From an uncultured Cohaesibacter sp. (GTDB lineage: Bacteria; Pseudomonadota; Alphaproteobacteria; Rhizobiales; Cohaesibacteraceae): 64,000 nucleotides of DNA. The position numbers and the translations under genes were made by a program. The notes below the pieces were generated by a model, which saw nothing but the letters and a program-made list of their open reading frames with translations, searched no databases and was not told the origin of the DNA. Of the stretch, positions 1-64,000 are shown in pieces. Numbering within the stretch: position 1 is the first letter of the stretch; each line of letters begins with the position of its first letter. The stretch spans positions 4,409,001 to 4,473,000 of the forward strand of contig NZ_OY781091.1 of the NCBI RefSeq assembly GCF_963676275.1. The letters run 5' to 3'.

Positions 1-404
1 GTTTCACGATTCTGGTGCTGGTGGTCACGGCCACCGTACTGACCGTCGTCTTTGCCACCCGATCCGCCATGTCCGGCAACAAGGAGACCATCGAGGTGCT
101 CCATTTCGTGGGTGCCAGCAACAAATTCATCGCCGGAGAGTTCCAGCGCAAATTCTTCACACTGGGCCTGCAGGGGGCGCTGGCCGGAGGCGGCACGGCC
201 GTGCTGACCTTCCTCATCATCCAGTTGCTGCTGCGCGCGCAGGAAGGTTCGGCAGCCCTTGACCAGATGCAGGCTCTGCTCGGCGTGGTGCAACTGGGGC
301 TCAATGCCTATCTTGGCACCTTGGCGCTGGTCATCCTGATCGCCATTTTCACCGCAATCACAACACGATTGACTGTTATGAACACGTTGAAAAAGCTGTC
401 GTGA
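1..404 (+). CDS. ftsX: Cell division protein FtsX, C-terminal part
   Basis: This is the end of a reading frame that enters from the left edge, so the start is missing. FtsX is the membrane partner of the ATPase FtsE; the complex couples the divisome to peptidoglycan hydrolysis at the inner membrane. The visible 130 or so residues hold a hydrophobic segment, the loop with 'KETIEVLHFVGAS' that is typical of FtsX, and two further membrane segments near the end, as in the family's C-terminal half. ydcF and plsC follow on the same strand; ftsE-ftsX-ydcF-plsC order is familiar in alphaproteobacteria. Identification rests on the loop, topology and context. Confidence 0.87.
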   Translation, partial: FTILVLVVTATVLTVVFATRSAMSGNKETIEVLHFVGASNKFIAGEFQRKFFTLGLQGALAGGGTAVLTFLIIQLLLRAQEGSAALDQMQALLGVVQLGLNAYLGTLALVILIAIFTAITTRLTVMNTLKKLS

Positions 405-474
405 GCCTGTTTTGTCTCGACATGCCGCTCCCGAATGCGGATAAGACATAAATCAAGAAAAAGCCGGATCCAGA

Positions 475-1116
475 ATGCCTGAAGCCAACACCCAGTCGAG
501 ATATGCCCTTGGGAAAGTGATCGTCGCACTTTTCATGGTCGCCCTTCTCTCGCTGTGCGCGTTGCTGATCGGCTGGACCCTCTTCATCGGCTATGCGCTG
601 ACTGCGAGCGAAAGCCCACCCCGACAGGCAGATGCAATCGTGGTTGTCACCGGCGGAGCCGGTCGGCTGGAGCGCGCCATCAATCTGCTCAAGGATGGCA
701 AGGGCCGTAAATTGCTGATTTCAGGCGTGCATTACAGAAATACCAGCAAGACCTTTCTCTCCCGCTTCAATCTCGACAAGGAAACCATCAATTGTTGCGT
801 CGATCTGGACAGGGAAGCGCTTAACACTGTGGCCAATGCCACCCAGACAGCGCTATGGGCAAAAGAAAACAGTTTCAAAAGCTTGATCATCGTCACCAGC
901 GCCTATCACATGCCCCGCACCCTGCTGGAAATGCGCCGGGCTGCCCCCGAGGTCGAGTTTCAGAGTGATCTGGTGGCAGGCCCCACCCGTCGCCCTCTCT
1001 GGTCGCGCCTGACCAACTGGAACACGGTGCATCTGCTCACCAAGGAGTATTTCAAACTGCTCGCCTCGGTTCTTCATGGTACAACGGAAAGACTGTTGAG
1101 CCATCGCGGCAAATGA
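475..1116 (+). CDS. YdcF-like DUF218 membrane protein
   Basis: A 213-residue protein with one N-terminal membrane segment (about residues 13-38) and a DUF218 (YdcF/SanA/ElyC) domain. The family signature is visible as 'DAIVVVTGGAGRLERA' near residue 60 and 'VTSAYHMPRTLLEMRR' near residue 145. Family members act at the envelope; ElyC and SanA affect peptidoglycan or surface polysaccharide physiology, but the chemistry is unresolved. It sits 70 bases after ftsX and about 110 before plsC on the same strand, so an envelope role in an operon is likely. The ATG has a weak GGA-type ribosome site. Confidence 0.85.
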   Translation: MPEANTQSRYALGKVIVALFMVALLSLCALLIGWTLFIGYALTASESPPRQADAIVVVTGGAGRLERAINLLKDGKGRKLLISGVHYRNTSKTFLSRFNLDKETINCCVDLDREALNTVANATQTALWAKENSFKSLIIVTSAYHMPRTLLEMRRAAPEVEFQSDLVAGPTRRPLWSRLTNWNTVHLLTKEYFKLLASVLHGTTERLLSHRGK

Positions 1117-1226
1117 AGCATATGGCAACAAGGCCAAAGCTGCGCTCGGCAGCAAGCTTGCAGCTTGGGCAAAAGGCCTAACAGCGCGCCATTTTCACCT
1201 CATCTTTACAGCTATGCGCTACATCG

Positions 1227-2030
1227 ATGAGACAAACGCTTTCAATGACACAAGCGGACCAAACCCAGATGCTGATTATTCGCTCCGTCCTTTTCAATGC
1301 GGCATTCTATCTGTCGACCGCCCTGATGCTGATCCTCGCCATCTTCACCTACCCGCTGCCGCGCCGATATCTGATCGGGCTGGCTGGCGTCTGGGCCCAC
1401 GTCTGCATCTGGTTGTTTACCTTCATTGTCGGAGGCAGCTATGAAGTCCGCGGAGCAGAAAAGCTGCCCAAGGGCAAGAGCATCATTCTGGCATCCAAGC
1501 ATATGAGCGCGTTTGAAACCTTCGCGCTGGTGCCGCTGGTGGATGACCCGTTATTCATTCTCAAGCGCGAATTGCTGCGCTATCCGCTGTTTGGCTGGGC
1601 CCTGCTGAAAACAGACATGATCCCGATCGACCGCAGCGCCGGTCTCAAGGCCCTGCGAGGCATGCTGGTCGAAGCCCGGCGCAAGATGACTGCGGACAAT
1701 CGCCAGCTCATCATCTTCCCGGAAGGAACCCGCAGACGACCGGACACCGAACCGGCTTATAAATACGGCATCAGCCATATCTATCATGCCCTTAATGTAC
1801 CCTGTTATCCGGTGGCGCTGAATACTGGCCTGTTCTGGCCCAAGGGCAGCCCGATTCGCCGTTCAGGCAAGATCATCATCGAGATTCTGCCCCCCATAGA
1901 GCCCGGAATGGAAATGAAGGGATTTTTCAAACAACTTAGTGAAATCATAGAATCACATTCAAATCGGCTGATTTCCGAAGCCCGGGCAGCCAATGACAAG
2001 CTACCTTTGCCGCCGACATGTGACGCCTAG
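1227..2030 (+). CDS. plsC: 1-acyl-sn-glycerol-3-phosphate acyltransferase (PlsC family)
   Basis: A 267-residue acyltransferase of the PlsC family, which acylates lysophosphatidic acid to phosphatidic acid at the inner membrane. Hydrophobic segments lie at about residues 20-42 and 48-70. Block I reads 'SKHMSAFETFA', so the catalytic motif is H92-X4-E97 in place of the usual H-X4-D. Block III, 'FPEGTRRRP', lies near residue 165. No start has a good ribosome site: ATG codons at 1245 and 1269 are alternatives. It closes the ftsX-ydcF-plsC run. The chemistry is well supported; acyl and acceptor specificity cannot be read from sequence. Confidence 0.88.
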   Translation: MRQTLSMTQADQTQMLIIRSVLFNAAFYLSTALMLILAIFTYPLPRRYLIGLAGVWAHVCIWLFTFIVGGSYEVRGAEKLPKGKSIILASKHMSAFETFALVPLVDDPLFILKRELLRYPLFGWALLKTDMIPIDRSAGLKALRGMLVEARRKMTADNRQLIIFPEGTRRRPDTEPAYKYGISHIYHALNVPCYPVALNTGLFWPKGSPIRRSGKIIIEILPPIEPGMEMKGFFKQLSEIIESHSNRLISEARAANDKLPLPPTCDA

Positions 2031-2152
2031 ATTCTAAATGTTGTATTTTTGAAGAATCGCACTACATAATGTAGGCAAAGAAGCATTTGCATTTCAGGAT
2101 AGAATGTTCTACATTTGTTCTTATTGAAGACAAGATAGGTTGGGGAACAGAT

Positions 2153-2515
2153 ATGTCGTTGAGGGCCATTGGAGACTTTGCAGTCGACAGCCTACGCAAT
2201 CGTTTCTGCTACTGGCAGAGCGAGAGCGGCAATCGCTATATCTTCAGCCAGATCCCGAAAGAAGACATTTCCAGCTTTGAAGACTGCATCCTGCTGCTCG
2301 CCACCGAAAAGACGGGCTCGCAGCAACCGCAATTGCAATGGATCGGTGAAATATCCGACTTGTCACCGCTGGCTTTCCGCAACATAGAGCCCGCCCAAGT
2401 CAAGGATCTCGTTGTCTATGTCCATCTGCTCTCGGGCAGTAAAACGGAGCGTGAGCAGGTCATTGCGGACTTGTCGCGCGATGCCGGACGGGAAATCTGC
2501 CGCCTGAGCGCCTGA
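2153..2515 (+). CDS. Small conserved-looking hypothetical protein
   Basis: A 120-residue soluble protein that I do not recognise. The chosen ATG is preceded by GGGGAACAG; the frame stays open about 66 bases upstream but without a better start. There is no signal peptide or membrane segment. The composition is mixed, with several aromatic residues near the N-terminus ('FCYWQSESGNRYIF') and an acidic, hydrophobic middle. It lies between plsC and the convergent chaC-like gene, 120 bases after plsC. Codon use resembles its neighbours, so it is probably a real native gene. Confidence 0.6.
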   Translation: MSLRAIGDFAVDSLRNRFCYWQSESGNRYIFSQIPKEDISSFEDCILLLATEKTGSQQPQLQWIGEISDLSPLAFRNIEPAQVKDLVVYVHLLSGSKTEREQVIADLSRDAGREICRLSA

Positions 2516-2549
2516 TCTGTTCCAGCCAGATCCATCAAGTTGCCCGAGG

Positions 2550-3095
2550 CTACTGCCCCACAGCCCGCAAACGCTCGGCCAGCGCGAACAGTTCTTCATC
2601 CTCGATATCGATATCCTTGAGATGATCCACCGTGTTGAGCACATAATCGATATTCGGCCCGGCCTCGCCGTGGCTTGTCTGCACGATCTTGACCTGCTCT
2701 TCCAGCGAAAGCCTGCCGGCATATTGTTCGTGCCCGACATCGGCAACATAGGTTACCGCATCCACGATAAACGGCGCACCCTCCACCTTATCCGATGAGA
2801 TCGCCACCGGCACGACCTCCTCGAGATAGACCGAGGTGACCTGCTCGCGGGCCCGCAAATAGTCGATCACCGCATCGCGCTGATCGGCCGCGACCCGAAA
2901 AAGCATTCCCTGACAGGATCCCCCCGCGCTCAACCCCATGACAAGGCCGGGCTTTTCCGGCGATCCGCGATAGACATGGGAATAGACGCAAAGAGCCCGA
3001 TGATAGCCCTCAAGGCTGCCAACATGGGACTCCTCATAAGGAAATCCGGGCCGCCACATGAGAGAGCCATAGCCAAAGACCCAAAGATCGCGCAT
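2550..3095 (-). CDS. ChaC-like gamma-glutamylcyclotransferase
   Basis: A 181-residue protein of the ChaC/GGCT family, cytosolic enzymes that release 5-oxoproline from gamma-glutamyl groups; ChaC members degrade glutathione. The nucleotide-fold signature 'VFGYGSLMWRPGF' is at the N-terminus and the probable catalytic Glu lies in 'LRAREQVTSVYLEEVV', about 85 residues in. The start at 3095 is chosen because GGAGG sits 8 bases upstream; in-frame ATGs further upstream (for example 3110) lack a comparable site. It is transcribed towards the small unknown gene and divergently from the DUF2125 gene. Substrate not provable from sequence. Confidence 0.85.
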   Translation of the reverse strand: MRDLWVFGYGSLMWRPGFPYEESHVGSLEGYHRALCVYSHVYRGSPEKPGLVMGLSAGGSCQGMLFRVAADQRDAVIDYLRAREQVTSVYLEEVVPVAISSDKVEGAPFIVDAVTYVADVGHEQYAGRLSLEEQVKIVQTSHGEAGPNIDYVLNTVDHLKDIDIEDEELFALAERLRAVGQ

Positions 3096-3232
3096 TCCAT
3101 CTGCCTCCATGAGCATTTCAATACACAATGCCGAACGAGTTGTTGCAACCGTCATGATTGCGCCATAAGAAGGCGCAACAAGAGACCTGAGATAACAATC
3201 CCGACTGACATTTGCAACAGAACGAGTGCCAA

Positions 3233-4288
3233 ATGCCTGCAGACAGCGCAGACCAGAAGTCCGAAATCAAGCATGGAAAAGGAAGCAAGCGCTTTCTCTG
3301 GAGCCTTGCGATCATCCTCATACTGCTTTTCTCAGCCTGGTCCGGTCTCTGGTATTACAGCTATAGCACCACCCAGACACAGGTGGATCGCATCGTCGCC
3401 AAAGAGATCAACGGCCAGAAAATCCTGACCTGCCACGATCAGGCGCTCGGCGGCTATCCTGTACGGCTGGCTCTTGATTGTTCATCCTTCAGCGCCATGG
3501 ATCCCGCGACAGGCTGGCAGGTGTCCGGCGGCCCGATGCAGGTTTACTGGCAGATTCACGAACCCACACGGGCCAGCATCAGGACCAGTTCCAGACTGCA
3601 TATTGAAAATGCGGCAATCGGGCAAAGCCTAGATGTCACCGGCGGTATGATAAAGGGCTCGGTGCTGCTTGCACCACCGGATCATGTCCAGACCGTCTCG
3701 CTGGAGGCTGAAGAGGCAACGCTGGTTTCCAACGATCCCTTCATTGGCCAATCTCTCGGCACGATCAAGGCGGACAGGCTCGCCTTCCAACTGAGCCCGA
3801 CGGCTGAGAGCGACAGTGATATCGAGCTGTCTCTGGAGGCCAGCGAGCTTGCCATCAAACAGATTCCGATCCTGAATGGAGAAATAAAATTCACCGCCAT
3901 CGGCGGGCTTGATGCCCTGATGCAGGATCGCAACAACCCTGCGGCCCTCTGGCTGCGCCAGTCAGGCAAGATTGCCAATATCGATGGCAGACTGGAAGTG
4001 GGACAGAAAACCCTGAAACTGACGGGCGACATAGCCTTCAATCAGGCCGGCCTTGCCAATGGCATTCTGAGACTACGCATTCTCAATCCCAGCATCGAAA
4101 CAGCCAAGGTCAAGCAGACCCTGTCTGCCGAACGCGATGGTTTCAACGGCCCGCTGACAGGGCTGCAACTGATGGGCAAACCGATCAGAGACGGTGATCT
4201 CGTCGGCTCGGAAGTGAAGATCAAGCTGGTCAATGGCGCCATGAAGGCAGGCTTCCTGCCTTTGGGAAACCTGCCGCCATTGCGTTAA
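3233..4288 (+). CDS. DUF2125 envelope protein
   Basis: A 351-residue protein with an N-terminal anchor (about residues 20-42) followed by a long beta-rich periplasmic region. The stretch 'CHDQALGGYPVRLALDCSS' matches the conserved Cys...GYP...Cys motif of the alphaproteobacterial DUF2125 family, which has no assigned function. The ATG at 3233 is preferred to an in-frame TTG 21 bases upstream; neither has a strong ribosome site. It converges on tyrC. The extracytoplasmic beta-rich character recalls AsmA-like envelope proteins, but that comparison is my inference. Confidence 0.8.
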   Translation: MPADSADQKSEIKHGKGSKRFLWSLAIILILLFSAWSGLWYYSYSTTQTQVDRIVAKEINGQKILTCHDQALGGYPVRLALDCSSFSAMDPATGWQVSGGPMQVYWQIHEPTRASIRTSSRLHIENAAIGQSLDVTGGMIKGSVLLAPPDHVQTVSLEAEEATLVSNDPFIGQSLGTIKADRLAFQLSPTAESDSDIELSLEASELAIKQIPILNGEIKFTAIGGLDALMQDRNNPAALWLRQSGKIANIDGRLEVGQKTLKLTGDIAFNQAGLANGILRLRILNPSIETAKVKQTLSAERDGFNGPLTGLQLMGKPIRDGDLVGSEVKIKLVNGAMKAGFLPLGNLPPLR

Positions 4289-4327
4289 GCCGATTGCCCA
4301 GCCGCATGACCAGCCAGATGCGAAGCC

Positions 4328-5302
4328 TCAACTTCCGGTATATTCGTGATCGTCACTGCTCATGGCCGGAGCATGGGTCTCGCCATCCTTGAGATGACGG
4401 CCAAAGTCTGACGCGGCAATTTCCTGACCGGCATCAATGATCGAGCGGCGGATCGAGCGGGTGCGCGAGAAAAGCTCGAACAATGCATCCCCGTCGCCCC
4501 AGCGAATGGCCCGCTGCAATGCGGTCAGATCTTCAGTGAAGCGCCCCAGCATCTCCAGCGCGGCTTCCTTGTTATGCAGGAAGACATCGCGCCACATGGT
4601 CGGATCGGACGCGGCGATACGGGTAAAGTCACGGAAACCACCGGCAGAATATTTGATCACCTCGGAGTTGGTCACCATTTCCAGATCCGATGCCGTGCCC
4701 ACGATATTATAGGCGATCAGATGTGGCAGATGGGATGTGATGGCCAGCACATTGTCATGATGATGGGCATCCATCAACTCGACGTTGGAGCCGACCGTCG
4801 ACCAGAAAGTCCTGACCTTCTCAACGGCCGCTTCATCGGTGCCTTCCGGTGGCGTCAGAATGCACCAGCGATTGATGAACAATTCGGCAAAGCCAGCATC
4901 AGGGCCGGACTCCTCGGTACCGGCAATCGGATGGCCGGGAACGAAATGCACATGAGAAGGCAGATGTGGCTGCATCTGGCGGATGATCGACATTTTGACA
5001 GAGCCGACATCGGTGACAATGGCTCCCTCTTTCAGGTGAGGGGCAATCACCTTGGCAACCGCCTCGCAAACACCGACCGGGGTGCAGACCACCACGAAAT
5101 CGGCATCCTTGACGCTTTCAGCCATATCCTGATGATAACTGTCTCCCAAGCCCAGCTCTTCTGCCCTGCCCAGAGTGGCAGCAGAGCGCGTGTGAACAGC
5201 CACATGCTCGACCAGCCCCTTCTGTCTGGCTGCCAAAGATATCGAAGACCCCAACAGACCGATACCGATCAGGGCCATACGCTTGAAAAGAAAGTCAGTC
5301 AT
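4328..5302 (-). CDS. tyrC: Prephenate/arogenate dehydrogenase (TyrC type)
   Basis: A 324-residue NAD(P)-dependent enzyme that oxidatively decarboxylates prephenate (or arogenate) for tyrosine synthesis in the cytosol. The Rossmann motif G13-I-G-L-L-G18 starts the protein and the family's 'PGHPIAGTEESGP' active-site stretch lies near residue 120, followed by the helical C-terminal domain. There is no ACT domain, as in short TyrC/cyclohexadienyl dehydrogenases. It begins 4 bases after the hisC stop, so the two are translationally close and surely cotranscribed. Cofactor and substrate preference cannot be fixed from sequence. Confidence 0.92.
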   Translation of the reverse strand: MTDFLFKRMALIGIGLLGSSISLAARQKGLVEHVAVHTRSAATLGRAEELGLGDSYHQDMAESVKDADFVVVCTPVGVCEAVAKVIAPHLKEGAIVTDVGSVKMSIIRQMQPHLPSHVHFVPGHPIAGTEESGPDAGFAELFINRWCILTPPEGTDEAAVEKVRTFWSTVGSNVELMDAHHHDNVLAITSHLPHLIAYNIVGTASDLEMVTNSEVIKYSAGGFRDFTRIAASDPTMWRDVFLHNKEAALEMLGRFTEDLTALQRAIRWGDGDALFELFSRTRSIRRSIIDAGQEIAASDFGRHLKDGETHAPAMSSDDHEYTGS

Positions 5303-5306
5303 TCCA

Positions 5307-6416
5307 TTACCCTTTGAGGAATTCGGCCAAATGCCCGATCACGGCTTCGCAGGCCTCTGCGGTACCGATGGTCATGCGCAATGCATTGGGCAGGCCATAG
5401 GAGCCCACCAGACGCAGCACACAGCCCTTGGTCTGCAGGAACTTGTCTGCATCAAGTGCGCTCTTGCCTGCAATGTCCGGAAAATGGATGAGGATGAAGT
5501 TACCCACGCTCGGTGTAACCTTCAGCCCCAATTGCTCCAGCGCAGCGGTGGTTTTGGGCAACCATTCCGCATTGTGGCTCACGGCATTGCGAATGAAATC
5601 CTGATCGCGCAAGGCGGCGACACCGGCAGCCTGCGCGGCGCCGGAAATATTGAAGGGTGGCCGGATACGGTTCATGGCATCAATGATCGCCCGGGGGCCA
5701 TAGCACCAGCCAAGACGCAAGGCAGCCAGACCATAAACCTTCGAGAAGGTCCGCGTCATAACCACATTGTCGCTCATGGACGCCAATTCGACACCGGCTT
5801 CATAATCGCTGCTGGTTACGAATTCACTATAGGCGGCATCGAGCACCAGAACCACATGAGGCGGCAGCCCCGCATGCAGGCGGCGCACTTCAGAGGAAGG
5901 AATATAGGTGCCGGTGGGATTGTTCGGATTGGCAATAAAGACCATCTTGGTCTTCTCGGTCACGCAGGACAGGATGGCATCGACATCCGTCGTCAGATCC
6001 GTTTCCGGAGCCACGACGGGCTTGCCACCCGCGGCCATGATGGCAATCGGATAGACGGCAAAACCATATTGGCTATAGATCGCCTCGTCGCCCCTCTCAA
6101 GGAAGGTATAGCACAGCAGGCTGAGCACTTCGTCGGAGCCGGCGCCACACATGATCCGGTCAGGATGCAGACCATGAATCTCGCCAATCACCTCGCGCAA
6201 CACAACACTGCTACCATCCGGATAAAGCTCCAGATTGCCGGTCATCTGCCGGAAGGCATCCATCGCCTTCGAGCTTGCGCCGAAGGGGGATTCGTTGGAA
6301 GACAATTTGTGAATGGGCGCCGCCCCATCGATCTCGGCCTTGCCGGGAACATATAGCGGAATATCGAGAAGCCCATCGCGCGGTTGAGGCCGTTGGGGCT
6401 GTCCGGAAGAGGACAT
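5307..6416 (-). CDS. hisC: Histidinol-phosphate / aromatic aminotransferase
   Basis: A 369-residue class I/II PLP aminotransferase of the HisC family. 'NPNNPTG' is near residue 163, D193-A-A-Y196 contacts the cofactor, and the Schiff-base lysine is K226 in 'TRTFSKVYG'. The start at 6416 is fixed by AGGAG 7 bases upstream; a longer frame to 6494 lacks a site. HisC enzymes make histidinol phosphate, and many also transaminate phenylpyruvate and 4-hydroxyphenylpyruvate. Its place between a chorismate mutase gene and tyrC argues that aromatic transamination is a main job here (inference). Confidence 0.93.
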   Translation of the reverse strand: MSSSGQPQRPQPRDGLLDIPLYVPGKAEIDGAAPIHKLSSNESPFGASSKAMDAFRQMTGNLELYPDGSSVVLREVIGEIHGLHPDRIMCGAGSDEVLSLLCYTFLERGDEAIYSQYGFAVYPIAIMAAGGKPVVAPETDLTTDVDAILSCVTEKTKMVFIANPNNPTGTYIPSSEVRRLHAGLPPHVVLVLDAAYSEFVTSSDYEAGVELASMSDNVVMTRTFSKVYGLAALRLGWCYGPRAIIDAMNRIRPPFNISGAAQAAGVAALRDQDFIRNAVSHNAEWLPKTTAALEQLGLKVTPSVGNFILIHFPDIAGKSALDADKFLQTKGCVLRLVGSYGLPNALRMTIGTAEACEAVIGHLAEFLKG

Positions 6417-6574
6417 TTGACCACTCCTGAAAATTCTAAGGTCTGTTGTTGCTTCCGGCAGTCTTACAGCCAAGCCGGAAGGCCATTCAAGCAAAAAGCT
6501 CGGGCAAGGGGTTCAAAGGACCAGATTCCAGCGCAATAACAGAATTTTGCGAGAAGAAGGCACCACTTCATTGC

Positions 6575-7456
6575 CTATTCGGCAGCACCGAGCGCAATCG
6601 GCGTCCAGTAGCCGCCCACGACACCGCGAATATGCATCGGGTTGGCAGGCAGACGTGTCAGGCCCTCCACGGCAACATCGGCCACAGAGAAAGGCACCGC
6701 GACCAGACATTCGCAATGGCCCTCTTCCATGACGCAGGATATCAGACGCCCGCCGATCGCCCTGATGGCATCATGAACCCCGTCCTCGTGAGGAGCGGAA
6801 AGCGCCACCAGACGCATGTCCGGCACCGTGGTATCCATCAGCGGCATGGAAAGAATGAAGGCATCCAGATCAACCGGACGACCGGGCTGCTGAATGACCG
6901 GCAGGCGACCGATGATCTGCACCCCGTCACGCGACAGGGGGATCCACCATGCGCTCGTAGCTTCGCTCTGATTGGCCACCAGTCCCAGAACCGAACCATC
7001 ACCCTCGCGCACCTGTTCGATGACGCGGGCACTATCGGCAGCTTCCTTGAAGCCGACCGAGAATCCGAAATAGAAGCGGGCGACATCGCGCAATTCAACA
7101 CCGGGCTCGACAACCACATCGAACGGAGCCTGCATATGGGTAAAGGTTGCGATGATTTCGCGCCAGAGATGCTCCACAGTGGTGATGGGCAGAATGCCCC
7201 GATGACGACCGACCAGTCGGCGCATCATGTCCATCTCGCGGCCGGGGCGGAAAGCCGCGCCCGGCTTGTGGGTGCGCTTGACCGCAATAAGGGCCTGAAC
7301 GATCTCGCTGCGTTCAATCAAATGCCGATGAATGGCTTCATCAATGCTGTCAATGCGCTGGCGCAGCTCGTCCAGTGTCGGCTCGTCTTTTTCCCTGCCG
7401 CCATCAGGCCCTCCCTCGGAGGCTCCACCAGAGGTCCCTTTAGTGGTCTCAGTCAT
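6575..7456 (-). CDS. Chorismate mutase with long unassigned C-terminal region
   Basis: A 293-residue protein. Residues about 30-110 form an AroQ-type helical chorismate mutase ('LDELRQRIDSIDEAIHRHL', then 'RFRPGRE'-like 'FRPGREMDMMRRL'), converting chorismate to prephenate. The following 180 or so residues, from 'VVVEPGVELRDVARFYFG', lack the TRF motif of prephenate dehydratase and I cannot assign them; the end looks alpha/beta and could be ACT-like. An acidic, Gly-rich linker precedes the mutase. The start at 7456 follows AGGACGATC. It lies upstream of hisC and tyrC on the same strand with a 158-base gap, and diverges from metX. Confidence 0.85.
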   Translation of the reverse strand: MTETTKGTSGGASEGGPDGGREKDEPTLDELRQRIDSIDEAIHRHLIERSEIVQALIAVKRTHKPGAAFRPGREMDMMRRLVGRHRGILPITTVEHLWREIIATFTHMQAPFDVVVEPGVELRDVARFYFGFSVGFKEAADSARVIEQVREGDGSVLGLVANQSEATSAWWIPLSRDGVQIIGRLPVIQQPGRPVDLDAFILSMPLMDTTVPDMRLVALSAPHEDGVHDAIRAIGGRLISCVMEEGHCECLVAVPFSVADVAVEGLTRLPANPMHIRGVVGGYWTPIALGAAE

Positions 7457-7644
7457 GATCGTCCTGTCTTCGCGTCTTTTGTGCAAGCAGGACCTTCAGG
7501 CCACTTGCGCGCAGCCCGAAAAGCGGGCCATCCGTCCGGGAACCGGCGGTTTTCAGCGCAATCTCGCACGCATTTAATCGTATGGTATCCATTTGGCTGG
7601 ATAATAGTCTTAAAAGGGCGGCAGCATAAAAGCAAAGAAAAGAT

Positions 7645-7673
7645 TTGACTTGTACCACCATGCTCCCTAGCTA
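7645..7673 (+). promoter_or_regulatory. Sigma-70-type promoter of metXW
   Basis: TTGACT, a 17-base spacer and TAGCTA form a good housekeeping promoter ending about 48 bases before the metX ATG. The predicted leader is only about 40 bases, too short for an aptamer, so riboswitch control is not supported. Confidence 0.55.
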
Positions 7674-7720
7674 CTTTGCACAAGACATAAAAACCAGTCC
7701 GTCTTTGGAGAAAATGCCCG

Positions 7721-8953
7721 ATGAACAGTCCGACCGACAGCACCGATCCGCAAACCGGAGCGAAAAGTCGGGAAGAGCGTGCCCATCACGAAGCCCTGTC
7801 GCCTTCCAGCCGAAGCGTCACCTTCGGTGCGGACAAGCCGCTTAAGCTTGATGCTGGCGGAGAATTGACGCCCTTCACCATTGCCTATGAAACCTATGGC
7901 CACCTCAATGAGGAACGCTCCAACGCCATCCTCGTCTTCCATGCGCTCACGGGCGATCAATATGCCGCCTCCCCTTCGCCGGTCACCGGCAAGGATGGCT
8001 GGTGGTCCACCATGATCGGAGCGGGCAAACCGATCGATACCGACCGTTATTTCGTCATCTGTTCCAACGTGCTCGGCGGCTGTTCCGGCTCCACCGGCCC
8101 CGCTTCCATCAATCCGGCAACGGGCAAGGCCTATGGCCTCGACCTGCCGGTCATCACCGTGTCCGACATGGTCCGCGCCCAGACGATGCTGATCGACCAT
8201 CTGGGCATCGACAAGCTGTTCAGCGTCATCGGCGGCTCCATGGGCGGCATGCAGGCGATGCAATGGGCGGCGAGCTATCCCGAACGGGTCAATTCGGCCA
8301 TCCTGATTGCCACCGCCTCGCATCATTCCTCCCAGAATATCGCCTTCTACGAGGTGGGTCGACAGGCCGTGATGGCCGATCTGGATTGGCATGGCGGACG
8401 CTATTATGACCATGGCATCACCCCGCGCAAGGGCTTGGCAGTGGCCCGCATGGCCGCTCATGTGACCTATATGTCCGAGCAATCCCTGCAGAGCAAATTT
8501 GGCCGGAACCTGCAAAACAGCACCGAGAAGGCCTTCTCCTTCGATGCCGAATTCGAGATCGAGAGCTATCTGCATCATCAGGGCATGACCTTCGTCGACC
8601 GGTTCGACGCCAATTCCTATCTCTATGTCACCCGGGCGATGGACTATTTCGATCTTGCCGCCGATTATGACGGTCAGCTGGCCAAGGCCTTCATGGGAAC
8701 GAAAACCCGCTTCTGCGTGGTCTCCTTCACCTCCGACTGGCATTTCCCCACCGCAGCCAGCCGCACCATCGTGCATGCGCTCAATGCGGCGGGAGCCTCG
8801 GTCAGCTTCGTTGAAATCGACAGCGACAAGGGCCATGACGCCTTCCTGCTGGAAGAGCCGGAATTCTTCGATGCCATCAACGGCTTCCTGCACTCGGCAG
8901 ACCGCAGCAACGGCCTTGCCGACCCATCCGATGAAGCGAAGGATCACCCATGA
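7721..8953 (+). CDS. metX: Homoserine O-acyltransferase MetX
   Basis: A 410-residue alpha/beta hydrolase-fold enzyme that activates homoserine (with acetyl- or succinyl-CoA) for methionine synthesis. The nucleophile is S173 in 'GGSMGGMQ'; the acid and base lie in 'SFTSDWHFP' and 'DKGHDAFLL' near the C-terminus, completing the Ser-Asp-His triad. The first 30 residues are a polar extension. Its stop overlaps the metW start by 4 bases (ATGA), which implies translational coupling. MetX-type enzymes can use either acyl donor, so acetyl versus succinyl specificity is left open. Confidence 0.94.
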
Positions 8954-9609
8954 ACAAGCCCAGCAAGCAAGCCCTGATCGTCGGTGATCGCGCAGACAAG
9001 ACCCGCATCGATTTCGAACTGGTGGCCGGCATGATCGAGCCGGACACCAAGATCCTCGATGTCGGCAGCGATGACGGCGCATTGCTCGAGCTTTTGCGCG
9101 ACACCCGCAATGTCGAAGGGCGCGGCATAGAGCTGTCCCAGAAGGGGGTCAACAAATGCGTGGCGCGTGGCCTGTCCGTCATTCAGGGCGATGCCGATGA
9201 AGACCTGATCTATTATCCCGACGACAGCTTCGACTATGTCATTCTGAGCCAGACCATTCAGGCCACCCGCAATCCCAAGCTGGTGCTGGAGCATCTGTTG
9301 CGCATTGGCCGCAAGGCAATTGTCTCCTTCCCCAATTTCGGCCATTGGCGCGTTCGGGCCGATCTTCTCTTGCGCGGCACCATGCCGGTCAACGATTATC
9401 TGCCCTATAGCTGGTATGACACGCCCAACATCCATTTCTGCACCGTGCGCGATTTCGTCAATCTGTGCCGGGAGACCAATGCGGAAATCGAAAAGGCCCA
9501 CGGCCTGCAAGGTGATGGCCAGCGTATTTCCTTCTCCGCCCCCTGGTGGTTCTGGAACCTGTTTGCCGAACAGGCCATCTTCCTGCTCTCCAGAAAAAAA
9601 GACAGCTGA
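8950..9609 (+). CDS. metW: Methionine biosynthesis protein MetW
   Basis: A 219-residue class I methyltransferase-fold protein. The SAM-site motif reads '[15 protein letters not shown]' near residue 35 and '[12 protein letters not shown]'-type motif IV appears as '[15 protein letters not shown]'. MetW is the usual partner of MetX in proteobacteria and is needed for full homoserine acyltransferase activity; a free-standing methyltransferase reaction has not been settled. The 4-base overlap with metX supports complex formation. Length and sequence are typical. Confidence 0.93.
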
Positions 9610-9815
9610 GCCGGATCAAGTCTTATCAGCAGATGCCAATGGACGGGCAAAGCCGAGGTGGTAAATCCTGTTCGAATTGCCGCCCGAATCTGCTAGCATG
9701 TGACCAATCTCAGCTGATCACAAACGGCAACAAGTCCCCGCACAATCCCTATCCATTTCAAACCCGGCAATAATTTTAAAGGATTGCCGCTGCCATTTTC
9801 ACTTGCGAGGACCCG

Positions 9816-10559
9816 ATGGACCATATCGACTATGACCGGATTGCAGAATTCTACGATCTTTATGCCAGCACCGACTATGACCATGCCTTCTTTCTGGAGC
9901 GCATCAAGCCCGGTTCGAAACTGCTCGAATTGACATCGGGCACCGGACGCCTCTCCCTGCCGCTGGCTCGCGTTGGCGCCCGGCTTACCTGCGTTGACAT
10001 CTCTCAGGCCATGCTTGCCAGACTTGCGGAAAAACTGGCAGCGGAAAGCCTGTCTGCCGAAATTCTCTGTGCGGATATCGGGCAGCTCCACTTTGATGCA
10101 GAATTCGATATGGCCATTCTGCCCTTCCAATCCTTCATGGAACTGACCGGCAGGGAAAAGCAGCTCAACGCCTTGTACGCCATTCACAAGGCCCTGCGCC
10201 CCGGCGGCATCTTCTATTGCACGATGCATAATCCTGCCATCCGCAAGAAGAGCGTTGATGGCATCGTCAGGGCAGTTGGCACTTTCCAGACCGAGGATGG
10301 CTATCTGGTGGTCTCAGGCTTTGAGACAGCAGGCAATCCGGTGGTCAGGCGCAGCCAGTTTCTCGATTTTTATGATGCCGGCGGCCACTGGCTAAGACGC
10401 CAGCTTCTTCCCATGGAATTTGAACTGATCGGGCAAGAGAGTTTCGAGGCCATGGCAACATTGGCGGGCTTTCAGGTCAGCGGGCTATTTGGTGACTATC
10501 GCGCCACCCCGTTCGAGCCGACATCAAGCCCGGTCATGATCTGGCAACTGACCAGATGA
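9816..10559 (+). CDS. Class I SAM-dependent methyltransferase, unknown substrate
   Basis: A 247-residue protein with a clear Rossmann methyltransferase core: motif I 'LLELTSGTGRLSLPLA' near residue 33, 'LTCVDISQAML' for the acidic ribose-binding residue, and 'FDMAILPFQSFMEL' for motif IV. Motif I has T-S-G-T-G, a common variant of E/DxGxGxG. There is no substrate-specific domain I can name. It lies 206 bases after metW and 22 before the convergent next gene, so it probably has its own promoter. Start ATG follows a GAGGAC site. Confidence 0.82.
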   Translation: MDHIDYDRIAEFYDLYASTDYDHAFFLERIKPGSKLLELTSGTGRLSLPLARVGARLTCVDISQAMLARLAEKLAAESLSAEILCADIGQLHFDAEFDMAILPFQSFMELTGREKQLNALYAIHKALRPGGIFYCTMHNPAIRKKSVDGIVRAVGTFQTEDGYLVVSGFETAGNPVVRRSQFLDFYDAGGHWLRRQLLPMEFELIGQESFEAMATLAGFQVSGLFGDYRATPFEPTSSPVMIWQLTR

Positions 10560-10581
10560 TCTGCTCCGCAATCTTCCCCGC

Positions 10582-11349
10582 TCACCGCTCGTGGACGATA
10601 GTGTGATGCGGGGTTGAGACCGGCAGGTTGGGAACCGGCAGGAATACCGGCCGGAAGCTGGTCTTGGCCATATTGACTTCCTTGGTCACCAGCCCCTGAG
10701 CCAGCAGCTTGGTTGCCTCCACAATCAGCACGCCGGAAAAGGCCGGCCAGCATTGCGCCCCGATTCGATCCCACAAATGGGCCGAGCCAAGAAAGCTCTT
10801 GCGCTTGAAGGGAGCAAAATACAGCCCGTCATTCCAGCGCGTCGGCGTGAACATGGTATCGCGCAACAGATGGGTCAGCTGTCTTTTGGAGAAGGGACGG
10901 CCATAGGCAAAGGGAGAATGCTCCAGCCGCGCCCAGACACCGCGCCGGTTCGGCACCACGATCATCACGCGACCACCCGGCGTCAGAACCCGCCAGATCT
11001 CGCGCAAATGCTCGGCCGGATTGTCCACCAGCTCGAGCATGTGCACCAGCACCACCCGATCGATGCTGGCGTCGGCCAGCGGCAGATCATCGCTTTCCAC
11101 AAGCGCTGTCAGCGACGCCCCATTGGATGGCCAGTAAACAGCCCCCTGTTGCGAAGGCATGAAAGCCAGCGTCCGCTCTGCCCCCTGCCGCATCGGGCGA
11201 ATATAGGGCGGGGCATAGCCGACCCCGAGCACGCTCAACCCCTTCAGATTGGGCCATAATTCACGGATGCGCTGATTGACATGATGCGCGGTGACACGCC
11301 CCAATGGCTGGGCATAGAAATTTCTCAAGTCTAGAACATCAAGAAACAT
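10582..11349 (-). CDS. SAM-dependent methyltransferase (type 11 fold) next to gloB
   Basis: A 255-residue class I methyltransferase. The N-terminal part ('LRNFYAQPLGRVTAHHVNQRIRE' region) precedes 'GLSVLGVGYAPPYI', a degenerate motif I, then 'LPLADASIDRVVLVHMLELVDN' for motif IV and 'VLTPGGRVMIVVPN' for the following strand. This variety is commonly found divergent from glyoxalase II in alphaproteobacteria, as here, but its substrate is not known to me. The intergenic region to gloB (254 bases) must carry both promoters. Confidence 0.8.
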   Translation of the reverse strand: MFLDVLDLRNFYAQPLGRVTAHHVNQRIRELWPNLKGLSVLGVGYAPPYIRPMRQGAERTLAFMPSQQGAVYWPSNGASLTALVESDDLPLADASIDRVVLVHMLELVDNPAEHLREIWRVLTPGGRVMIVVPNRRGVWARLEHSPFAYGRPFSKRQLTHLLRDTMFTPTRWNDGLYFAPFKRKSFLGSAHLWDRIGAQCWPAFSGVLIVEATKLLAQGLVTKEVNMAKTSFRPVFLPVPNLPVSTPHHTIVHER

Positions 11350-11603
11350 GAAAAGCAGTCACCACCGCAAATGCGGGTCCCCGTCGTTGGCCATGGGCGT
11401 TATCCATAATGTGGCATCTCGCGCCAATAATTCCAAGCCGCAAAAGTCACAATCGGACAACCTCCTGCCGAATGCGCGAAAAGGCCTCCTTTTGCAAACC
11501 GCTATATTACGAATGGATCTGAGAATTGATCTGGGAATTATTCTCAAAACATGTAAATCTTGTATGACATAGCAAAGACAGCGCGCAGCGGAGAGACCAA
11601 ACC

Positions 11604-12380
11604 ATGCCCCAACTGCCCCTTGAAACAAAACTCATTGCCTGTCGCTCGGACAATTATGCCGTTCTGGCCCATGACAAGGAAGCCAATCTCACCTTTCTGG
11701 TGGATGTGCCCGAAGCGGATGCTGTGCGCAAGGCATTGCAGGAAACCGGCTGGACGCTGACCCATATCCTGATCACACATCATCATCATGATCATGTCGA
11801 AGGACTGGCCGCAATCAAGGCCGAGACCGGCGCGAAAGTGATCGGCCCGGCAGACAGCAAAGACAAGATTCCCCAGATTGACGAACCGGTCTCTGACGGC
11901 GACGCATTCAAGCTGGGCGATCAGGATGTCTATATTCTGGGAACGCCGGGCCATACGCTGGATCATGTTTGCTATTGGTTGCCCAAGGCGCAACTGGCCT
12001 TTACCGGTGATACGCTCTTCGTCATGGGCTGCGGCCGGGTCTTTGAAGGCACGCTGAAAGACATGTGGTTTGCCGTCGACAAACTGGCAAAACTGCCCCC
12101 GGAAACCACCTTCTTCTGCGGCCATGAATATACCGAAGCCAATGGCAATTTCTGCCTGACCATCGAGCCGGAAAATGAACTGCTCAAGCAGCGGATGGAG
12201 GAGATCAGGGAATTGCGCGCCAAGGGCTTGCCCACGGTGCCCTCAACCATTCTGGACGAGCTGACGACCAATGTGTTCCTGCGGGCCAATGATCCCGATC
12301 TGAAAGAATCCCTCGGGATGGCAGGAGCCGAAGACTGGGAGGTCTTCGCTGAAATCCGCACCCGCAAGGATAATGCCTGA
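11604..12380 (+). CDS. gloB: Hydroxyacylglutathione hydrolase (glyoxalase II)
   Basis: A 258-residue metallo-beta-lactamase-fold enzyme that hydrolyses S-lactoylglutathione to lactate and glutathione in the cytosol. The binuclear metal site is complete: T-H59-H-H61-H-D63-H64, then 'GTPGHTLDH', 'FTGDTLF' and 'FCGHEYT'. The C-terminal glyoxalase II helical domain, with 'GHEYTEANGNF' and a run of basic and acidic helices, binds glutathione. Start ATG follows GGAGAGACC. Its partner reaction here is suggested by mgsA (methylglyoxal synthase) at 49.5 kb, which makes the toxic substrate of the glyoxalase route. Confidence 0.94.
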   Translation: MPQLPLETKLIACRSDNYAVLAHDKEANLTFLVDVPEADAVRKALQETGWTLTHILITHHHHDHVEGLAAIKAETGAKVIGPADSKDKIPQIDEPVSDGDAFKLGDQDVYILGTPGHTLDHVCYWLPKAQLAFTGDTLFVMGCGRVFEGTLKDMWFAVDKLAKLPPETTFFCGHEYTEANGNFCLTIEPENELLKQRMEEIRELRAKGLPTVPSTILDELTTNVFLRANDPDLKESLGMAGAEDWEVFAEIRTRKDNA

Positions 12381-12415
12381 TTTTTCGGGCCAGATTTCGT
12401 GCGCGATGGCATGCA

Positions 12416-12442
12416 ACAAAAGAGGCGCGTTGAGCGCCTCTT
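12416..12442 (-). terminator. Rho-independent terminator for the lrp-type gene
   Basis: A perfect 9-bp stem (AAGAGGCGC / GCGCCTCTT, loop of 5) is followed on the minus strand by TTTTGTT, just past the end of the Lrp-family gene. It could also block transcripts from the convergent gloB. Confidence 0.75.
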
Positions 12443-12485
12443 GCAACTTCGGCCACAATCATGATCCCAATGCCGGTAGCAAGCG

Positions 12486-12977
12486 TCAGAAAGGCTCGTT
12501 GCCGAACAGCTTCTTGGCGGTTTCATTGATCAGGGTATGGCGGCGATCAAATTTCTTGGCCAGAATGATGTTGGTCATCGTGCGCACCACGCCCTGAATT
12601 TCGCCGATCTCATCGAGCAGCACATCGAGATCTTCCAATTGCGGCATCTCGACAATCAGCGACAGATCAAACGCACCATTGACCGTAAAGCAGGAAGAAA
12701 TTTCCGGATAATTCTCCAGCTTCTGCACGATAGGGCCTTGCAGCTTTGGGTCGATCTCGACAAAGACAATCGCCCTGTTGAGCGCCTCCATCGGGTCGCT
12801 GTTGAGCAAGACGGTGAAACCGTCAATCACCCCCTCCCGCTTCAGCCGCTCGATTCGCTCATGCACGGTGGAGCGAGCCACATCAAGCTTGCGTCCGATT
12901 TCGGAGGTCGAAAGCCTTGCATCGGCCTGCAGCAGCCTGATGAGTTTTCTGTCCAGATCATCCAGCGAACGCCGCAT
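12486..12977 (-). CDS. Lrp/AsnC family transcriptional regulator
   Basis: A 163-residue regulator with an N-terminal helix-turn-helix ('LDDLDRKLIRLLQADARLSTSEIGRKLDVARSTVHERI', residues 4-42) and a C-terminal RAM ligand-binding domain. Such proteins form octamers and sense amino acids. It is divergent from the ALDH7-type aldehyde dehydrogenase gene, with a 329-base shared region, so it probably controls that gene in response to lysine or a breakdown product (inference from context). Confidence 0.92.
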   Translation of the reverse strand: MRRSLDDLDRKLIRLLQADARLSTSEIGRKLDVARSTVHERIERLKREGVIDGFTVLLNSDPMEALNRAIVFVEIDPKLQGPIVQKLENYPEISSCFTVNGAFDLSLIVEMPQLEDLDVLLDEIGEIQGVVRTMTNIILAKKFDRRHTLINETAKKLFGNEPF

Positions 12978-13306
12978 TGCTTCTCTCCCGATGTCAATTG
13001 ACCCCTTGGATCATTCTTGTAAACAGGCTATTGTCCGGCCCTATATTTCATAAGCTCACTTATTCATGATTTTCCCTCAAGGACCACCGTTAATTTGACA
13101 TGTTACCAATTTTTACCAGCAAATTGACGCACATTTTCGACATTCTGCCATAAAGCCCCAAAGCCCCCTCTGTTTCTAACGGCGACAGGTCATTATACTG
13201 TCAGCCGACAAACAGTTTTCCACCAATAAAATCAACACATTAAAGGCGGACAGACTTTCCTCCCCTTTCTGAACCGCCTTGAATCGCACTTTCCGGAGAT
13301 CCCTCA
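12978..13306. promoter_or_regulatory. Divergent control region, lrp-type gene / aldehyde dehydrogenase
   Basis: A 329-base A+T-rich stretch with no credible gene. It contains GACAG-N9-CTGTC at 13184-13202, an inverted repeat about 105 bases upstream of the dehydrogenase start, and several TTGACA-like hexamers around 13095-13130. I could not place a confident -10 for either gene. Lrp-family operators usually lie in such regions. Confidence 0.45.
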
Positions 13307-14821
13307 ATGAGTTCCTCTCTTGCTGCAGAAGCAAAATCCCTGCTCGACGCCATGGGTGTAGATACCGCAAAACTTGGCGGCGCCATCTCTGTCACCAGCC
13401 CCATTGACGGCTCTGTCATCGGCTCTGTCGCCGAACAGACCGCGCAGGACATGAACAAGGCCGTGGAAGCGGCCCATGCTGCCTTCCTTGAATGGCGCAC
13501 GGTCCCCGCTCCGGTGCGTGGCGAGCTGGTTCGCCTGCTCGGCGTCGAACTGCGCAAACACAAGGAGGCTCTGGGCAAGCTGGTCTCCATCGAGGCAGGC
13601 AAGATTCTTTCCGAAGGCTTGGGCGAAGTGCAGGAAATGATCGATATCTGCGATTTCGCCGTCGGCCAGTCCCGCCAGCTTTATGGCAAGACCATCGCAT
13701 CCGAGCGTCCCGGCCACCGCATGATGGAAACCTGGCATCCGATGGGCGTTTGCGGCGTTATCTCGGCCTTCAACTTCCCCGTTGCCGTCTGGTCATGGAA
13801 CACCTGTCTGGCTCTTGTCTGTGGCGACAGCGTTATCTGGAAGCCATCGGAAAAGACCCCGCTGACCGCGCTTGCCTGTGACGCCATCCTGAAAAGCGTC
13901 ATCGATGCCTTTGACAAGGCCCCGGCGGCCCTCGCTCAGACCGTGATTGGCGGCCCGGCTGTTGGCGAAGCGCTGGTCGACCATCCGCTGGTACCAATCA
14001 TTTCCGCCACTGGCTCGACCCGCATGGGCAAGGCCGTTGGCCCGCGCGTTGCGGCCCGCTTTGGCCGTTCCATCCTCGAACTTGGTGGCAACAATGCCAT
14101 GATCGTTGCTCCGAGCGCCGATCTCGATATGGCCGTGCGTGCCATCTGTTTCTCGGCGGTTGGCACTGCCGGTCAGCGCTGCACTTCCCTGCGTCGCCTT
14201 ATCGTGCATGAAAGCGTCGTTGAGAAGCTGGTTCCCCAGCTCAAGAAGGCCTATGGCTCGCTGCCCGTCGGCACTCCGCTTGATGGCGGCACGCTGGTCG
14301 GCCCGCTGATTGACGAGGCGGCCTTCACCATGATGCAGGATGCGCTTGCCAAAGCCAAAGAACAGGGGGGCAGCGTCACCGGCGGCGAGCGCGTCAGCGT
14401 GGAAAAATGCGAAGGCGGCTTCTATGTCCGCCCGGCCATTGCCGAAATGCCTGCCCAGAGCGAGGTGGTCAAAACCGAAACCTTCGCCCCGATCCTCTAT
14501 GTCATGACCTACAAGACGTTTGACGAGGCCCTCAAGCTGCATAACGAAGTGCCTCAAGGCCTCTCCTCCTGCATCTTCACGCTGGATATGCGCGAAGCGG
14601 AGCTGTTCATGAGCGCAGCCGGCTCGGACTGCGGCATCTGCAACGTCAATATTGGCCCATCGGGCGCTGAAATCGGCGGCGCATTCGGCGGCGAGAAAGA
14701 AACCGGCGGCGGTCGCGAATCCGGCTCTGATGCATGGAAAGGCTATATGCGCCGCGCCACCAACACCGTCAACTTTTCCACCGAACTGCCATTGGCACAG
14801 GGCGTTTCCTTCGACGTCTGA
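13307..14821 (+). CDS. amaB: ALDH7-family aldehyde dehydrogenase (piperideine-6-carboxylate / aminoadipate semialdehyde type)
   Basis: A 504-residue NAD(P)-dependent aldehyde dehydrogenase. The catalytic Cys lies in 'GTAGQRCTSLRR' and the general-base Glu in 'ILELGGNNAM'. The family 7 hallmark 'GAFGGEKETGGGRESGSDAWKGYMRR' region near the C-terminus separates it from other aldehyde dehydrogenases. Family 7 enzymes (human antiquitin, bacterial AmaB/Pcd) oxidise alpha-aminoadipate semialdehyde in lysine catabolism. The ATG follows GGAGAT. It is divergent from an Lrp regulator and ends in a strong terminator, so it is monocistronic. The amaB name is by family, not proven. Confidence 0.85.
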   Translation: MSSSLAAEAKSLLDAMGVDTAKLGGAISVTSPIDGSVIGSVAEQTAQDMNKAVEAAHAAFLEWRTVPAPVRGELVRLLGVELRKHKEALGKLVSIEAGKILSEGLGEVQEMIDICDFAVGQSRQLYGKTIASERPGHRMMETWHPMGVCGVISAFNFPVAVWSWNTCLALVCGDSVIWKPSEKTPLTALACDAILKSVIDAFDKAPAALAQTVIGGPAVGEALVDHPLVPIISATGSTRMGKAVGPRVAARFGRSILELGGNNAMIVAPSADLDMAVRAICFSAVGTAGQRCTSLRRLIVHESVVEKLVPQLKKAYGSLPVGTPLDGGTLVGPLIDEAAFTMMQDALAKAKEQGGSVTGGERVSVEKCEGGFYVRPAIAEMPAQSEVVKTETFAPILYVMTYKTFDEALKLHNEVPQGLSSCIFTLDMREAELFMSAAGSDCGICNVNIGPSGAEIGGAFGGEKETGGGRESGSDAWKGYMRRATNTVNFSTELPLAQGVSFDV

Positions 14822-14854
14822 GAGCCTTGAAGATTTTGGAAATTGCAGTTACAG

Positions 14855-14880
14855 AAAGGGCCGTTCGCGGCCCTTTTTTA
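14855..14880 (+). terminator. Rho-independent terminator after the aldehyde dehydrogenase
   Basis: A perfect 9-bp stem (AAAGGGCCG / CGGCCCTTT) with a TTCG tetraloop runs into TTTTTT, 34 bases past the stop codon. Confidence 0.93.
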
Positions 14881-14915
14881 TGTTATGACATTCTAACCAC
14901 TTGCACTTTGCAGAA

Positions 14916-14934
14916 AATGTTATAATGTAACATT
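14916..14934 (+). promoter_or_regulatory. Zur box upstream of znuCB
   Basis: AATGTTATAATGTAACATT has arms AATGTTA/TAACATT and closely follows the proteobacterial Zur operator (GAAATGTTATANTATAACATTTC). It overlaps a TATAAT/TAATGT -10 region and ends 36 bases before znuC, as expected for zinc-dependent repression. A zur gene lies in the window at 28.5 kb. Confidence 0.85.
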
Positions 14935-14970
14935 CCCATTATCATCCTTGCCAATCAAGATTGCACGCTC

Positions 14971-15780
14971 GTGACCCAAACCGAACCATTGCTCGTTGGA
15001 ACCGACATCACTGTCAAGGCTGACGGCAAAACCCTTCTGAACAATGTGTCCGTCTCGGTCAGTGAAAATGAAATCGTGACGATCATCGGCCCCAATGGCG
15101 GCGGCAAGACGACCTTGCTCAAGTCCCTGCTCGGCCTCATGCCGATTGCGTCCGGCTCGGTCAAACGCAAGAAGCATCTCAATCTGGGTTATGTGCCGCA
15201 GAAGCTGGTCATTGATCGCACCCTGCCCCTGACCGTCAAGCGGTTGATGCAGCTCACCGGCTCCTACAAGACCAGCCAGATAGAAGCGGCCCTGAATGAA
15301 ACGGGCGTTGCCCACAAGATAGGCGACAATATCCACTCCCTTTCCGGCGGCGAAATGCAAAGGGTGCTGCTCGCCCGCGCCATCATCCGCAAACCCGAGC
15401 TGATGGTGCTCGACGAGCCGGTACAGGGCGTTGACTATCTTGGCGAAATTGCCCTTTATCAGCTCATCGAGACCATCCGCAACAAATATCAATGCGGTAT
15501 CCTGCTGGTCTCCCACGACCTGCATATGGTGATGCGCGCGTCCAACCGGGTCATTTGCCTCAATACCCATGTCTGCTGCTCCGGCCAGCCGACCGATGTG
15601 GAACAGAGCCCGGATTATCAGCGCCTGTTCGGATCGCGCGGCCTGCAAACCATGGCCCCCTATGGCCATCGCCATGGCCATTTCCATGATACGCCGCCCG
15701 ATTATGAAATGGGCGATCACGCCTGCGAAGCAGACCATCACCATCATTGCGATCATGAAGGACATAACCATGCTGGATGA
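14971..15780 (+). CDS. znuC: Zinc ABC transporter ATP-binding protein ZnuC
   Basis: A 269-residue ABC ATPase. Walker A is residues 40-48 (GPNGGGKTT), the signature LSGGE is 124-128 and Walker B 'LMVLDEP' is 144-150. After about residue 225 comes a His-rich tail containing 'HRHGHFHD' and 'DHHHHCDHEGHNH', typical of ZnuC and likely to bind zinc. It starts at a GTG 36 bases after the Zur box. Its end overlaps the znuB start. The periplasmic binding protein gene znuA is not in this window. Confidence 0.93.
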   Translation: MTQTEPLLVGTDITVKADGKTLLNNVSVSVSENEIVTIIGPNGGGKTTLLKSLLGLMPIASGSVKRKKHLNLGYVPQKLVIDRTLPLTVKRLMQLTGSYKTSQIEAALNETGVAHKIGDNIHSLSGGEMQRVLLARAIIRKPELMVLDEPVQGVDYLGEIALYQLIETIRNKYQCGILLVSHDLHMVMRASNRVICLNTHVCCSGQPTDVEQSPDYQRLFGSRGLQTMAPYGHRHGHFHDTPPDYEMGDHACEADHHHHCDHEGHNHAG

Positions 15781-16576
15781 CTTTTTCATGCGCGCCCTGC
15801 TGGGGGGCATCGGCATTGCGCTTGTTTCCGGTCCGCTTGGCTGTTTCATCGTCTGGCGGCGCATGGCCTATTTCGGTGAAACCATGTCCCATGCAGCCCT
15901 GCTCGGCATCGCGCTCAGCCTGATGATGGACCTGTTGCCATTCTGGGGCGTATTCGCCGTTTCCATCGCCATTGCACTGGCGCTTTATGGCCTGGAAAAG
16001 CTGGACCGGCTGTCAAGCGACACCCTGCTGGGCATTCTCTCCCATGCTTCGCTCTCCATCGGCCTTATTGCGCTCGGTTTCATGGCCTGGCTGCGCGTCG
16101 ATGTCATGACCCTGCTGTTCGGCGACATCCTGTCTATCACGCGCGGCGATCTTGCCCTCATCTGGGGCGGAGGCATTCTCGTGCTGGGTCTGTTGCTGCT
16201 GCATTGGCGCGCCTTGCTGGCCGCAACCGTCAGCCACGACATTGCATCAGCCGAAGGCATGCCAACCAGAAGAGCCAACCTCGTTTTCATTCTGCTGATT
16301 GCTCTGGTGATCGCGGTCGCCATGAAGCTCATCGGCGCCTTGTTGATCACCTCGCTGTTGATCATTCCGGCGGCCAGCGCCAGACAATTTGCCCGCAGCC
16401 CGGAAGTGATGGCCATTCTCGCCGCGCTGATGGCCTGCCTTGCGGCAATCATCGGGCTCAACATGTCGATGCTGTGGGATTCCAATCCCGGCCCATCCAT
16501 CGTGCTGGGAGCCTTCCTGCTGTTCCTGCTCTCGCTGGCCATTGCCCCGCTGGTTCGCGCCATGCGCACCCGCTAG
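15770..16576 (+). CDS. znuB: Zinc ABC transporter permease ZnuB
   Basis: A 268-residue polytopic membrane protein of the ABC-3 (Mn/Zn) permease family with about eight hydrophobic segments and the typical 'GSLLITSLLIIPAASAR'-like stretch ('GALLITSLLIIPAASAR'). The start at 15770 overlaps the znuC stop (ATGCTGGATGA), showing tight coupling; earlier in-frame ATGs lie inside znuC in another frame. It forms the membrane channel for ZnuC-driven zinc uptake. It ends 18 bases from the convergent exporter gene. Confidence 0.92.
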   Translation: MLDDFFMRALLGGIGIALVSGPLGCFIVWRRMAYFGETMSHAALLGIALSLMMDLLPFWGVFAVSIAIALALYGLEKLDRLSSDTLLGILSHASLSIGLIALGFMAWLRVDVMTLLFGDILSITRGDLALIWGGGILVLGLLLLHWRALLAATVSHDIASAEGMPTRRANLVFILLIALVIAVAMKLIGALLITSLLIIPAASARQFARSPEVMAILAALMACLAAIIGLNMSMLWDSNPGPSIVLGAFLLFLLSLAIAPLVRAMRTR

Positions 16577-16594
16577 CGACCGGCCCTTAAGGGA

Positions 16595-17476
16595 TCAATG
16601 CCCCTTGCTGCCAAACAGCATATCCTTTGATGCCAGAACGGCACCGCAGGTAATCAGCAGGGCGGCAGCGCCGATGATAAGCGTAAAATCGGAGATACCG
16701 GCCAATATCAGCAGCCCCGTCGAGAGCAGAGGCGCAGCATAGGCCGAGGCCCCGAGCACCTGAATATCGCCGTGCTTGACGCCATAATCCCAAACATAGA
16801 AGGCACCGCCCGCCGGGCCCAGCCCCAGACCGATGGTCGCCAGCCATTGCAGCGGCGTGTCTGGCCACACCGTGGTCTCGAACATCAGATGCGCCAGAGC
16901 ACTCAAGGCTGCCGCCACAAAGCAGAAGCCGACCACGATATCGGTAGGCACATTGGCAAAACGGCGCGACAGCACCGAATAGCTCGACCAGACCAGAGCC
17001 GCAAACAGCGCCGCGCCATAACCGGCCAGATATTGCGGCTCAATGGAAATGGAACGGCCCTTGGAAACCACCAGCACGGCACCGGCGAGCCCCAGCAACG
17101 CGCCTGCCGCATGAAACCAGCGCAACCGCTCCCCCGGCAAAAGCGAGGAAAAGACCACGATCAGCAGCGGCCAGAGATAATTGACCAGCCCGGCCTCCAC
17201 CGGAGGCGCCATGCGCAGGGCAAAATAGTAAGCCGCGTGATAGCCGAAAATGCCCAACACCCCCAGACACCAGACCGGCCATGGCTGACGCAGCACGCGA
17301 ATAGCCCCGGGCCGCTTGATCCAGCTGATCAGGCCGACCAGCCCGCCGACCACAAAGGAAATCGCGGTGAGCTGAAAAGGAGGCACCGTGCCGCTCCACA
17401 CCGTAAAGACCGCTAGCAGCGACCACATCAGAATGGCGGTAAAGCCGATCAATGTTGCAACGAGACGAGGGGACAT
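16595..17476 (-). CDS. EamA/DMT-family exporter, YddG-like
   Basis: A 293-residue membrane protein with about ten hydrophobic helices in two EamA repeats, the drug/metabolite transporter fold. The sequence from 'FALRMAPPVEAGLVNYLWPLLIVVFS' resembles the aromatic amino acid exporter YddG. The start at 17476 has GGAG 5 bases upstream. It stands alone between phaB and the convergent znuB. The superfamily is certain from topology; aromatic amino acids as cargo is inference. Confidence 0.78.
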   Translation of the reverse strand: MSPRLVATLIGFTAILMWSLLAVFTVWSGTVPPFQLTAISFVVGGLVGLISWIKRPGAIRVLRQPWPVWCLGVLGIFGYHAAYYFALRMAPPVEAGLVNYLWPLLIVVFSSLLPGERLRWFHAAGALLGLAGAVLVVSKGRSISIEPQYLAGYGAALFAALVWSSYSVLSRRFANVPTDIVVGFCFVAAALSALAHLMFETTVWPDTPLQWLATIGLGLGPAGGAFYVWDYGVKHGDIQVLGASAYAAPLLSTGLLILAGISDFTLIIGAAALLITCGAVLASKDMLFGSKGH

Positions 17477-17523
17477 GGAAACTCCGATTTCTTCCAAACG
17501 GTATAAAACGCCTCAGCAAAAAC

Positions 17524-17556
17524 AAAAAAGCCGCAGAAGAAAAGCTGCTGCGGCTT
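17524..17556 (-). terminator. Rho-independent terminator after phaB
   Basis: Read on the minus strand, a 9-bp perfect stem (AAGCCGCAG / CTGCGGCTT, loop of 11) is followed by a run of T residues, about 34 bases past the phaB stop. Confidence 0.85.
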
Positions 17557-17589
17557 GTTATCAAACGTTTTTTAGGCAATGACTAATAT

Positions 17590-18318
17590 TTAGCCATTTG
17601 CGATATATTGGCCGCCATTGATCGTCATCACGGAACCGGTGATAAAGGCTGCCTGCTCGGAGGCAAGGAAGGCCACCATCGCGGCGATTTCTTCAGCCTG
17701 CCCCAACCGACCGACGGGAATATTGGCAACAATGCTTTCCAGTACCTTTTCCGGCACTGCCGACACCATGTCCGTATCGATATAGCCGGGGCAAATGCAG
17801 TTGACAGTAATGCCCTTGCGCGCCACTTCCTGCGCCAGCGCTTTGGTGAAACCAATAACACCCGCCTTGGCTGCGGAATAGTTGGTCTGCCCCATCTGCC
17901 CCTTCTGACCATTGATCGAAGAGATATTGATGATGCGCCCATGGCCGCGCGCCCGCATTTCGTCAATGATCGGCTTGGTCATGTAATACATCGAGTTAAG
18001 ATTGACATTGATGGCCTGATGCCACTGGTCAAGCTCCATCTTGTGCAGCATCGCGTCGCGGGTGATACCGGCATTATTGACCACAATGTCGATAATGCCC
18101 ATATCCTCTTCCACCTGCTTCAAACCGGCCTTGCAGGCTTCGAAGTCGCCCACATCCCACTTGTAGGCCTTGATGCCGGTGCGTTCGGTGAAAGCCTGTG
18201 CCCGTTCGTCATTGCCGCCATAATTGGCCGCAACAAAAAAGCCGGCTTCCTTCAGGGCGATACAGATCGCCTCTCCAATTCCTCTTGTTCCACCAGTTAC
18301 CACTGCAACCTTGGACAT
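17590..18318 (-). CDS. phaB: Acetoacetyl-CoA reductase
   Basis: A 242-residue short-chain dehydrogenase that reduces acetoacetyl-CoA to (R)-3-hydroxybutyryl-CoA with NADPH for polyhydroxybutyrate. The cofactor motif TGGTRGIG is residues 8-15; the catalytic residues are S134, Y147 and K151 in 'NYSAAKAG'. The C-terminus 'GSVMTINGGQYIANG' is typical. Start at 18318 has GGGGAGAGAGATC upstream; the longer frame has no homology. The usual partner thiolase phaA is absent from the upstream side, where 612 bases hold no gene; phaR lies beyond, divergent. Confidence 0.93.
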   Translation of the reverse strand: MSKVAVVTGGTRGIGEAICIALKEAGFFVAANYGGNDERAQAFTERTGIKAYKWDVGDFEACKAGLKQVEEDMGIIDIVVNNAGITRDAMLHKMELDQWHQAINVNLNSMYYMTKPIIDEMRARGHGRIINISSINGQKGQMGQTNYSAAKAGVIGFTKALAQEVARKGITVNCICPGYIDTDMVSAVPEKVLESIVANIPVGRLGQAEEIAAMVAFLASEQAAFITGSVMTINGGQYIANG

Positions 18319-18930
18319 GATCTCTCTCCCCTTGTAAAAACCGTTGTCCGCCCCCCTCTCCGGACCGGACCGGCTTCCCCTCTTGACATGTTTCTCACTA
18401 TCGCGACGCCCTGTCGCTCCAAGCAAAGCAGCAAGCCAGCAGCTTATTCTGTTTTTCTGGCTGCAATATGCTGCCCAACACATTTTCATTGCCCATCGCG
18501 GTTTGCGTCTCCGGCAAGGATCACACACCTCTTCGTGCGGCCCTTCATGCTGCCGGAAAAAAGACTGATGTCTTTCGCCCGAGGCTATCTCAAAGCCAGC
18601 CTTCGCTTTTGTTGAAAGCAGCAAGAAAAGGAATGGCTCCCCTTATTGCGCCGCAACAAATTGACGAAATAAACCAGATCCTGACAAGAATTTGGTTCAC
18701 TGAAAATCGTTTAGAAAGCGCCAAGGAGTCAATTAAGCCATGGACCTAGTCTTAAAGACCTAGAAAATAGACATGCCCTTTTACTGGTCACAGCTATTTT
18801 TTTGCACTTGCTAAAAGGATAGGTATCTGGCTCTTGGCAATGCAGCATGAAGGCTTTAAGTTATGGGCAAATGGCAAGTGTGATTACAACCGTGCAAACC
18901 AGTGTCAACCCATTTCGAGGCCTTGCATAA
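18319..18930. other. Long non-coding divergent region between phaB and phaR
   Basis: No reading frame here looks real and there is no trace of a thiolase. It must hold the phaB and phaR promoters. A plausible phaR promoter is TTGCAC-N16-TATCTG near 18803-18830. CACTTGC (18805-18811) and GCAAGTG (18874-18880) form a widely spaced inverted pair, and several TGCAGC/GCTGC motifs could bind PhaR, but none is a convincing operator. Confidence 0.4.
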
Positions 18931-19506
18931 ATGACGAAACAAGCTGACCAGACCGTCATCAAGAAATATGCGAACCGCAGATTATACAATACCGGCACCA
19001 GCACCTATGTAACGCTGGAAGATCTGTCCGACATGGTGAAGGCAGAAGAAGATTTCGTCGTCTATGACGCCAAGAGCGGAGATGACATAACCCGCTCGGT
19101 TCTCACGCAAATCATCTTTGAGCATGAAAATAAGGGGCAAAATCTGCTCCCCATCGCCTTCCTGCGCCAGCTCATTCGTTTCTATGGCGATTCCATGCAG
19201 AATCTGGTCCCCAGTTATCTCGATTTCACCATGCAGAATCTGGCCAAGGATCAGGAAAATCTGCGCAAGCAGATGGCCGAGTCCTTTGGTGATTCCGCCA
19301 TGCAGGCCATGGAAGAACAGGTCCGGCGGAATTCCGAGATATTTGAAAATGCGATGAAGATGTTCATGCCTTTCGGCTCCACGTCCCAGAAGCCGAAAAA
19401 GGAACCTGAGCCCAACAAGCCAAGCGAACTGGAATTGCTCAAGGACCAGATCGCCGACATGCAGAAAACCATTTCAGAACTGGTGGACCGCAGCAACGGC
19501 CGCTGA
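18931..19506 (+). CDS. phaR: Polyhydroxyalkanoate synthesis repressor PhaR
   Basis: A 191-residue regulator. Residues about 8-70 ('VIKKYANRRLYNTGTSTYV', 'LEDLSDMVK', 'DDITRSVLTQIIFE') form the PHB/PHA accumulation regulator DNA-binding domain; residues about 75-115 form the second PHB_acc domain, and the C-terminus is a coiled coil ('ELELLKDQIADMQKTISELV'). PhaR senses PHB granules and represses phasin and its own gene in alphaproteobacteria. It diverges from phaB across 612 bases and converges on the GGDEF-EAL gene with 18 bases between the stops. Confidence 0.95.
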   Translation: MTKQADQTVIKKYANRRLYNTGTSTYVTLEDLSDMVKAEEDFVVYDAKSGDDITRSVLTQIIFEHENKGQNLLPIAFLRQLIRFYGDSMQNLVPSYLDFTMQNLAKDQENLRKQMAESFGDSAMQAMEEQVRRNSEIFENAMKMFMPFGSTSQKPKKEPEPNKPSELELLKDQIADMQKTISELVDRSNGR

Positions 19507-19524
19507 ACAAAGCCCGCCAGCCGA

Positions 19525-21318
19525 TCAGTTGCGGCTGGCCTGCTTGTCGTCCTTCTGGCAAGGCAGCTTCCTCACTGGCTCACCAAAATGGAAGCCTTGC
19601 AGATAGGATATCTTGAGCGGCTTGAGCAGATCGACGATCTCCGCACTGACCACCCATTTTGCCACCACTTCAAAGCCAAGTTCGCTGGCCAGTTCGGCAA
19701 ACATCCGCACGATGGCCCGATTCTGGCTATTTTCCGCGATATCCTGCATCAGGGCACCAGCGATCTTGACCATGTCGGCATCCAGCGTCTGCAGATGCTG
19801 GAAAGAGGTATAGCCCGCACCGAAATCGTCAATGGCGACACGAATCCCCAGCGCCTTGACGGATTTGACGAATTCCGCCGCAGCTTGTGGATTTTCCAGT
19901 GTTGAACGCTCGGAAATCTCGATCATCAGGCGACTGGCAACATCGGGATTGTTGACAAGCCTTGCCCGCAAATAGCTGATCCATTCCCGGTCCCCGCCAA
20001 CATCGGGAGAGACATTGATGCTGAGTTTGGCCTGTTCATGCTTGAACAGCAGATCGAGCGTCATCTCCAGCACCCGGTGATCCAGCATGGCCGCCAGCCC
20101 GAGCTGCTCGGCATAGCGAACAAAGCTCTCGGTCACCATCGGATTGCCGTCCCGGTCATCCACCCTCACCAGCACCTCGTGAAAGGCGACGGTGCCGCTG
20201 TGGGCATCGACAATGGGCTGGAAAGCAAGGTCGATCCGCCGCTCGTTGAGCGCGGTAATGACCTCGTCAGACATGCGGATTTTCTCCTGCCGCTCTTCCA
20301 TCGCATAAGGCTTGGCATGAAAGGAACGGAAGGTACCCCGGCAATGGCTTTTTGCCCGATCCAGCGCATCCAGAGCGCAAATCTCTGCCTGACGCAGATC
20401 TTCCACCCCTTCGCCAAGATAGACACCACCCATCGTCAGCGTAACATGCACGGGCCCGGCGTCCGTCATGATCAATTCTTCGCGGGCCGCATCAAGAAAA
20501 CGCTCCGCCGCAGCGTTCATTTCCTTTTCCGTGCAATGGTTTATCAGCAGACCGAACTTGGTGCCGGAAATGCGCCCCACAAGATCGCCATCGCGCAACC
20601 GCCGCGCAATCCGTTTTGCCACTTCGCAAATCACCTGATCGGCAACATCGAAACCATAAGCTTCGTTGACGACGCGAAAATTGTCGATATGAGCGATCAG
20701 GAAGCAGGCATCCTTGCCCTTCTCCTTGCATTTATCGAGGGTCTGGGCAAGCTGATCGAGAAAGACCGAACGGTTGAACAGTCCGGTCAGGGCGTCAAAC
20801 TGGGACAGGAAGCGCAAGCGCTGTTCGCGATGCTGCTCTTCATTCACCACCCGGATGATGCCATGCACGCGCTCGGCGCGTCCTGTATCATCGGCAAACC
20901 AGCGTCCGCTTTCCTCGACCCACAACCGCAACTCGCTTTCAAACCCGAGCGGAGCGAGACAATAGATGCATTCGAAGGGCACGCCCTCCCCGTCATCGCT
21001 CTTGCCCGCGCCGAAAATGGCACGATAGCGCGCTGTCAGCGTGTCTGGCGTGATCAGGCTGGTATAGGATTTTCCATTTGGAAAAACGGACAGGATATCT
21101 GTCTGCAACACATCGAAGGCGTTGTTGCTCCAGCGCAATCGATCACTGGCAGCCTGCCATTCATAAACCACTTCGCCAATGGAAGTGAGAATGTCACGCG
21201 CCTTTAGGTCCGTTTTCGATCGGGAAGTTGAAGTTTCCAACCCGCAAAGCCCTCTCTGCCCATTCATATATGCCGGTCCCAATTCTGCCGGTTCCAATCG
21301 AGAACCAGCATCCGGCAA
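19525..21318 (-). CDS. Degenerate GGDEF-EAL protein, probably non-catalytic
   Basis: A 597-residue soluble protein: a PAS-like N-terminal part (about 40-165), a GGDEF domain (about 175-330) and an EAL domain (about 350-585). The GGDEF signature is replaced by 'RISGTKFGLLI', so cyclase activity is unlikely. In the EAL domain the first Glu ('HEVLVRV'), Asn ('NVSP'), 'EISERS' and 'DDFGAGYTS' remain, but the K-I-D motif reads 'VKIAG' and the catalytic A-E-G reads 'AKWVVS', so phosphodiesterase activity should be lost. It is probably a regulator by interaction. The start is uncertain; ATG 21267 is an alternative. A CtrA-type box lies 147 bases upstream. Confidence 0.88.
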   Translation of the reverse strand: MPDAGSRLEPAELGPAYMNGQRGLCGLETSTSRSKTDLKARDILTSIGEVVYEWQAASDRLRWSNNAFDVLQTDILSVFPNGKSYTSLITPDTLTARYRAIFGAGKSDDGEGVPFECIYCLAPLGFESELRLWVEESGRWFADDTGRAERVHGIIRVVNEEQHREQRLRFLSQFDALTGLFNRSVFLDQLAQTLDKCKEKGKDACFLIAHIDNFRVVNEAYGFDVADQVICEVAKRIARRLRDGDLVGRISGTKFGLLINHCTEKEMNAAAERFLDAAREELIMTDAGPVHVTLTMGGVYLGEGVEDLRQAEICALDALDRAKSHCRGTFRSFHAKPYAMEERQEKIRMSDEVITALNERRIDLAFQPIVDAHSGTVAFHEVLVRVDDRDGNPMVTESFVRYAEQLGLAAMLDHRVLEMTLDLLFKHEQAKLSINVSPDVGGDREWISYLRARLVNNPDVASRLMIEISERSTLENPQAAAEFVKSVKALGIRVAIDDFGAGYTSFQHLQTLDADMVKIAGALMQDIAENSQNRAIVRMFAELASELGFEVVAKWVVSAEIVDLLKPLKISYLQGFHFGEPVRKLPCQKDDKQASRN

Positions 21319-21464
21319 CTGTCATCCAACGCCTGCCCCTTGCCGAAGGGAGGGAACCACATCGAAAAGAGAACAGAAAGATCAGCTCATAGAATGCCAT
21401 ATTCAGGGTTAATTTTTGCCAAATTTGCACTGCTCAAAATAGCTTCGCCACCGGCGGCAATTTA

Positions 21465-21480
21465 TTAACAGAGTGTTAAC
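21465..21480. promoter_or_regulatory. CtrA-type box (TTAAC-N6-TTAAC)
   Basis: TTAACAGAGTGTTAAC is a perfect TTAA-N7-TTAA site, the CtrA recognition sequence of alphaproteobacteria. It lies between the divergent GGDEF-EAL gene (start 21318) and a small unknown gene (start 21575), about 95-150 bases from each. Confidence 0.6.
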
Positions 21481-21574
21481 AATCTGGCCCGCTATTTGCA
21501 ATTTCTTCTCCGAAAGACAGAAAAACAACAAACATTGTCTCGAAATGAGACAATTCTTCGGGAAGGCGTTAAAA

Positions 21575-21907
21575 ATGTCTGGCTTGAATGTGGTACCGGC
21601 ACTTTATGATCCTGCTGGCAACAGCAAACATTTTCAGTTGCTGCTGACAGACAGAAGACAACAGTCTCAAACGGCCACGACCGGAACCGAGACAGGCACT
21701 GCCCTGGCACCGGTTCCCACGCCCCTGCAATATGCCAACAGCCAGCAAGCCTATATTCAGGCCCAGATCCTGAGCAGCGAGCTTTATCGCGGCCACAATC
21801 GCCACAGCGCAACGCGCAGCGCGCGTGAAGCGGCCCGCGCCTATGGTCAGGCTCGCCGCCGTCCGCAGACCGTTGCCGACATGCCGATCCAGTATAACGT
21901 GGTATAA
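21575..21907 (+). CDS. Small hypothetical protein behind a CtrA-type box
   Basis: A 110-residue protein that I do not recognise. The start is set by GGGAAGG 8 bases upstream. There is no signal peptide or membrane segment. The middle is Thr/Pro-rich and looks disordered ('TATTGTETGTALAPVPTP'); the second half is helical and basic ('SATRSAREAARAYGQARRRP'), with several Tyr and Gln. It stands alone, divergent from the degenerate GGDEF-EAL gene, with the CtrA-type box in between. Confidence 0.6.
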   Translation: MSGLNVVPALYDPAGNSKHFQLLLTDRRQQSQTATTGTETGTALAPVPTPLQYANSQQAYIQAQILSSELYRGHNRHSATRSAREAARAYGQARRRPQTVADMPIQYNVV

Positions 21908-22144
21908 AGGAAACTTGCCGCCAAAGATCAGGAGCTGTATTCAAATGAAACAGCCCCTAACTCGTTAATATATTTTCTTTATATCTGTTTGCGTAAAAAC
22001 CCGAGAAAAACCAGCAAAACAGCCGATATTCTGCAACAGACCGGATATCCATTCCTATTGATGGATTGACATTGCGTTAATATATCTGTGCCAATTTGAA
22101 ACAGACACACGCGAAACCGCGGTCAGCCACCAGCCCCTTGCCTG

Positions 22145-22564
22145 TCAGCCGTGCGATCCGGGCCCAAAGCTCATGTCCCGTCTGGCTCCGGTGATCGTAA
22201 CCGAATAACCGGCAATCACGTCCACCAGCGAAATGATCATCAGAATGAAAAAGACCGATGTGGCAGTTTCGCGCACCAGCAGAAATTCGACCAGATAGAC
22301 GATGAAAAGCAACGTCGAGAGAATATGATCGACAATGGAACTGACGCCGGTTCTCGTCGCCTTGAGAATTTCCACAAACAACAACACCAGCCCCGCCACG
22401 ATCATCACATCGCCAAGGGTCAGGGTCCAGCGCGCCGAAGAGATCATCTGGATCGTGATGATCGGCACGCCCCACGGATCCCCGATTGACTCCCCAAGCA
22501 ATCCGAACGCAAAGAAATTGTAAACGGCGAGAGGAGCGATCAAGAGCGGAATATTGAATAGCAT
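22145..22564 (-). CDS. Small integral membrane protein with four helices
   Basis: A 139-residue protein with four predicted membrane segments (about 5-25, 43-63, 72-95 and 100-122). I cannot name the family. The start at 22564 is fixed by GGGAG 7 bases upstream. The short C-terminal tail 'TITGARRDMSFGPGSHG' is cytoplasmic or periplasmic and Gly-rich. It stands alone: 237 bases from the small unknown gene and about 330 from rpmF. Codon use is like its neighbours. Confidence 0.65.
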   Translation of the reverse strand: MLFNIPLLIAPLAVYNFFAFGLLGESIGDPWGVPIITIQMISSARWTLTLGDVMIVAGLVLLFVEILKATRTGVSSIVDHILSTLLFIVYLVEFLLVRETATSVFFILMIISLVDVIAGYSVTITGARRDMSFGPGSHG

Positions 22565-22824
22565 TGCGAATCTCCCTGCGCACCTCGTGCCTTGCGCAGT
22601 TTTGAATAGATGTTCGGCCCCGGCATCATGCGGCAAAGCCCGCTCGAAATTTCATTGTCTCTTGAACCAAGCCCTTTGGGAATGCTGCAAGAGACGAGAA
22701 AATCCCGGGCGCACCAGACAGGCTAAACTCAGCTTGTGTCCGGAAATTGAAAGACCTTCAATATTCCATCATGCCCGCCCGTTTGCCAACGGACAAGCCC
22801 AGCCCTTTCACAAAAAACGCACAA

Positions 22825-22853
22825 AAAAAGGCCGGAACAAATCCGACCTTTTT
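22825..22853 (-). terminator. Rho-independent terminator after rpmF
   Basis: On the minus strand a 10-bp stem with one G-U pair (AAAAGGUCGG / CCGGCCUUUU, 7-base loop) runs into TTT, 45 bases past the rpmF stop. Confidence 0.85.
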
Positions 22854-22896
22854 AATTCTTCATCGTCATGAAGCCGAAAGAAAAACCGGTTACGGC

Positions 22897-23076
22897 TTAG
22901 TCCTTGGGCTCCAGAATCTGACGACCACGATACATGCCGGTCTTCAGGTCGATATGATGAGGACGGCGCAGTTCGCCAGAATCCTTGTCTTCGACATAGA
23001 CCGACTGTTTGAGTGCATCCGCAGAGCGGCGGAAGCCACGCTTCATACGGGTCACTTTACTTTTTGGCACAGCCAT
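22897..23076 (-). CDS. rpmF: Ribosomal protein L32
   Basis: A 59-residue basic protein of the large ribosomal subunit. It begins '[22 protein letters not shown]', the alphaproteobacterial form of L32, and lacks the zinc-binding cysteines found in some other lineages. The start at 23076 has GGAG 8 bases upstream; the longer frame upstream has no support. Monocistronic, with its own terminator and about 300 bases of upstream space. Confidence 0.97.
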
Positions 23077-23376
23077 GGTCAAAACTCCGTCGTCAATAAA
23101 CCACTTGTCGGGGCAAACCCCGTTTGCGGCAATAACTCTATTGGAAGAGGTTGCGGGCCTTATACAGAACCGGAACGCAATTGACCAGAGCAATCTTTCA
23201 AAAAAAGACCGCTTTCACGAGATTCTTTGATCAAATAGCGTCACTTCGTCCTTTTCTTATCCGAAACAGATAAAAATTCAAGCCCCCGATTGAAGAGAAT
23301 CGCCCATCAGGCAGCTTCAGGGGATGAATCCCTCCCCATTCTGGCAAAAGGGTAAATGCAATCCCGCCTGCCGATA
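23077..23376. other. Gene-free stretch between rpmF and oxyR
   Basis: No credible gene. It must hold the rpmF promoter (minus strand) and the 3' end of the oxyR transcript. I see no clear terminator or operator. Confidence 0.4.
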
Positions 23377-24291
23377 TCAGACAAAATCTGAGAGATGCCC
23401 GGCCAACAGGCGGATATTGGGTTCAAAGGCGGATTTCTTGCGCCAGATGATGGCCAGCTCCCGTTCCGCAGGCTGCTCGACCAGCGGACGAATGGCAATA
23501 TCGAGCCCCTCGACCAGCCCGGTCTGTAGCGCGATCCGGGGCAACAGCGTAACCCCAAGGCCATTGGCAACCATCTGTACGATGGTAATGAGGCTGGTCG
23601 CCTCAATATGCTCCACCCCACCCTCAAGGCCCCGCTTGGAGCGATTGTTGCGATCCAGACAGGACAGGATGTGATCGCGAATGCAATGCCCGTCCTCCAG
23701 CAGGATGAGCGCTTCCTTCAGTAGGGCTTCCGAGGATATGGCGTCCTTGACCGCCAGCGGATGATCCAGTGGCAAAGCCACCTGAAAACCATCATTGCCA
23801 AGGCTCTGACAGGCAAAATCCTCTATCGGATAGGGCAGCGCCAGAACCGCCGCATCAAGACGCCCTGCCCGCACATCATCGAGCAACTGCCGCGAAAGCG
23901 CCTCGCGCAGATAGAGCTTCAGCTCGGGAAAGTCCTTGCGCAAACCGGGCAGCGCCCTTGGCAGCAGAAATGGCCCGATGGAAGGAATGACCCCCAGCCG
24001 CAGCCGCCCCGCCAGCGGCTTGTCGTGACGCTGCGCAACAGCCACCAGATCATCGGCATCGCGCAACAGACAGCGCGCCCGCTCCAGAATCTCCAACCCC
24101 ATAACCGTTAGCCGGAAATGATCACATTCCCGGTCCACCAACGTCACCTGCAATATCTCTTCCAGCTGCCTGATACCCGCGCTCAGCGTCGATTGGGAAA
24201 CCAGACAGGCTCTGGCCGCTTCGCGAAAAGACTGTTTCTCGGCAAGCGCCGACAGATATTGAAGCTGTCGCAAGGTGGGACGGATATTCAT
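23377..24291 (-). CDS. oxyR: Hydrogen peroxide sensor OxyR (LysR family)
   Basis: A 304-residue LysR regulator with an N-terminal winged helix ('LRQLQYLSALAEKQSFREAARACLVSQSTLSAGIRQLE', residues 8-46) and a C-terminal sensing domain. The redox segment reads 'EDGHCIRDHILSCLD', giving the peroxide-sensing Cys after G-H and the resolving Cys eight residues on, as in OxyR (nine in E. coli). Divergent from ahpC, a classic OxyR target, across 220 bases with several inverted repeats. Activation of ahpCD by oxidised OxyR is a confident inference. Confidence 0.92.
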   Translation of the reverse strand: MNIRPTLRQLQYLSALAEKQSFREAARACLVSQSTLSAGIRQLEEILQVTLVDRECDHFRLTVMGLEILERARCLLRDADDLVAVAQRHDKPLAGRLRLGVIPSIGPFLLPRALPGLRKDFPELKLYLREALSRQLLDDVRAGRLDAAVLALPYPIEDFACQSLGNDGFQVALPLDHPLAVKDAISSEALLKEALILLEDGHCIRDHILSCLDRNNRSKRGLEGGVEHIEATSLITIVQMVANGLGVTLLPRIALQTGLVEGLDIAIRPLVEQPAERELAIIWRKKSAFEPNIRLLAGHLSDFV

Positions 24292-24340
24292 GAGAAGACA
24301 TTTCAGGCAGGATCAGACAGGAAAGGAAAACCGGATCGTA

Positions 24341-24390
24341 CTATTCGATCAAATAGCACGTAGAAACACTATATGATCGAAAAAATCGAT
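24341..24390. promoter_or_regulatory. Candidate OxyR operator between oxyR and ahpC
   Basis: CTATT-N6-AATAG at 24341-24356, TTCGATCA...TGATCGAA (24344-24351 and 24374-24381) and ATCGA-N5-TCGAT at 24376-24390 overlap in a 50-base block. Its size fits a tetrameric OxyR site, though it is not the exact E. coli ATAG-N7-CTAT pattern. Confidence 0.5.
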
Positions 24391-24511
24391 TGGCAAATTC
24401 GAAATTTGAAGTTTGCACCATTGTCCAAAATATGGTTCAAAAGTCGTAGAAATTTTGAATCGTTCTAATCTAGACCTTCCTCCCAAAAGGTCCGAACTCT
24501 GGAGAGACAAT

Positions 24512-25063
24512 ATGCTTGGTATTGGTGATAAACTTCCTGAATTTACAGTGACCGGCGTAAAGCCTGGCTTCAATGAAATCGTTGAAGACGGCGTTGAGGC
24601 ATTTGAGCCAATCACCGAGAAAAGCTTTGAAGGCAAATGGAAAGTCATCTTCTTCTATCCAAAAGACTTCACCTTTGTCTGCCCGACCGAGATTGCCGAA
24701 TTCGCACGTCTGAATGAAGAATTCGAAGATCGTGATGCGATTGTCATGGGCGGCTCCACCGACAATGAATTCGTCAAGCTCGCTTGGCGCCGTGATCACC
24801 CCGATCTCAACAAGCTGCCAATCTGGATGTTTGCCGACACCAAGGGCGAACTGATTGACGGCCTCGGCGTACGCCACCCGGACGGCGTGGCCTATCGCTA
24901 CACCTATATTGTCGATCCGGACAACACCATCCAGCATGTCTATGCCACCAACCTCAATGTTGGCCGCAACCCGAAAGACACCCTGCGCGTTCTTGACGCC
25001 CTGCAGACAGACGAGCTGTGCCCATGCAACCGTGACATCGGCGGCGCAACTCTGGTTGGTTGA
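24512..25063 (+). CDS. ahpC: Alkyl hydroperoxide reductase AhpC
   Basis: A 183-residue 2-Cys peroxiredoxin. The peroxidatic Cys is C57 in 'FTFVCPTEIAEF'; C170 and C172 in 'ELCPCNRDIG' are the C-terminal pair seen in AhpC proteins that work with AhpD (as in mycobacteria) rather than AhpF. The start at 24512 follows GGAGAGACAAT. ahpD follows 177 bases downstream. Divergent from oxyR. Confidence 0.96.
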   Translation: MLGIGDKLPEFTVTGVKPGFNEIVEDGVEAFEPITEKSFEGKWKVIFFYPKDFTFVCPTEIAEFARLNEEFEDRDAIVMGGSTDNEFVKLAWRRDHPDLNKLPIWMFADTKGELIDGLGVRHPDGVAYRYTYIVDPDNTIQHVYATNLNVGRNPKDTLRVLDALQTDELCPCNRDIGGATLVG

Positions 25064-25077
25064 TCAACCCGACAGCC

Positions 25078-25101
25078 AAGGACGGGCTCTTGCCCGTCCT
25101 T
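25078..25101 (+). terminator. Hairpin between ahpC and ahpD
   Basis: A 10-bp perfect stem (AAGGACGGGC / GCCCGTCCTT, TCTT loop) sits 15 bases after ahpC. It is not followed by a T-run, so it may only partly terminate or may stabilise the ahpC message and lower ahpD expression. Confidence 0.5.
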
Positions 25102-25240
25102 CTCATGGTACATATCCACTTCCTTCACAGACCATCAGCGTGACCCCACCCGCAGCGACACATCTGGCGCGGCAATGATGCTGTCTGTCCAAGGCGCTGG
25201 CGTTCCTGATGAACCGATTTTCAAAGAAAGAGACATTGCA

Positions 25241-25759
25241 ATGACCATCGACAGCCTGAAGGCGCAAATGCCCGACTTTGCCAAGGATGTTAAACTCAAC
25301 CTTTCCAACATCGCCGGCGATGAAAGCCTCACCGACCAGCAGAAATATGGCCTGATGGTTGCCTGCGCTATCTCTACCCGCAACGCAGCCGTGCGCGAGG
25401 CCTTTCTGGCGGAAGCAGCAGACAAGCTTTCCCCCGAAGCCCTGACCGCTGCCAAGGGCGCTGCCACCATGATGGGCATGAACAATGTCTATTATCGCTT
25501 TGTCCATCTGGCTTCCAACAAGGAATATGCCTCCCTGCAGGCCAAGCTGCGGATGAATTTCATTGGCCGTCCCGGCGTCGACAAGGTAGATTTCGAGCTT
25601 TGGAGTCTGGCGGTATCGGCGATCAATGGCTGCGGCATGTGCATCGATTCCCATGAAGCGGTGCTGCGTCAGGGCGGCATGACCAGCGACCAGATCCAGA
25701 CAGCGATTCGCTTCGCAGCCATCATCCAGTCTGCCGCCATTGCGCTCGAAGCGGCCTGA
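25241..25759 (+). CDS. ahpD: Alkylhydroperoxidase AhpD
   Basis: A 172-residue protein of the carboxymuconolactone decarboxylase superfamily. The AhpD relay is complete: E119, C131-G-M-C134 and H138, matching E118, C130, C133 and H137 of the mycobacterial enzyme. It reduces AhpC using a lipoyl protein and has weak peroxidase activity itself. Start ATG follows AAAGAGACATTGCA. A strong terminator ends the ahpC-ahpD unit. Confidence 0.94.
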
Positions 25760-25784
25760 TCAGGCGAAACAACAACAGAAATTC

Positions 25785-25827
25785 AGCCCCGGAAGCGGGA
25801 AATCCAGTCCAGCTTCCGGGGCTTTTC
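25785..25827 (+). terminator. Rho-independent terminator after ahpD
   Basis: A 12-bp perfect stem (AGCCCCGGAAGC / GCTTCCGGGGCT, loop of 15) is followed by TTTTC, 25 bases past ahpD. Confidence 0.85.
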
Positions 25828-26060
25828 TATGGTGAGCCCATTTTGTCTGTGCAAAGTCTCTCCCCTCGCCTGCAGCATTGCCCATTTGAGACTATGCTTG
25901 AAGTCGGGAATATTTGACTGAAGTCGATCATCCCCTTCTATTGTTTTCACGCCCATGAGCGTTTAAAACCATCGCACGAGCAACAAACTGTTGCAGCCTG
26001 CCCTTTACCGCAACTCATGAGACGGGATAACAATCCGGATTTGAAAAGGTTTAGCAAGTG
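25828..26060. other. Gene-free stretch before ispA
   Basis: With the ahpD terminator this makes a gap of about 300 bases. It should hold the ispA promoter. I see no gene, and no upstream xseB as found in some bacteria. Confidence 0.4.
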
Positions 26061-26984
26061 ATGTCGCGTATGTCCTCACAGTCGCAATCGATCGAGACTC
26101 GCCTTAGGGCCTGTGCTGAAGACGTGACCCAGAAACTGGAGCGCCTGCTATCGGAAGATCCCAGAGGGGCTGAGCAATATCGCCCGCCCAGACTGCTCGA
26201 AGCGATGCGGCATGGGGTGCTCAATGGCGGCAAGCGCATTCGCCCCTTTCTGATGATCGAAACGGCAAGGATGCTCGGCTACGAGCATCCCGGCGTCATG
26301 CGCGCAGCCTGCGCGCTGGAATGCGTACACAGCTACAGCCTGATTCATGACGACCTGCCGGCGATGGATGACGATGCCCTGCGTCGCGGCAAACCGACGG
26401 TGCATGTGGCTTTTGATGAAGCGACCGCGATTCTGGCAGGCGACAGCCTGCTCACCATTGCCTTTGACATCATGGCCGATGAAAAGACCCATTATAAGGC
26501 GGAAGTGCGGACCGAGCTGGTGCGCGGACTGGCACAGAATGCCGGCATCGGCGGCATGGCCGGTGGCCAGAGCCTTGATATTGCCTCGGAAGGCAAAAGC
26601 ATCACCGAAGGGGAAATCCGCCAGCTGGAACAGATGAAAACCGGCGCTCTGCTGCGCTTTGCCTGCGAGGCCGGTGCCATGCTGGCAGAAGCCAGCGCCA
26701 AGGAACGCGCAGCGGTCACCCGCTTTGGCACGATCATCGGACTGGCCTTCCAGCTTGCCGATGATCTGCTCGATGTCACCGCCACCTCGGCCCAGCTGGG
26801 CAAAACCGCAGGCAAGGATCTGAAGGCGGAAAAGGCAACCCTCGTCAGCCTGCTCGGCATCGAGGCCACGCGCACCGAGCTCAACAAGCTGATAGCCGAG
26901 GCTGAATCCCTGCTCGCCCCCTTCGGCAGCAATGCCGAAACGCTGGCGGCCACGGCCCGTTTCATCGCAACGCGCAAAAACTGA
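26061..26984 (+). CDS. ispA: Farnesyl/geranyl diphosphate synthase
   Basis: A 307-residue E-prenyltransferase making farnesyl diphosphate (C15) for ubiquinone, bactoprenol and hopanoid routes. The first aspartate-rich motif is 'HDDLPAMDDD' near residue 95 with the inserted residues of bacterial IspA; the second is 'LADDLLDVTAT'. 'NGGKRIRPFL' is the isopentenyl-diphosphate site. ATG 26061 is preferred to the adjacent GTG 26058. It converges on ispG, so two isoprenoid genes sit side by side without the dxs that often accompanies ispA. Confidence 0.94.
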   Translation: MSRMSSQSQSIETRLRACAEDVTQKLERLLSEDPRGAEQYRPPRLLEAMRHGVLNGGKRIRPFLMIETARMLGYEHPGVMRAACALECVHSYSLIHDDLPAMDDDALRRGKPTVHVAFDEATAILAGDSLLTIAFDIMADEKTHYKAEVRTELVRGLAQNAGIGGMAGGQSLDIASEGKSITEGEIRQLEQMKTGALLRFACEAGAMLAEASAKERAAVTRFGTIIGLAFQLADDLLDVTATSAQLGKTAGKDLKAEKATLVSLLGIEATRTELNKLIAEAESLLAPFGSNAETLAATARFIATRKN

Positions 26985-27066
26985 TCATCTCGCAACTGGC
27001 GCACGGCAGCCCCACGATTGGCCCCCGACAGGCCCGCTTCAGGCCCATAACAGACCATGGTCTTGG

Positions 27067-28332
27067 CTAGCGTTGGCCGAACCGCTTTTCGATATAGTCG
27101 AGCACCATATTGTGGAAGTCTTCCGCGATCTTCGGACCGCGCAGGGTTGCCACTTTCTCTCCATCCACAAAGACCGGAGCGGACGGTGTTTCCCCCGTTC
27201 CGGGCAGGGAAATGCCGATATCGGCATGCTTGGACTCCCCCGGACCATTGACGATGCACCCCATCACCGCAACATTGAGCGCTTCGACGCCGGGATATTG
27301 CTCCCGCCAGACCGGCATATTGTCGCGAATATCGCTTTGGATCGCCTGCGCCAGCTCCTGAAAGACCGTCGAGGTCGTCCGCCCGCACCCCGGACAGGCC
27401 GCAACGATCGGCACGAAAGAGCGAAAGCCCATGCATTGCAACAGCTCCTGAGCCACCTGCACCTCGCGGGTGCGATCCCCGCCCGGATCTGGCGTCAGCG
27501 ACACCCGGATGGTATCGCCGATACCCTGCTGCAACACCAGCCCCATGGACGCAGCCGAAGCGACGATCCCCTTGGTGCCCATGCCCGCCTCGGTAAGCCC
27601 CAGATGCAGCGCATAGTCAGAGCGGCGGGACAACTCGGTATTGACTGCAATCAGATCCTGTACCTGAGAGACCTTGGCCGACAGAATGATCTTGTCTGCC
27701 CCCATCCCCAGTTCCTCGGCCCGTTCAGCCGAAAGCAGAGCAGACTGGATGATGGCTTCATGCATGACCTTTTGCGCTGACATCGGATCTTCGCTCACCG
27801 AATTCTCATCCATCAGACGGGTCAGCAGTTCCTGATCCAGCGACCCCCAGTTGACGCCAATCCGAACCGGCTTGTCATAGCGATTGGCCAGCTCGATCAG
27901 AGCCGAAAACTGCTTGTCACGTTTATCCTTGAAGCCGACATTGCCCGGATTGATGCGATATTTGTCCAGCGCTTCGGCACAGGCGGGATTTTCACCCAGC
28001 AGCTTGTGGCCGATATAGTGGAAGTCGCCCACCAGCGGCACTGCGATCCCCAGCCTCAGCAGGCGCTCCTTGATATGGGGCACAGCCTTTGCCGCCTCAT
28101 CGCGATCCACAGTGATGCGCACCAGTTCCGAGCCTGCCCGATGCAGGGCCGCCACCTGCGCCACCGTGCTGTCCACATCGGCAGTGTCCGTATTGGTCAT
28201 GGATTGCACGACGATTGGCGCGCCACCGCCCACGACAACATCCCCCACCCTGACAGCATGCGTGATACGGCGGGGCAAAGGAGCGGTGAGATAAGGACTG
28301 GCACCAGCGGACGAGCTTGACAAAAGAGACAT
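27067..28332 (-). CDS. ispG: 4-hydroxy-3-methylbut-2-enyl-diphosphate synthase
   Basis: A 421-residue iron-sulfur enzyme (GcpE) of the MEP pathway, converting methylerythritol cyclodiphosphate to HMBPP. The N-terminal barrel carries '[13 protein letters not shown]' near residue 45 and the cluster ligands lie in '[10 protein letters not shown]' and '[10 protein letters not shown]'. Start at 28332 follows AGAGAGG. It is transcribed towards ispA with about 80 bases between the stops. This is the long bacterial form without a plant-type insert. Confidence 0.96.
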
Positions 28333-28543
28333 GGAACCTCTCTTTCCAGTATCCAGGCAACCAGAGGCCACGGATACCGGCGGGGATTAAAATGAGCTGA
28401 ATTTATATGACAAACTGCGCCCAATGACGCAAGCCATCTGAGGCAGGCAATGAAGAAGCCACACAATCGGCTCTGCGAACGAATGTGGGGCGGAAAACGG
28501 ATACGGGGCGGATTTCATCCGCATTGCCTCCCCGAACCAGCAC

Positions 28544-29053
28544 TTAAGAATCGCTCTCCAGTTTCTGGCACGCTTCGCAAAGACCACGGATCTCCATTAC
28601 CGGCGCATTGGGATTGAACCGGGCCTTGCTGGCAATGGTATCGATCAGGCCACCAAGACTTTCAGACTGGAATTCAGCCGCCCGGCCGCACTTGTCGCAG
28701 AGCAGAAAGATGGTTGCCTGACCATGGAGATGGTGGCCATGCGCGCTTTCGCTACAGGCGACATAGGCATTCCGGCTCTCGATCCGGTGGATGATGCCAT
28801 GCTGCATAAGGAATTCCAGCGCCCGATAGATCGACACCGGGGCGAGCATCGTCTCGCCCTTTTCCTTGCGCTCCTTGTTCAGCTGGTTGAGAATGTCATA
28901 AGCGCTCGCAGGAACATGACTGCCCGCCAGCACCCGCAACACCGCCTGACGCTGGTCTGTAAGACGCACGCCCTTTTCAGCGCAAACGCTCTTTGCGTCG
29001 CTCAGAACCCGGTCTATGCAAAAACTGTGGTCATGTTCGCTCAGTTCGATCAT
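28544..29053 (-). CDS. zur: Zinc uptake regulator Zur (Fur family)
   Basis: A 169-residue Fur-family repressor: winged helix ('GVRLTDQRQAVLRVLAG...SAYDILNQL...VSIYRALEFLMQHGIIHRI') and a C-terminal dimerisation domain with two Cys pairs, 'LCDKCG' and 'LCEACQ', for structural zinc. 'HGHHLHG' supplies regulatory-site histidines. Zur is favoured over Fur because a good Zur box lies before znuCB at 14.9 kb. It is separated from znuCB by 13 kb, unlike the common znu-zur cluster. Confidence 0.87.
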   Translation of the reverse strand: MIELSEHDHSFCIDRVLSDAKSVCAEKGVRLTDQRQAVLRVLAGSHVPASAYDILNQLNKERKEKGETMLAPVSIYRALEFLMQHGIIHRIESRNAYVACSESAHGHHLHGQATIFLLCDKCGRAAEFQSESLGGLIDTIASKARFNPNAPVMEIRGLCEACQKLESDS

Positions 29054-29362
29054 TGCATTATCCTCTACAGCTCACAAAGGAAGCCAGCTTTCAAAACCGG
29101 CTTCAGCCAGCTCTGCCTGCGCATTCCAACTGTCTGAGCAATTCTGCCTCAACACCGGCCATCTTTCCGAGACACAACGCCAAATCATCACCCGTCTGAT
29201 TTTGCACATCCATGATGCCTTGCCAAGTATCGAGCCCGGCCAAACAGCCTATCAACATGGGAAAAATGTCACAGCAGATGCTGCCTGCTCACTATCTGCC
29301 AGCTGTCCGGAAAGTGAAAAGCCTTGAGCCAAAGAAGCCAGCCGGAAAAGCGATGAGACAGA
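29054..29362. other. Gene-free stretch between zur and rirA
   Basis: No credible gene. It holds the zur promoter (minus strand) and the 3' end of the rirA transcript. I see no Zur box, terminator or other strong motif. Confidence 0.35.
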
Positions 29363-29812
29363 TCAGGCCGTGTGGACTTGCTCGATATTGAGGAGATTGC
29401 GCATATCCCCTTCCTTGGCGGTAAGGTCTGCCAGAGTATATTTATCAAGGGCATCAAGGAAGGATTCCAGCGCGTCATTGAGCGCGTGGTTGAAATCGCA
29501 CATGGAAAGCAGCGGGCAATCATAGCTGCCTTCATCAAAGCAGTCGGCGAGATGGAAATTCTCTTCTGCGGCGCGAATGATCTGCCCCAGCGTGATGTCC
29601 GACGGAGCCTTGGCCAGCTTCAGCCCGCCATTGCGGCCACGATGGGTGGTAATGAAGCCATTGGAAACCAGAATCGGCAATATCTTGAAGAGGTGATATT
29701 CGGAAATGCCAAACACCTGGGCAATCTCGCTGACCTTGGCAAATTCCTCCTTCTTGGTGGCGCAATACATCAGAATGCGTACAGAATAATTCGCCTGTTG
29801 AGTCAATCTCAT
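29363..29812 (-). CDS. rirA: Rrf2-family iron regulator, RirA-like
   Basis: A 149-residue Rrf2 regulator with an N-terminal winged helix ('MRLTQQANYSVRILMYCATK' onward; 'VSEIAQVFGISEYHLFKIL' recognition region). Three cysteines, C91, C99 and C105 ('ADCFDEGSYDCPLLSMCDF'), match the cluster ligands of RirA, the [4Fe-4S] iron regulator of rhizobia, in both position and spacing. NsrR, a nitric oxide sensor, has a similar pattern and cannot be excluded. It stands alone near zur and an hxlR gene. Confidence 0.8.
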   Translation of the reverse strand: MRLTQQANYSVRILMYCATKKEEFAKVSEIAQVFGISEYHLFKILPILVSNGFITTHRGRNGGLKLAKAPSDITLGQIIRAAEENFHLADCFDEGSYDCPLLSMCDFNHALNDALESFLDALDKYTLADLTAKEGDMRNLLNIEQVHTA

Positions 29813-29990
29813 AATTTCACCACCTGCCTGTTGGCGCTACCAAAAGGTTCCAGCTAGTTGCCTATAACTTTTGCAACCTTTTATCCCTTTTCAGCCGGTC
29901 CTTCAATCCCGCCCGGGAATCACTCAAGGAATTCGTTCCTCAATATAGGAACAATTTCTGAATATGTCATGGTTTAAAGGACCACTTTCT

Positions 29991-30350
29991 TCACTTGCAC
30001 TTTGAAGAATCGGCCCCTGTTGCTTGCGAAAGCTCTTCGGCCCAGCGAATAGACCAGTCTGCCAGTGGCTGCAGCAAAGAATAAAGCTCGCGCCCCAGCC
30101 CGGTCAGCGCATAGCCCTCTGTGGTCTTTTCGATCAGACCGGCTTCGCGCAAATCCTTGATGCGGCTGTTCAGAATGGAGGGGGAAATGGTCTCGCATTG
30201 TTCCTGCAAGGCCCTGAAGGTGGCCGCGCCCTTGCTGAGATTCCAGATGATGCCCATGGCCCAGCGGCGGCCCAGCAAATCAAATGCAGCCATGACCGGG
30301 GCTCCGCTCTGGGAGCCTCGGACAGGGTTTCCGGGGCGTGGTATCGCCAT
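29991..30350 (-). CDS. HxlR/DUF24-family regulator
   Basis: A 119-residue winged-helix regulator of the HxlR (DUF24, MarR-like) family ('FDLLGRRWAMGIIWNLSKGAATFRALQEQCETISPSILNSRIKDLREAGLIEKT'). Family members (YodB, CatR, HypR) sense quinones, aldehydes or hypochlorite, often through Cys. Here the candidates are C52 or so ('EQCETIS') and one in the terminal 'SKCK'; the N-terminal Cys of HypR/YodB is missing. It lies 92 bases after a tautomerase gene whose promoter carries two HypR-type operators, so autoregulation of the pair is likely. Confidence 0.85.
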   Translation of the reverse strand: MAIPRPGNPVRGSQSGAPVMAAFDLLGRRWAMGIIWNLSKGAATFRALQEQCETISPSILNSRIKDLREAGLIEKTTEGYALTGLGRELYSLLQPLADWSIRWAEELSQATGADSSKCK

Positions 30351-30442
30351 ATTTAGCTCTTTTCCTTATCTGTGTCGGCAACAACACTAACGCAAAGAAA
30401 CGAAAAGGAAAGCACCTTTTGCCACGCCCAAGCTGCGGACCG

Positions 30443-30649
30443 TTACGACGCCCGAAGCTTTCTTTTCTCGTTCAGAGACAAACCACCCACACCGATATTG
30501 TCGCAGTCGAGCTGTTCGATGAAAACAATGAAGGACTGCTCGGGGATATTGGTGATTCTGGCGGCGGACTCGGTGACGCTCTTGATGAATTCAGTTTTCT
30601 GCTGCCGATCGATCTGGTCGGCGCCCAAAGTCATGGTGATAACGGGCAT
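30443..30649 (-). CDS. 4-oxalocrotonate tautomerase family protein
   Basis: A 68-residue tautomerase-superfamily protein. After Met removal the N-terminal residue is the catalytic proline ('MPVITMTLG'). Length and the 'QKTEFIKSVTESAARITNIPEQSFIVFIEQL' core match small 4-OT-like enzymes, which act as hexamers on 2-hydroxydienoates or dehalogenate. Substrate unknown. The ATG has GGAG 6 bases upstream. It is the first gene of a probable unit with the hxlR gene, and two GCTAC-N7-GTAGC sites lie just upstream. Confidence 0.82.
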   Translation of the reverse strand: MPVITMTLGADQIDRQQKTEFIKSVTESAARITNIPEQSFIVFIEQLDCDNIGVGGLSLNEKRKLRAS

Positions 30650-30685
30650 GATAGGCTCCAGTCCAACAATGAAGAAAAATCAACC

Positions 30686-30702
30686 GCTACACTTTTCGTA
30701 GC
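30686..30702. promoter_or_regulatory. HypR-type operator 1 before the tautomerase gene
   Basis: GCTACACTTTTCGTAGC is a perfect GCTAC-N7-GTAGC palindrome, 37 bases upstream of the tautomerase ATG. It fits KCTAY-N7-RTAGM, the reported operator of the HxlR-family regulator HypR. Confidence 0.7.
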
Positions 30703-30718
30703 AGTCAGACACTATCAT

Positions 30719-30735
30719 GCTACTAAAAATGTAGC
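30719..30735. promoter_or_regulatory. HypR-type operator 2 before the tautomerase gene
   Basis: GCTACTAAAAATGTAGC repeats the same palindrome with identical arms, centred 33 bases (about three helical turns) from the first copy, so two dimers could sit on one face of the DNA. Confidence 0.7.
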
Positions 30736-30900
30736 AACACGTTTCTGACATGACTTTTATGCATTATTCTCGCAGCTCAAACCGGTGCCAAATCCGCAGA
30801 GAAAGTGCGACATCTCACCTTTTTTCTTTGATTTCGAGAAAGAATGATGAAAAGCTCATTCTGAAAAACCAAAAAGAGAACCATAATCAAACCGCATGCC

Positions 30901-31821
30901 ATGCTGAATTATCTCCCCTCGCTTTCTGCCCTGCGCGCCTTTGAAGCCGCCGCCCGCCATCTCAGCTTCACCAAGGCGGCGAGCGAATTGGGCGTTACCC
31001 AGAGCGCCATTTCCCGCCAGATGCGTTCCATGGAAGATCTGCTCGGCCTGCGCCTGTTCGAACGCACCGGCTCCGGTCTGGTGCTGACCGAGGCAGGCGC
31101 GGTCTATGCCCACAAGATCCGCACCAAATTGCAGGATATCGAAACGGCCACGCTGGAATTGCTGGCCTATCGAGGTCAGGGCGGCGAGTTGACCATTGCC
31201 TGCCTGCCAACGCTCGGAGCAAGATGGCTGGTGCCGCGCCTGACCAAATTCACCACCGCGCATCCTGAAATCCTCATTCAGATCGTCACCAAGCTTGAGC
31301 CATTCCAGTTTGAGGGCAGCGATATCGACGCCGCCTTTCACTTTGGCGAGAGCGCCTGGCCCAATGCCCTGACAGATGAGTTGATGCCGGAATATGTCGT
31401 GCCCATGGCCCATCCGGCCCTGAAGGACGAACTGGAGCAAGTCGGCTTGCAGGAGCTTCTGCTGCGCCATCCGCTACTACAGGCAACCTCCCGCCCCTCG
31501 CTCTGGTCTCACTGGTTCAGCCAGACCGGCCTCACACACCCCAACCCGCATGTCGGTCCGCGCTTTGAGCATTTCCACATGGTCATTCGCGCTGCCGCTT
31601 CGAAAATGGGGATCGCTGTGCTGCCCAAATTGCTGGCCGAGGAAGAATTGGCCAGTGGCGAGCTGGTGCAGCTGGACGAGCATCTGACCCCGTCCAATGG
31701 CGACTATTATTTTGTCTATCCGCAATCCAAGCGCGCCAGCCCCAATCTTCAGACTTTCCGCACATGGGTGATGCGCGAAGCCCTTGTAACCAAAAAGAAA
31801 ATGAACAGCGCCCTCTCCTGA
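30901..31821 (+). CDS. LysR-family regulator (GcvA-like), likely for gcdH
   Basis: A 306-residue LysR regulator: winged helix at residues 5-45 ('LSALRAFEAAARHLSFTKAASELGVTQSAISRQMRSME') and a periplasmic-binding-like effector domain, with GcvA-type sequence ('LTIACLPTLGARWLVPRL'). It precedes the glutaryl-CoA dehydrogenase gene on the same strand by 151 bases. GcdR of pseudomonads is a comparable local regulator, so control of gcdH is likely but not shown. A near-palindrome lies in the gap. An 8-bp hairpin without T-run covers its stop. Confidence 0.87.
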   Translation: MLNYLPSLSALRAFEAAARHLSFTKAASELGVTQSAISRQMRSMEDLLGLRLFERTGSGLVLTEAGAVYAHKIRTKLQDIETATLELLAYRGQGGELTIACLPTLGARWLVPRLTKFTTAHPEILIQIVTKLEPFQFEGSDIDAAFHFGESAWPNALTDELMPEYVVPMAHPALKDELEQVGLQELLLRHPLLQATSRPSLWSHWFSQTGLTHPNPHVGPRFEHFHMVIRAAASKMGIAVLPKLLAEEELASGELVQLDEHLTPSNGDYYFVYPQSKRASPNLQTFRTWVMREALVTKKKMNSALS

Positions 31822-31853
31822 CAAGCGAGAGGGCCTATAAACAAATCTCATGC

Positions 31854-31872
31854 GCGATTGAAATTTCATCGC
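31854..31872. promoter_or_regulatory. Candidate LysR operator before gcdH
   Basis: GCGATTGAAATTTCATCGC is an almost perfect inverted repeat (GCGAT/ATCGC arms around TGAAATTTCA) about 100 bases upstream of gcdH, the size and place of a LysR-type recognition site. Confidence 0.4.
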
Positions 31873-31972
31873 TTCCAGCGCCCTCGCATCAGAACTACTA
31901 TTGCCGCAATTGACGCTTGCCTTCATGACAGACACACTTCCCTGTCAGAGGCAACATCAGGAGCAATGGCTT

Positions 31973-33160
31973 ATGTGCGCGAAACCGACTTTCACATGGG
32001 ATGACCCCTTCCTATTTCATCAGCAACTGAGCGATGAAGAGCGCATGATCATGGATGCTGCGCGCGCTTTCTGCGATGACAAGCTGATGCCCCGCATTCT
32101 TGAGGCCAACCGCAAGGAGACATTCGATCTCGCCATCATGCGGGAAATGGGCGAACAGGGCTTTCTTGGCCCCACCATCGAGGAAGATTATGGCTGCGCA
32201 GGCGTCAACCATGTCGCCTACGGCCTGATTGCAAGGGAAATCGAAAGGGTGGATTCAGGCTATCGCTCGGCCATGTCGGTCCAGTCCTCGCTGGTCATGC
32301 ACCCCATCCATGCCTATGGCAGCCAAGAGCAGAAGAGCGCCTATCTGCCAAAGCTGGCAAGCGGCGAACTGATCGGCTGTTTCGGGCTGACCGAGCCGGA
32401 CCACGGCTCCGATCCCGGCTCGATGGTCACCCGCGCCAGCAAGGTCGAGGGCGGCTACCGGCTGAATGGTGCCAAGATGTGGATCACCAATTCCCCCCTC
32501 GCCGACATCGCCATCGTCTGGGCCAAATCCGATGCCCATGACGGCAAGATCAAGGGCTTCATCGTCAAGGCAGACAGTGAGGGCTATTCCGCCCCGAAGA
32601 TTGAAGGCAAAATGAGCCTCAAGGCCTCGATCACCGGTGAGATCGTCCTGAGGGACGTCTTTGTGCCGGACGATCACCTCCTGCCCAATGTCGAGGGCCT
32701 TGCCGGACCATTCGGCTGCCTCAACAAGGCCCGCTATGGCATCGCTTGGGGCGTGCTGGGTGCTGCGGAATTTTGCTGGCATGCCGCCCGTCAATATACG
32801 CTGGACCGCAAACAGTTCGGCCGCCCGCTGGCCCAGACCCAGCTTGTCCAGCTCAAGCTGGCAGACATGCAGACCGAGATCACTCTTGGCCTGCAAGCCG
32901 CCCTGCGCGTTGGCCGGATGATGGATGACGGCAATTGCCCGGTGGAGAATGTCTCGCTCATCAAGCGCAACAATGCTGGCAAGGCGCTCGCCATCGCCCG
33001 CACCGCCCGCGACATGCATGGCGGCAACGGGGTCTCGGACGAGTTCCACATCATGCGCCACATGGTCAATCTGGAAAGCGTCAACACCTATGAGGGCACC
33101 CACGATATTCACGCCCTGATTCTGGGGCGGGCCCAGACTGGCCTTCAGGCCTTCTTCTGA
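31973..33160 (+). CDS. gcdH: Glutaryl-CoA dehydrogenase-type acyl-CoA dehydrogenase
   Basis: A 395-residue FAD enzyme. '[20 protein letters not shown]' near residue 140 is typical of glutaryl-CoA dehydrogenase, and the catalytic base is the Glu in '[15 protein letters not shown]' near residue 374. It would convert glutaryl-CoA to crotonyl-CoA in lysine, tryptophan or benzoate breakdown. Start at 31973 has AGGAG 8 bases upstream; frame extends upstream without a site. An electron-transfer flavoprotein must come from elsewhere. With the ALDH7 gene at 13.3 kb it may belong to lysine catabolism (inference). Confidence 0.88.
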
Positions 33161-33174
33161 GTTTTTTCGCGCTT

Positions 33175-33211
33175 CATCTCTCTGGCAGGCAGGGATCCCG
33201 CCAGAGAGATG
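33175..33211 (+). terminator. Long hairpin after gcdH
   Basis: A perfect 12-bp stem (CATCTCTCTGGC / GCCAGAGAGATG, 13-base loop) lies 15 bases past gcdH. There is no T-run after it, so it may stabilise the message or act only partly as a terminator. Confidence 0.45.
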
Positions 33212-33309
33212 AGCCGAGCATTTCAATCAAACAACCAATAGCATCCAGCAACCGCAGCTCCGTCCGTTAGAGCCCCAAAGCGGTTCCATCAAAAGAAAAG
33301 GACAGCGAC

Positions 33310-34977
33310 ATGACGCTGACAACAGGCGCAAACCTACTGGTGGATTGCCTTCTCGAACAGGGCGCGCGCACCATTTTCGGCGTGCCCGGCGAAAGCTATC
33401 TATCGGTATTGAACGCCATCCATGATGCCCCCTCCCTGCGCTATATCAATGCCCGTCAGGAAGGCGGCGCCTCGATGATGGCCGATGCCTGGTCCAAGCT
33501 GACTGGCGAGGTTGGCCTGTGCATGGTCACCCGCGGCCCCGGCGCAACCAATGCAAGCTCCGGGGTTCATGTCGCCTTTCAGGATTCTACCCCCATGATT
33601 CTGCTGATCGGTCAGGTCGCCAGCGACCAGATCGAACGTGAAGCCTTTCAGGAAATCGACTATCGCCGCATGTTCGGCCAGATGGCCAAATGGGTTGCCC
33701 AGATCGATGAAGCGGACCGCATTCCCGAATATATCGCCCGCGCCTATCGCACCGCTCTTTCCGGTCGCCCCGGCCCGGTGGTGCTGGCCCTGCCCGAAGA
33801 CATGCTGGTAACCGAAGTGGAACAACCCGCCCGCCTGCCCTCCCGGGCAAAGCCCGCAGACAGCGCCCCTTCCGCCAACGCCATGCAGGAACTGCAAGAA
33901 TTGATAGCCGCTGCCAAGCGTCCCTTCATGATTGTTGGTGGCGGCGGCTGGTCACTCAAGGCCAAACAAGCCGTTACCAGCTTTGCCGAACAGAATGGCA
34001 TTCCCGTCGGCACATCCTTCCGCTGTCAGGATTATTTCCCCAACACCCACCCCAATTTTGCGGGCCATGTTGGCATCGGCATCGACCCGGCGCTCGCCGC
34101 GCGGATCAAGCAGAGCGATGTGCTTCTCGTGCTCGGCGCCCGCCTTGGCGAGATGACCACCTCCGGCTACACCCTGATCAACACCCCGGTTCCGAGCCAG
34201 ACCCTGATCCATATCCATGCCGATCCGGAAGAATTGGGCCGGGTTTATGAACCGGCTCTGGCCATCGCCGCCCGCCATGAAACCATGGCCCTGATGCTCG
34301 GCGCACTCGGACAAATCCGCAAGGCTGGCGATGCCGCTTGGGTGGCAGATGCCAATGCAGGCTATGAGGCTTTCAGCGCCATTCCGGAACGCAAACTACC
34401 CGGTGATGTGCAAATGGCCGAAATCATGAAACATGTGGAAGCCAACACGCCCGACAATACAGTCTTTACCAACGGCGCGGGCAATTATGCCATCTGGCTG
34501 CATCGCTTCATCAAATATCGCGGCTGGCGCACCCAGCTCGCCCCGACCTCAGGTTCGATGGGCTATGGCATGCCCGCCGTAGTCGCCGCAGCCATCGAGG
34601 ACCCTTCCCGCCCGGCGATCTGCTTTGCTGGTGACGGCTGCTTCCAGATGACCTGTCAGGAATTTGCCACCGCCGCACAGGAAGGTGCCCCCATCAAGGT
34701 GATTGTCGTCAACAATTCCATGTATGGCACCATCCGCATGCATCAGGAGCGGGAATATCCGACCCGCATTTCCGGCACGCTTTTGCGCAACCCCGACTTT
34801 GCCGCCATGGCAGCCGCCATGGGTGGGCATGCGGAAAAAGTGGTCAAGACAGAAGAATTCCCTGAGGCCTTTGCCCGCATGATGGCCCATGATGGTCCGG
34901 CCCTCATCGAGATCATCACCGATCCGGAAGCCCTGACGCCGGTCAAGACCATCACCGACTTCCGCAACAAAAACTGA
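33310..34977 (+). CDS. Thiamine diphosphate enzyme, acetolactate synthase-like
   Basis: A 555-residue enzyme with the three ThDP-family domains. The N-terminal Pyr domain has the catalytic Glu in 'YINARQEGGASMMADAW' near residue 52; the PP domain has 'GDGCFQMTCQEFATA...VVNNSMYGTIRMHQ' (about 438-478) for Mg-ThDP. No small subunit gene is adjacent, so it is unlikely to be the biosynthetic acetolactate synthase. It could be a catabolic carboligase or decarboxylase. It follows gcdH by 149 bases on the same strand. Substrate unknown. Confidence 0.85.
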   Translation: MTLTTGANLLVDCLLEQGARTIFGVPGESYLSVLNAIHDAPSLRYINARQEGGASMMADAWSKLTGEVGLCMVTRGPGATNASSGVHVAFQDSTPMILLIGQVASDQIEREAFQEIDYRRMFGQMAKWVAQIDEADRIPEYIARAYRTALSGRPGPVVLALPEDMLVTEVEQPARLPSRAKPADSAPSANAMQELQELIAAAKRPFMIVGGGGWSLKAKQAVTSFAEQNGIPVGTSFRCQDYFPNTHPNFAGHVGIGIDPALAARIKQSDVLLVLGARLGEMTTSGYTLINTPVPSQTLIHIHADPEELGRVYEPALAIAARHETMALMLGALGQIRKAGDAAWVADANAGYEAFSAIPERKLPGDVQMAEIMKHVEANTPDNTVFTNGAGNYAIWLHRFIKYRGWRTQLAPTSGSMGYGMPAVVAAAIEDPSRPAICFAGDGCFQMTCQEFATAAQEGAPIKVIVVNNSMYGTIRMHQEREYPTRISGTLLRNPDFAAMAAAMGGHAEKVVKTEEFPEAFARMMAHDGPALIEIITDPEALTPVKTITDFRNKN

Positions 34978-35060
34978 TCTGCAAAGAACAACAAAACTAT
35001 GAACAGGGGCGCGGCGCGCGCCCTTGCCACCTCGGCGAAACGGCTCGCCTTTCAATCTTT

Positions 35061-35426
35061 TCAACAGCGGCGATAGTCGTCTTCCAGACGAACGATATCA
35101 TCCTCGGCAAGATGGTCTCCGATTTGCACCTCGATGAAAATGAGAGGCTCTTTCCCGTCGTTGAAAACCCTGTGCGGTATCTGGCGCGGCACGAAGACAG
35201 AATGTCTGGCAGATACCCTGAACTCGTCCCCACCGATTGTCACCAGACCTTGCCCGGCAACCACGACCCAATGTTCTGATCTGTGCTCGTGATATTGCAG
35301 GGACACGCGCTGTCCGGCTGCGATTTCGATTCTCTTGACCACAAAAGCATTGTCCGATCCAAGAACATGCCAGTTCCCCCATGGGCGGGTATCGGCCTCC
35401 CCCGCGTGATAGTCAAAATTATCCAT
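35061..35426 (-). CDS. Single-domain cupin, mannose-6-phosphate isomerase-like
   Basis: A 121-residue cupin. The metal-ligand motif is 'SLQYHEHRSEHWVVVAGQG' and a second His is in 'RQIPHRVFN'; both motifs match the C-terminal isomerase half of bifunctional ManC/AlgA proteins ('RPWGNWHVL...V K RI'). It is a stand-alone domain without a guanylyltransferase. The start at 35426 has GGAGG 5 bases upstream. No sugar or exopolysaccharide genes are nearby, so a role in GDP-mannose supply is only possible. Confidence 0.82.
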   Translation of the reverse strand: MDNFDYHAGEADTRPWGNWHVLGSDNAFVVKRIEIAAGQRVSLQYHEHRSEHWVVVAGQGLVTIGGDEFRVSARHSVFVPRQIPHRVFNDGKEPLIFIEVQIGDHLAEDDIVRLEDDYRRC

Positions 35427-35757
35427 ACCAACCTCCAGATAGCGGATAATTGCCTTGATCAACGTCACTGTGAGCTGTCGAAGGCGGAATTTCTAGAGCG
35501 CAGGGAGTGTTAATTACAGCATATTTGGGCTAATACTGGAGCCGCAAACGCTTCTGCCCATCCAAGAGAACTATTATCAAGGGTTCGACGGAAGTCATGG
35601 CTGCCCCGAGCCGTCTGCTGTGCAATAACACGCCGCATCAAAAGGGGGGAGCGAACAGCGTGCTGACACAAAAGACACTCTACGCTCTGCAATCAGCCGG
35701 CAAGTTGAGCAGAAAGCCAACCCGGCACAAGACGAAGACGGTTGGAGATAATCGAAA
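35427..35757. other. Gene-free stretch before the peptide-type ABC importer
   Basis: No credible gene in 331 bases. It must hold the promoters of the divergent cupin gene and of the importer. I could not place a confident promoter or operator. Confidence 0.35.
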
Positions 35758-37245
35758 ATGACGAAATCAGCAAGGAATTGGGCTGTCGCCATCGCAATGG
35801 CAACAACTCTGTTCACCTCAGGCGCGCAGGCAGCGCGCACGGATATCGTGCTGGGCGTCCGCCTGGAGCCACCGCATCTGGACCCCACGGCAGGGGCTGC
35901 GGCTGCAATTGACGAAATCACCTATGCCAACATATTCGAAGGCCTGACCCGCATTGACGAGCATGGAGCCGTCAAACCGGCGCTGGCAGAAAGCTGGTCC
36001 ATTTCCGCCGACGGCCTGACCTATGATTTCAAATTGCATGAAGGCGTCAAATTCCACGATGGTACGGATTTCGATGCCGACGACGTGGTCTTCTCGCTCG
36101 ACCGTGCCCGTGGTGAAGCATCGGTAAACGCCCAGAAGGCCCTCTTCGAACCGATCGACACTGTCGTGGCCAAGGACAAATATACCGTAGAGATGACCCT
36201 CAAGCGCCCCACCGGCGCGATGCTGTTCAATCTTGGCTGGGGCGATGCAATCATGGTTGCGTCGGAAAGCGCCGAGAACAACAAGAGCAATCCGGTCGGA
36301 ACCGGCCCCTTCAAGCTGGGCAAATGGATCAAGGGCGATTCCATCACGCTGGTCAGAAATCCCGATTATTGGGGAACGCCAGCCAAACTGGAAAAGGCCA
36401 CCTTCAAGATCGTCGCCGATGCGGCTGCAAGCCTTGCCGCTCTGATGGCTGGCGATGTCGATGCCTTCCCGATCTTTCCGGCTCCGGAAATGCTGGCGCA
36501 ATTTGAAAATGATCCGCGTTTCAAGGTCGTCATCGGCACCACGGAAGGGGAAACCATTCTGGCCATCAACAATGGTGTCAAACCCTTTGATGACATCCGC
36601 GTGCGCAAGGCGCTGGCCTATGCCATCAACCGCCAGTCTCTGATCGATGGCGCCATGTTTGGTTATGGCACCCTGATCGGTTCCCACTTCGCGCCTCACA
36701 ATCCGGCCTATCTCGATCTGTCCCATGTCTATGACTATGATCCGGAAAAGGCCAAGGCGCTGCTCAAGGAAGCCGGGCTCGAGAAGGGCTTCAAGGCCCG
36801 CCTGTTCCTGCCCCCCACCGACTATGCCCGCCGCTCGGGCCTGATCATTGCCTCGGACCTGAAAAAGGTCGGCATCGAGCTGGAAATGATCAATGTCGAA
36901 TGGGCACAGTGGCTGAGCAATGTCTTCAAGGGCAAGGATTATGATCTAACCATCATTTCCCATACCGAACCGATGGATATCGATATCTACGCCCGCGACG
37001 ACTATTATTTCAATTACAAGAGCGATGATTTCAAGGCCATCATCACCAGCCTCAACGCCACGGCCGATGAAGCCAAACGCACCGAACTGTTGCATCAGGC
37101 CCAGAAGAAGCTCAGCGACGATGCCGTCAATAGCTTCCTGTTCCAGCTCGCCAAAACCGGCGTCTGGAATGCCAAGATCAAGGGCCTGTGGGCCAACGCC
37201 CCCATTCAGGCCAATGACCTGACCCAGGTAGAATGGATGGACTAA
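35758..37245 (+). CDS. ABC transporter periplasmic binding protein, peptide/opine class
   Basis: A 495-residue SBP_bac_5 (family 5) solute-binding protein. It has a Sec signal ('MTKSARNWAVAIAMATTLF', cleavage near 'SGAQAA'), then 'VLGVRLEPPHLDPT' and 'ADDVVFSLDRA' typical of the class. It binds peptides, opines or similar in the periplasm. A strong hairpin follows before the permease genes, so it should be made in excess of them. Ligand unknown; no metabolic gene in the unit helps. Confidence 0.92.
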   Translation: MTKSARNWAVAIAMATTLFTSGAQAARTDIVLGVRLEPPHLDPTAGAAAAIDEITYANIFEGLTRIDEHGAVKPALAESWSISADGLTYDFKLHEGVKFHDGTDFDADDVVFSLDRARGEASVNAQKALFEPIDTVVAKDKYTVEMTLKRPTGAMLFNLGWGDAIMVASESAENNKSNPVGTGPFKLGKWIKGDSITLVRNPDYWGTPAKLEKATFKIVADAAASLAALMAGDVDAFPIFPAPEMLAQFENDPRFKVVIGTTEGETILAINNGVKPFDDIRVRKALAYAINRQSLIDGAMFGYGTLIGSHFAPHNPAYLDLSHVYDYDPEKAKALLKEAGLEKGFKARLFLPPTDYARRSGLIIASDLKKVGIELEMINVEWAQWLSNVFKGKDYDLTIISHTEPMDIDIYARDDYYFNYKSDDFKAIITSLNATADEAKRTELLHQAQKKLSDDAVNSFLFQLAKTGVWNAKIKGLWANAPIQANDLTQVEWMD

Positions 37246-37270
37246 CAGACCAATTCGGTTTAAAGACCTT

Positions 37271-37305
37271 CGGGTATGGCGGCAATGATCTGCCATACCC
37301 GTTTT
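37271..37305 (+). terminator. Intra-operon terminator-like hairpin after the binding-protein gene
   Basis: A perfect 10-bp stem (CGGGTATGGC / GCCATACCCG, 11-base loop) followed by TTTT lies between the binding-protein gene and its permease genes. It would let most transcripts stop after the first gene. Confidence 0.8.
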
Positions 37306-37339
37306 CGCATCACTGTCCGGCAGATTGCAGCCCATTGCC

Positions 37340-38296
37340 ATGATCACCTATTCCCTGCGCCGTTTTGCTTCTCTCTGCGTGACCCTCGTGGCGGCCTCGC
37401 TCTTCATTTTCGCTGTCATGGAAGTTCTGCCCGGCGATCCGGCCCAACTGATTCTCGGCATCAATGCGCAGAAAGACACGCTGGCTGCCCTGCGTGAGCA
37501 ACTGGGGCTCAATCTGCCTCTGATCAGCCGCTACTGGCTCTGGATCAGCGGCATGCTGCAAGGGGATTTTGGCACCAGCTACACCTATTCGGTGCCGGTC
37601 ATCGAGCTGATCGGGGAAAGACTGACCGTTTCCTTCCCGCTCGCCCTGATCGCCCTTGCCCTCTCCACGCTGGTAGCCCTGCCTCTGGGCATTTTGGCGG
37701 CCAGCAACCATGGCCGCTGGCCCGATGTCAGCCTGATCAGCGCAACGCAGATTGGCATAGCCATTCCCAATTTCTGGTTTGCCATGCTGCTGGTTCTGAT
37801 TTTCGCGGTCATTCTGGGCTGGTTTCCCTCTGGCGGCTTCCCCGGCTGGGAAGCAGGCCTGTGGCCCGCCTTCAAGGCACTGCTGCTGCCCGCCATCGCG
37901 CTTGCCCTGCCGCAGGCCTCGATCCTTGTGCGCATCATGCGATCCTCAATGCTTGAGGTTTTGCACGAAGACTATATGCGCACTGCCCGCGCCAAGGGGC
38001 TCAATCTGCGCCAGACCCTTGCCCGCCACGGCCTGCGCAATGCCCTCATTCCGGTCATCACCATCATGGGGCTGCAATTTTCCTTCCTGCTGGCCGGAAC
38101 GGTCATCATCGAGAATGTCTTCTCCCTGCCCGGCCTTGGCAGACTGATCTTTCAGGCCATCAACCAGCGCGACCTGATCACGGTAAAGGCTGTCATCATG
38201 CTGCTGGTGGCAACCGTCATATTCGTCAATTTCCTCGTGGACATCACCTATGGCCTGATCGATCCGCGACTGCATCGCAGGCAGATGAGCCAATGA
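37340..38296 (+). CDS. ABC transporter permease, DppB type
   Basis: A 318-residue membrane permease with six hydrophobic helices and the DppB/OppB pattern: 'PGDPAQLILG' in the first periplasmic loop, and the coupling helix 'EDYMRTARAKGLNLRQTLARHGLRNALIPV' that contacts the ATPase. The start at 37340 (MITYSLRRF) is preferred over an in-frame ATG 15 bases upstream. Stop and the next start overlap (ATGA). Confidence 0.93.
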   Translation: MITYSLRRFASLCVTLVAASLFIFAVMEVLPGDPAQLILGINAQKDTLAALREQLGLNLPLISRYWLWISGMLQGDFGTSYTYSVPVIELIGERLTVSFPLALIALALSTLVALPLGILAASNHGRWPDVSLISATQIGIAIPNFWFAMLLVLIFAVILGWFPSGGFPGWEAGLWPAFKALLLPAIALALPQASILVRIMRSSMLEVLHEDYMRTARAKGLNLRQTLARHGLRNALIPVITIMGLQFSFLLAGTVIIENVFSLPGLGRLIFQAINQRDLITVKAVIMLLVATVIFVNFLVDITYGLIDPRLHRRQMSQ

Positions 38297-39192
38297 CCAA
38301 GCCGCATCTCTTCTCGACGGACGCTCACAGATATCGCAGCTTTCTTGCCAAGGGCATGCATTCGCCCTCCTTTGTCATTGGCGGGATCATTACGCTGTTC
38401 TTCGTCGCCATCGCCGTCATCTCCCTGTTCTGGACGCCCCATGACGCGCTTTCGGTCAACATCGCCGAACGGCTCAAGCCGATCAGCGCCAGCCACTGGC
38501 TCGGCACCGACCATTATGGCCATGATCTCTTTTCCATGATCATGCTGGGCGCGCGCAATTCCATCGCCGTGGCCCTTGTCGCCGTTGGCATTGGCGCAGG
38601 CCTCGGCGTGCCGCTGGGCAGTTGGGCTGCGGCCAAGGGGGGCTGGCTCGATGAAGCCATCATGCGCACAGGCGATTTCATCTTCGCCTTCCCCGCCATC
38701 ATTTCGGCCATCATGATCACCGCCCTTGCTGGCCCCGGCGCCATCAATGCCATCATCGCCATCGGCATCTTCAACATTCCGGTCTTTGCCCGTCTGGCCC
38801 GCGGCGCGGCGCTCAGCCTGTGGACGCGGGAATTCATCCTCGCCGCCCGCCTCTCCGGCAAGGGCTCTGCACGTATCACCATCGAGCATATTCTGCCCAA
38901 TATCGCCAATCTGCTGATCGTTCAGGGCACCATTCAATTCTCCCTTGGCATATTGGCCGAAGCGGGCCTCTCTTATGTCGGCCTTGGCACCCAGCCTCCA
39001 ATGCCCAGTTGGGGCAAGATGCTGTCCGAAGCCCAGACATGGCTGATGATGGCGCCCCAGCTGGCCATCATCCCCGGCATGGCGATCATTCTGACCGTGC
39101 TGGGTCTCAATCTTCTGGGCGATGGTCTGCGCGACATGCTCGACCCCAAAATCCGCTCAAGCCTCGATATCGGCGGGAGCAAAGCATCATGA
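38293..39192 (+). CDS. ABC transporter permease, DppC type
   Basis: A 299-residue permease with six hydrophobic helices. 'HWLGTDHYGHDLFSMIMLGARNSI' is the DppC/OppC hallmark and 'TREFILAARLSGKGSARITIEHILPN' is the ATPase-coupling loop. It overlaps both neighbours by 4 bases. It pairs with the DppB-type protein to form the channel of the importer. Confidence 0.93.
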   Translation: MTKPHLFSTDAHRYRSFLAKGMHSPSFVIGGIITLFFVAIAVISLFWTPHDALSVNIAERLKPISASHWLGTDHYGHDLFSMIMLGARNSIAVALVAVGIGAGLGVPLGSWAAAKGGWLDEAIMRTGDFIFAFPAIISAIMITALAGPGAINAIIAIGIFNIPVFARLARGAALSLWTREFILAARLSGKGSARITIEHILPNIANLLIVQGTIQFSLGILAEAGLSYVGLGTQPPMPSWGKMLSEAQTWLMMAPQLAIIPGMAIILTVLGLNLLGDGLRDMLDPKIRSSLDIGGSKAS

Positions 39193-40829
39193 GCCTCCTG
39201 ACGCTGGACAAAGTCAGCCTCACCATCGGCGACAAACCCATATTGAAGGATATCTCCTTCTCGCTCGAGCCCGGCCAATGCCTTGGACTGGTGGGAGAAT
39301 CTGGCTCTGGCAAGAGCCTGACGGCGCTCTCCATCATGCAGCTTCTGCCGCGCCAGAGCCAGCTTTCCGGCTCCATCCAACTGGCAGGGGAAAATCTGGC
39401 AGACCTGTCCGAACGCCAGCTTTGCGGCTGGCGCGGCAACCGCATGGGCATGATCTTTCAGGAGCCGATGACAGCGCTCAATCCGCTCAAGGCCATCGGC
39501 GCTCAGGTGGAAGAATGCATCCTCCAGCATAGTCCGATGACCCGTCATGAAGCGCAACAGCAGGCACGAAAGCAGCTGGAACGGGTCGGCCTCAACTCCG
39601 CAACCGTCGCCCCGGACCGCTTCCCGCACCAGCTTTCCGGCGGCCAGCGTCAACGCGTGGTCATCGCCATGGCCATCGCCATGAAGCCGGATCTGATCAT
39701 CGCGGATGAGCCGACCACGGCGCTCGATGTCACCTCACAGGCCGAAATCCTGCAATTGCTGCGCACCCTGATGAGCGAGGATCAGTCGGCCCTGATGCTG
39801 ATCTCCCACGATCTCGCCGTCGTCGCCGACATGGCCCATGCCATCGCCATCATGAAGAAGGGCAGGATCGTCGAGCATGGCCCGCTTCCCGACCTGTTCG
39901 ATGCCCTCAACCATCCTTACAGCAAAAAGCTGTTCGAAGCTTCGACCCACAAGCCCAAGCGGCAGAAGCCGCCGGTCTTCAGCGATGATCCGTCGCTTGA
40001 ACCGCTCACTCCGGTTCTTTCGGCCAGTTCCGTGTTGCGCACCTATCCGCTGCCACGCCAGTTCCCCTCTTTAAGGCGCAGAAGCACGCGCGCCGTCGAT
40101 GGTGTAGATCTGACCATTCACAAAGGCCAGAGCATTGGTCTGGTTGGCGAATCCGGCTGCGGAAAATCCACCCTCGCCCGCACGCTTCTAGGGCTTGAGG
40201 CCCCGCAGGCCGGTGAAATCCGCGTCGGTCGCCATGATCCCTATTCGGCCAACAGACAGGATCTGCAACAGGTCCGGCGCGACATCCAGATCGTCTTTCA
40301 GGACCCCAACGGCTCCTTCAACCCCCGCCACAAGATCGGCCGCTCCATCGCCGAACCGCTCTATCTGTTCCAAAGGGAAGTGAGCCGCGAGGAACGGGAC
40401 GAACGCATCGCCTCCAGCCTCAAACAGGTAGGCCTTGCCGCAGAAGACGCCGAGAAATTCCCCCATGAATTTTCCGGTGGTGAACGCCAGCGCATCGCCA
40501 TCGCTCGTGCCCTCATCACCCGTCCGCGCCTGATCATCGCCGACGAACCCGTCTCGGCCCTTGATGTCTCCATCCGCGCCCAGATACTCGATCTCTTCAC
40601 CGATCTGCGCGACCGGCTCGATCTGTCCTATCTCTTCATCAGCCACGACCTCTCCGTCGTGCGCGCCGTCACCGATGAAGTCATGGTCATGTATCGCGGC
40701 AAGATCATCGAGCGCGGCCGCACCGAAACAGTGTTCCAGACCCCGCAGCAGCCCTACACCCGCACCCTCATCAAAGCCGCCCCCGACCTGCACAAAACCA
40801 TCGCCAGAAGACGCAAAGAGGCTGAGTAG
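39189..40829 (+). CDS. Fused double ABC ATPase, DppD-DppF type
   Basis: A 546-residue protein with two complete ABC domains. The first (about 1-245) has Walker A 'GESGSGKSLTALS', signature 'LSGGQRQRV' and Walker B 'LIIADEPTTALDVT'; the second (about 290-540) has 'GESGCGKSTLARTL', 'FSGGERQRIAIARA' and 'LIIADEPVSALDVS'. Both carry the peptide-importer C-terminal extension. Fusion of the D and F subunits is common for this class (GsiA-like). The ATG overlaps the preceding permease stop. It closes the importer operon. Confidence 0.94.
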   Translation: MSLLTLDKVSLTIGDKPILKDISFSLEPGQCLGLVGESGSGKSLTALSIMQLLPRQSQLSGSIQLAGENLADLSERQLCGWRGNRMGMIFQEPMTALNPLKAIGAQVEECILQHSPMTRHEAQQQARKQLERVGLNSATVAPDRFPHQLSGGQRQRVVIAMAIAMKPDLIIADEPTTALDVTSQAEILQLLRTLMSEDQSALMLISHDLAVVADMAHAIAIMKKGRIVEHGPLPDLFDALNHPYSKKLFEASTHKPKRQKPPVFSDDPSLEPLTPVLSASSVLRTYPLPRQFPSLRRRSTRAVDGVDLTIHKGQSIGLVGESGCGKSTLARTLLGLEAPQAGEIRVGRHDPYSANRQDLQQVRRDIQIVFQDPNGSFNPRHKIGRSIAEPLYLFQREVSREERDERIASSLKQVGLAAEDAEKFPHEFSGGERQRIAIARALITRPRLIIADEPVSALDVSIRAQILDLFTDLRDRLDLSYLFISHDLSVVRAVTDEVMVMYRGKIIERGRTETVFQTPQQPYTRTLIKAAPDLHKTIARRRKEAE

Positions 40830-41104
40830 GACGTGCAAAACTGATGGTGATGCATGTCGGGAATGCGGACATTTGAGACATTAGCTGCGGAGCCGAAATT
40901 TCATAGCGCGGTGTGAGCTTCCGGCAAAACGGGCGGATTGCGGTCATTCCCGTAGATGCGAGAGATTTGATGCCGCAGGCTAAAGCTGCCATTCAAGAGA
41001 CCTCGAGGCACATCTAGACTGTGGCCGAGTTCGGGCGGAGAGTAGAATTTCGATGCGGTCAAAACGAATGGCCAGAATGGGGCTGAAATCGGCAAAAATA
41101 TATT
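40830..41104. other. Non-coding left flank of the A+T-rich island
   Basis: No credible gene. The stretch has an odd base pattern rich in short ATGCGGAC- and GGAATG-like words. AAAGCTGCCATTC at 40982-40994 reappears, inverted and with one change, on the right flank at 42775-42787. This may be a degenerate mobile or intergenic element. Confidence 0.4.
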
Positions 41105-42028
41105 TCAATCTTTCCAGAGACGTTCATCCGCTACCGCCAGAATGTCGTGGGAAAGCACGGGATCTGAAAGTACCATTTCAGCCCATTTTAATGTGTCTGG
41201 GCTTGGGTACATGAGTTTGCCGATCGCGCCAGCGTCATTTACCCAAATTTCTTCCCTCATAAGCCTTTGTTCTTTAGCAACTTTTAGAGTTTTAAGAATT
41301 TCCGTTCCAAGTAAAGAGAACGAAATAAAATTACGCGGATCTGTTCTATATTCCATTATGGTTCGGATGTTTCTTGCAAATGAGGCAACTAGAATTGAGG
41401 ACGCTGTTTCATAGATGCTATATCCACTGCCTAAAGATAGCTCGACAACAGATTTACCATAATCTGTCAGCTTATATCCAAGTTCCAGCAAAATTTCTTT
41501 AACTTCCAATACTGGGTCAGAATTTGAAATTTGAGCTTCACTATTGAAGCGCTCATTGAGCGGATTTACAAATAGGCGCTTTGCTAAGATTAAAGGAAAT
41601 TCATTTGCCATCAATCCTTGTGAAACAGCTTCAAATTTTGCTTGCTCAATTAGATCACGATCACTTGGATCGGTTTTTCCCATGAGCGCTAAAGCAACAA
41701 TCTGGCCATTGTTTACACCCTTATCAAAATCTGCTTGCATGGGCTTTTCATTGGCTAGATCGGCGAAATTGCGTGCTAAAGCCACACCATCCATGTTGGA
41801 CAATGCTGAGAATGTATCTTGTAGGACACAGCCCTTTTCTGTCAGGTTTAACCGGTTTGCACTCAAGACAAACGATACTATGCCTATCATCCCTCCAAAA
41901 AAACCTAGGACAAATTTATCTTGCCAAAAATCTGCTGGGATTCCGAAGTTACTCTGGTAAATGCCATACGGCATTCGAACCAAATCAATAGTTTGCTTTG
42001 TAACTTTTTTCCTTACTCCTCCAAACAT
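41105..42028 (-). CDS. Unknown membrane-anchored protein of the A+T-rich island
   Basis: A 307-residue protein I do not recognise. The start at 42028 is set by GGAGGG 7 bases upstream; the frame continues to 42154 without a site. After a basic N-terminus ('GVRKKVTKQTIDLVRMPYGIY') comes one membrane segment (about 38-57), then a soluble, mostly helical region of 250 residues with many Leu, Asn and acidic residues ('VALARNFADLANEKPMQADFDKGVNNGQIV', 'KEILLELGYKLTDYGKSVV'). Base composition is far richer in A+T than the surroundings, a sign of transfer. It is divergent from the 127-residue gene next to it. Confidence 0.7.
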   Translation of the reverse strand: MFGGVRKKVTKQTIDLVRMPYGIYQSNFGIPADFWQDKFVLGFFGGMIGIVSFVLSANRLNLTEKGCVLQDTFSALSNMDGVALARNFADLANEKPMQADFDKGVNNGQIVALALMGKTDPSDRDLIEQAKFEAVSQGLMANEFPLILAKRLFVNPLNERFNSEAQISNSDPVLEVKEILLELGYKLTDYGKSVVELSLGSGYSIYETASSILVASFARNIRTIMEYRTDPRNFISFSLLGTEILKTLKVAKEQRLMREEIWVNDAGAIGKLMYPSPDTLKWAEMVLSDPVLSHDILAVADERLWKD

Positions 42029-42305
42029 GTCTAACCCTCCGCGAGAAGAAAAATAATTTTGTTCAAAATAGAGATTTCTACTTTTGGTAGCAAACTGTGC
42101 TTTAGTGTTCTGAATGAATATACTGGCTTCATCTGAATTTAGGGATACGACCAAAGCGAAGTTTAAACTAATAACTTGAGGCCTATGGGCCGTCTTCTAC
42201 GAGCCCTTAATTGCTGTTCCACAGAAGCTATTTATCGCAAGTCCACTTCCTCAGCGCAGACATTCCGTGCTAACTGGTAACAATCTATCGATTGGAGGTT
42301 AGGCT

Positions 42306-42689
42306 ATGACGCATCTGAGAGTGAGAGGGCTCCCACCCAACGATTCAGGCCGGCTACTTGTACGCCTTAATTCAAAGTATCGAGCAGGCATTCCGCGCTA
42401 TGGTATCGCATTGATAACAAATCAGGCCAACAAGAAGTCCGTTAAAGCACTGGTTCTTGGACATGATAAACAAACCGCCATCTATATGCCGTATGATATC
42501 AGAGATGCTCTTTGCGTAGAAAAGGATGGCTTCCTTGAATTTACAATTCAAAAAGTCGGATGGGTAGGAAAGATTTGTTGGCTTCTTACGACACTAGATC
42601 CTGCTGTTCGTATCCCAGCTTGGCTCGCGCTATTATCTATATGTTTGGGTGTCTTAGGAGTTGCTCTTTCCCTGTTTAGTTTGAAGTGA
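42306..42689 (+). CDS. Small membrane-tailed protein with AbrB-like core
   Basis: A 127-residue protein. Residues about 45-85 ('KALVLGHDKQTAIYMPYDI' and 'RDALCVEKDGFLEFTIQKVG') resemble the swapped-hairpin fold of AbrB-type proteins, whose pattern is I-P-x-x-[IL]-R-x-x-L-x-[IV]-x-x-x-D. The C-terminus (about 101-125) is a single hydrophobic helix. The N-terminal half ('LRVRGLPPNDSGRLLVRLNSKYRAG') is basic. ATG follows a strong GGAGG. It is A+T rich and divergent from the 307-residue gene; their leaders share GGAGG(G)TTAG. Function unknown; the AbrB comparison is mine and not proven. Confidence 0.68.
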   Translation: MTHLRVRGLPPNDSGRLLVRLNSKYRAGIPRYGIALITNQANKKSVKALVLGHDKQTAIYMPYDIRDALCVEKDGFLEFTIQKVGWVGKICWLLTTLDPAVRIPAWLALLSICLGVLGVALSLFSLK

Positions 42690-43014
42690 AAAATATCACG
42701 CGACTGCATAACGATGAATGTCGAAAAGGTCTGCAGAGCCGTTGTTTCCTATGCTTCAATGTTGCAGCATCAACGAACGGCAGCTTTTGGGAAGCGCGTC
42801 GGAGCCGCCCTTGATCAATCGAACGCCGGCTTTGGGCCGCGTTTTCTGGCCCCCGTTGTAGCATCAGCGCATGATCCTTCAATTCAAAGGTCTCTAATGG
42901 GCTCCAAACAGACCTTCTAAAAACAGTCGTCCAACAAAAAGGGAAAAACCCGCCGGATTGCTCCGGCGGGCTGAATTTTTACCTTTTAAAACCGCTCTTA
43001 TGCCTATTGGGCGC
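42690..43014. other. Right flank of the A+T-rich island, no gene
   Basis: Frames on both strands are open but short and look random. GAACGGCAGCTTT at 42775-42787 is the inverted partner of the left-flank word. The last 70 bases hold the pgi terminator. Confidence 0.4.
42944..42970 (-). terminator. Rho-independent terminator after pgi
   Basis: On the minus strand a perfect 9-bp stem (CCCGCCGGA / TCCGGCGGG, 4-base loop) is followed by TTTTT, about 45 bases past the pgi stop. Confidence 0.9.
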
Positions 43015-44640
43015 CTATTTGGCGCGGTAGGCCTTGAGGCGGTCGAGGATGGCCGGGTCGCCCTCACCGCGTTCGGCGGATTTGACGGCCGGGGCCAGCT
43101 TGCTGGCCAGTTCCTTGCCAAGCTCAACGCCCCACTGGTCATAGCTGTTCACACCCCAGACGACGCCCTGAACGAAAACCTTGTGTTCATAAAGCGCAAT
43201 CAGGCGGCCGAGCATTTTCGGCGTCAGCTGATCATAAAATAGCAGCGAGGTTGGACGGTTGCCCGGAAAGACCTTGTGCGGCACGAGGGTTGCCACTTCC
43301 TCAGGCGTTTTGCCCGAAGCTTCCAGCTGCGCTCTTGCCTCATCGGCTGTGCGGCCAAAGGCCAGCGCCTCCACCTGAGCAAAGCAGTTGGAAAGCAGCA
43401 ATTCATGCTGCCCCTCGTCGGCGTCCGTCGGCTTGGCCGCCACGAGGAATTCGCATGGAATGATATCATGGCCCTGATGCAGTTCCTGATAAAAGGCATG
43501 CTGACCGTTGGTGCCCGACTGCCCCCAGATGACCGGACCGGAAGAGCGCAGGATGTCAGAACCATCGCGGCGCACCCGCTTACCGTTGGATTCCATATCC
43601 AGCTGCTGCAGGAAGGCGGAGAAACATTCAAGCCGCTGGTCATAAGGCAGAACGGCAACCGAGCTGCACGCCCAGATATTGCGATACCATAGCCCCAGAG
43701 CGGCCAGCAGCATCGGCAAATTCTGACGGAAGGGCGCGGTTTCGAAATGCTGGTCCATCGAGCGGGCTCCGGCGAGGAACTCCTCAAAGCCTTCCGGCCC
43801 GATGGCGATCATCACCGGCAGGCCGATGGCCGACCAGACCGAATAACGCCCGCCGACCCAGTCCCAGAATTCAAACATCCGCTCGGTGCTGATGCCAAAG
43901 CCTTCCACGCCTTCCTTGTTGGTGGAAAGGGCGGCAAAATGATCCCCGACCGCCTCTTCGCCAAGGGCAGCCACAAGCCAGGCCTTGGCGGCGCGGGCGT
44001 TGGTCATGGTTTCCTGCGTGGTGAAGGTTTTCGAGGCCACCAGAAACAAGGTACGGGCCGGATCCAGCACCTTGAGCGTATCGCCCATATGCGCGCCATC
44101 GACGTTGGAGACGAAATGCACCCGTGGCCCGTCATGAAAGGCAGCAAGCCCCGCCGTTACCATATGCGGCCCAAGGTCGGAGCCGCCAATGCCGATATTG
44201 ACCACATCGGTAAAGGGTTTGCCATCTCTGGCCGCAATAGCCCCCTCGCGCACGCCCTTGGCAAAAGCGTAGAGCCGCTCCTTAACGGCATTCACATCCG
44301 CTACGATGGCCTGCCCATTGACCACAAGATCCTCGCTGACGCTGCCGCGCAAGGCGATATGCAGCACGGAACGATTTTCCGTATTGTTGATGGCAACGCC
44401 AGCCTTCATTTCGGCATAACGCTCCGCCACTCCGGCCTGCAGCATGAGATTTTCAAGCAGCATCAGGGTTTTGTCCTGGATGCGGTTGCGCGAATAGTCA
44501 AGCGTCAGGCACCCGTCCATTTCTGCGGAATAGCGATTGAACCTGTCCCCGTCCTCAGCGAAGGCTGAACGCAGGGTAAAATCCGACAATTCCTGACGAT
44601 GGCGGACCAGATCGGACCAGACGACTTCCAGAGAGCTCAT
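43015..44640 (-). CDS. pgi: Glucose-6-phosphate isomerase
   Basis: A 541-residue sugar isomerase that interconverts glucose 6-phosphate and fructose 6-phosphate. 'NIGIGGSDLGPHMVTAGL' binds phosphate, 'GQSGTNGQHAFYQELHQG' carries the catalytic His, and 'VVWGVNSYDQWGVELGK' is the C-terminal signature with the catalytic Lys. The start at 44640 (MSSLEVVWSD) follows GGGG. It is monocistronic, with its own terminator, and divergent from the AsmA gene. Confidence 0.96.
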   Translation of the reverse strand: MSSLEVVWSDLVRHRQELSDFTLRSAFAEDGDRFNRYSAEMDGCLTLDYSRNRIQDKTLMLLENLMLQAGVAERYAEMKAGVAINNTENRSVLHIALRGSVSEDLVVNGQAIVADVNAVKERLYAFAKGVREGAIAARDGKPFTDVVNIGIGGSDLGPHMVTAGLAAFHDGPRVHFVSNVDGAHMGDTLKVLDPARTLFLVASKTFTTQETMTNARAAKAWLVAALGEEAVGDHFAALSTNKEGVEGFGISTERMFEFWDWVGGRYSVWSAIGLPVMIAIGPEGFEEFLAGARSMDQHFETAPFRQNLPMLLAALGLWYRNIWACSSVAVLPYDQRLECFSAFLQQLDMESNGKRVRRDGSDILRSSGPVIWGQSGTNGQHAFYQELHQGHDIIPCEFLVAAKPTDADEGQHELLLSNCFAQVEALAFGRTADEARAQLEASGKTPEEVATLVPHKVFPGNRPTSLLFYDQLTPKMLGRLIALYEHKVFVQGVVWGVNSYDQWGVELGKELASKLAPAVKSAERGEGDPAILDRLKAYRAK

Positions 44641-44951
44641 TTTCAACCCCAATCAATTGCTTTGAAATCTTACACACTTGTAGAACCAATATGTGACAAG
44701 TCATTTGAGTTCCATCAACAATGCAATTCAAGTTCGCACTTTTCCACGCGAACCCTTCTGCCTCCCTCAAGAGGAAAACATTCCCCCTGCCTGCTAAAAA
44801 GCATCAATTTTTGTCTGAATATGTCAAGCTGATTGTAGAAATTCCGCCTATGCAATTAAGATGGAAGCGGTGGCTGATTCGACCATTCGGGCCAGCGCAG
44901 GGCCCATAACGCAGCCATAACAGGAAGAAACCTGATCAGCAGGAGAGTCTG
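44641..44951. other. Gene-free divergent region pgi / asmA-type gene
   Basis: No credible gene in 311 bases; frames present are short and match nothing. It should hold the promoters of pgi and of the AsmA-type gene. No operator stands out. Confidence 0.35.
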
Positions 44952-47900
44952 GTGAGAAATATCGTCGTTTCCATTGTTTCGGTAATTATCCTTGTTTTTC
45001 TGGCGCTGCTGCTGCTGCCCGCTTTTCTCTCCACCGATTATCTCAAGGCGCAGGTGGTCAAGCTGGTCAGGGACCAGTCGGGCCTTACTCTTGCCATTGA
45101 TGGCGATGTGTCCCTCTCCTTCATCACCGGCGTCAAACTGGCGACCCAGAATGTCTCGCTTCAGGACCGGCAGGGCCAACCGCTTTTCTCGGTCCGGCAG
45201 CTCGATTTCGGGCTCGCGCTCTCTCCCCTTCTTAATGGCAAGGCCGACATAACCGGCATCACACTTGACCAGCCGGTGATCACCATCACTCAGGGCGGCT
45301 CAAACTCGCAAGAAACCGCACCGAATGGACAAGCCACAGCCCAGCCCTCCCAGCCACAGGGCGGAGCGGCTGGCCAAACGAGCCAGACAGACCAGTCGGG
45401 CGACATTGATCTCTCGGCCCTCAGCATCAGGCGTCTGGTCATCAACGATGCCCAGATTGTCACCATCGATGACGGCGGTCATGCCAGCAGTCTCATAACC
45501 GGTCTTGATGCCACCATCCGCATTCCCGATTTCAATGGCAGCGCCGAAATGGAGGCAACCCTGCCCTACAAGGGCCGTTCCCTGTCCATTCTTGCCAGCC
45601 TTGCCAATATGGCAAAGGCGATCAATGGCCAGTCCTCGCGTCTGGATATCAGCCTTGAGAGCGATCTCGTCAAGGCAAAGGCAACCGGTGATCTGGCCCT
45701 GAAAAGCGAAGAGCTGTTCACGGCCAATTACGGCATCGATATCGGCAATGTTACCCAGTTCTTGAGCTGGATGGGCATTGGCGCGGACGCGCTGGATGTG
45801 AAGTCGGCAAGCGCCAAAGGCTCGCTGGTGGCACTGGGCAATGAAATCCGGCTGCCCGGCCTAACCATGGCGCTGGACAAGCAGACACTCAAGGCAGCAG
45901 CCCGCATTTTCACCGCAACCAAGCAGGAGCGCCCGGTCCTTCGTCTTGCCCTTGACGGCTCCACATTCAATTTCGACGAAATATTGAAGGCCACACCAGC
46001 AGCCACCCAAACCGGCAGCAACGGCGATGCGGACCAGTCTGCATCATCAGGCGGCAAGGCAGAAACCCCACCGGACATTTCCTTCCTCAACGACTTTGAC
46101 GCAACGCTTGATGCGCGCGTCGGTCGCCTCACCTATCAGGGCCAGGCCTTAAGGCAGGTCAAGCTGTTGGCGCAGGTGATGGATGGCAAGCTTTCGGTCA
46201 ATCTCAAATCCGCCAATCTGGCAAACGGCAGCCTCAGCGGCAAGATCTCGGGCAATGCCGAGCAGCTCATCTGGTCCGGTTCAATGACCGCCCGCGATCT
46301 GGACATCAAGGAGCTTGCCCAACTGGCCGGGCAGCAGAGCCCTCTGTCAGGGCAGCTTTCAGCCGATGTGAATTTTGCCGCTCAGGGCCTCACCGCCGAT
46401 GAAATCACACGCAAAGGCAATATCGCCGGCACCGTAACCTTGCAGAAGGGGCAATATGCCAATCCCGCGCTGCAATCGGCCGTACCCAACCGCAAGACCG
46501 GCACGATCAGCGATCTTTCAAGCCGGATTACCATCACCAATCTGGATGATCCGATTGATATATCCGGAGACTTCAAATGGAATGGCGACGCCATCCGCTA
46601 CAAGAGCAAGATCGGGCTGGGCGAGTATCTCGCCAACCAGCCGGTGACGACGAATATTTCGCTTGAGGCGACAAGAGTATCCCTCGCCCTTGCCGGAAAG
46701 ATCGATCCCAAAGCAGGCAGCCTGTCGGGCAGCAAGCTGACCATTGATGCCAAATCCAGCAAACAGCTGCTGGCATGGCTGGGACATGAGGTCAACAGCG
46801 GCACGCCCAATCTGCCCGTCCATTTCTCCGGTCTGCTCGATCTCAAAGGCAACAGGAGCGCGCTCAACAAGATGGAACTGCGGCTGGGCCAGACCAGCGG
46901 CACCGGCAATCTGGTCTTTGTCTCGGGTTCCATTCCGGCCCTGTCGGGCAAACTGGCTTTTGAAAAGCTGGACGCAACCCCTTTCATGGGCAATGGCCAG
47001 CAGCAGGGCCAGCAGCAGGGCCAACAACAGGGTCAGGCACAAGCCGGACCGGCAGCAAACAGCAGCAGCAACTCGGCTGGATGGGATCAGAGCCCGATCG
47101 ATTTCTCCGGCCTCAACAGCCTGAAGGCCGATCTGGCCTTCACCGCCAAGACCCTGATTGCCCGCGACATCACGATGGGACCGGTCAATCTTGACGTCAA
47201 AATCGAAGCCGGACAGCTCCTCACAACCCTCAATCAGATCGCCCTTTACGGCGGTAAGGGCAATGGCCAGATCACAATCGACGCCAAAACCAAACCGGCA
47301 AGGATGGCGGCCAAATTCACCCTCTCACAGTTGAATATGAAACCCTTCCTCACAGATACCATCGGCATGCGTTATCTGGCAGGCAAGGGCGCGGTGAATC
47401 TGGACCTGACAGCGCAGGGCGCAAGTCAGGCCGACATCATCAGACAGCTGAACGGCACCAGCAGCCTTGAAATGCGCGACGGCCAGATACATGGCATCAA
47501 CATCCCGCGCATGCTGAGAAGTCTGCAGGGCAACATTCTGGATGGCTGGGCCTCCGCCGAAGCACAGACGACAGACTTTTCGGCGCTGACAGCCAGTTTC
47601 ACCTTTGCCAACGGTGTGGCCAGCAACAACGACCTTGCCATGCTCAGCCCGCTGCTGCGCCTTTCCGGCGCCGGTTCGATCAATCTTCCGCAAATGACCA
47701 TCAACTATAAGGCAACGCCGAAGGTCATCGCCAAGCTCAAGGGTCAGGGAGGGCCGGTCAACGCCGATGGTGTACCGATTCCGATCATCATCGAAGGCCC
47801 GCTCACCAAGCCGCGCATCTATCCCGACATTCCCGGCATTCTGGAAAATCCTCAGGCCATTCTGCAGTCGCTCGAGCAAATGGGCGACACGGGAAAATCG

Positions 47901-48095
47901 GCCTCCAAGGCAATCCAGAAGATCGAGAAGAATGTCAACAAGGAACTGCAAAAGCAGTCCGAAAAGCTCGGTGTCGATCTGAACCAGCTGCTGCAGCCAA
48001 ACAAGGCCAACAAGCAGAATAACAATGGCACCCGGCAGCAAAATCTGGGAGAGGATATCTTCAAGGATATCACCAAGGGACTGTTCGGCAACTGA
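44952..48095 (+). CDS. Large AsmA-family envelope protein
   Basis: A 1047-residue protein with a short N-terminal anchor (about residues 3-24), an AsmA N-terminal domain ('LALLLLPAFLSTDYLKAQVVKLV...GLTLAIDGDVSLSFITGVKL'), a very long beta-rich repeat region and an AsmA C-terminal domain ('AGKGAVNLDLTAQGASQADIIRQLNGTSSLEMRDGQIHGINIPRML' region). AsmA-like proteins span the periplasm and are thought to move phospholipids to the outer membrane. The GTG start follows AGGAGAGTCTG. It contains Gln/Ser-rich linkers, one coded by a 12-base tandem repeat. Confidence 0.88.
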   Translation: MRNIVVSIVSVIILVFLALLLLPAFLSTDYLKAQVVKLVRDQSGLTLAIDGDVSLSFITGVKLATQNVSLQDRQGQPLFSVRQLDFGLALSPLLNGKADITGITLDQPVITITQGGSNSQETAPNGQATAQPSQPQGGAAGQTSQTDQSGDIDLSALSIRRLVINDAQIVTIDDGGHASSLITGLDATIRIPDFNGSAEMEATLPYKGRSLSILASLANMAKAINGQSSRLDISLESDLVKAKATGDLALKSEELFTANYGIDIGNVTQFLSWMGIGADALDVKSASAKGSLVALGNEIRLPGLTMALDKQTLKAAARIFTATKQERPVLRLALDGSTFNFDEILKATPAATQTGSNGDADQSASSGGKAETPPDISFLNDFDATLDARVGRLTYQGQALRQVKLLAQVMDGKLSVNLKSANLANGSLSGKISGNAEQLIWSGSMTARDLDIKELAQLAGQQSPLSGQLSADVNFAAQGLTADEITRKGNIAGTVTLQKGQYANPALQSAVPNRKTGTISDLSSRITITNLDDPIDISGDFKWNGDAIRYKSKIGLGEYLANQPVTTNISLEATRVSLALAGKIDPKAGSLSGSKLTIDAKSSKQLLAWLGHEVNSGTPNLPVHFSGLLDLKGNRSALNKMELRLGQTSGTGNLVFVSGSIPALSGKLAFEKLDATPFMGNGQQQGQQQGQQQGQAQAGPAANSSSNSAGWDQSPIDFSGLNSLKADLAFTAKTLIARDITMGPVNLDVKIEAGQLLTTLNQIALYGGKGNGQITIDAKTKPARMAAKFTLSQLNMKPFLTDTIGMRYLAGKGAVNLDLTAQGASQADIIRQLNGTSSLEMRDGQIHGINIPRMLRSLQGNILDGWASAEAQTTDFSALTASFTFANGVASNNDLAMLSPLLRLSGAGSINLPQMTINYKATPKVIAKLKGQGGPVNADGVPIPIIIEGPLTKPRIYPDIPGILENPQAILQSLEQMGDTGKSASKAIQKIEKNVNKELQKQSEKLGVDLNQLLQPNKANKQNNNGTRQQNLGEDIFKDITKGLFGN
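46995..47036 (+). repeat. 12-base tandem repeat in the AsmA-type gene
   Basis: GGCCAGCAGCAG occurs three times in a row with two changes in the third copy, then decays. It codes for a Gln/Gly linker (G-Q-Q-Q units). A unit of 12 keeps frame, so copy-number changes would only alter linker length. Confidence 0.8.
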
Positions 48096-48316
48096 GCGCC
48101 GCTATTGCCAAGGCAGCCCGCATGACAAGCAGCAGGATCAGCAAAACTGGTCTTGCCTTCATGCAAAGGCATGCGCTGGCATTTTGCACAATTTGAGCTG
48201 ACAATTTGCGCAATTCCTGGCGATTTTTATAAAAGATAACGCCTTACGATTGATCCGTGAGTGCGGTTAATTCCCTGCATCATCAAGCCAGCCATGCATA
48301 AAGGGAGCCAAGCCAT

Positions 48317-49291
48317 ATGATGCAATTGCCAGATCAGGATACACCGCCAGCCATTCACCTGCTCGGCGTTCCCCTTCAGGATGGAACCCATGAAAAGGGC
48401 TGCCTCATGGGCCCGGATGCCTTGCGCACAGCCGGAATTATCGAAACACTTGAACAGCTTGGCTTTGAATGCGTCGATCATGGCAATCTCGCCCCGCAAA
48501 GGATCACCCCGGCAGGAAAACCCGCTGGCAATGCTCTGGAATTTGATTCCATCGCAGGCTGGACCCGCACGCTGGCCGAGAAGGCCTATCATCTAGTCAG
48601 AACCGGCTTCCCCCTTTTCATGGGTGGCGACCATTCCCTTTCCATGGGGTCGGTCGCAGGCGTTGCGCGCCATGCCGCAGAACAGCAAAAAGACCTGTTC
48701 GTGCTCTGGCTTGATGCTCATACCGACTTCAATACCCCCCTTACCTCCATATCGGGCAATATGCACGGCATGTCGGTCGCAGCCTTCTGCGGATTGCCAG
48801 AGCTGAGCGCTGTCTATGAGCAGCCGCTGGTTCACCCAGTCGCCCCCTCTCAGGTGCATATGATGGGTATCCGCAGCATCGACCAGAAGGAACGCGACCT
48901 TTTGCGCCAGCATCAGGTCAAGATCAATGACATGCGGGTGCTCGATGAAATGGGCGTCATTCGCCCTCTGATGGAATTGATCGATGAAGTGAAATCCCGC
49001 GACGCGATGCTGCATGTCAGCCTCGATGTGGATTTTCTTGATCCCGAGATTGCCCCGGCGGTCGGCACCACCGTGCCCGGTGGCGCAACCCTGCGCGAGG
49101 CCCACCTGATCATGGAACTGCTGCATGAAAGCGGCTGCGTCACATCCCTCGATCTGGTCGAACTCAATCCGTTTCTGGATCACAGAGGCAAGACCGCAGA
49201 GCTGCTGACCGATCTGACGGCATCCCTGTTCGGGCGCAAGATCTTCGACCGACCAACCAGACGCCCCGGCCCGCGACACCGCCGCTTCTGA
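48317..49291 (+). CDS. rocF: Arginase
   Basis: A 324-residue ureohydrolase that splits arginine to ornithine and urea with a binuclear manganese site. Ligands are H106 ('GGDHSLSM'), D133-A-H135-T-D137 and 'SLDVDFLDP'. 'GCLMGPDALRTAGI' near residue 30 fits arginase rather than agmatinase. The ATG follows GGGAG. No urease or other arginine gene is adjacent. It is separated by 221 bases from the AsmA gene. Confidence 0.9.
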   Translation: MMQLPDQDTPPAIHLLGVPLQDGTHEKGCLMGPDALRTAGIIETLEQLGFECVDHGNLAPQRITPAGKPAGNALEFDSIAGWTRTLAEKAYHLVRTGFPLFMGGDHSLSMGSVAGVARHAAEQQKDLFVLWLDAHTDFNTPLTSISGNMHGMSVAAFCGLPELSAVYEQPLVHPVAPSQVHMMGIRSIDQKERDLLRQHQVKINDMRVLDEMGVIRPLMELIDEVKSRDAMLHVSLDVDFLDPEIAPAVGTTVPGGATLREAHLIMELLHESGCVTSLDLVELNPFLDHRGKTAELLTDLTASLFGRKIFDRPTRRPGPRHRRF

Positions 49292-49423
49292 CCCTGCCAA
49301 TCAAGCGATTTGCTATCCCTTTTGGCAAATTTGCCAAGACCTAACATCCTGATCGCGTTGATTAACTGGACAAACATCTTTTCGTGCCTAATGTTGAAGG
49401 AAACGACACGGACCTTTGCATCA

Positions 49424-49447
49424 AAAACAGGCCTGACGATCAGGCCT
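49424..49447 (-). terminator. Minus-oriented hairpin in the mgsA leader
   Basis: An 8-bp stem (AGGCCTGA / TCAGGCCT, 3-base loop) is followed by TTTTTG only when read on the minus strand, though both flanking genes are on the plus strand. It would stop antisense transcripts. Confidence 0.45.
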
Positions 49448-49487
49448 TGCCAGACGGCAGGTCATAACGGCACGAGGAAACGCACCC

Positions 49488-49916
49488 ATGCAAGACAATG
49501 ATAGCAAACAGGATGATGCTCCGCTTCGCATCGCACTGGTGGCCCATGACGCCAAGAAGGATGACATCGTTGACTGGGTCGGCAAGCATCTCAATCTGCT
49601 CAGAAAGGCGACCTTTGTCGGCACCGGCACCACTGGCGGACGCATCAAGAAAGCCTTCCCGGAACTCGACATCACGCCGCTTTTCTCCGGCCCTTTGGGT
49701 GGCGATCAGCAGATCGGCGCGATGATCGCCGAAGGCAAGCTCGATGGCCTCATCTTCTTTGTCGACCCTCTCTCCCCCATGCCTCATGATGTGGATGTCA
49801 AGGCGCTCAACCGTCTGGCTGTGGTCTATGACCTGCCGATGGCCCAGAGCCGCAGCTCGGCCAACATGATCATCCGTGGCATGATGATGGAAAAATACGG
49901 CACTATCGATTTCTGA
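49488..49916 (+). CDS. mgsA: Methylglyoxal synthase
   Basis: A 142-residue enzyme converting dihydroxyacetone phosphate to methylglyoxal. Family motifs are '[13 protein letters not shown]' (H20, D21), '[15 protein letters not shown]' (catalytic D73) and '[19 protein letters not shown]' (H100, D101). It stands alone after arginase with a 196-base gap and ends in a strong terminator. The glyoxalase II gene at 11.6 kb belongs to the disposal route of its product. Confidence 0.95.
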
Positions 49917-49940
49917 GAGGTGGTAACCCGTCTCAAAGAC

Positions 49941-49982
49941 AAAAAGGCCGCCGGGGATCATGAAAATCCCGGCGGCCTTTTT
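49941..49982. terminator. Bidirectional terminator between mgsA and the usp gene
   Basis: A stem of about 15-17 pairs (AAAAAGGCCGCCGGG / CCCGGCGGCCTTTTT, one bulged G) has A and T runs on either side, so it serves both the plus-strand mgsA and the minus-strand Usp-TRAP operon. Confidence 0.92.
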
Positions 49983-50005
49983 GTTATCCAATCTATGGCC
50001 AGCGA

Positions 50006-50440
50006 TCAGCTCTCGCGCACCACATAGACCGAGCATTTGGAATGGCGCACCACCCGCGCGGCATTCGGACCGATGAGATAGTCCGAAAGCTCAGGTTTGT
50101 GCGCACCGATCACGATGAGATCGGCACCAGCCTGCTCGGCAGTTTCCAGAATCTCCTCATAGATCGAGCCGGAAGCCACGATATGGCGCAGATCGGCCAC
50201 CTTGTCGTCACCCAGAATATCGGCAACGCGCTTTTTGAGGGCCACCTTGGCATCCTGCACTGCCTGATTCTGGAAATTCTCGTCGAAATAGGATCCGACG
50301 AGAGAAATCCGGAAATTGGGCACGACCGCCACGATATCAAGCCGGGCATTCTCCAGCTTGGCGATCTTGTTCGCAGTGGTGAGCACCTGTTCATCATTCT
50401 CCTGACTGATGTCAAGGGCACATAATACGGTGTTGATCAT
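50006..50440 (-). CDS. Universal stress protein (UspA family) of the TRAP operon
   Basis: A 144-residue UspA-domain protein. The ATP-binding type motif is present: 'VLCALDISQEN' at the N-terminus and 'VIGAHKPELSDYLIGPNAARVVRHSKCSVYVV' at the C-terminus, with the G-2x-G-9x-G/S/N pattern. It overlaps the stop of the TRAP permease gene by 4 bases, so it is made with the transporter. TeaD, an ATP-binding Usp, modulates the TeaABC TRAP transporter of Halomonas; an analogous role is likely here. Confidence 0.9.
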   Translation of the reverse strand: MINTVLCALDISQENDEQVLTTANKIAKLENARLDIVAVVPNFRISLVGSYFDENFQNQAVQDAKVALKKRVADILGDDKVADLRHIVASGSIYEEILETAEQAGADLIVIGAHKPELSDYLIGPNAARVVRHSKCSVYVVRES

Positions 50441-53049
50441 GCAGGCTTCTCCTCCTTGCGCCCGGTGCGTGCGCGCTGGAGCATGTAAACGCCACCAAGC
50501 AACAGCAGGCCCGGAATATAGATCAGATCCTTGGGCAACTGGTCTGCCTTGATTTCCGCATGGGTGATCTTCACCGGATCGTCGGCATAGAAGTCGAAGC
50601 CTCCCAGCGTTTCAAAGAATTGCGTACCCGGCATGGGTTCATCAAGCTTGGCAACGCCATCTTCATCGATCACGGTGAGGCCAAGAGCCGCAAGACGTGC
50701 CTCGCCGCCTTCTTCATTGCCAGAAGTGATCACCAGCGTCGTTTCCTTGGTTGATCCCGTATCGAAATCCGGCCCGGCGATATTGAGCCGCATGTCATGC
50801 CCCTGCGGGATCTTGCCAAAGGCCTCGGACACCTGTTCCGGCTCCACCACCTCGAAGGGAGGCTGGATCCGGTTCATGAAGAAGTCCGGACGGAACAGAA
50901 TGAAGGCGATCAACACCAGAGCCACGCTCTCATAGACGCGGCTCTTGGTGACAAAATAGCCCATCGTGCCCGCCGTAAAGGCAAGCACCGCTATCATGCC
51001 AATGATCGCAACCAGCAGACCCTGATACCAGGTCACTTCATACCAGAGCAGATCGGTGTTGAAGATGAACACAAATGGCAAGGCAACCGTACGGAGCGAA
51101 TAGAAGAAGGCGGTAAAGCCCGTCTTGATCGCATCGCCCCCCGACACCGCAGCCGCGGCAAAGGAGGCCAGCCCCACAGGCGGCGTCACGTCGGCCATGA
51201 TGCCGAAATAGAAGACGAACAGATGCACCGCGATCAACGGCACCACCAGTCCGGACTGCGCCCCCAGTTGGACGACCACACCGGCCATCAGCGAGGAAAC
51301 CACGATATAGTTCGCCGTGGTGGGAAGCCCCATACCCAGCACCAGCGACAGCATGGCGACAAAGATCAGCATCAGAACGAGGTTGCCCCCGGACATCAGC
51401 TCGACCAGATCAGCCATCACCTGTCCGATACCGGTCAGCGTCACGGTACCCACGATCACGCCAGCCGTTGCCGTGGCAAGACCGATGCCGATCATGTTGC
51501 GCGACCCGTCGATCATGCCAATGCCCAGATCATTGACCCCGGCCTTGAAGGCATTCACATATTCATTTTCCCCACGGAACAGCGCCTTGAGCGGACGCTG
51601 GGTCAACAGGATGACAAACAGCAGCGCCGTCGCCCAGAAGGCAGAAAGCCCCGGCGACTTCTGCTCGATCATCAGGAAATAGACCAGCACGACGATCGGC
51701 AGCAGGAAATAGAGGCCCGATTTGTAGATATCCTTCACCTCGGGCAAAACGATGTCCTTGGCATTGGGATCATCGGGCAGCAAATCTTCGCCCGATGCGG
51801 CCAGCTTGAGCAACAGCAGATAAGCAACAAAGACGATGGCAGCCAATATCCAGCTTGCGCCTTCGGGCACCATCGAGACGACGAGGCCAATCGGATATTT
51901 GATGCCATAGCAGATGGCGGCAAAACCGATGAAGAAGAACAGCATCCCCAGAATGGTCCGCATGGTTGAAACGGCTTTGGTGCCGATGGTCGGCATATTC
52001 CGCTTCACCGCTTCCAGATGGACGATATAGACCAGAGCGACATAGGAAAGGATCGCCGGCAGGAAGGCATGGGTGATCACTTCCATATAGGAAATGCCCA
52101 CATATTCCACCATCAGAAAGGCCGCAGCCCCCATCACCGGAGGCATGATCTGGCCGTTCACCGAGGAGGCCACCTCGACCGAGCCAGCCTGCTCGGAGGT
52201 AAAGCCCACCCGCTTCATCAGCGGAATGGTGAAGGTACCGGTGGTCACCACATTGGCAATGGAAGAACCTGAGATGAGGCCGGTTGCCGCAGAGCCGACA
52301 ACAGCAGCCTTGGCAGGTCCGCCCTTCAGATGACCAAGCGCAGCGAAAGCCATCTTGATGAAATAGTTGCCCGCTCCGGCCTTGTCCAGCAAGGCGCCAA
52401 ACAGCACGAACAGGAACACGAACTTGGTGGAAACCCCGAGCGCAATGCCGAATACGCCCTCAGACGTGATCCACATATGGCTCATCGCCTTCTTGAGCGA
52501 AGCCCCTTTCCAGCGGATGACTTCGGGCACCCATTCAGACGAGCCGAAAAAGACGTATACGAGGAAAATGACCGCGATGGTCGCCATGGCCGGGCCAAGC
52601 GCACGTCGCGCCGCTTCAAACAGCAGCAGCAAACCGGCAAGCGCCACCCATTTGTCGACATCGTCGGCCAGACCGCCGTTATTGACGACCTTCTGATAGA
52701 AGAAAAGGCCGTAAAGCGCGATGAAAGTCCCCACCAGAGCGAAGATCCAGTCCTGCACCGGAATATGGTGCCGCGGACTGCTCTTGAGTGCAGGATAGGC
52801 CATATAGGCAAGGAAAATGGCAAAGGCCAGATGCACCTGACGCGAATTGTTGATCAGATCCGAAGGAAGCACATAGTTGGAAATCGGAGAGGCCAGCAAA
52901 ACCTGAAAGACAGCCCATACAAGGGCCACGATGGCCAAAAAGGTCCCCACAGGACCAACCGGATTCCGCGCTCCCGCATCCGTTGAGGCAACCAGATCCT
53001 GAAGTTCTTCTTCAGAAAGTGGACGCCCAGACGCTTTTTTCTGTGACAT
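50437..53049 (-). CDS. TRAP transporter fused 4TM/12TM permease, TAXI class
   Basis: An 870-residue fusion of the small (DctQ, about four helices) and large (DctM, about twelve helices) subunits, typical of TAXI-type TRAP systems. Conserved DctM stretches include 'GLISGSSIANVVTTGTFTIPLMKR' and 'LSLVLGMGLPTTANYIVVSSL'. A C-terminal part (about 690-850) adds two helices and a soluble region with 'PPFEVVEPEQVSEAFGKIPQG'. It works as a sodium-coupled secondary importer with the periplasmic TAXI protein coded upstream. Confidence 0.93.
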   Translation of the reverse strand: MSQKKASGRPLSEEELQDLVASTDAGARNPVGPVGTFLAIVALVWAVFQVLLASPISNYVLPSDLINNSRQVHLAFAIFLAYMAYPALKSSPRHHIPVQDWIFALVGTFIALYGLFFYQKVVNNGGLADDVDKWVALAGLLLLFEAARRALGPAMATIAVIFLVYVFFGSSEWVPEVIRWKGASLKKAMSHMWITSEGVFGIALGVSTKFVFLFVLFGALLDKAGAGNYFIKMAFAALGHLKGGPAKAAVVGSAATGLISGSSIANVVTTGTFTIPLMKRVGFTSEQAGSVEVASSVNGQIMPPVMGAAAFLMVEYVGISYMEVITHAFLPAILSYVALVYIVHLEAVKRNMPTIGTKAVSTMRTILGMLFFFIGFAAICYGIKYPIGLVVSMVPEGASWILAAIVFVAYLLLLKLAASGEDLLPDDPNAKDIVLPEVKDIYKSGLYFLLPIVVLVYFLMIEQKSPGLSAFWATALLFVILLTQRPLKALFRGENEYVNAFKAGVNDLGIGMIDGSRNMIGIGLATATAGVIVGTVTLTGIGQVMADLVELMSGGNLVLMLIFVAMLSLVLGMGLPTTANYIVVSSLMAGVVVQLGAQSGLVVPLIAVHLFVFYFGIMADVTPPVGLASFAAAAVSGGDAIKTGFTAFFYSLRTVALPFVFIFNTDLLWYEVTWYQGLLVAIIGMIAVLAFTAGTMGYFVTKSRVYESVALVLIAFILFRPDFFMNRIQPPFEVVEPEQVSEAFGKIPQGHDMRLNIAGPDFDTGSTKETTLVITSGNEEGGEARLAALGLTVIDEDGVAKLDEPMPGTQFFETLGGFDFYADDPVKITHAEIKADQLPKDLIYIPGLLLLGGVYMLQRARTGRKEEKPA

Positions 53050-53253
53050 TGATTGCAGCCCCCAACCATCGCTCCAAAGCGCGATCTCATTCTTACCGAA
53101 ACTGCCAGACCATCCCGCCGGACTATTTCACCAGCCCGCGTCACAAGCCTTTTTCAGAATACAGTTTCATCAGCGCCGATCGGCGATAGCATATTATTCA
53201 TTATGGAAAACCAAACCCGAACGAACCGGGTTCAGCCTGGACAGTGATTGGCA

Positions 53254-53280
53254 GGCTTCGGAGCGCCAAGCCCCGAAGCC
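53254..53280 (-). other. Intra-operon hairpin between TAXI and permease genes
   Basis: A perfect 8-bp stem (GGCTTCGG / CCGAAGCC, 11-base loop) lies 18 bases after the binding-protein gene within a 248-base gap. There is no T-run, so message stabilisation of the upstream gene is more likely than termination. Confidence 0.5.
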
Positions 53281-53297
53281 AGAAAAACAGAGGCGAA

Positions 53298-54263
53298 TTA
53301 CATCCAGCCTTTTTCTTTGTAATATTTCACTGCACCCGGATGCAGAGGAGCGGACAGGCCGTCCTTGATCATTTCTTCCGGCTTCAGGTGAGCGAATGCA
53401 GGATGCAGCTTCTTGAAGGCATCAAAATTCTCGAAGACTGACTTAACAACCGTGTAAACGGCGTCTTCGGAAACCTGAGCGGAGGTCACCAGCGTGGCGC
53501 CAACGCCGAAGGTTTTCACATCGTCCGGATTGCCGCGATACATGCCGCCCGGAATGGTGGCGGAGCGATAGTAGGCATTGTCAGCGATGAGTTTCTCAAC
53601 CGCAGCGCCATCAACGGCGACCAGAACGGAATCACAAGCCGTGGTTGCTTCCTGAATGGAACCGGACGGATGGCCAACGGTGTAAACCATGGCGTCGATC
53701 TGGTTGTCACACAGGGCAGCAGACTGCTCGGCAGCTTTCAGTTCGGTAGCCAGAGCGAAATCGTCCATGGTCCAGCCCAGAGCACCCATCAGAACTTCCA
53801 TGGTGCCGCGCTGACCGGAACCCGGGTTGCCGATATTGACGCGTTTGCCCTTGAGGTCGGCGAAATTCTTCACGCCGGAATCAGCACGGGCAACAACGGT
53901 GAACGGCTCCGGATGGATCGAGAAGACAGCGCGCAGATCTTCAAAAGCACCCTTTTCTTCAAACTGGGAGGTACCATGATAGGCATGATACTGCCAGTCG
54001 GACTGAGCAACACCGAACTGCAGCTCACCATCACGAATCGTGTTGATGTTGTATACGGAGCCGCCAGTTGATTCGACCGAGCAACGGATGCCATGCTCTT
54101 TGCGGCCCTTGTTGACCAGACGGCAGATAGCGCCACCGGTTGGATAATAAACGCCGGTTACACCGCCGGTACCAATGGAAATAAAGCTTTCAGCAAAGGC
54201 AGCCTGAGAAAAGCTCAAGCCCGCAGCGACAGCCGCTGCAGTGATGGTCAATTTTTTCAACAT
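53298..54263 (-). CDS. TAXI-family TRAP solute-binding protein
   Basis: A 321-residue periplasmic protein with a Sec signal ('[19 protein letters not shown]', cleavage near 'AAFA') and the TAXI hallmarks '[24 protein letters not shown]' and '[15 protein letters not shown]'. TAXI proteins deliver ligand (glutamate, other organic anions and unknowns) to fused DctQM permeases. It lies 42 bases after the RpiR gene and upstream of the permease gene on the same strand. The ligand is unknown; context suggests an amino compound. Confidence 0.93.
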
Positions 54264-54305
54264 AAAGTTCTCCCTGAGTTGATCGAAAGTTTGATTCAGA
54301 CTTAT

Positions 54306-55208
54306 TCAATCCCAAAACTCGCCATAGCGGTGGTTTCGGGTTTCAACTTCCTCGATTCTGGCACGAGCACTATCCCCAGCTCTAGCAACCAGCATTCCAA
54401 CAAGTGTTTCAATTAGCACAAGCGTGGCAGCATAAGAAGAGAAGAATTGTGGACTCTCTGTCGGCAAGATAAAATTGGCCGACGCATAGGACAGCGCCGG
54501 GCATGAAATATCATCGGTGATAACAACGACATATGCACCGGCATCAGCCGCCATTTCCGCCGCGACAATGGCGCGTCTGGCATAGGGAGCCTTGGTTAGA
54601 ATAATCACCGCATCCTGCTCGTTCAGTCCCACCATGGCCGAGCTGAGAGACGCCCCCATGCGTCCAGCAACCTTCCAGTTATCAGCAAAATAGCGCGCCA
54701 GATAGCCCAGATATTCCATGAATCCTGTGGAACTGAAGGCACCAAACAACAGCACCTGACGGGCATCATTGAGCCTGTCGACAACTTGCCCCAGTTGCTC
54801 CTGATTGATATCACGCTCCATTTTGCCAAGATTTTCAAGGCTTGCCGACACTTGCCGCTCGAAAAAAGAGCGGGCGTCCCCACTAGACCCGCTTTTGACG
54901 AGAAGACTGGCTCTCTCGGAAAAGGACATCGCCTGATGCCCGATTCGCTGGCGACACAATTCCTTCATCTCCTCATAACTGGCAAAGCCCAGCGTCTGGG
55001 AAAGACGGGTGAAGGTGGAAGGCGCCAGACCGGCCTTGGCTGAAACAGAACGTAAGGAATGGGTCGCGATATCCACTTCATGGTCAACCACGAAATCGGC
55101 GGCCTGCTTGAGGCGCTCGCTCAACTGGCCATATCGGCCAGATATCCTGTCCTGAATCGATTGCATGTCCGCGATGCCAGCTCCATCCAAAGTCGCACTG
55201 ATTTCCAT
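54306..55208 (-). CDS. RpiR-family transcriptional regulator
   Basis: A 300-residue regulator with an N-terminal HTH_6 domain ('SGRYGQLSERLKQAADFVVDHEVDIATHSLRSVSAKAGLAPSTFTRLSQTLGF', about 25-80) and a C-terminal SIS domain ('ARQVLLFGAFSSTGFMEYLGYLARYF', 'DAVIILTKAPYARRAIVAAEMAADAG') that usually binds phosphosugars but also other ligands. It starts the minus-strand TRAP operon and is divergent from the aminotransferase gene; GAAAC-N4-GTTTC in between is a candidate operator. Confidence 0.9.
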   Translation of the reverse strand: MEISATLDGAGIADMQSIQDRISGRYGQLSERLKQAADFVVDHEVDIATHSLRSVSAKAGLAPSTFTRLSQTLGFASYEEMKELCRQRIGHQAMSFSERASLLVKSGSSGDARSFFERQVSASLENLGKMERDINQEQLGQVVDRLNDARQVLLFGAFSSTGFMEYLGYLARYFADNWKVAGRMGASLSSAMVGLNEQDAVIILTKAPYARRAIVAAEMAADAGAYVVVITDDISCPALSYASANFILPTESPQFFSSYAATLVLIETLVGMLVARAGDSARARIEEVETRNHRYGEFWD

Positions 55209-55242
55209 AAAATTCCAATTGTTTTATCGAAAGTCAATAGTT

Positions 55243-55256
55243 GAAACAAATGTTTC
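55243..55256. promoter_or_regulatory. Candidate RpiR operator in the divergent promoter region
   Basis: GAAACAAATGTTTC is an inverted repeat (GAAAC/GTTTC arms) lying against TTGAAA (55241) and TATATA (55262), which look like promoter elements for the aminotransferase gene. Confidence 0.4.
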
Positions 55257-55363
55257 TTTGCTATATAACCCAGCCCTTAGGCCGCCTTGCCCATTCAACC
55301 GGCAAGAGCCGCCCCCCCCCATTGCTCCGGAGACTCCCCTCCGCCATAGATGCAGGCAATCCC

Positions 55364-56686
55364 ATGTCCCACATTTTTCCTCGCCACACCAAATCCAGCC
55401 TCCCCACAGTAGACCACGGCAAAGGCGTTTACCTTTATGATACAGAAGGAAAATGCTATCTGGACGGGTCTGGAGGGGCAGCCGTCTCCTGTCTGGGGCA
55501 CGGCGACAAGGATGTCATCGACGCGATCAAGCAGCAGCTTGACGCAGTACCCTTCGCCCATACCAGCTTTTTCACCTCCAAACCGGCAGAAGCTCTGGCT
55601 GACAAGCTGATCCAGCACGCTCCCAAGGGGCTGGATCGGGTCTATCCGGTCTCGGGTGGTTCCGAAGCGGTGGAAGCGGCTATCAAACTGGCGCGCCAGT
55701 ATTTTCTGGAAATCGGCCAGCCCGAGCGCAGCCACATCATCGCCCGGCGCCAGAGCTATCACGGCAACACCCTTGGCGCTCTGGCAACCGGTGGCAACCT
55801 GTGGCGTCGCGAACCCTTTGCGCCCCTGATGATCGAAACCAGCCATATTTCTCCCTGCTACGAATATCGTGACCGCAAGGAGGGAGAGAGCAGTTTCGAC
55901 TATGGCCAGCGCGTGGCCAACGAACTGGAAACGGAAATCCAGCGGGTCGGCCCTGAAAAGGTCATGGCCTTTTTTGCCGAACCGGTCGTCGGCGCAACTG
56001 CCGGCGCCTTGCCTCCCGTGGAAGGCTACTTCAAGCGCATCCGCGAAATCTGCGACCAATATGGCATCCTGTTGGTGCTGGATGAAGTCATGTGCGGCAT
56101 GGGCCGCACCGGCAGCCTGTTTGCCTGCGAGCAGGATGGCATCGCACCGGATATCCTGACCACCGCCAAAGGCCTTGGCGCAGGCTATCAGCCAATCGGC
56201 GCGATGCTCTGCACGGACACCATCTATAAGGCCATCGAAGAAGGTACCGGCTTCTTCCAGCATGGTCACACCTATATCGGCCACCCGACAGCGGCGGCTG
56301 GCGCTCTGGCGGTTCTGACCAAGCTGACCGATGGCGGCATGGTGGATCGTGCCCGTGAAACCGGCAAGAAACTGCGCTCGGCGCTTGATCAAGCCTTCGG
56401 CGAGCATCCTTATGTTGGCGACATTCGCGGCCGCGGCATGTTCGTTGGCATCGAATTTGTCGAGGACAAGGCGAGCAAGAAACCGTTTGACCCAGCTCTG
56501 GCCACCGCCAAGAATCTCAAAAAGGCAACCTTCGAGGCAGGCCTCATTTGCTATCCGATGAGCGGCACCATCGATGGCAAATTCGGTGACCACATCCTGC
56601 TGGCCCCACCCTTCATTTATGAAGACGAGCATATTGATGAACTGGTCGGCAAATTGCAGATCGCCTTCAAGAAGGTGCTGCCATGA
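55364..56686 (+). CDS. Class III aminotransferase of the TAXI/BKACE cluster
   Basis: A 440-residue PLP aminotransferase of fold-type I, subgroup III (omega type). It has 'YPVSGGSEAVEAAIKLARQY' (cofactor phosphate), 'SYHGNTLGALATGG', the 'LVLDEVMCGMGRTG' Asp, and the Schiff-base Lys near residue 269 in 'TTAKGLGAGYQPIGA'. Such enzymes act on omega- or beta-amino groups. The start at 55364 has only a weak AGG site; a longer frame runs upstream through a C9 tract. Its stop overlaps the BKACE start by 4 bases, so the two enzymes act together. Confidence 0.88.
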   Translation: MSHIFPRHTKSSLPTVDHGKGVYLYDTEGKCYLDGSGGAAVSCLGHGDKDVIDAIKQQLDAVPFAHTSFFTSKPAEALADKLIQHAPKGLDRVYPVSGGSEAVEAAIKLARQYFLEIGQPERSHIIARRQSYHGNTLGALATGGNLWRREPFAPLMIETSHISPCYEYRDRKEGESSFDYGQRVANELETEIQRVGPEKVMAFFAEPVVGATAGALPPVEGYFKRIREICDQYGILLVLDEVMCGMGRTGSLFACEQDGIAPDILTTAKGLGAGYQPIGAMLCTDTIYKAIEEGTGFFQHGHTYIGHPTAAAGALAVLTKLTDGGMVDRARETGKKLRSALDQAFGEHPYVGDIRGRGMFVGIEFVEDKASKKPFDPALATAKNLKKATFEAGLICYPMSGTIDGKFGDHILLAPPFIYEDEHIDELVGKLQIAFKKVLP

Positions 56687-57486
56687 CCATGACTGCTCAA
56701 TATTCCCCCCTTGCAGAAATCATGATCGCGCCCAATGGTGCGCGCAAGGGCAAGGCGGATCATCCCGCCCTGCCCGTCACCATCGAGGAAACCGTTGCCA
56801 CGGCCATCGCCTGTCATGAGGCAGGAGCGGACGGCATCCATGCCCATGTGCGCGATGGCGAAGGCAAGCATATTCTTGATGCGGGCCTCTATCGCGAGCT
56901 GCTCGCCGAGTTGAAACAGAATATCCCGGATTTCCAGGCCCAGATCACCACCGAAGCCGTTGGACAATATAGCCCGGCCGAGCAACGGGCACTGGTCGAG
57001 GCGGTCAACCCGTCTTCGGTTTCCATTTCCGTCAAGGAGATGCTGAGCGAGGGCGAATTGCCCCAAGTGAACCGCTTCTATCATGCTCAGGCTGAAAAGG
57101 GCACCGCCATCCAGCATATCCTTTACAGCAAGGAGGAAGTGGATATTCTGCTTGATCTCTGCACCCGCGGCGTAATTCCAGCCCAATCACTCCAATTGCT
57201 CTTCGTTCTGGGCCGCTATTCGGAAGGACAAGTCTCCTCCCCCGATGACCTGCTCGCCTTCATGCCCCGCAAGGAGGCTCTTGAGCAGCAATTGCAGATC
57301 AAGACAGACTGGGCCTGCTGCGCGTTTGGTGCCAGAGAAACAGAGTGCCTGCTGATGGCCGAGAAGCTCGGCGGCAAGTCACGCATCGGCTTTGAAAATA
57401 ACATGACCAATCTCGATGGCTCTCTGGCCAGCGACAATGCCGACCGTGTCCGGGATCTGATCCGCGCCCGCCCGGCCCAGCGTTAA
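56683..57486 (+). CDS. Beta-keto acid cleavage enzyme (BKACE, DUF849), short subfamily
   Basis: A 267-residue TIM-barrel protein of the family that condenses a beta-keto acid with acetyl-CoA and cleaves it to acetoacetate and a new CoA ester; Kce of lysine fermentation is the type. The zinc ligands H53-A-H55 ('GADGIHAHVRD') and E238 are present, with R234 just before ('SRIGFENN'). The usual Asp after the Glu is Asn here. Translationally coupled to the aminotransferase. Substrate unknown; a beta-keto acid from transamination is likely. Cytosolic. Confidence 0.85.
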   Translation: MTMTAQYSPLAEIMIAPNGARKGKADHPALPVTIEETVATAIACHEAGADGIHAHVRDGEGKHILDAGLYRELLAELKQNIPDFQAQITTEAVGQYSPAEQRALVEAVNPSSVSISVKEMLSEGELPQVNRFYHAQAEKGTAIQHILYSKEEVDILLDLCTRGVIPAQSLQLLFVLGRYSEGQVSSPDDLLAFMPRKEALEQQLQIKTDWACCAFGARETECLLMAEKLGGKSRIGFENNMTNLDGSLASDNADRVRDLIRARPAQR

Positions 57487-57498
57487 CGCACCATTAAC
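57483..57498. promoter_or_regulatory. CtrA-type box (TTAAC-N6-TTAAC) before the CHASE2 gene
   Basis: TTAACGCACCATTAAC is a second perfect TTAA-N7-TTAA site and continues into TTAACCAT, the preferred CtrA half-site. It overlaps the BKACE stop and lies about 100 bases upstream of the CHASE2-GGDEF-EAL start. Confidence 0.65.
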
Positions 57499-57598
57499 CA
57501 TAAATGCAGAAAGAGGGGTTTGCCACGCAGAAACAAACATTGCTCAACTTTTCATTTTTATAGTGCTCTCAAATAGATACTGAAAAGTCGGACTTGGA

Positions 57599-60421
57599 AT
57601 GAAGCGGGCTCCCCTCTATCGCATCCTGACGTTTCTGGTCATTGTGGTTTGCTGCATTCTGGCAAACAGGCAGGGCTGGTTTCAGCATGTCGATCACGCG
57701 ATATCAGAACAGCGCATGGCCGCCAGTACGCATCCGGCTTCGGGCGACATCATTCTGCTGGAAATCGACAATAAAAGCCTGACCTCCATCGGCGTTTGGC
57801 CATGGAACCGCTCGATCTATGCCGATATCATCGACAAAAGCTTTCAGGCTGGCGCTGAAGAACTGGCCTTTGATATAGATTTCTCGTCCAATTCAACAGA
57901 CAGTGAAGACGAGGCCTTCGCCAATGCCCTTGAAGAGGCAGACGGGCCGGTGACGCTTGCCGTATTCCAGCAATTTGCCACATCCCATATGGATGAGGAA
58001 ACCATACGCTTCAATCGCCCCATTGAAAGGCTGGCGACACGCGCCTGGCTGGCCACCGTCAATGTCATTGCGGATCTGGACGGCATCGTGCGTTCCTTTC
58101 CTCTGGCCCAGTCCATTGAGGGCGAGATTTTCCCCTCGCTGACCAGCACGCTTGGCGGAACTCAGAATATCGTGGAAGCCAGCCAGATCATCAATTTCAA
58201 CATCGACCCGGAAACCATCCCGACCTATTCGGTCATTGATCTGTTGCAGGACAAGCTGCCGCAAGACGCCCTGCAGGGGCGCAAGATACTGATCGGGGCC
58301 GGAGCGGCAGAATTGCGCGACACCATGGCCGTCCCGGTTTTTGGTGTTTTGAGCGGACCGAAACTCCAGATCGTTGCGGCAGAAAATCTGCTTCAGGGCA
58401 CCAATCTGAAAAAGGCACCGGCCAGTTGGACCCATGGTCTGGCAGCCGCTCTGCTGGTGCCGATCGCCTTCATCCTGCTATTCAGAAAATTCAACAGCTT
58501 TGGCCGCATTGCCGGCCTTATCCTTGTGGCTGGCGGCGTTGAATGGCTCGGCTACCATCTCTATTCCAACGATCATATTTTGCTCGACACCGCGACGGTG
58601 CTGGCTATTTTGCTGATCACGGCCGCTGCCCTGACGCTGTTCGAGATCGGCGTCAAATCCTTCATGCTCACCCTGTCTCTCAAACATGGGCAGAGCATAT
58701 CCGACCTGCTGGACACCATCGTGACCGATAGCCTCACAGGGATCGTTATCGTCGATGATGAAGGACGTGTTATGAGCGTCAGTCGGCAGGCACAGAAAAT
58801 CTTTGCCGGCCTCGGCTACAAAACGCAAAAAGACATGCTGATGTCTGAGGCTCTTCCCGGAGAATTTGCCGACAGAATAAGGGACTGCCTCGACAAGAGC
58901 ACCCCGGACCAGCCGCGCCGCTCCATGCAATCGCAGGAAATCAGACGCGGCGACAAAGTGCGCTATTTCGAATATTCCCTAACGCCTTCCTTCATCGCCC
59001 CGGACGGAGAAGATCTGCAAGAGGAAGGCAGACTGGTAACCCTGCTGTTTCAGGATATTACGGACAGCTATCTGGAGCAGAAGCGCCTTGAATATGCTGC
59101 CGACCACGACCCGCTGACTGACCTGCTCAACATGCAGGGCTTCTGCAACGCATTGGAAGCCCGCAATAGCACAGGCAAACCGCTCTCCCAGACGATGGTC
59201 TTTGCCTGTCAGGCACGACGTCTGGACAAGGTCAACCAGATGCTCGGCCCCGACTATAGCGAGATTCTCATCCGTCAGATCGGCCAGAGCCTTAAAGGGC
59301 TGGCGCAGTTCGACTGCATCGGCTGCACCAACCAGAAGACATTCCTGCTCGCCAGCCACAGCATCAAGACAGAAGACATGTCAAGCCTTGCAGAGACACT
59401 GCAGCAATGCCTTGAGACGCCATTTAACGTCCGCGGCCACAGCATCATCGTTGGTGCCCAGATCGGCGGTGCGGCCTTTGATGAAAGCGACATGCGAATT
59501 GCAAGAGATCTGGCAGAAGCTGCCATCATAGCTCTGGACCGCGCCCATGATTCCGGCGACAATTTGACGGTCTATTCACCAGCGCTCGCGGCCGAAGTGA
59601 AGCGGGAGCGTCTGCTTGAGCAGGAAATTCTGGGAGCGTTCGAGCGCGACGAATTCGAACTCTACTACCAGCCGCAAGTGGATCTGCAAAGCGGCAAGGT
59701 CGTTGGTTGCGAGGCGCTGGCACGCTGGAACCACAGCGAACTGGGCCTGATCCGGCCCGACCATTTCATCCCCATTCTGGAAGAGACCGGCAAGATTGTC
59801 GATCTTGGCCGCTGGATCATGAAAACAGCCTGTCAGGAAGCCATGAGCTGGCCGGAAGACGCGAGCGTTGCGGTGAATGTCTCGGCGGTGCAGTTCCAGC
59901 GCACCAACATCATGCAGGATATATGCGAAGCTCTTGATCTTTCCGGACTACCAAAGGAAAGACTTCACATCGAAATCACGGAATCGCTGTTCATCGCAGA
60001 CTCGTCCGCTGTCATTGATCAGCTCAATGCAATCCGCAAACATGGCGTCAAGATCGCATTGGACGATTTCGGCACCGGCTATTCATCCCTGAGCTATATC
60101 CATCAGTTCCCGCTGGACAAGATCAAGATCGACAGGGCCTTCATCAAGGACCTCCCCTATTCAACGGAATCGATGGCAGTCATCAATGCGGTAACGGCGC
60201 TGGCGCAGGGATTTGACATGAAAATCATCGCCGAAGGCATGGAGAATGCCGAGCAGGCAGAGGCACTCCGTACCGCCGGTTGTCATCTCGGGCAGGGCTA
60301 TTTCTTTGGCAAGCCGATGAATAGCGAAAACTTCTCAGCCTTCCTCATTCAAAATAACGCGAAGCTCAGGCTCAGTAATAATGACAGTAAGACTGGTAAA
60401 CTGTCAGCTGTAATCGGCTAA
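57599..60421 (+). CDS. CHASE2-PAS-GGDEF-EAL protein, probable c-di-GMP phosphodiesterase
   Basis: A 940-residue membrane protein: N-terminal helix, extracytoplasmic CHASE2 sensor (about 40-275), three helices (about 280-355), PAS (about 365-490), GGDEF-like domain (about 500-670) and EAL domain (about 680-930). The GGDEF signature is gone ('GCTNQKTFLLA'), but the EAL site is intact: 'CEALARWNH', 'NVSAVQFQ', 'EITESL', 'DDFGTGYSS', 'KIKIDR', 'IIAEGMEN' and 'LGQGYFFGKPM'. It should degrade c-di-GMP in response to an external signal, with the dead GGDEF as a possible GTP-sensing module. Confidence 0.93.
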   Translation: MKRAPLYRILTFLVIVVCCILANRQGWFQHVDHAISEQRMAASTHPASGDIILLEIDNKSLTSIGVWPWNRSIYADIIDKSFQAGAEELAFDIDFSSNSTDSEDEAFANALEEADGPVTLAVFQQFATSHMDEETIRFNRPIERLATRAWLATVNVIADLDGIVRSFPLAQSIEGEIFPSLTSTLGGTQNIVEASQIINFNIDPETIPTYSVIDLLQDKLPQDALQGRKILIGAGAAELRDTMAVPVFGVLSGPKLQIVAAENLLQGTNLKKAPASWTHGLAAALLVPIAFILLFRKFNSFGRIAGLILVAGGVEWLGYHLYSNDHILLDTATVLAILLITAAALTLFEIGVKSFMLTLSLKHGQSISDLLDTIVTDSLTGIVIVDDEGRVMSVSRQAQKIFAGLGYKTQKDMLMSEALPGEFADRIRDCLDKSTPDQPRRSMQSQEIRRGDKVRYFEYSLTPSFIAPDGEDLQEEGRLVTLLFQDITDSYLEQKRLEYAADHDPLTDLLNMQGFCNALEARNSTGKPLSQTMVFACQARRLDKVNQMLGPDYSEILIRQIGQSLKGLAQFDCIGCTNQKTFLLASHSIKTEDMSSLAETLQQCLETPFNVRGHSIIVGAQIGGAAFDESDMRIARDLAEAAIIALDRAHDSGDNLTVYSPALAAEVKRERLLEQEILGAFERDEFELYYQPQVDLQSGKVVGCEALARWNHSELGLIRPDHFIPILEETGKIVDLGRWIMKTACQEAMSWPEDASVAVNVSAVQFQRTNIMQDICEALDLSGLPKERLHIEITESLFIADSSAVIDQLNAIRKHGVKIALDDFGTGYSSLSYIHQFPLDKIKIDRAFIKDLPYSTESMAVINAVTALAQGFDMKIIAEGMENAEQAEALRTAGCHLGQGYFFGKPMNSENFSAFLIQNNAKLRLSNNDSKTGKLSAVIG

Positions 60422-60542
60422 ATTACCAATAGAGCAAAATATATACCACTAATACCAGCAATTTCCGGAAAAATTTCACTACAAAAAAGCACGTCGGAAA
60501 CCAAATTGCCTGTGGATTCTTGGTAGTATCGCGGTATCCAAC

Positions 60543-60557
60543 CATATTGATAATATG
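60543..60557. promoter_or_regulatory. A+T-rich inverted repeat before the BigR-type gene
   Basis: CATATT-GAT-AATATG lies about 95 bases upstream of the regulator start. BigR-type proteins bind A+T-rich inverted repeats over their own promoters, so this is a candidate autoregulatory site. Confidence 0.35.
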
Positions 60558-60650
60558 ATCTGTTTATTGAGTCGCATCGACGACAAAAAAATTGCAGATC
60601 TTTCAGTCTGCATTCCAGCCTCAATTATAAGAACAATATGGTGACTTTGA

Positions 60651-60989
60651 ATGTCCACACGCATTTTCAGTGAGGATATAGACGATACCTCCTTGGAGAG
60701 AATGGCGAGCGTTGCTGCGCAAGCCTCCAGCTTCCTCAAGGCAATTGGACATGACGGGCGTCTGATGATTCTGTGCCATCTGGCAGATGGAGAAAAGTCC
60801 GTCACCCAATTGGAAGAGTTGCTGTCGGCCCGCCAGGCTGCCGTTTCCCAGCAGCTGTCGCGATTGCGCCTTGAAGGGCTTATTGAATCGCGCCGAGAAG
60901 GTAAATCGATTTACTATCATCTCACGGATAACAGAGCCAAACGGGTCATGGATCTGGTCTATGATCTTTTCTGCGGTGAACAAGGATAG
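60651..60989 (+). CDS. ArsR-family regulator of the BigR/SqrR persulfide-sensor type
   Basis: A 112-residue winged-helix repressor ('LKAIGHDGRLMILCHLADGEKSVTQLEELLSARQAAVSQQLSRLRLEGLIESRREGKSIYYHL'). Its two cysteines are C42 ('MILCHL') and C108 ('DLFCGE'), the exact positions of the redox pair in BigR and close to SqrR; these form a polysulfide bridge in response to sulfide. No metal-site cysteines of ArsR/SmtB type are present. No sulfide oxidation genes are adjacent, so its targets are elsewhere. A strong terminator follows. Confidence 0.87.
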   Translation: MSTRIFSEDIDDTSLERMASVAAQASSFLKAIGHDGRLMILCHLADGEKSVTQLEELLSARQAAVSQQLSRLRLEGLIESRREGKSIYYHLTDNRAKRVMDLVYDLFCGEQG

Positions 60990-61018
60990 CTGCAGAAAGA
61001 GCAATGAGAAGACACAAC

Positions 61019-61040
61019 AAAGGCCGCTGATGCGGCCTTT
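61019..61040. terminator. Terminator between the BigR-type gene and iolG
   Basis: A perfect 9-bp stem (AAAGGCCGC / GCGGCCTTT, TGAT loop) lies 30 bases after the regulator and 46 past the convergent iolG stop. The T-run is short, in the stem end, for either strand. Confidence 0.75.
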
Positions 61041-61085
61041 ATTCGTTTGTCATAACCGATCCGGCAATGTCATGCGTGCGTCAGC

Positions 61086-62078
61086 TCACTGGCCAACCTT
61101 GATGACACAGCCCTTTCTATAGGATTCCCAGGCAGCTTCGGCCAGCTCGATGGCCTTGAGACCGTCGATATGATCAGGATGCTTTTCATCCTGCCCGGAA
61201 ATCACCCGACAGAAGGTCTGCAATTCCGCCTTGTAGGAAACAGCATAGCGCTCCTGGAAATAGTCAAGCAGAGGATCGCTGCGATAACCGGTCGCATTGG
61301 CCAGTGTCACCGACGTTCCTCGCAGGTTGTTGGCCCGAACCATTCCCTTGGAACCATGCACCTCGACGCGCTGGTCATAACCATAGCTCGAGCGACGGCT
61401 GTTGGTGATGATGGCAATCCGGCCTTTGGCAGACCGCAGGGTTGCTGTCGCCGTATCCAGATCTCCGATCAGCCCGATGGCCGGGTCGGTCAGAACGGAA
61501 CCGGTGGCATAAACTTCAACAATTTCGTCATCCAGCACATAGCGCGCCATATCGAAATCATGGATCATCATGTCGACGAAAATACCGCCAGACGATTTCA
61601 GATAGTCCATGGAGGGAGCGGACGGATCGCGCGAGGTGATCTGCACCAGCTCAACCTCACCCACTTCGCCATTCTGGATATTGCGTTTGACAGCATTGAA
61701 GTTGGTATCAAAACGCCGGTTGAAACCGACCATCATCTTGACGCCAGCCTTCTCCACGGCAGCCACGCACTCACGAACCTTGTCCATATTCAGGTCGATC
61801 GGCTTTTCGCAGAAAATATGCTTGCCGCCATTGGCCGCTTCCAGAATCTGTTCCGCATGCTCATTGGCAGGCGACGCAATGATCACGGCATCGATATCGG
61901 GGTCGTCCACGATTTCCAGAAGCGAAGCACGGGCGGCCCCGGTCATGGCTTGAACATAAGCGGCAGCCTCATCGACCGGATCATGGATGGCGACAATCTC
62001 GACATTGTCGAGCGCGCTGACGGATCTGGCGTGAATTTGGCCAATGCGGCCGGCTCCCAAAAGACCGATACGGATCAT
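61086..62078 (-). CDS. iolG: Inositol 2-dehydrogenase-type oxidoreductase
   Basis: A 330-residue Gfo/Idh/MocA-family NAD-dependent dehydrogenase. The Rossmann motif is 'GLLGAGRIGQIHA' at the N-terminus, 'CEKPIDLN' holds the conserved Lys, and 'GGIFVDMMIHDFDMARYVL' the catalytic Asp and His, as in myo-inositol 2-dehydrogenase. No other iol gene is adjacent, so a related polyol or sugar substrate is possible. It is monocistronic, convergent with the BigR-type gene. Confidence 0.85.
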   Translation of the reverse strand: MIRIGLLGAGRIGQIHARSVSALDNVEIVAIHDPVDEAAAYVQAMTGAARASLLEIVDDPDIDAVIIASPANEHAEQILEAANGGKHIFCEKPIDLNMDKVRECVAAVEKAGVKMMVGFNRRFDTNFNAVKRNIQNGEVGEVELVQITSRDPSAPSMDYLKSSGGIFVDMMIHDFDMARYVLDDEIVEVYATGSVLTDPAIGLIGDLDTATATLRSAKGRIAIITNSRRSSYGYDQRVEVHGSKGMVRANNLRGTSVTLANATGYRSDPLLDYFQERYAVSYKAELQTFCRVISGQDEKHPDHIDGLKAIELAEAAWESYRKGCVIKVGQ

Positions 62079-62532
62079 ATAGATTTCTCCAAGTTGCGTT
62101 TCTGCATGCTATTAGCGAAGTCGGAACACCCGCATATGACGGTCAAGAATCACAGCGTGCTGGTTCCGGCAGATGTCCACCGAATAGTTCTGACCATCGC
62201 TCAGGCGTAAGTGAGTTAGACCTTGGTATGGTTCAAATGGCACATTCCAGGTCAGATAGTCAAATAGATGGGCATGCTAAAGGTCACTTCCGGCCATTTT
62301 CTAACATATTGGACTTTGTGGGAATAGCGACGCCGAACCGATGGAAGCTATGCAGCAACGTCATATCGATTTTGTCCAGATATGAATTGCTCTCTTCTCT
62401 CGCGCCAGATTTCAAGCCAATTTGCCACCAAATACAAAAAAGGCGCCCGGAAAACCGGACGCCTGACAGTGATATTGACTGTGACACTGGCTGTGCCAAA
62501 AGAGAGCCAAAGCCCCCGTTATAACGGCTGCT
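62079..62532. other. Gene-free stretch between iolG and icd
   Basis: No credible gene in 454 bases. It should hold the iolG promoter and contains the icd terminator at 62435-62463. No operator stands out. Confidence 0.4.
62435..62463 (-). terminator. Rho-independent terminator after icd
   Basis: On the minus strand a 9-bp stem with one G-U pair (GGCGUCCGG / CCGGGCGCC, TTTT loop) is followed by TTTTTT, about 70 bases past the stop. Confidence 0.88.
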
Positions 62533-64000
62533 TTAGCTGAAAATGGCGTTGAGCGAAGCACTCGGGCGCATGACCTTGGCCTTCTTCTCAACACAAGGAT
62601 GATAATAACCGCCAATGTCAGCTGCAGCCCCCTGAGCATCGGCCAGCTCTTTGAGAATGTCCGTTTCCTTCTCTGCGAGTGCCTTGGCAATCGGAGCAAA
62701 ATGGGCGGCCAGATCGGCATCGTCATTTTGCGCAGCCAGTGCTTCGGCCCAATAGCGGGCGAACCAGTAATGGCTGTCCCGGTTGTCCGGCTGACCAGCC
62801 TTGCGCGATGGCGATCTGTTATTGTCCAGAATGCCCTGTGTGGCCGCTTCCGCCGCAGCCCCCAGAACGGCCGCCTTGTCATTGCCCTTGCGATCGGCCA
62901 GATAATTCAGGCTTTCTCCCAATGCGCAGAATTCACCCATGGAATCCCAACGCAGGTGATTTTCCTCGACCAACTGCTGGACATGCTTCGGAGCAGAGCC
63001 CCCTGCACCGGTTTCAAACAGTCCGCCGCCATTCATCAGCTTGACGATGGACAGCATCTTGGCCGAGGTGCCCAGTTCCAGAATCGGGAACAGGTCGGTC
63101 AGATAGTCACGCAGCACGTTGCCGGTGATCGCGATGCTATCCTTGCCTGCGGTGATGGTTTCCAGAGAAGCGCGGGTTGCCTCGCGCGGAGCCATGATCT
63201 TGAACTTGTCAGCCACACCGGCAGCTTCAAGGGCCGGTTTGACATATTTGATCAGCTCGGCATCATGGGCGCGATTTTCATCGAGCCAGAAAATGGCCTC
63301 GAAACCGGTCAGACGCTGACGGTCGAGCGCAAGCTCGATCCAGTTTTCAATCGGTGCCTTCTTGGCGGTGGAAGAACGCCAGATGTCCCCGGCCTCTACC
63401 TCATGGCTATGCAACACATCCCCATTGGCCAGCACGATACGGATGGTGCCTTCCGAGGGAATTTCAAAGGTGGTCGGATGGGAACCATATTCCTCGGCCT
63501 TCTGCGCCATCAGGCCCACATTCTGCACGCTGCCCGCGGTTGCCGGATCCAGAGCGCCATTGGCTTTGAAGAAATTGATGGCTTCGTCATAGACCGGCGC
63601 GTAGCAATTGTCCGGGATCACGCAATTGACGTCGCCCTTCTCGCCCTTGGCATCCCAGCCCTTGCCACCGGCACGAATGAGCGCTGGCATCGAAGCATCG
63701 ATGATGACGTCGGAAGGCACATGCAGGTTGGTGATGCCCTTGTCGCTGTCAACCATATAGATGGCCGGACGATCCGCAACCAGCACCTCGATATCGGCCT
63801 GGATCGCAGCCGCATTCGGCAGCGCGGCAATGCGGTTCAGCACATCGCCCATGCCCGAATTGGGATTGACCCCGGCAGCAGCCAGATCTGCCCCATATTT
63901 CTCGAAGACCGGAGCCAGCCAGGCCTTGACCGCATGGCCGAAAATGATCGGGTCGGACACTTTCATCATGGTCGCCTTCATATGCAGCGAGAACATGATG
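62533..64000 (-). CDS. icd: Monomeric NADP-isocitrate dehydrogenase, C-terminal part
   Basis: About 489 residues of a frame that runs off the right edge; the family is about 740 long, so roughly the first third is missing. '[22 protein letters not shown]', '[21 protein letters not shown]', '[23 protein letters not shown]' and '[16 protein letters not shown]' are typical of the monomeric type, which is unrelated in length to the dimeric TCA-cycle enzyme. It oxidises isocitrate to 2-oxoglutarate with NADP. A Met at 63996 is internal, not the start. Confidence 0.94.

Follow-up and report, generated by a model that had tools for sequence, protein, structure and literature searches.

A TAXI-TRAP, aminotransferase and DUF849 gene module in Cohaesibacter, a candidate for catabolism of a glutamate-like beta-amino acid

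In Cereibacter sphaeroides, deletion and complementation tied a TAXI-TRAP transporter to Na+-dependent growth on L-glutamate, and the products of the three downstream genes were called likely related to L-glutamate uptake (PMC12632250). In its main text, that paper uses none of the terms aminotransferase, transaminase, UspA, BKACE and DUF849. The Vibrio cholerae system VcGluP prefers L-glutamate and also binds D-glutamate (Kd of 24.5 uM), and adipate, 2-oxoglutarate, L-aspartate and L-lysine caused no shift; the paper makes no mention of beta-glutamate (PMC11574862). Among the BKACE enzymes of the DUF849 family, Glu14 of Kce contacts the 5-amino group of the substrate (PMC10470551). In BKACE15, the E171L replacement abolished the activity and E171D left 5% of it, and an engineered pair of a beta-alanine:pyruvate transaminase and a BKACE is functional in E. 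coli (PMC11961710). According to a passage of PMC4922564, one of the seven BKACE groups (Bastard et al. 2014) has decarboxylation activity and not BKACE activity.

Gene content and conservation of the locus

The window is the whole stretch of 64,000 nucleotides of Cohaesibacter DNA that was analysed. Profile searches located all six genes that the first-pass annotation had proposed, each where it had been placed, four on the minus strand and two on the plus strand. The features are as follows:

50006..50440, minus strand: universal stress protein (UspA-type; Usp), closing the transporter half (PF00582, 87.1 bits)
50437..53049, minus strand: fused TRAP membrane protein, DctM plus a C-terminal DUF3394 domain (TIGR02123, 632.7 bits; PF06808, PF11874)
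53298..54263, minus strand: TAXI solute-binding protein, glutamate type (TIGR02122, 379.8 bits)
54306..55208, minus strand: MurR/RpiR-type regulator (PF01380 SIS domain above the cut-off; HTH_6 slightly below it)
55243..55256, no strand: palindrome GAAACAAATGTTTC, candidate operator between the divergent rpiR and aminotransferase genes (repeat comparison)
55364..56686, plus strand: class III aminotransferase (AT) of the PRK07483 family, proposed beta-glutamate transaminase (NF005685)
56683..57486, plus strand: DUF849 (BKACE-family) zinc enzyme, proposed to process 3-oxoglutarate (PF05853, 165.8 bits; cut-off 24.8)

The transporter half has the composition of a TAXI-TRAP system, a TAXI binding protein with a single fused membrane protein, and both the TIGR02122 and TIGR02123 matches exceed the cut-off. 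The Usp and permease genes overlap by 4 bp, as do the AT and DUF849 genes, and Usp adjoins the TAXI permease in all 10 of the 10 same-genus loci. The NF005685/PRK07483 match of the AT reached 751.6 bits against a curated cut-off of 485. Its start is a conserved ATG at 55364, and a TTG at 55241 opens the longest reading frame; the scans were run with 55361-56686. CoA-transferase genes and malonyl-CoA decarboxylase are present in the same genome.

The first-pass annotation had joined the two divergent halves on gene order and coupling, and the neighbourhoods of other genomes bear this out. The full arrangement was kept in 10 of the 10 other Cohaesibacter genomes compared, and the halves form a single co-directional TAXI-permease-Usp-AT-DUF849 operon in 8 of 40 loci and in C. 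sphaeroides. Outside the genus, Vibrionaceae included, the AT-DUF849 pair is often intact, with variable gene order and a variable transporter beside it: TAXI-TRAP, a GlnHPQ-type ABC system, or TAXI with GltS nearby. The last type is seen in Vibrio sp. THAF191d, where one other gene lies between AT-DUF849-TAXI and GltS (PF03616, 504 bits). Of 80 named loci, 54 have the AT immediately next to the DUF849 gene and 24 have no AT, three of the latter with TAXI; neither TAXI nor GlnH is visible in 21 of the 56 named loci having the AT. The module is real and widespread.

Association was counted over 297 genomes of the order, with the window's genus included and kinship uncorrected. The AT was found in 78 of the 84 genomes bearing this DUF849 clade, whereas 54 of the 132 AT-positive genomes were free of the clade. 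Such a pattern is expected if the DUF849 enzyme acts downstream of the AT on a product that can also break down by itself. In the same uncorrected set, 48 of 144 AT places had a clade member no more than 3.5 kb away; these counts used all 144 AT places and 85 DUF849 places at 39% identity or more. TAXI places numbered at least 137 (from 121 genomes, against 129 in the tally, with the lowest matches left out). Among the matches listed, and again uncorrected for kinship, 60 of 137 TAXI places were within 9 kb of an AT, and 32 of these 60 pairs had no clade member inside 9 kb. Some TAXI-AT loci hold other genes, for example of the glycerate kinase type, and the AT family may therefore have several substrates. 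The tree of relatives includes doubled entries and one long stray sequence from the window's own genome.

Many of the loci are related and the association tests carry no phylogenetic correction, so that a neighbourhood arising by chance or lineage inheritance, with no functional link, has to be considered. However, the AT and DUF849 genes stay within a few kb of each other in Alphaproteobacteria, Granulosicoccaceae and Vibrionaceae despite changed order, strand and transporter, and we regard this explanation as extremely improbable.

The palindrome GAAACAAATGTTTC or its variant GAAACATATGTTTC occurs in 10 of 12 Cohaesibacter loci (the window, L034-L043 and L084) and is missing from L042 and L084. 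Of 26 divergent promoter regions (25 between rpiR and AT and one, L074, between TAXI and AT), 24 contain the motif TGTTTCA/TGAAACA, where 1.6 were expected. As a shared operator of the co-directional operons it was not found, being present in only 4 of 17 regions, and the promoter and terminator scan gave counts no better than chance. The RpiR-type protein may regulate both divergent halves, which are presumably co-regulated.

The TAXI importer and its ligand

The best solved relatives of the TAXI protein are 8s4j (459.5 bits) and 9ibo (458.4 bits). It is 65% identical to VcGluP and keeps Y45, S75, Q93, H123 and E125; the changes at the ligand site are S40G, D157Q and M201T. The five kept residues are found in 47-48 of the 48 distinct TAXI proteins (50 before merging) of the set with AT and DUF849, and also in 20 of 20 control TAXI proteins having no AT match in the surrounding 9 kb. 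Because the controls share them, the pocket cannot separate an alpha- from a beta-amino acid.

The first-pass annotation had suggested uptake of a beta-amino acid such as beta-glutamate, 3-aminobutanoate or a longer one. The VcGluP-like pocket and the C. sphaeroides phenotype mark the importer as glutamate-type, which preserves one part of that suggestion: beta-glutamate would fit, whereas uncharged or long beta-amino acids would fit poorly. Judged from these residues, the importer should carry a compound resembling glutamate, and the simplest beta-amino acid to qualify would be beta-glutamate. Beta-alanine, feasible for canonical BKACEs (PMC11961710), is mismatched with a glutamate-type importer. 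The 3-aminobutanoate route through a BKACE is excluded by its chemistry, since acetoacetate and acetyl-CoA would regenerate the same pair.

The importer also bears on a different reading, in which the locus serves the uptake and use of L-glutamate, the AT taking L-glutamate as substrate or amino donor and the DUF849 enzyme catalysing an unrelated reaction on the product. L-Glutamate is the ligand that VcGluP prefers, those TAXI relatives that have been tested bind or transport it, and the C. sphaeroides homologue supports growth on it. In addition, mutants of RSP_0398, the proposed glutamate dehydrogenase, still grow on L-glutamate, so that another enzyme may act (PMC12632250). On the other hand, the characterised DUF849 enzymes mostly use beta-keto acids, none of which arises by alpha-transamination of glutamate, and both reported L-glutamate-negative insertions of the C. 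sphaeroides operon sit in a transporter gene (a weak point, n=2). We consider the L-glutamate reading unlikely, though a serious contender.

The same logic might instead apply to another dicarboxylic or polar amino acid. 3-Aminoadipate and D-glutamate are candidates, as are N-methylated or acylated relatives, which a C45 (AAT-family) hydrolase or an FAD/GCV_T enzyme, each encoded in some loci, would release. The C45 hydrolase gene (PF03417) adjoins GlnHPQ, AT and DUF849 in some loci, an FAD/GCV_T protein is encoded next to the AT in L113 (similar-looking proteins occur in L176 and L179), and D-glutamate is a VcGluP ligand. Against this stand the kept glutamate pocket and the four compounds that gave no shift with VcGluP, and we give such substrates only a small chance.

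The DUF849 enzyme and its altered active site

The AlphaFold model of the DUF849 protein (pLDDT 93.7) is a TIM barrel with Kce as its closest solved fold (2y7e, TM 0.81). Its clade was aligned as 127 sequences of more than 36% identity, the window's included, and merging of eight near-identical pairs left 119 distinct relatives; L178 (22%), two paralogues from the own genome, Kce and two PDB sequences were left out of the counts. The zinc ligands H53, H55 and E238 and the strand-8 R234 are present in 119 of 119, and the ligand set agrees with that described for BsfD (PMC12871164). The conserved Tyr (Kce Y145, PdKce Y173), whose role is taken from PMC12871164, is kept in 118. Where a canonical BKACE has its catalytic Glu (E171 in BKACE15, two residues ahead of the Tyr), 118 of the 119 have Ile and the remaining one has Leu. 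The column of Kce Glu14 holds Arg in 115 and Lys in one. Further changes of the clade are Gln for the Glu two before the catalytic Glu and Asn for the Asp after the zinc Glu, and Glu91 and Glu119 are new invariant residues.

The name BKACE enzyme given by the first-pass annotation is therefore not supported in the strict sense: the zinc site is kept, but every distinct member has Ile or Leu in place of the catalytic residue. Since this Glu is replaced and the Glu-to-Leu change kills BKACE15, the protein is not a canonical BKACE. Across the whole clade, the alignment shows a natural equivalent of a mutation that inactivates a BKACE, which suggests that either the catalytic base has moved or the reaction has changed. 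Annotations of the kind '3-keto-5-aminohexanoate cleavage protein', as found in databases, are probably wrong for this clade. The enzyme may use 3-oxoglutarate as substrate, by way of a relocated base or of decarboxylation.

These residues also bear on the order of the two enzymes. The AT could act downstream of the DUF849 enzyme on a beta-aminoacyl-CoA, like Kat in the Cloacamonas variant of lysine fermentation; as described in passages of PMC3149608, Kat (3-aminobutyryl-CoA transaminase) is a class III aminotransferase in a Kce-containing pathway and takes thioesters only. However, the Glu that holds the amino group in Kce is found at that position in no clade member, and no mutase or dehydrogenase feeding a Kat-like route was noticed among the annotated neighbours. 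This order is very unlikely.

Proposed pathway and comparison with described systems

Import of an amino acid, transamination and processing of the keto acid, the sequence first read from the window, is supported in outline. We tentatively favour, at somewhat less than an even chance, a catabolic role for the locus: its genes would together take up and break down a glutamate-like beta-amino acid, and beta-glutamate (3-aminoglutarate) is the most likely one. The points counted for beta-glutamate include the TAXI pocket shared with VcGluP, the Arg in the Glu14 column, and the way in which AT, DUF849 and transporter genes recur together in different families. From these we infer beta-glutamate as the physiological substrate, together with both enzyme reactions. 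The TAXI-TRAP system would take up glutamate isomers, with Usp as an accessory, and the AT would strip the 3-amino group of beta-glutamate to give 3-oxoglutarate (acetonedicarboxylate). The DUF849 zinc TIM barrel, with Arg at the amino-group site of Kce, would convert 3-oxoglutarate to acetoacetate. It could do so by decarboxylation or, through a relocated base, by cleavage with acetyl-CoA, which would also yield malonyl-CoA. Malonyl-CoA decarboxylase, counted as a check on the malonyl-CoA product, showed no clear enrichment with the clade, occurring in 53 of 84 clade genomes against 108 of 213 others (p 0.07). Acetoacetate would enter central metabolism through CoA transfer and thiolysis.

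Beta-glutamate is a salt-protecting compound. It is the top identified metabolite of the marine archaeon Nitrosopumilus maritimus, at 730 mM, and rises with depth in two ocean profiles (PMC8269262). In the open literature searched, no paper on bacterial beta-glutamate degradation was found, nor, in the open papers searched, a description of the module's enzymes. It is possible, though on balance doubtful, that the module is the first beta-glutamate catabolic pathway, present in Alphaproteobacteria and in some Gammaproteobacteria, with many marine members among them, and that its DUF849 enzyme represents a new reaction type, in which the BKACE base is lost and 3-oxoglutarate is handled, probably through decarboxylation, in a pocket of reversed charge. 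If true, heterotrophs would have a route for recycling a main osmolyte of ammonia-oxidising archaea. The module would also account for the three downstream genes of the published C. sphaeroides transporter operon, and it is a directly testable candidate in that easily handled bacterium.

The C. sphaeroides operon RSP_1413-1412-3804-3803-3802, located by the published primers, has the same five gene types on one strand and a divergent RpiR-type gene. Identities to the window are 71% (TAXI), 65% (AT) and 55% (DUF849); the layout is co-directional there and divergent in the window. VcGluP (VC0430; PMC11574862) resembles the transporter half in that its permease carries an additional C-terminal domain and a UspA gene accompanies it, but its neighbours in V. 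cholerae are argR and mdh. The Bordetella TAXI-GltS system combines TAXI and GltS as in Vibrio sp. THAF191d; the AT-DUF849 pair does not appear in the passages of PMC12344293 that describe it. Kce (2Y7D-G) and BKACE15 (8RIO, 8RIP, 9HNF) share with the window's enzyme the TIM barrel, zinc ligands, strand-8 Arg and Tyr, and differ from it in the catalytic Glu, which is Ile or Leu in the window's clade, and in the Glu14 column, which there holds Arg. The engineered pair likewise places beta-amino acid transamination before a BKACE; it is artificial, works on beta-alanine and malonate semialdehyde, and its one structurally studied enzyme, BKACE15, has the canonical Glu. BsfD of flavophos biosynthesis (PMC12871164) is another DUF849 member in which an active-site change accompanies chemistry other than that of BKACE. 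There, Phe166 replaces the Tyr and an inserted loop carries Arg91, whereas the window's clade keeps the Tyr and has changed the Glu.

Gene arrangement and conservation

The genes reported by the first-pass annotation all lie at the places and on the strands assigned to them. The minus strand carries Usp, a fused TRAP permease, a TAXI binding protein, and an RpiR-type regulator, and the plus strand carries an aminotransferase (AT) and a DUF849 gene of the BKACE family. The Usp and permease genes overlap by 4 bp, as do the AT and DUF849 genes. The features discussed below are as follows.

48317–49916: arginase and methylglyoxal synthase genes flanking the locus
55243–55256: GAAACAAATGTTTC, in the rpiR-AT intergenic region
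55364–56686, plus strand: class III aminotransferase (AT)
56683–57486, plus strand: DUF849 gene

The genome is a single contig of 5.03 Mb, and its nearest named genomes among the matches listed are those of Cohaesibacter haloalkalitolerans and C. marisflavi. Conservation was assessed across 297 genomes of the order, with 40 regions fetched. All 10 regions from other Cohaesibacter genomes keep the divergent arrangement, and eight of the 40 have a single co-directional operon, TAXI-permease-Usp-AT-DUF849 (L048, L049, L055, L059, L060, L061, L066, and L069). Relatives of the DUF849 protein lacking the canonical BKACE catalytic Glu (the DUF849 clade) occurred in 84 of the 297 genomes, 78 of which also have the AT; the AT was found in 132. 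The two genes lay within 3.5 kb of each other at 48 AT places, 37 genomes being outside the genus.

Among named genomes, we studied the best 80 of at least 589 confirmed DUF849 relatives, some of these loci ending at contig ends. The AT lay within 3.5 kb of the DUF849 gene in 56 loci (directly adjacent on the same strand in 54), TAXI was present in 31, and GlnH in 7. The AT and TAXI occurred together in 28 loci (16 divergent and 12 co-directional), the AT without TAXI or GlnH in 21, and no AT in 24, three of which have TAXI. In an AT tree of 107 rows, the window AT falls in a group of 68 rows with moderate support (84), 65 of them DUF849-linked; across the whole tree the DUF849 label switches 14 times. 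The gene module is real and conserved.

The motif pair TGTTTCA/TGAAACA was found in 24 of 26 divergent regions, for which first-order resampling gave an expectation of 1.6 and a highest count of 6 in 500 resamplings; these regions are related, so that this is not a probability. Upstream of co-directional operons, the motif was present in 4 of 17 regions (0.85 expected).

The flanking arginase and methylglyoxal synthase genes adjoin the locus in 8/10 and 9/10 of the fetched same-genus loci, respectively. In the close relatives L034–L038, identity to the window was lower for DUF849 (74–76%) than for TAXI (95–97%) and AT (90–92%).

Active site of the DUF849 protein and the proposed pathway

AlphaFold, given an alignment of 30 sequences, predicts a TIM barrel for the DUF849 protein (pLDDT 93.7), and the closest solved fold is that of the BKACE family enzyme Kce (TM 0.81). 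Among 119 distinct relatives with identity above 36%, no variation occurs at H53, H55, and E238, which are the zinc ligands, or at the arginine R234. The column of the catalytic Glu171 of BKACE15, whose register was set by Tyr173 two residues after, holds Ile in 118 relatives and Leu in one; the E171L replacement abolished BKACE15 activity, according to PMC11961710. In all 119, the Glu two residues before this column is replaced by Gln, and the Asp following the zinc Glu by Asn. The column of Kce Glu14 (chain index minus 6, anchored on Tyr145), which contacts the amino group of the substrate according to PMC10470551, holds Arg in 115, Thr in 2, Lys in 1, and His in 1. Two invariant residues, Glu91 and Glu119, are new in the clade; the model places them just past strands 3 and 4. 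The paralogue L001 of the same genome has the canonical BKACE residues at these columns. Because of the changes in the catalytic columns, the clade, judged by its sequences, should not be classed as canonical BKACE.

With neutral or basic groups where acidic ones stood, the pocket would be suited to a dicarboxylate. A 3-oxo-dicarboxylate could give an enolate by loss of CO2, in which case the missing base would not be needed. Of the seven groups in a published BKACE survey, one is described as decarboxylating and not BKACE (PMC4922564).

The first-pass annotation had proposed uptake of a beta-amino acid, its transamination, and cleavage of the keto acid with acetyl-CoA. The outline stands, the substrate is narrowed to a glutamate-like compound, and the last step is called into question. 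Beta-glutamate would be taken up and transaminated to 3-oxoglutarate, from which the DUF849 enzyme would form acetoacetate together with either malonyl-CoA or CO2; acetoacetate would then undergo CoA transfer and thiolysis. CoA-transferase genes are present in the genome. 3-Oxoglutarate decarboxylates spontaneously, which would account for the AT occurring often without the DUF849 clade and the reverse being rare. A co-occurrence comparison across genomes gave no clear support for the malonyl-CoA branch. Among the open-licence papers matched by full-text searches, none described a degradation pathway for beta-glutamate (3-aminoglutarate) in its title or the opening of its abstract, although subscription work may exist, and the only open-licence report found for BKACE together with an aminotransferase was a flavophos paper.

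The genome also contains a third DUF849 gene, L003 (G000:C1:958126-958947), which has Ser/Ser/Ala/Ala at the zinc-ligand and Arg columns and perhaps encodes a metal-free DUF849 protein; a gene related to the window RpiR (30%) adjoins it on the opposite strand.

Clade members and AT genes in other settings

Clade members without the AT adjoin tripartite tricarboxylate transporter genes (L050, L052, L054, L145, and L158) or a 3-hydroxyacyl-CoA dehydrogenase-type gene (L051, L053, L135, and L138), where L050/L145, L052/L158, L051/L135, and L053/L138 are in each case one gene under two handles. These neighbourhoods give the impression that the same keto acid is supplied by a different route. The DUF849 genes of two lineages, L051/L135 and L053/L138, have one in-frame TAA and are perhaps decaying. 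In two Pelagibacteraceae single cells (SAR11-related; L157 and L159), the clade member has no AT match nearby, and its neighbours, judged by eye, resemble an FAD monooxygenase and TRAP components. An approximately 810-residue FAD/GCV_T protein resembling dimethylglycine dehydrogenase lies beside the AT in L113, L176, and L179 (Pfam on the L113 protein only). In AT-TAXI loci without a DUF849 gene, a glycerate kinase-type gene (MOFRL) adjoins the AT in L170, L171, and L181 (Pfam on the L171 protein only).

Transporters and comparison with known glutamate systems

The AT-DUF849 pair was found with TAXI-TRAP and, in Paracoccus pantotrophus and Rhizobium sp. NXC14, with genes annotated as GlnHPQ, a C45/AAT hydrolase, and RpiR. 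Vibrio sp. THAF191d has the order AT-DUF849-TAXI, with a GltS gene nearby, one gene between. VcGluP, the glutamate TAXI protein of Vibrio cholerae (PDB 8S4J, from a figure legend in PMC12344293), shares 65% identity with the window TAXI. The VcGluP residues Y45, S75, Q93, H123, and E125 (PMC11574862) are retained in 47–48 of the 48 distinct TAXI proteins in the AT+DUF849 set, where a single gap accounts for the missing one. All 20 TAXIs that have no AT match inside the fetched 9 kb retain them as well. As far as its residues indicate, the pocket is of the glutamate type; it does not separate alpha from beta, because TAXIs without a nearby AT keep the residues equally. TAXI proteins with other ligands, e.g., 2-oxoglutarate, exist.

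According to PMC12632250, Na+-dependent growth of Cereibacter sphaeroides on L-glutamate is supported by its TAXI-TRAP transporter, as shown by deletion and complementation, and the products of the genes downstream are considered likely to be tied to L-glutamate uptake. The TAXI-gene primer published there matched one of 394 genomes of the family sample. The region fetched by this match contains five of the six published primers, and the complementation primer pair spans approximately 3.93 kb, in agreement with that text. Primer geometry identifies RSP_1413 as the TAXI gene and RSP_1412 as the permease gene, and gene order identifies RSP_3804, RSP_3803, and RSP_3802 as Usp, AT, and DUF849, respectively. 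The region thus fetched carries, on one strand, TAXI (71% identity to the window), permease, Usp, AT (65%), and DUF849 (55%), with an RpiR-type gene divergent from this five-gene operon.
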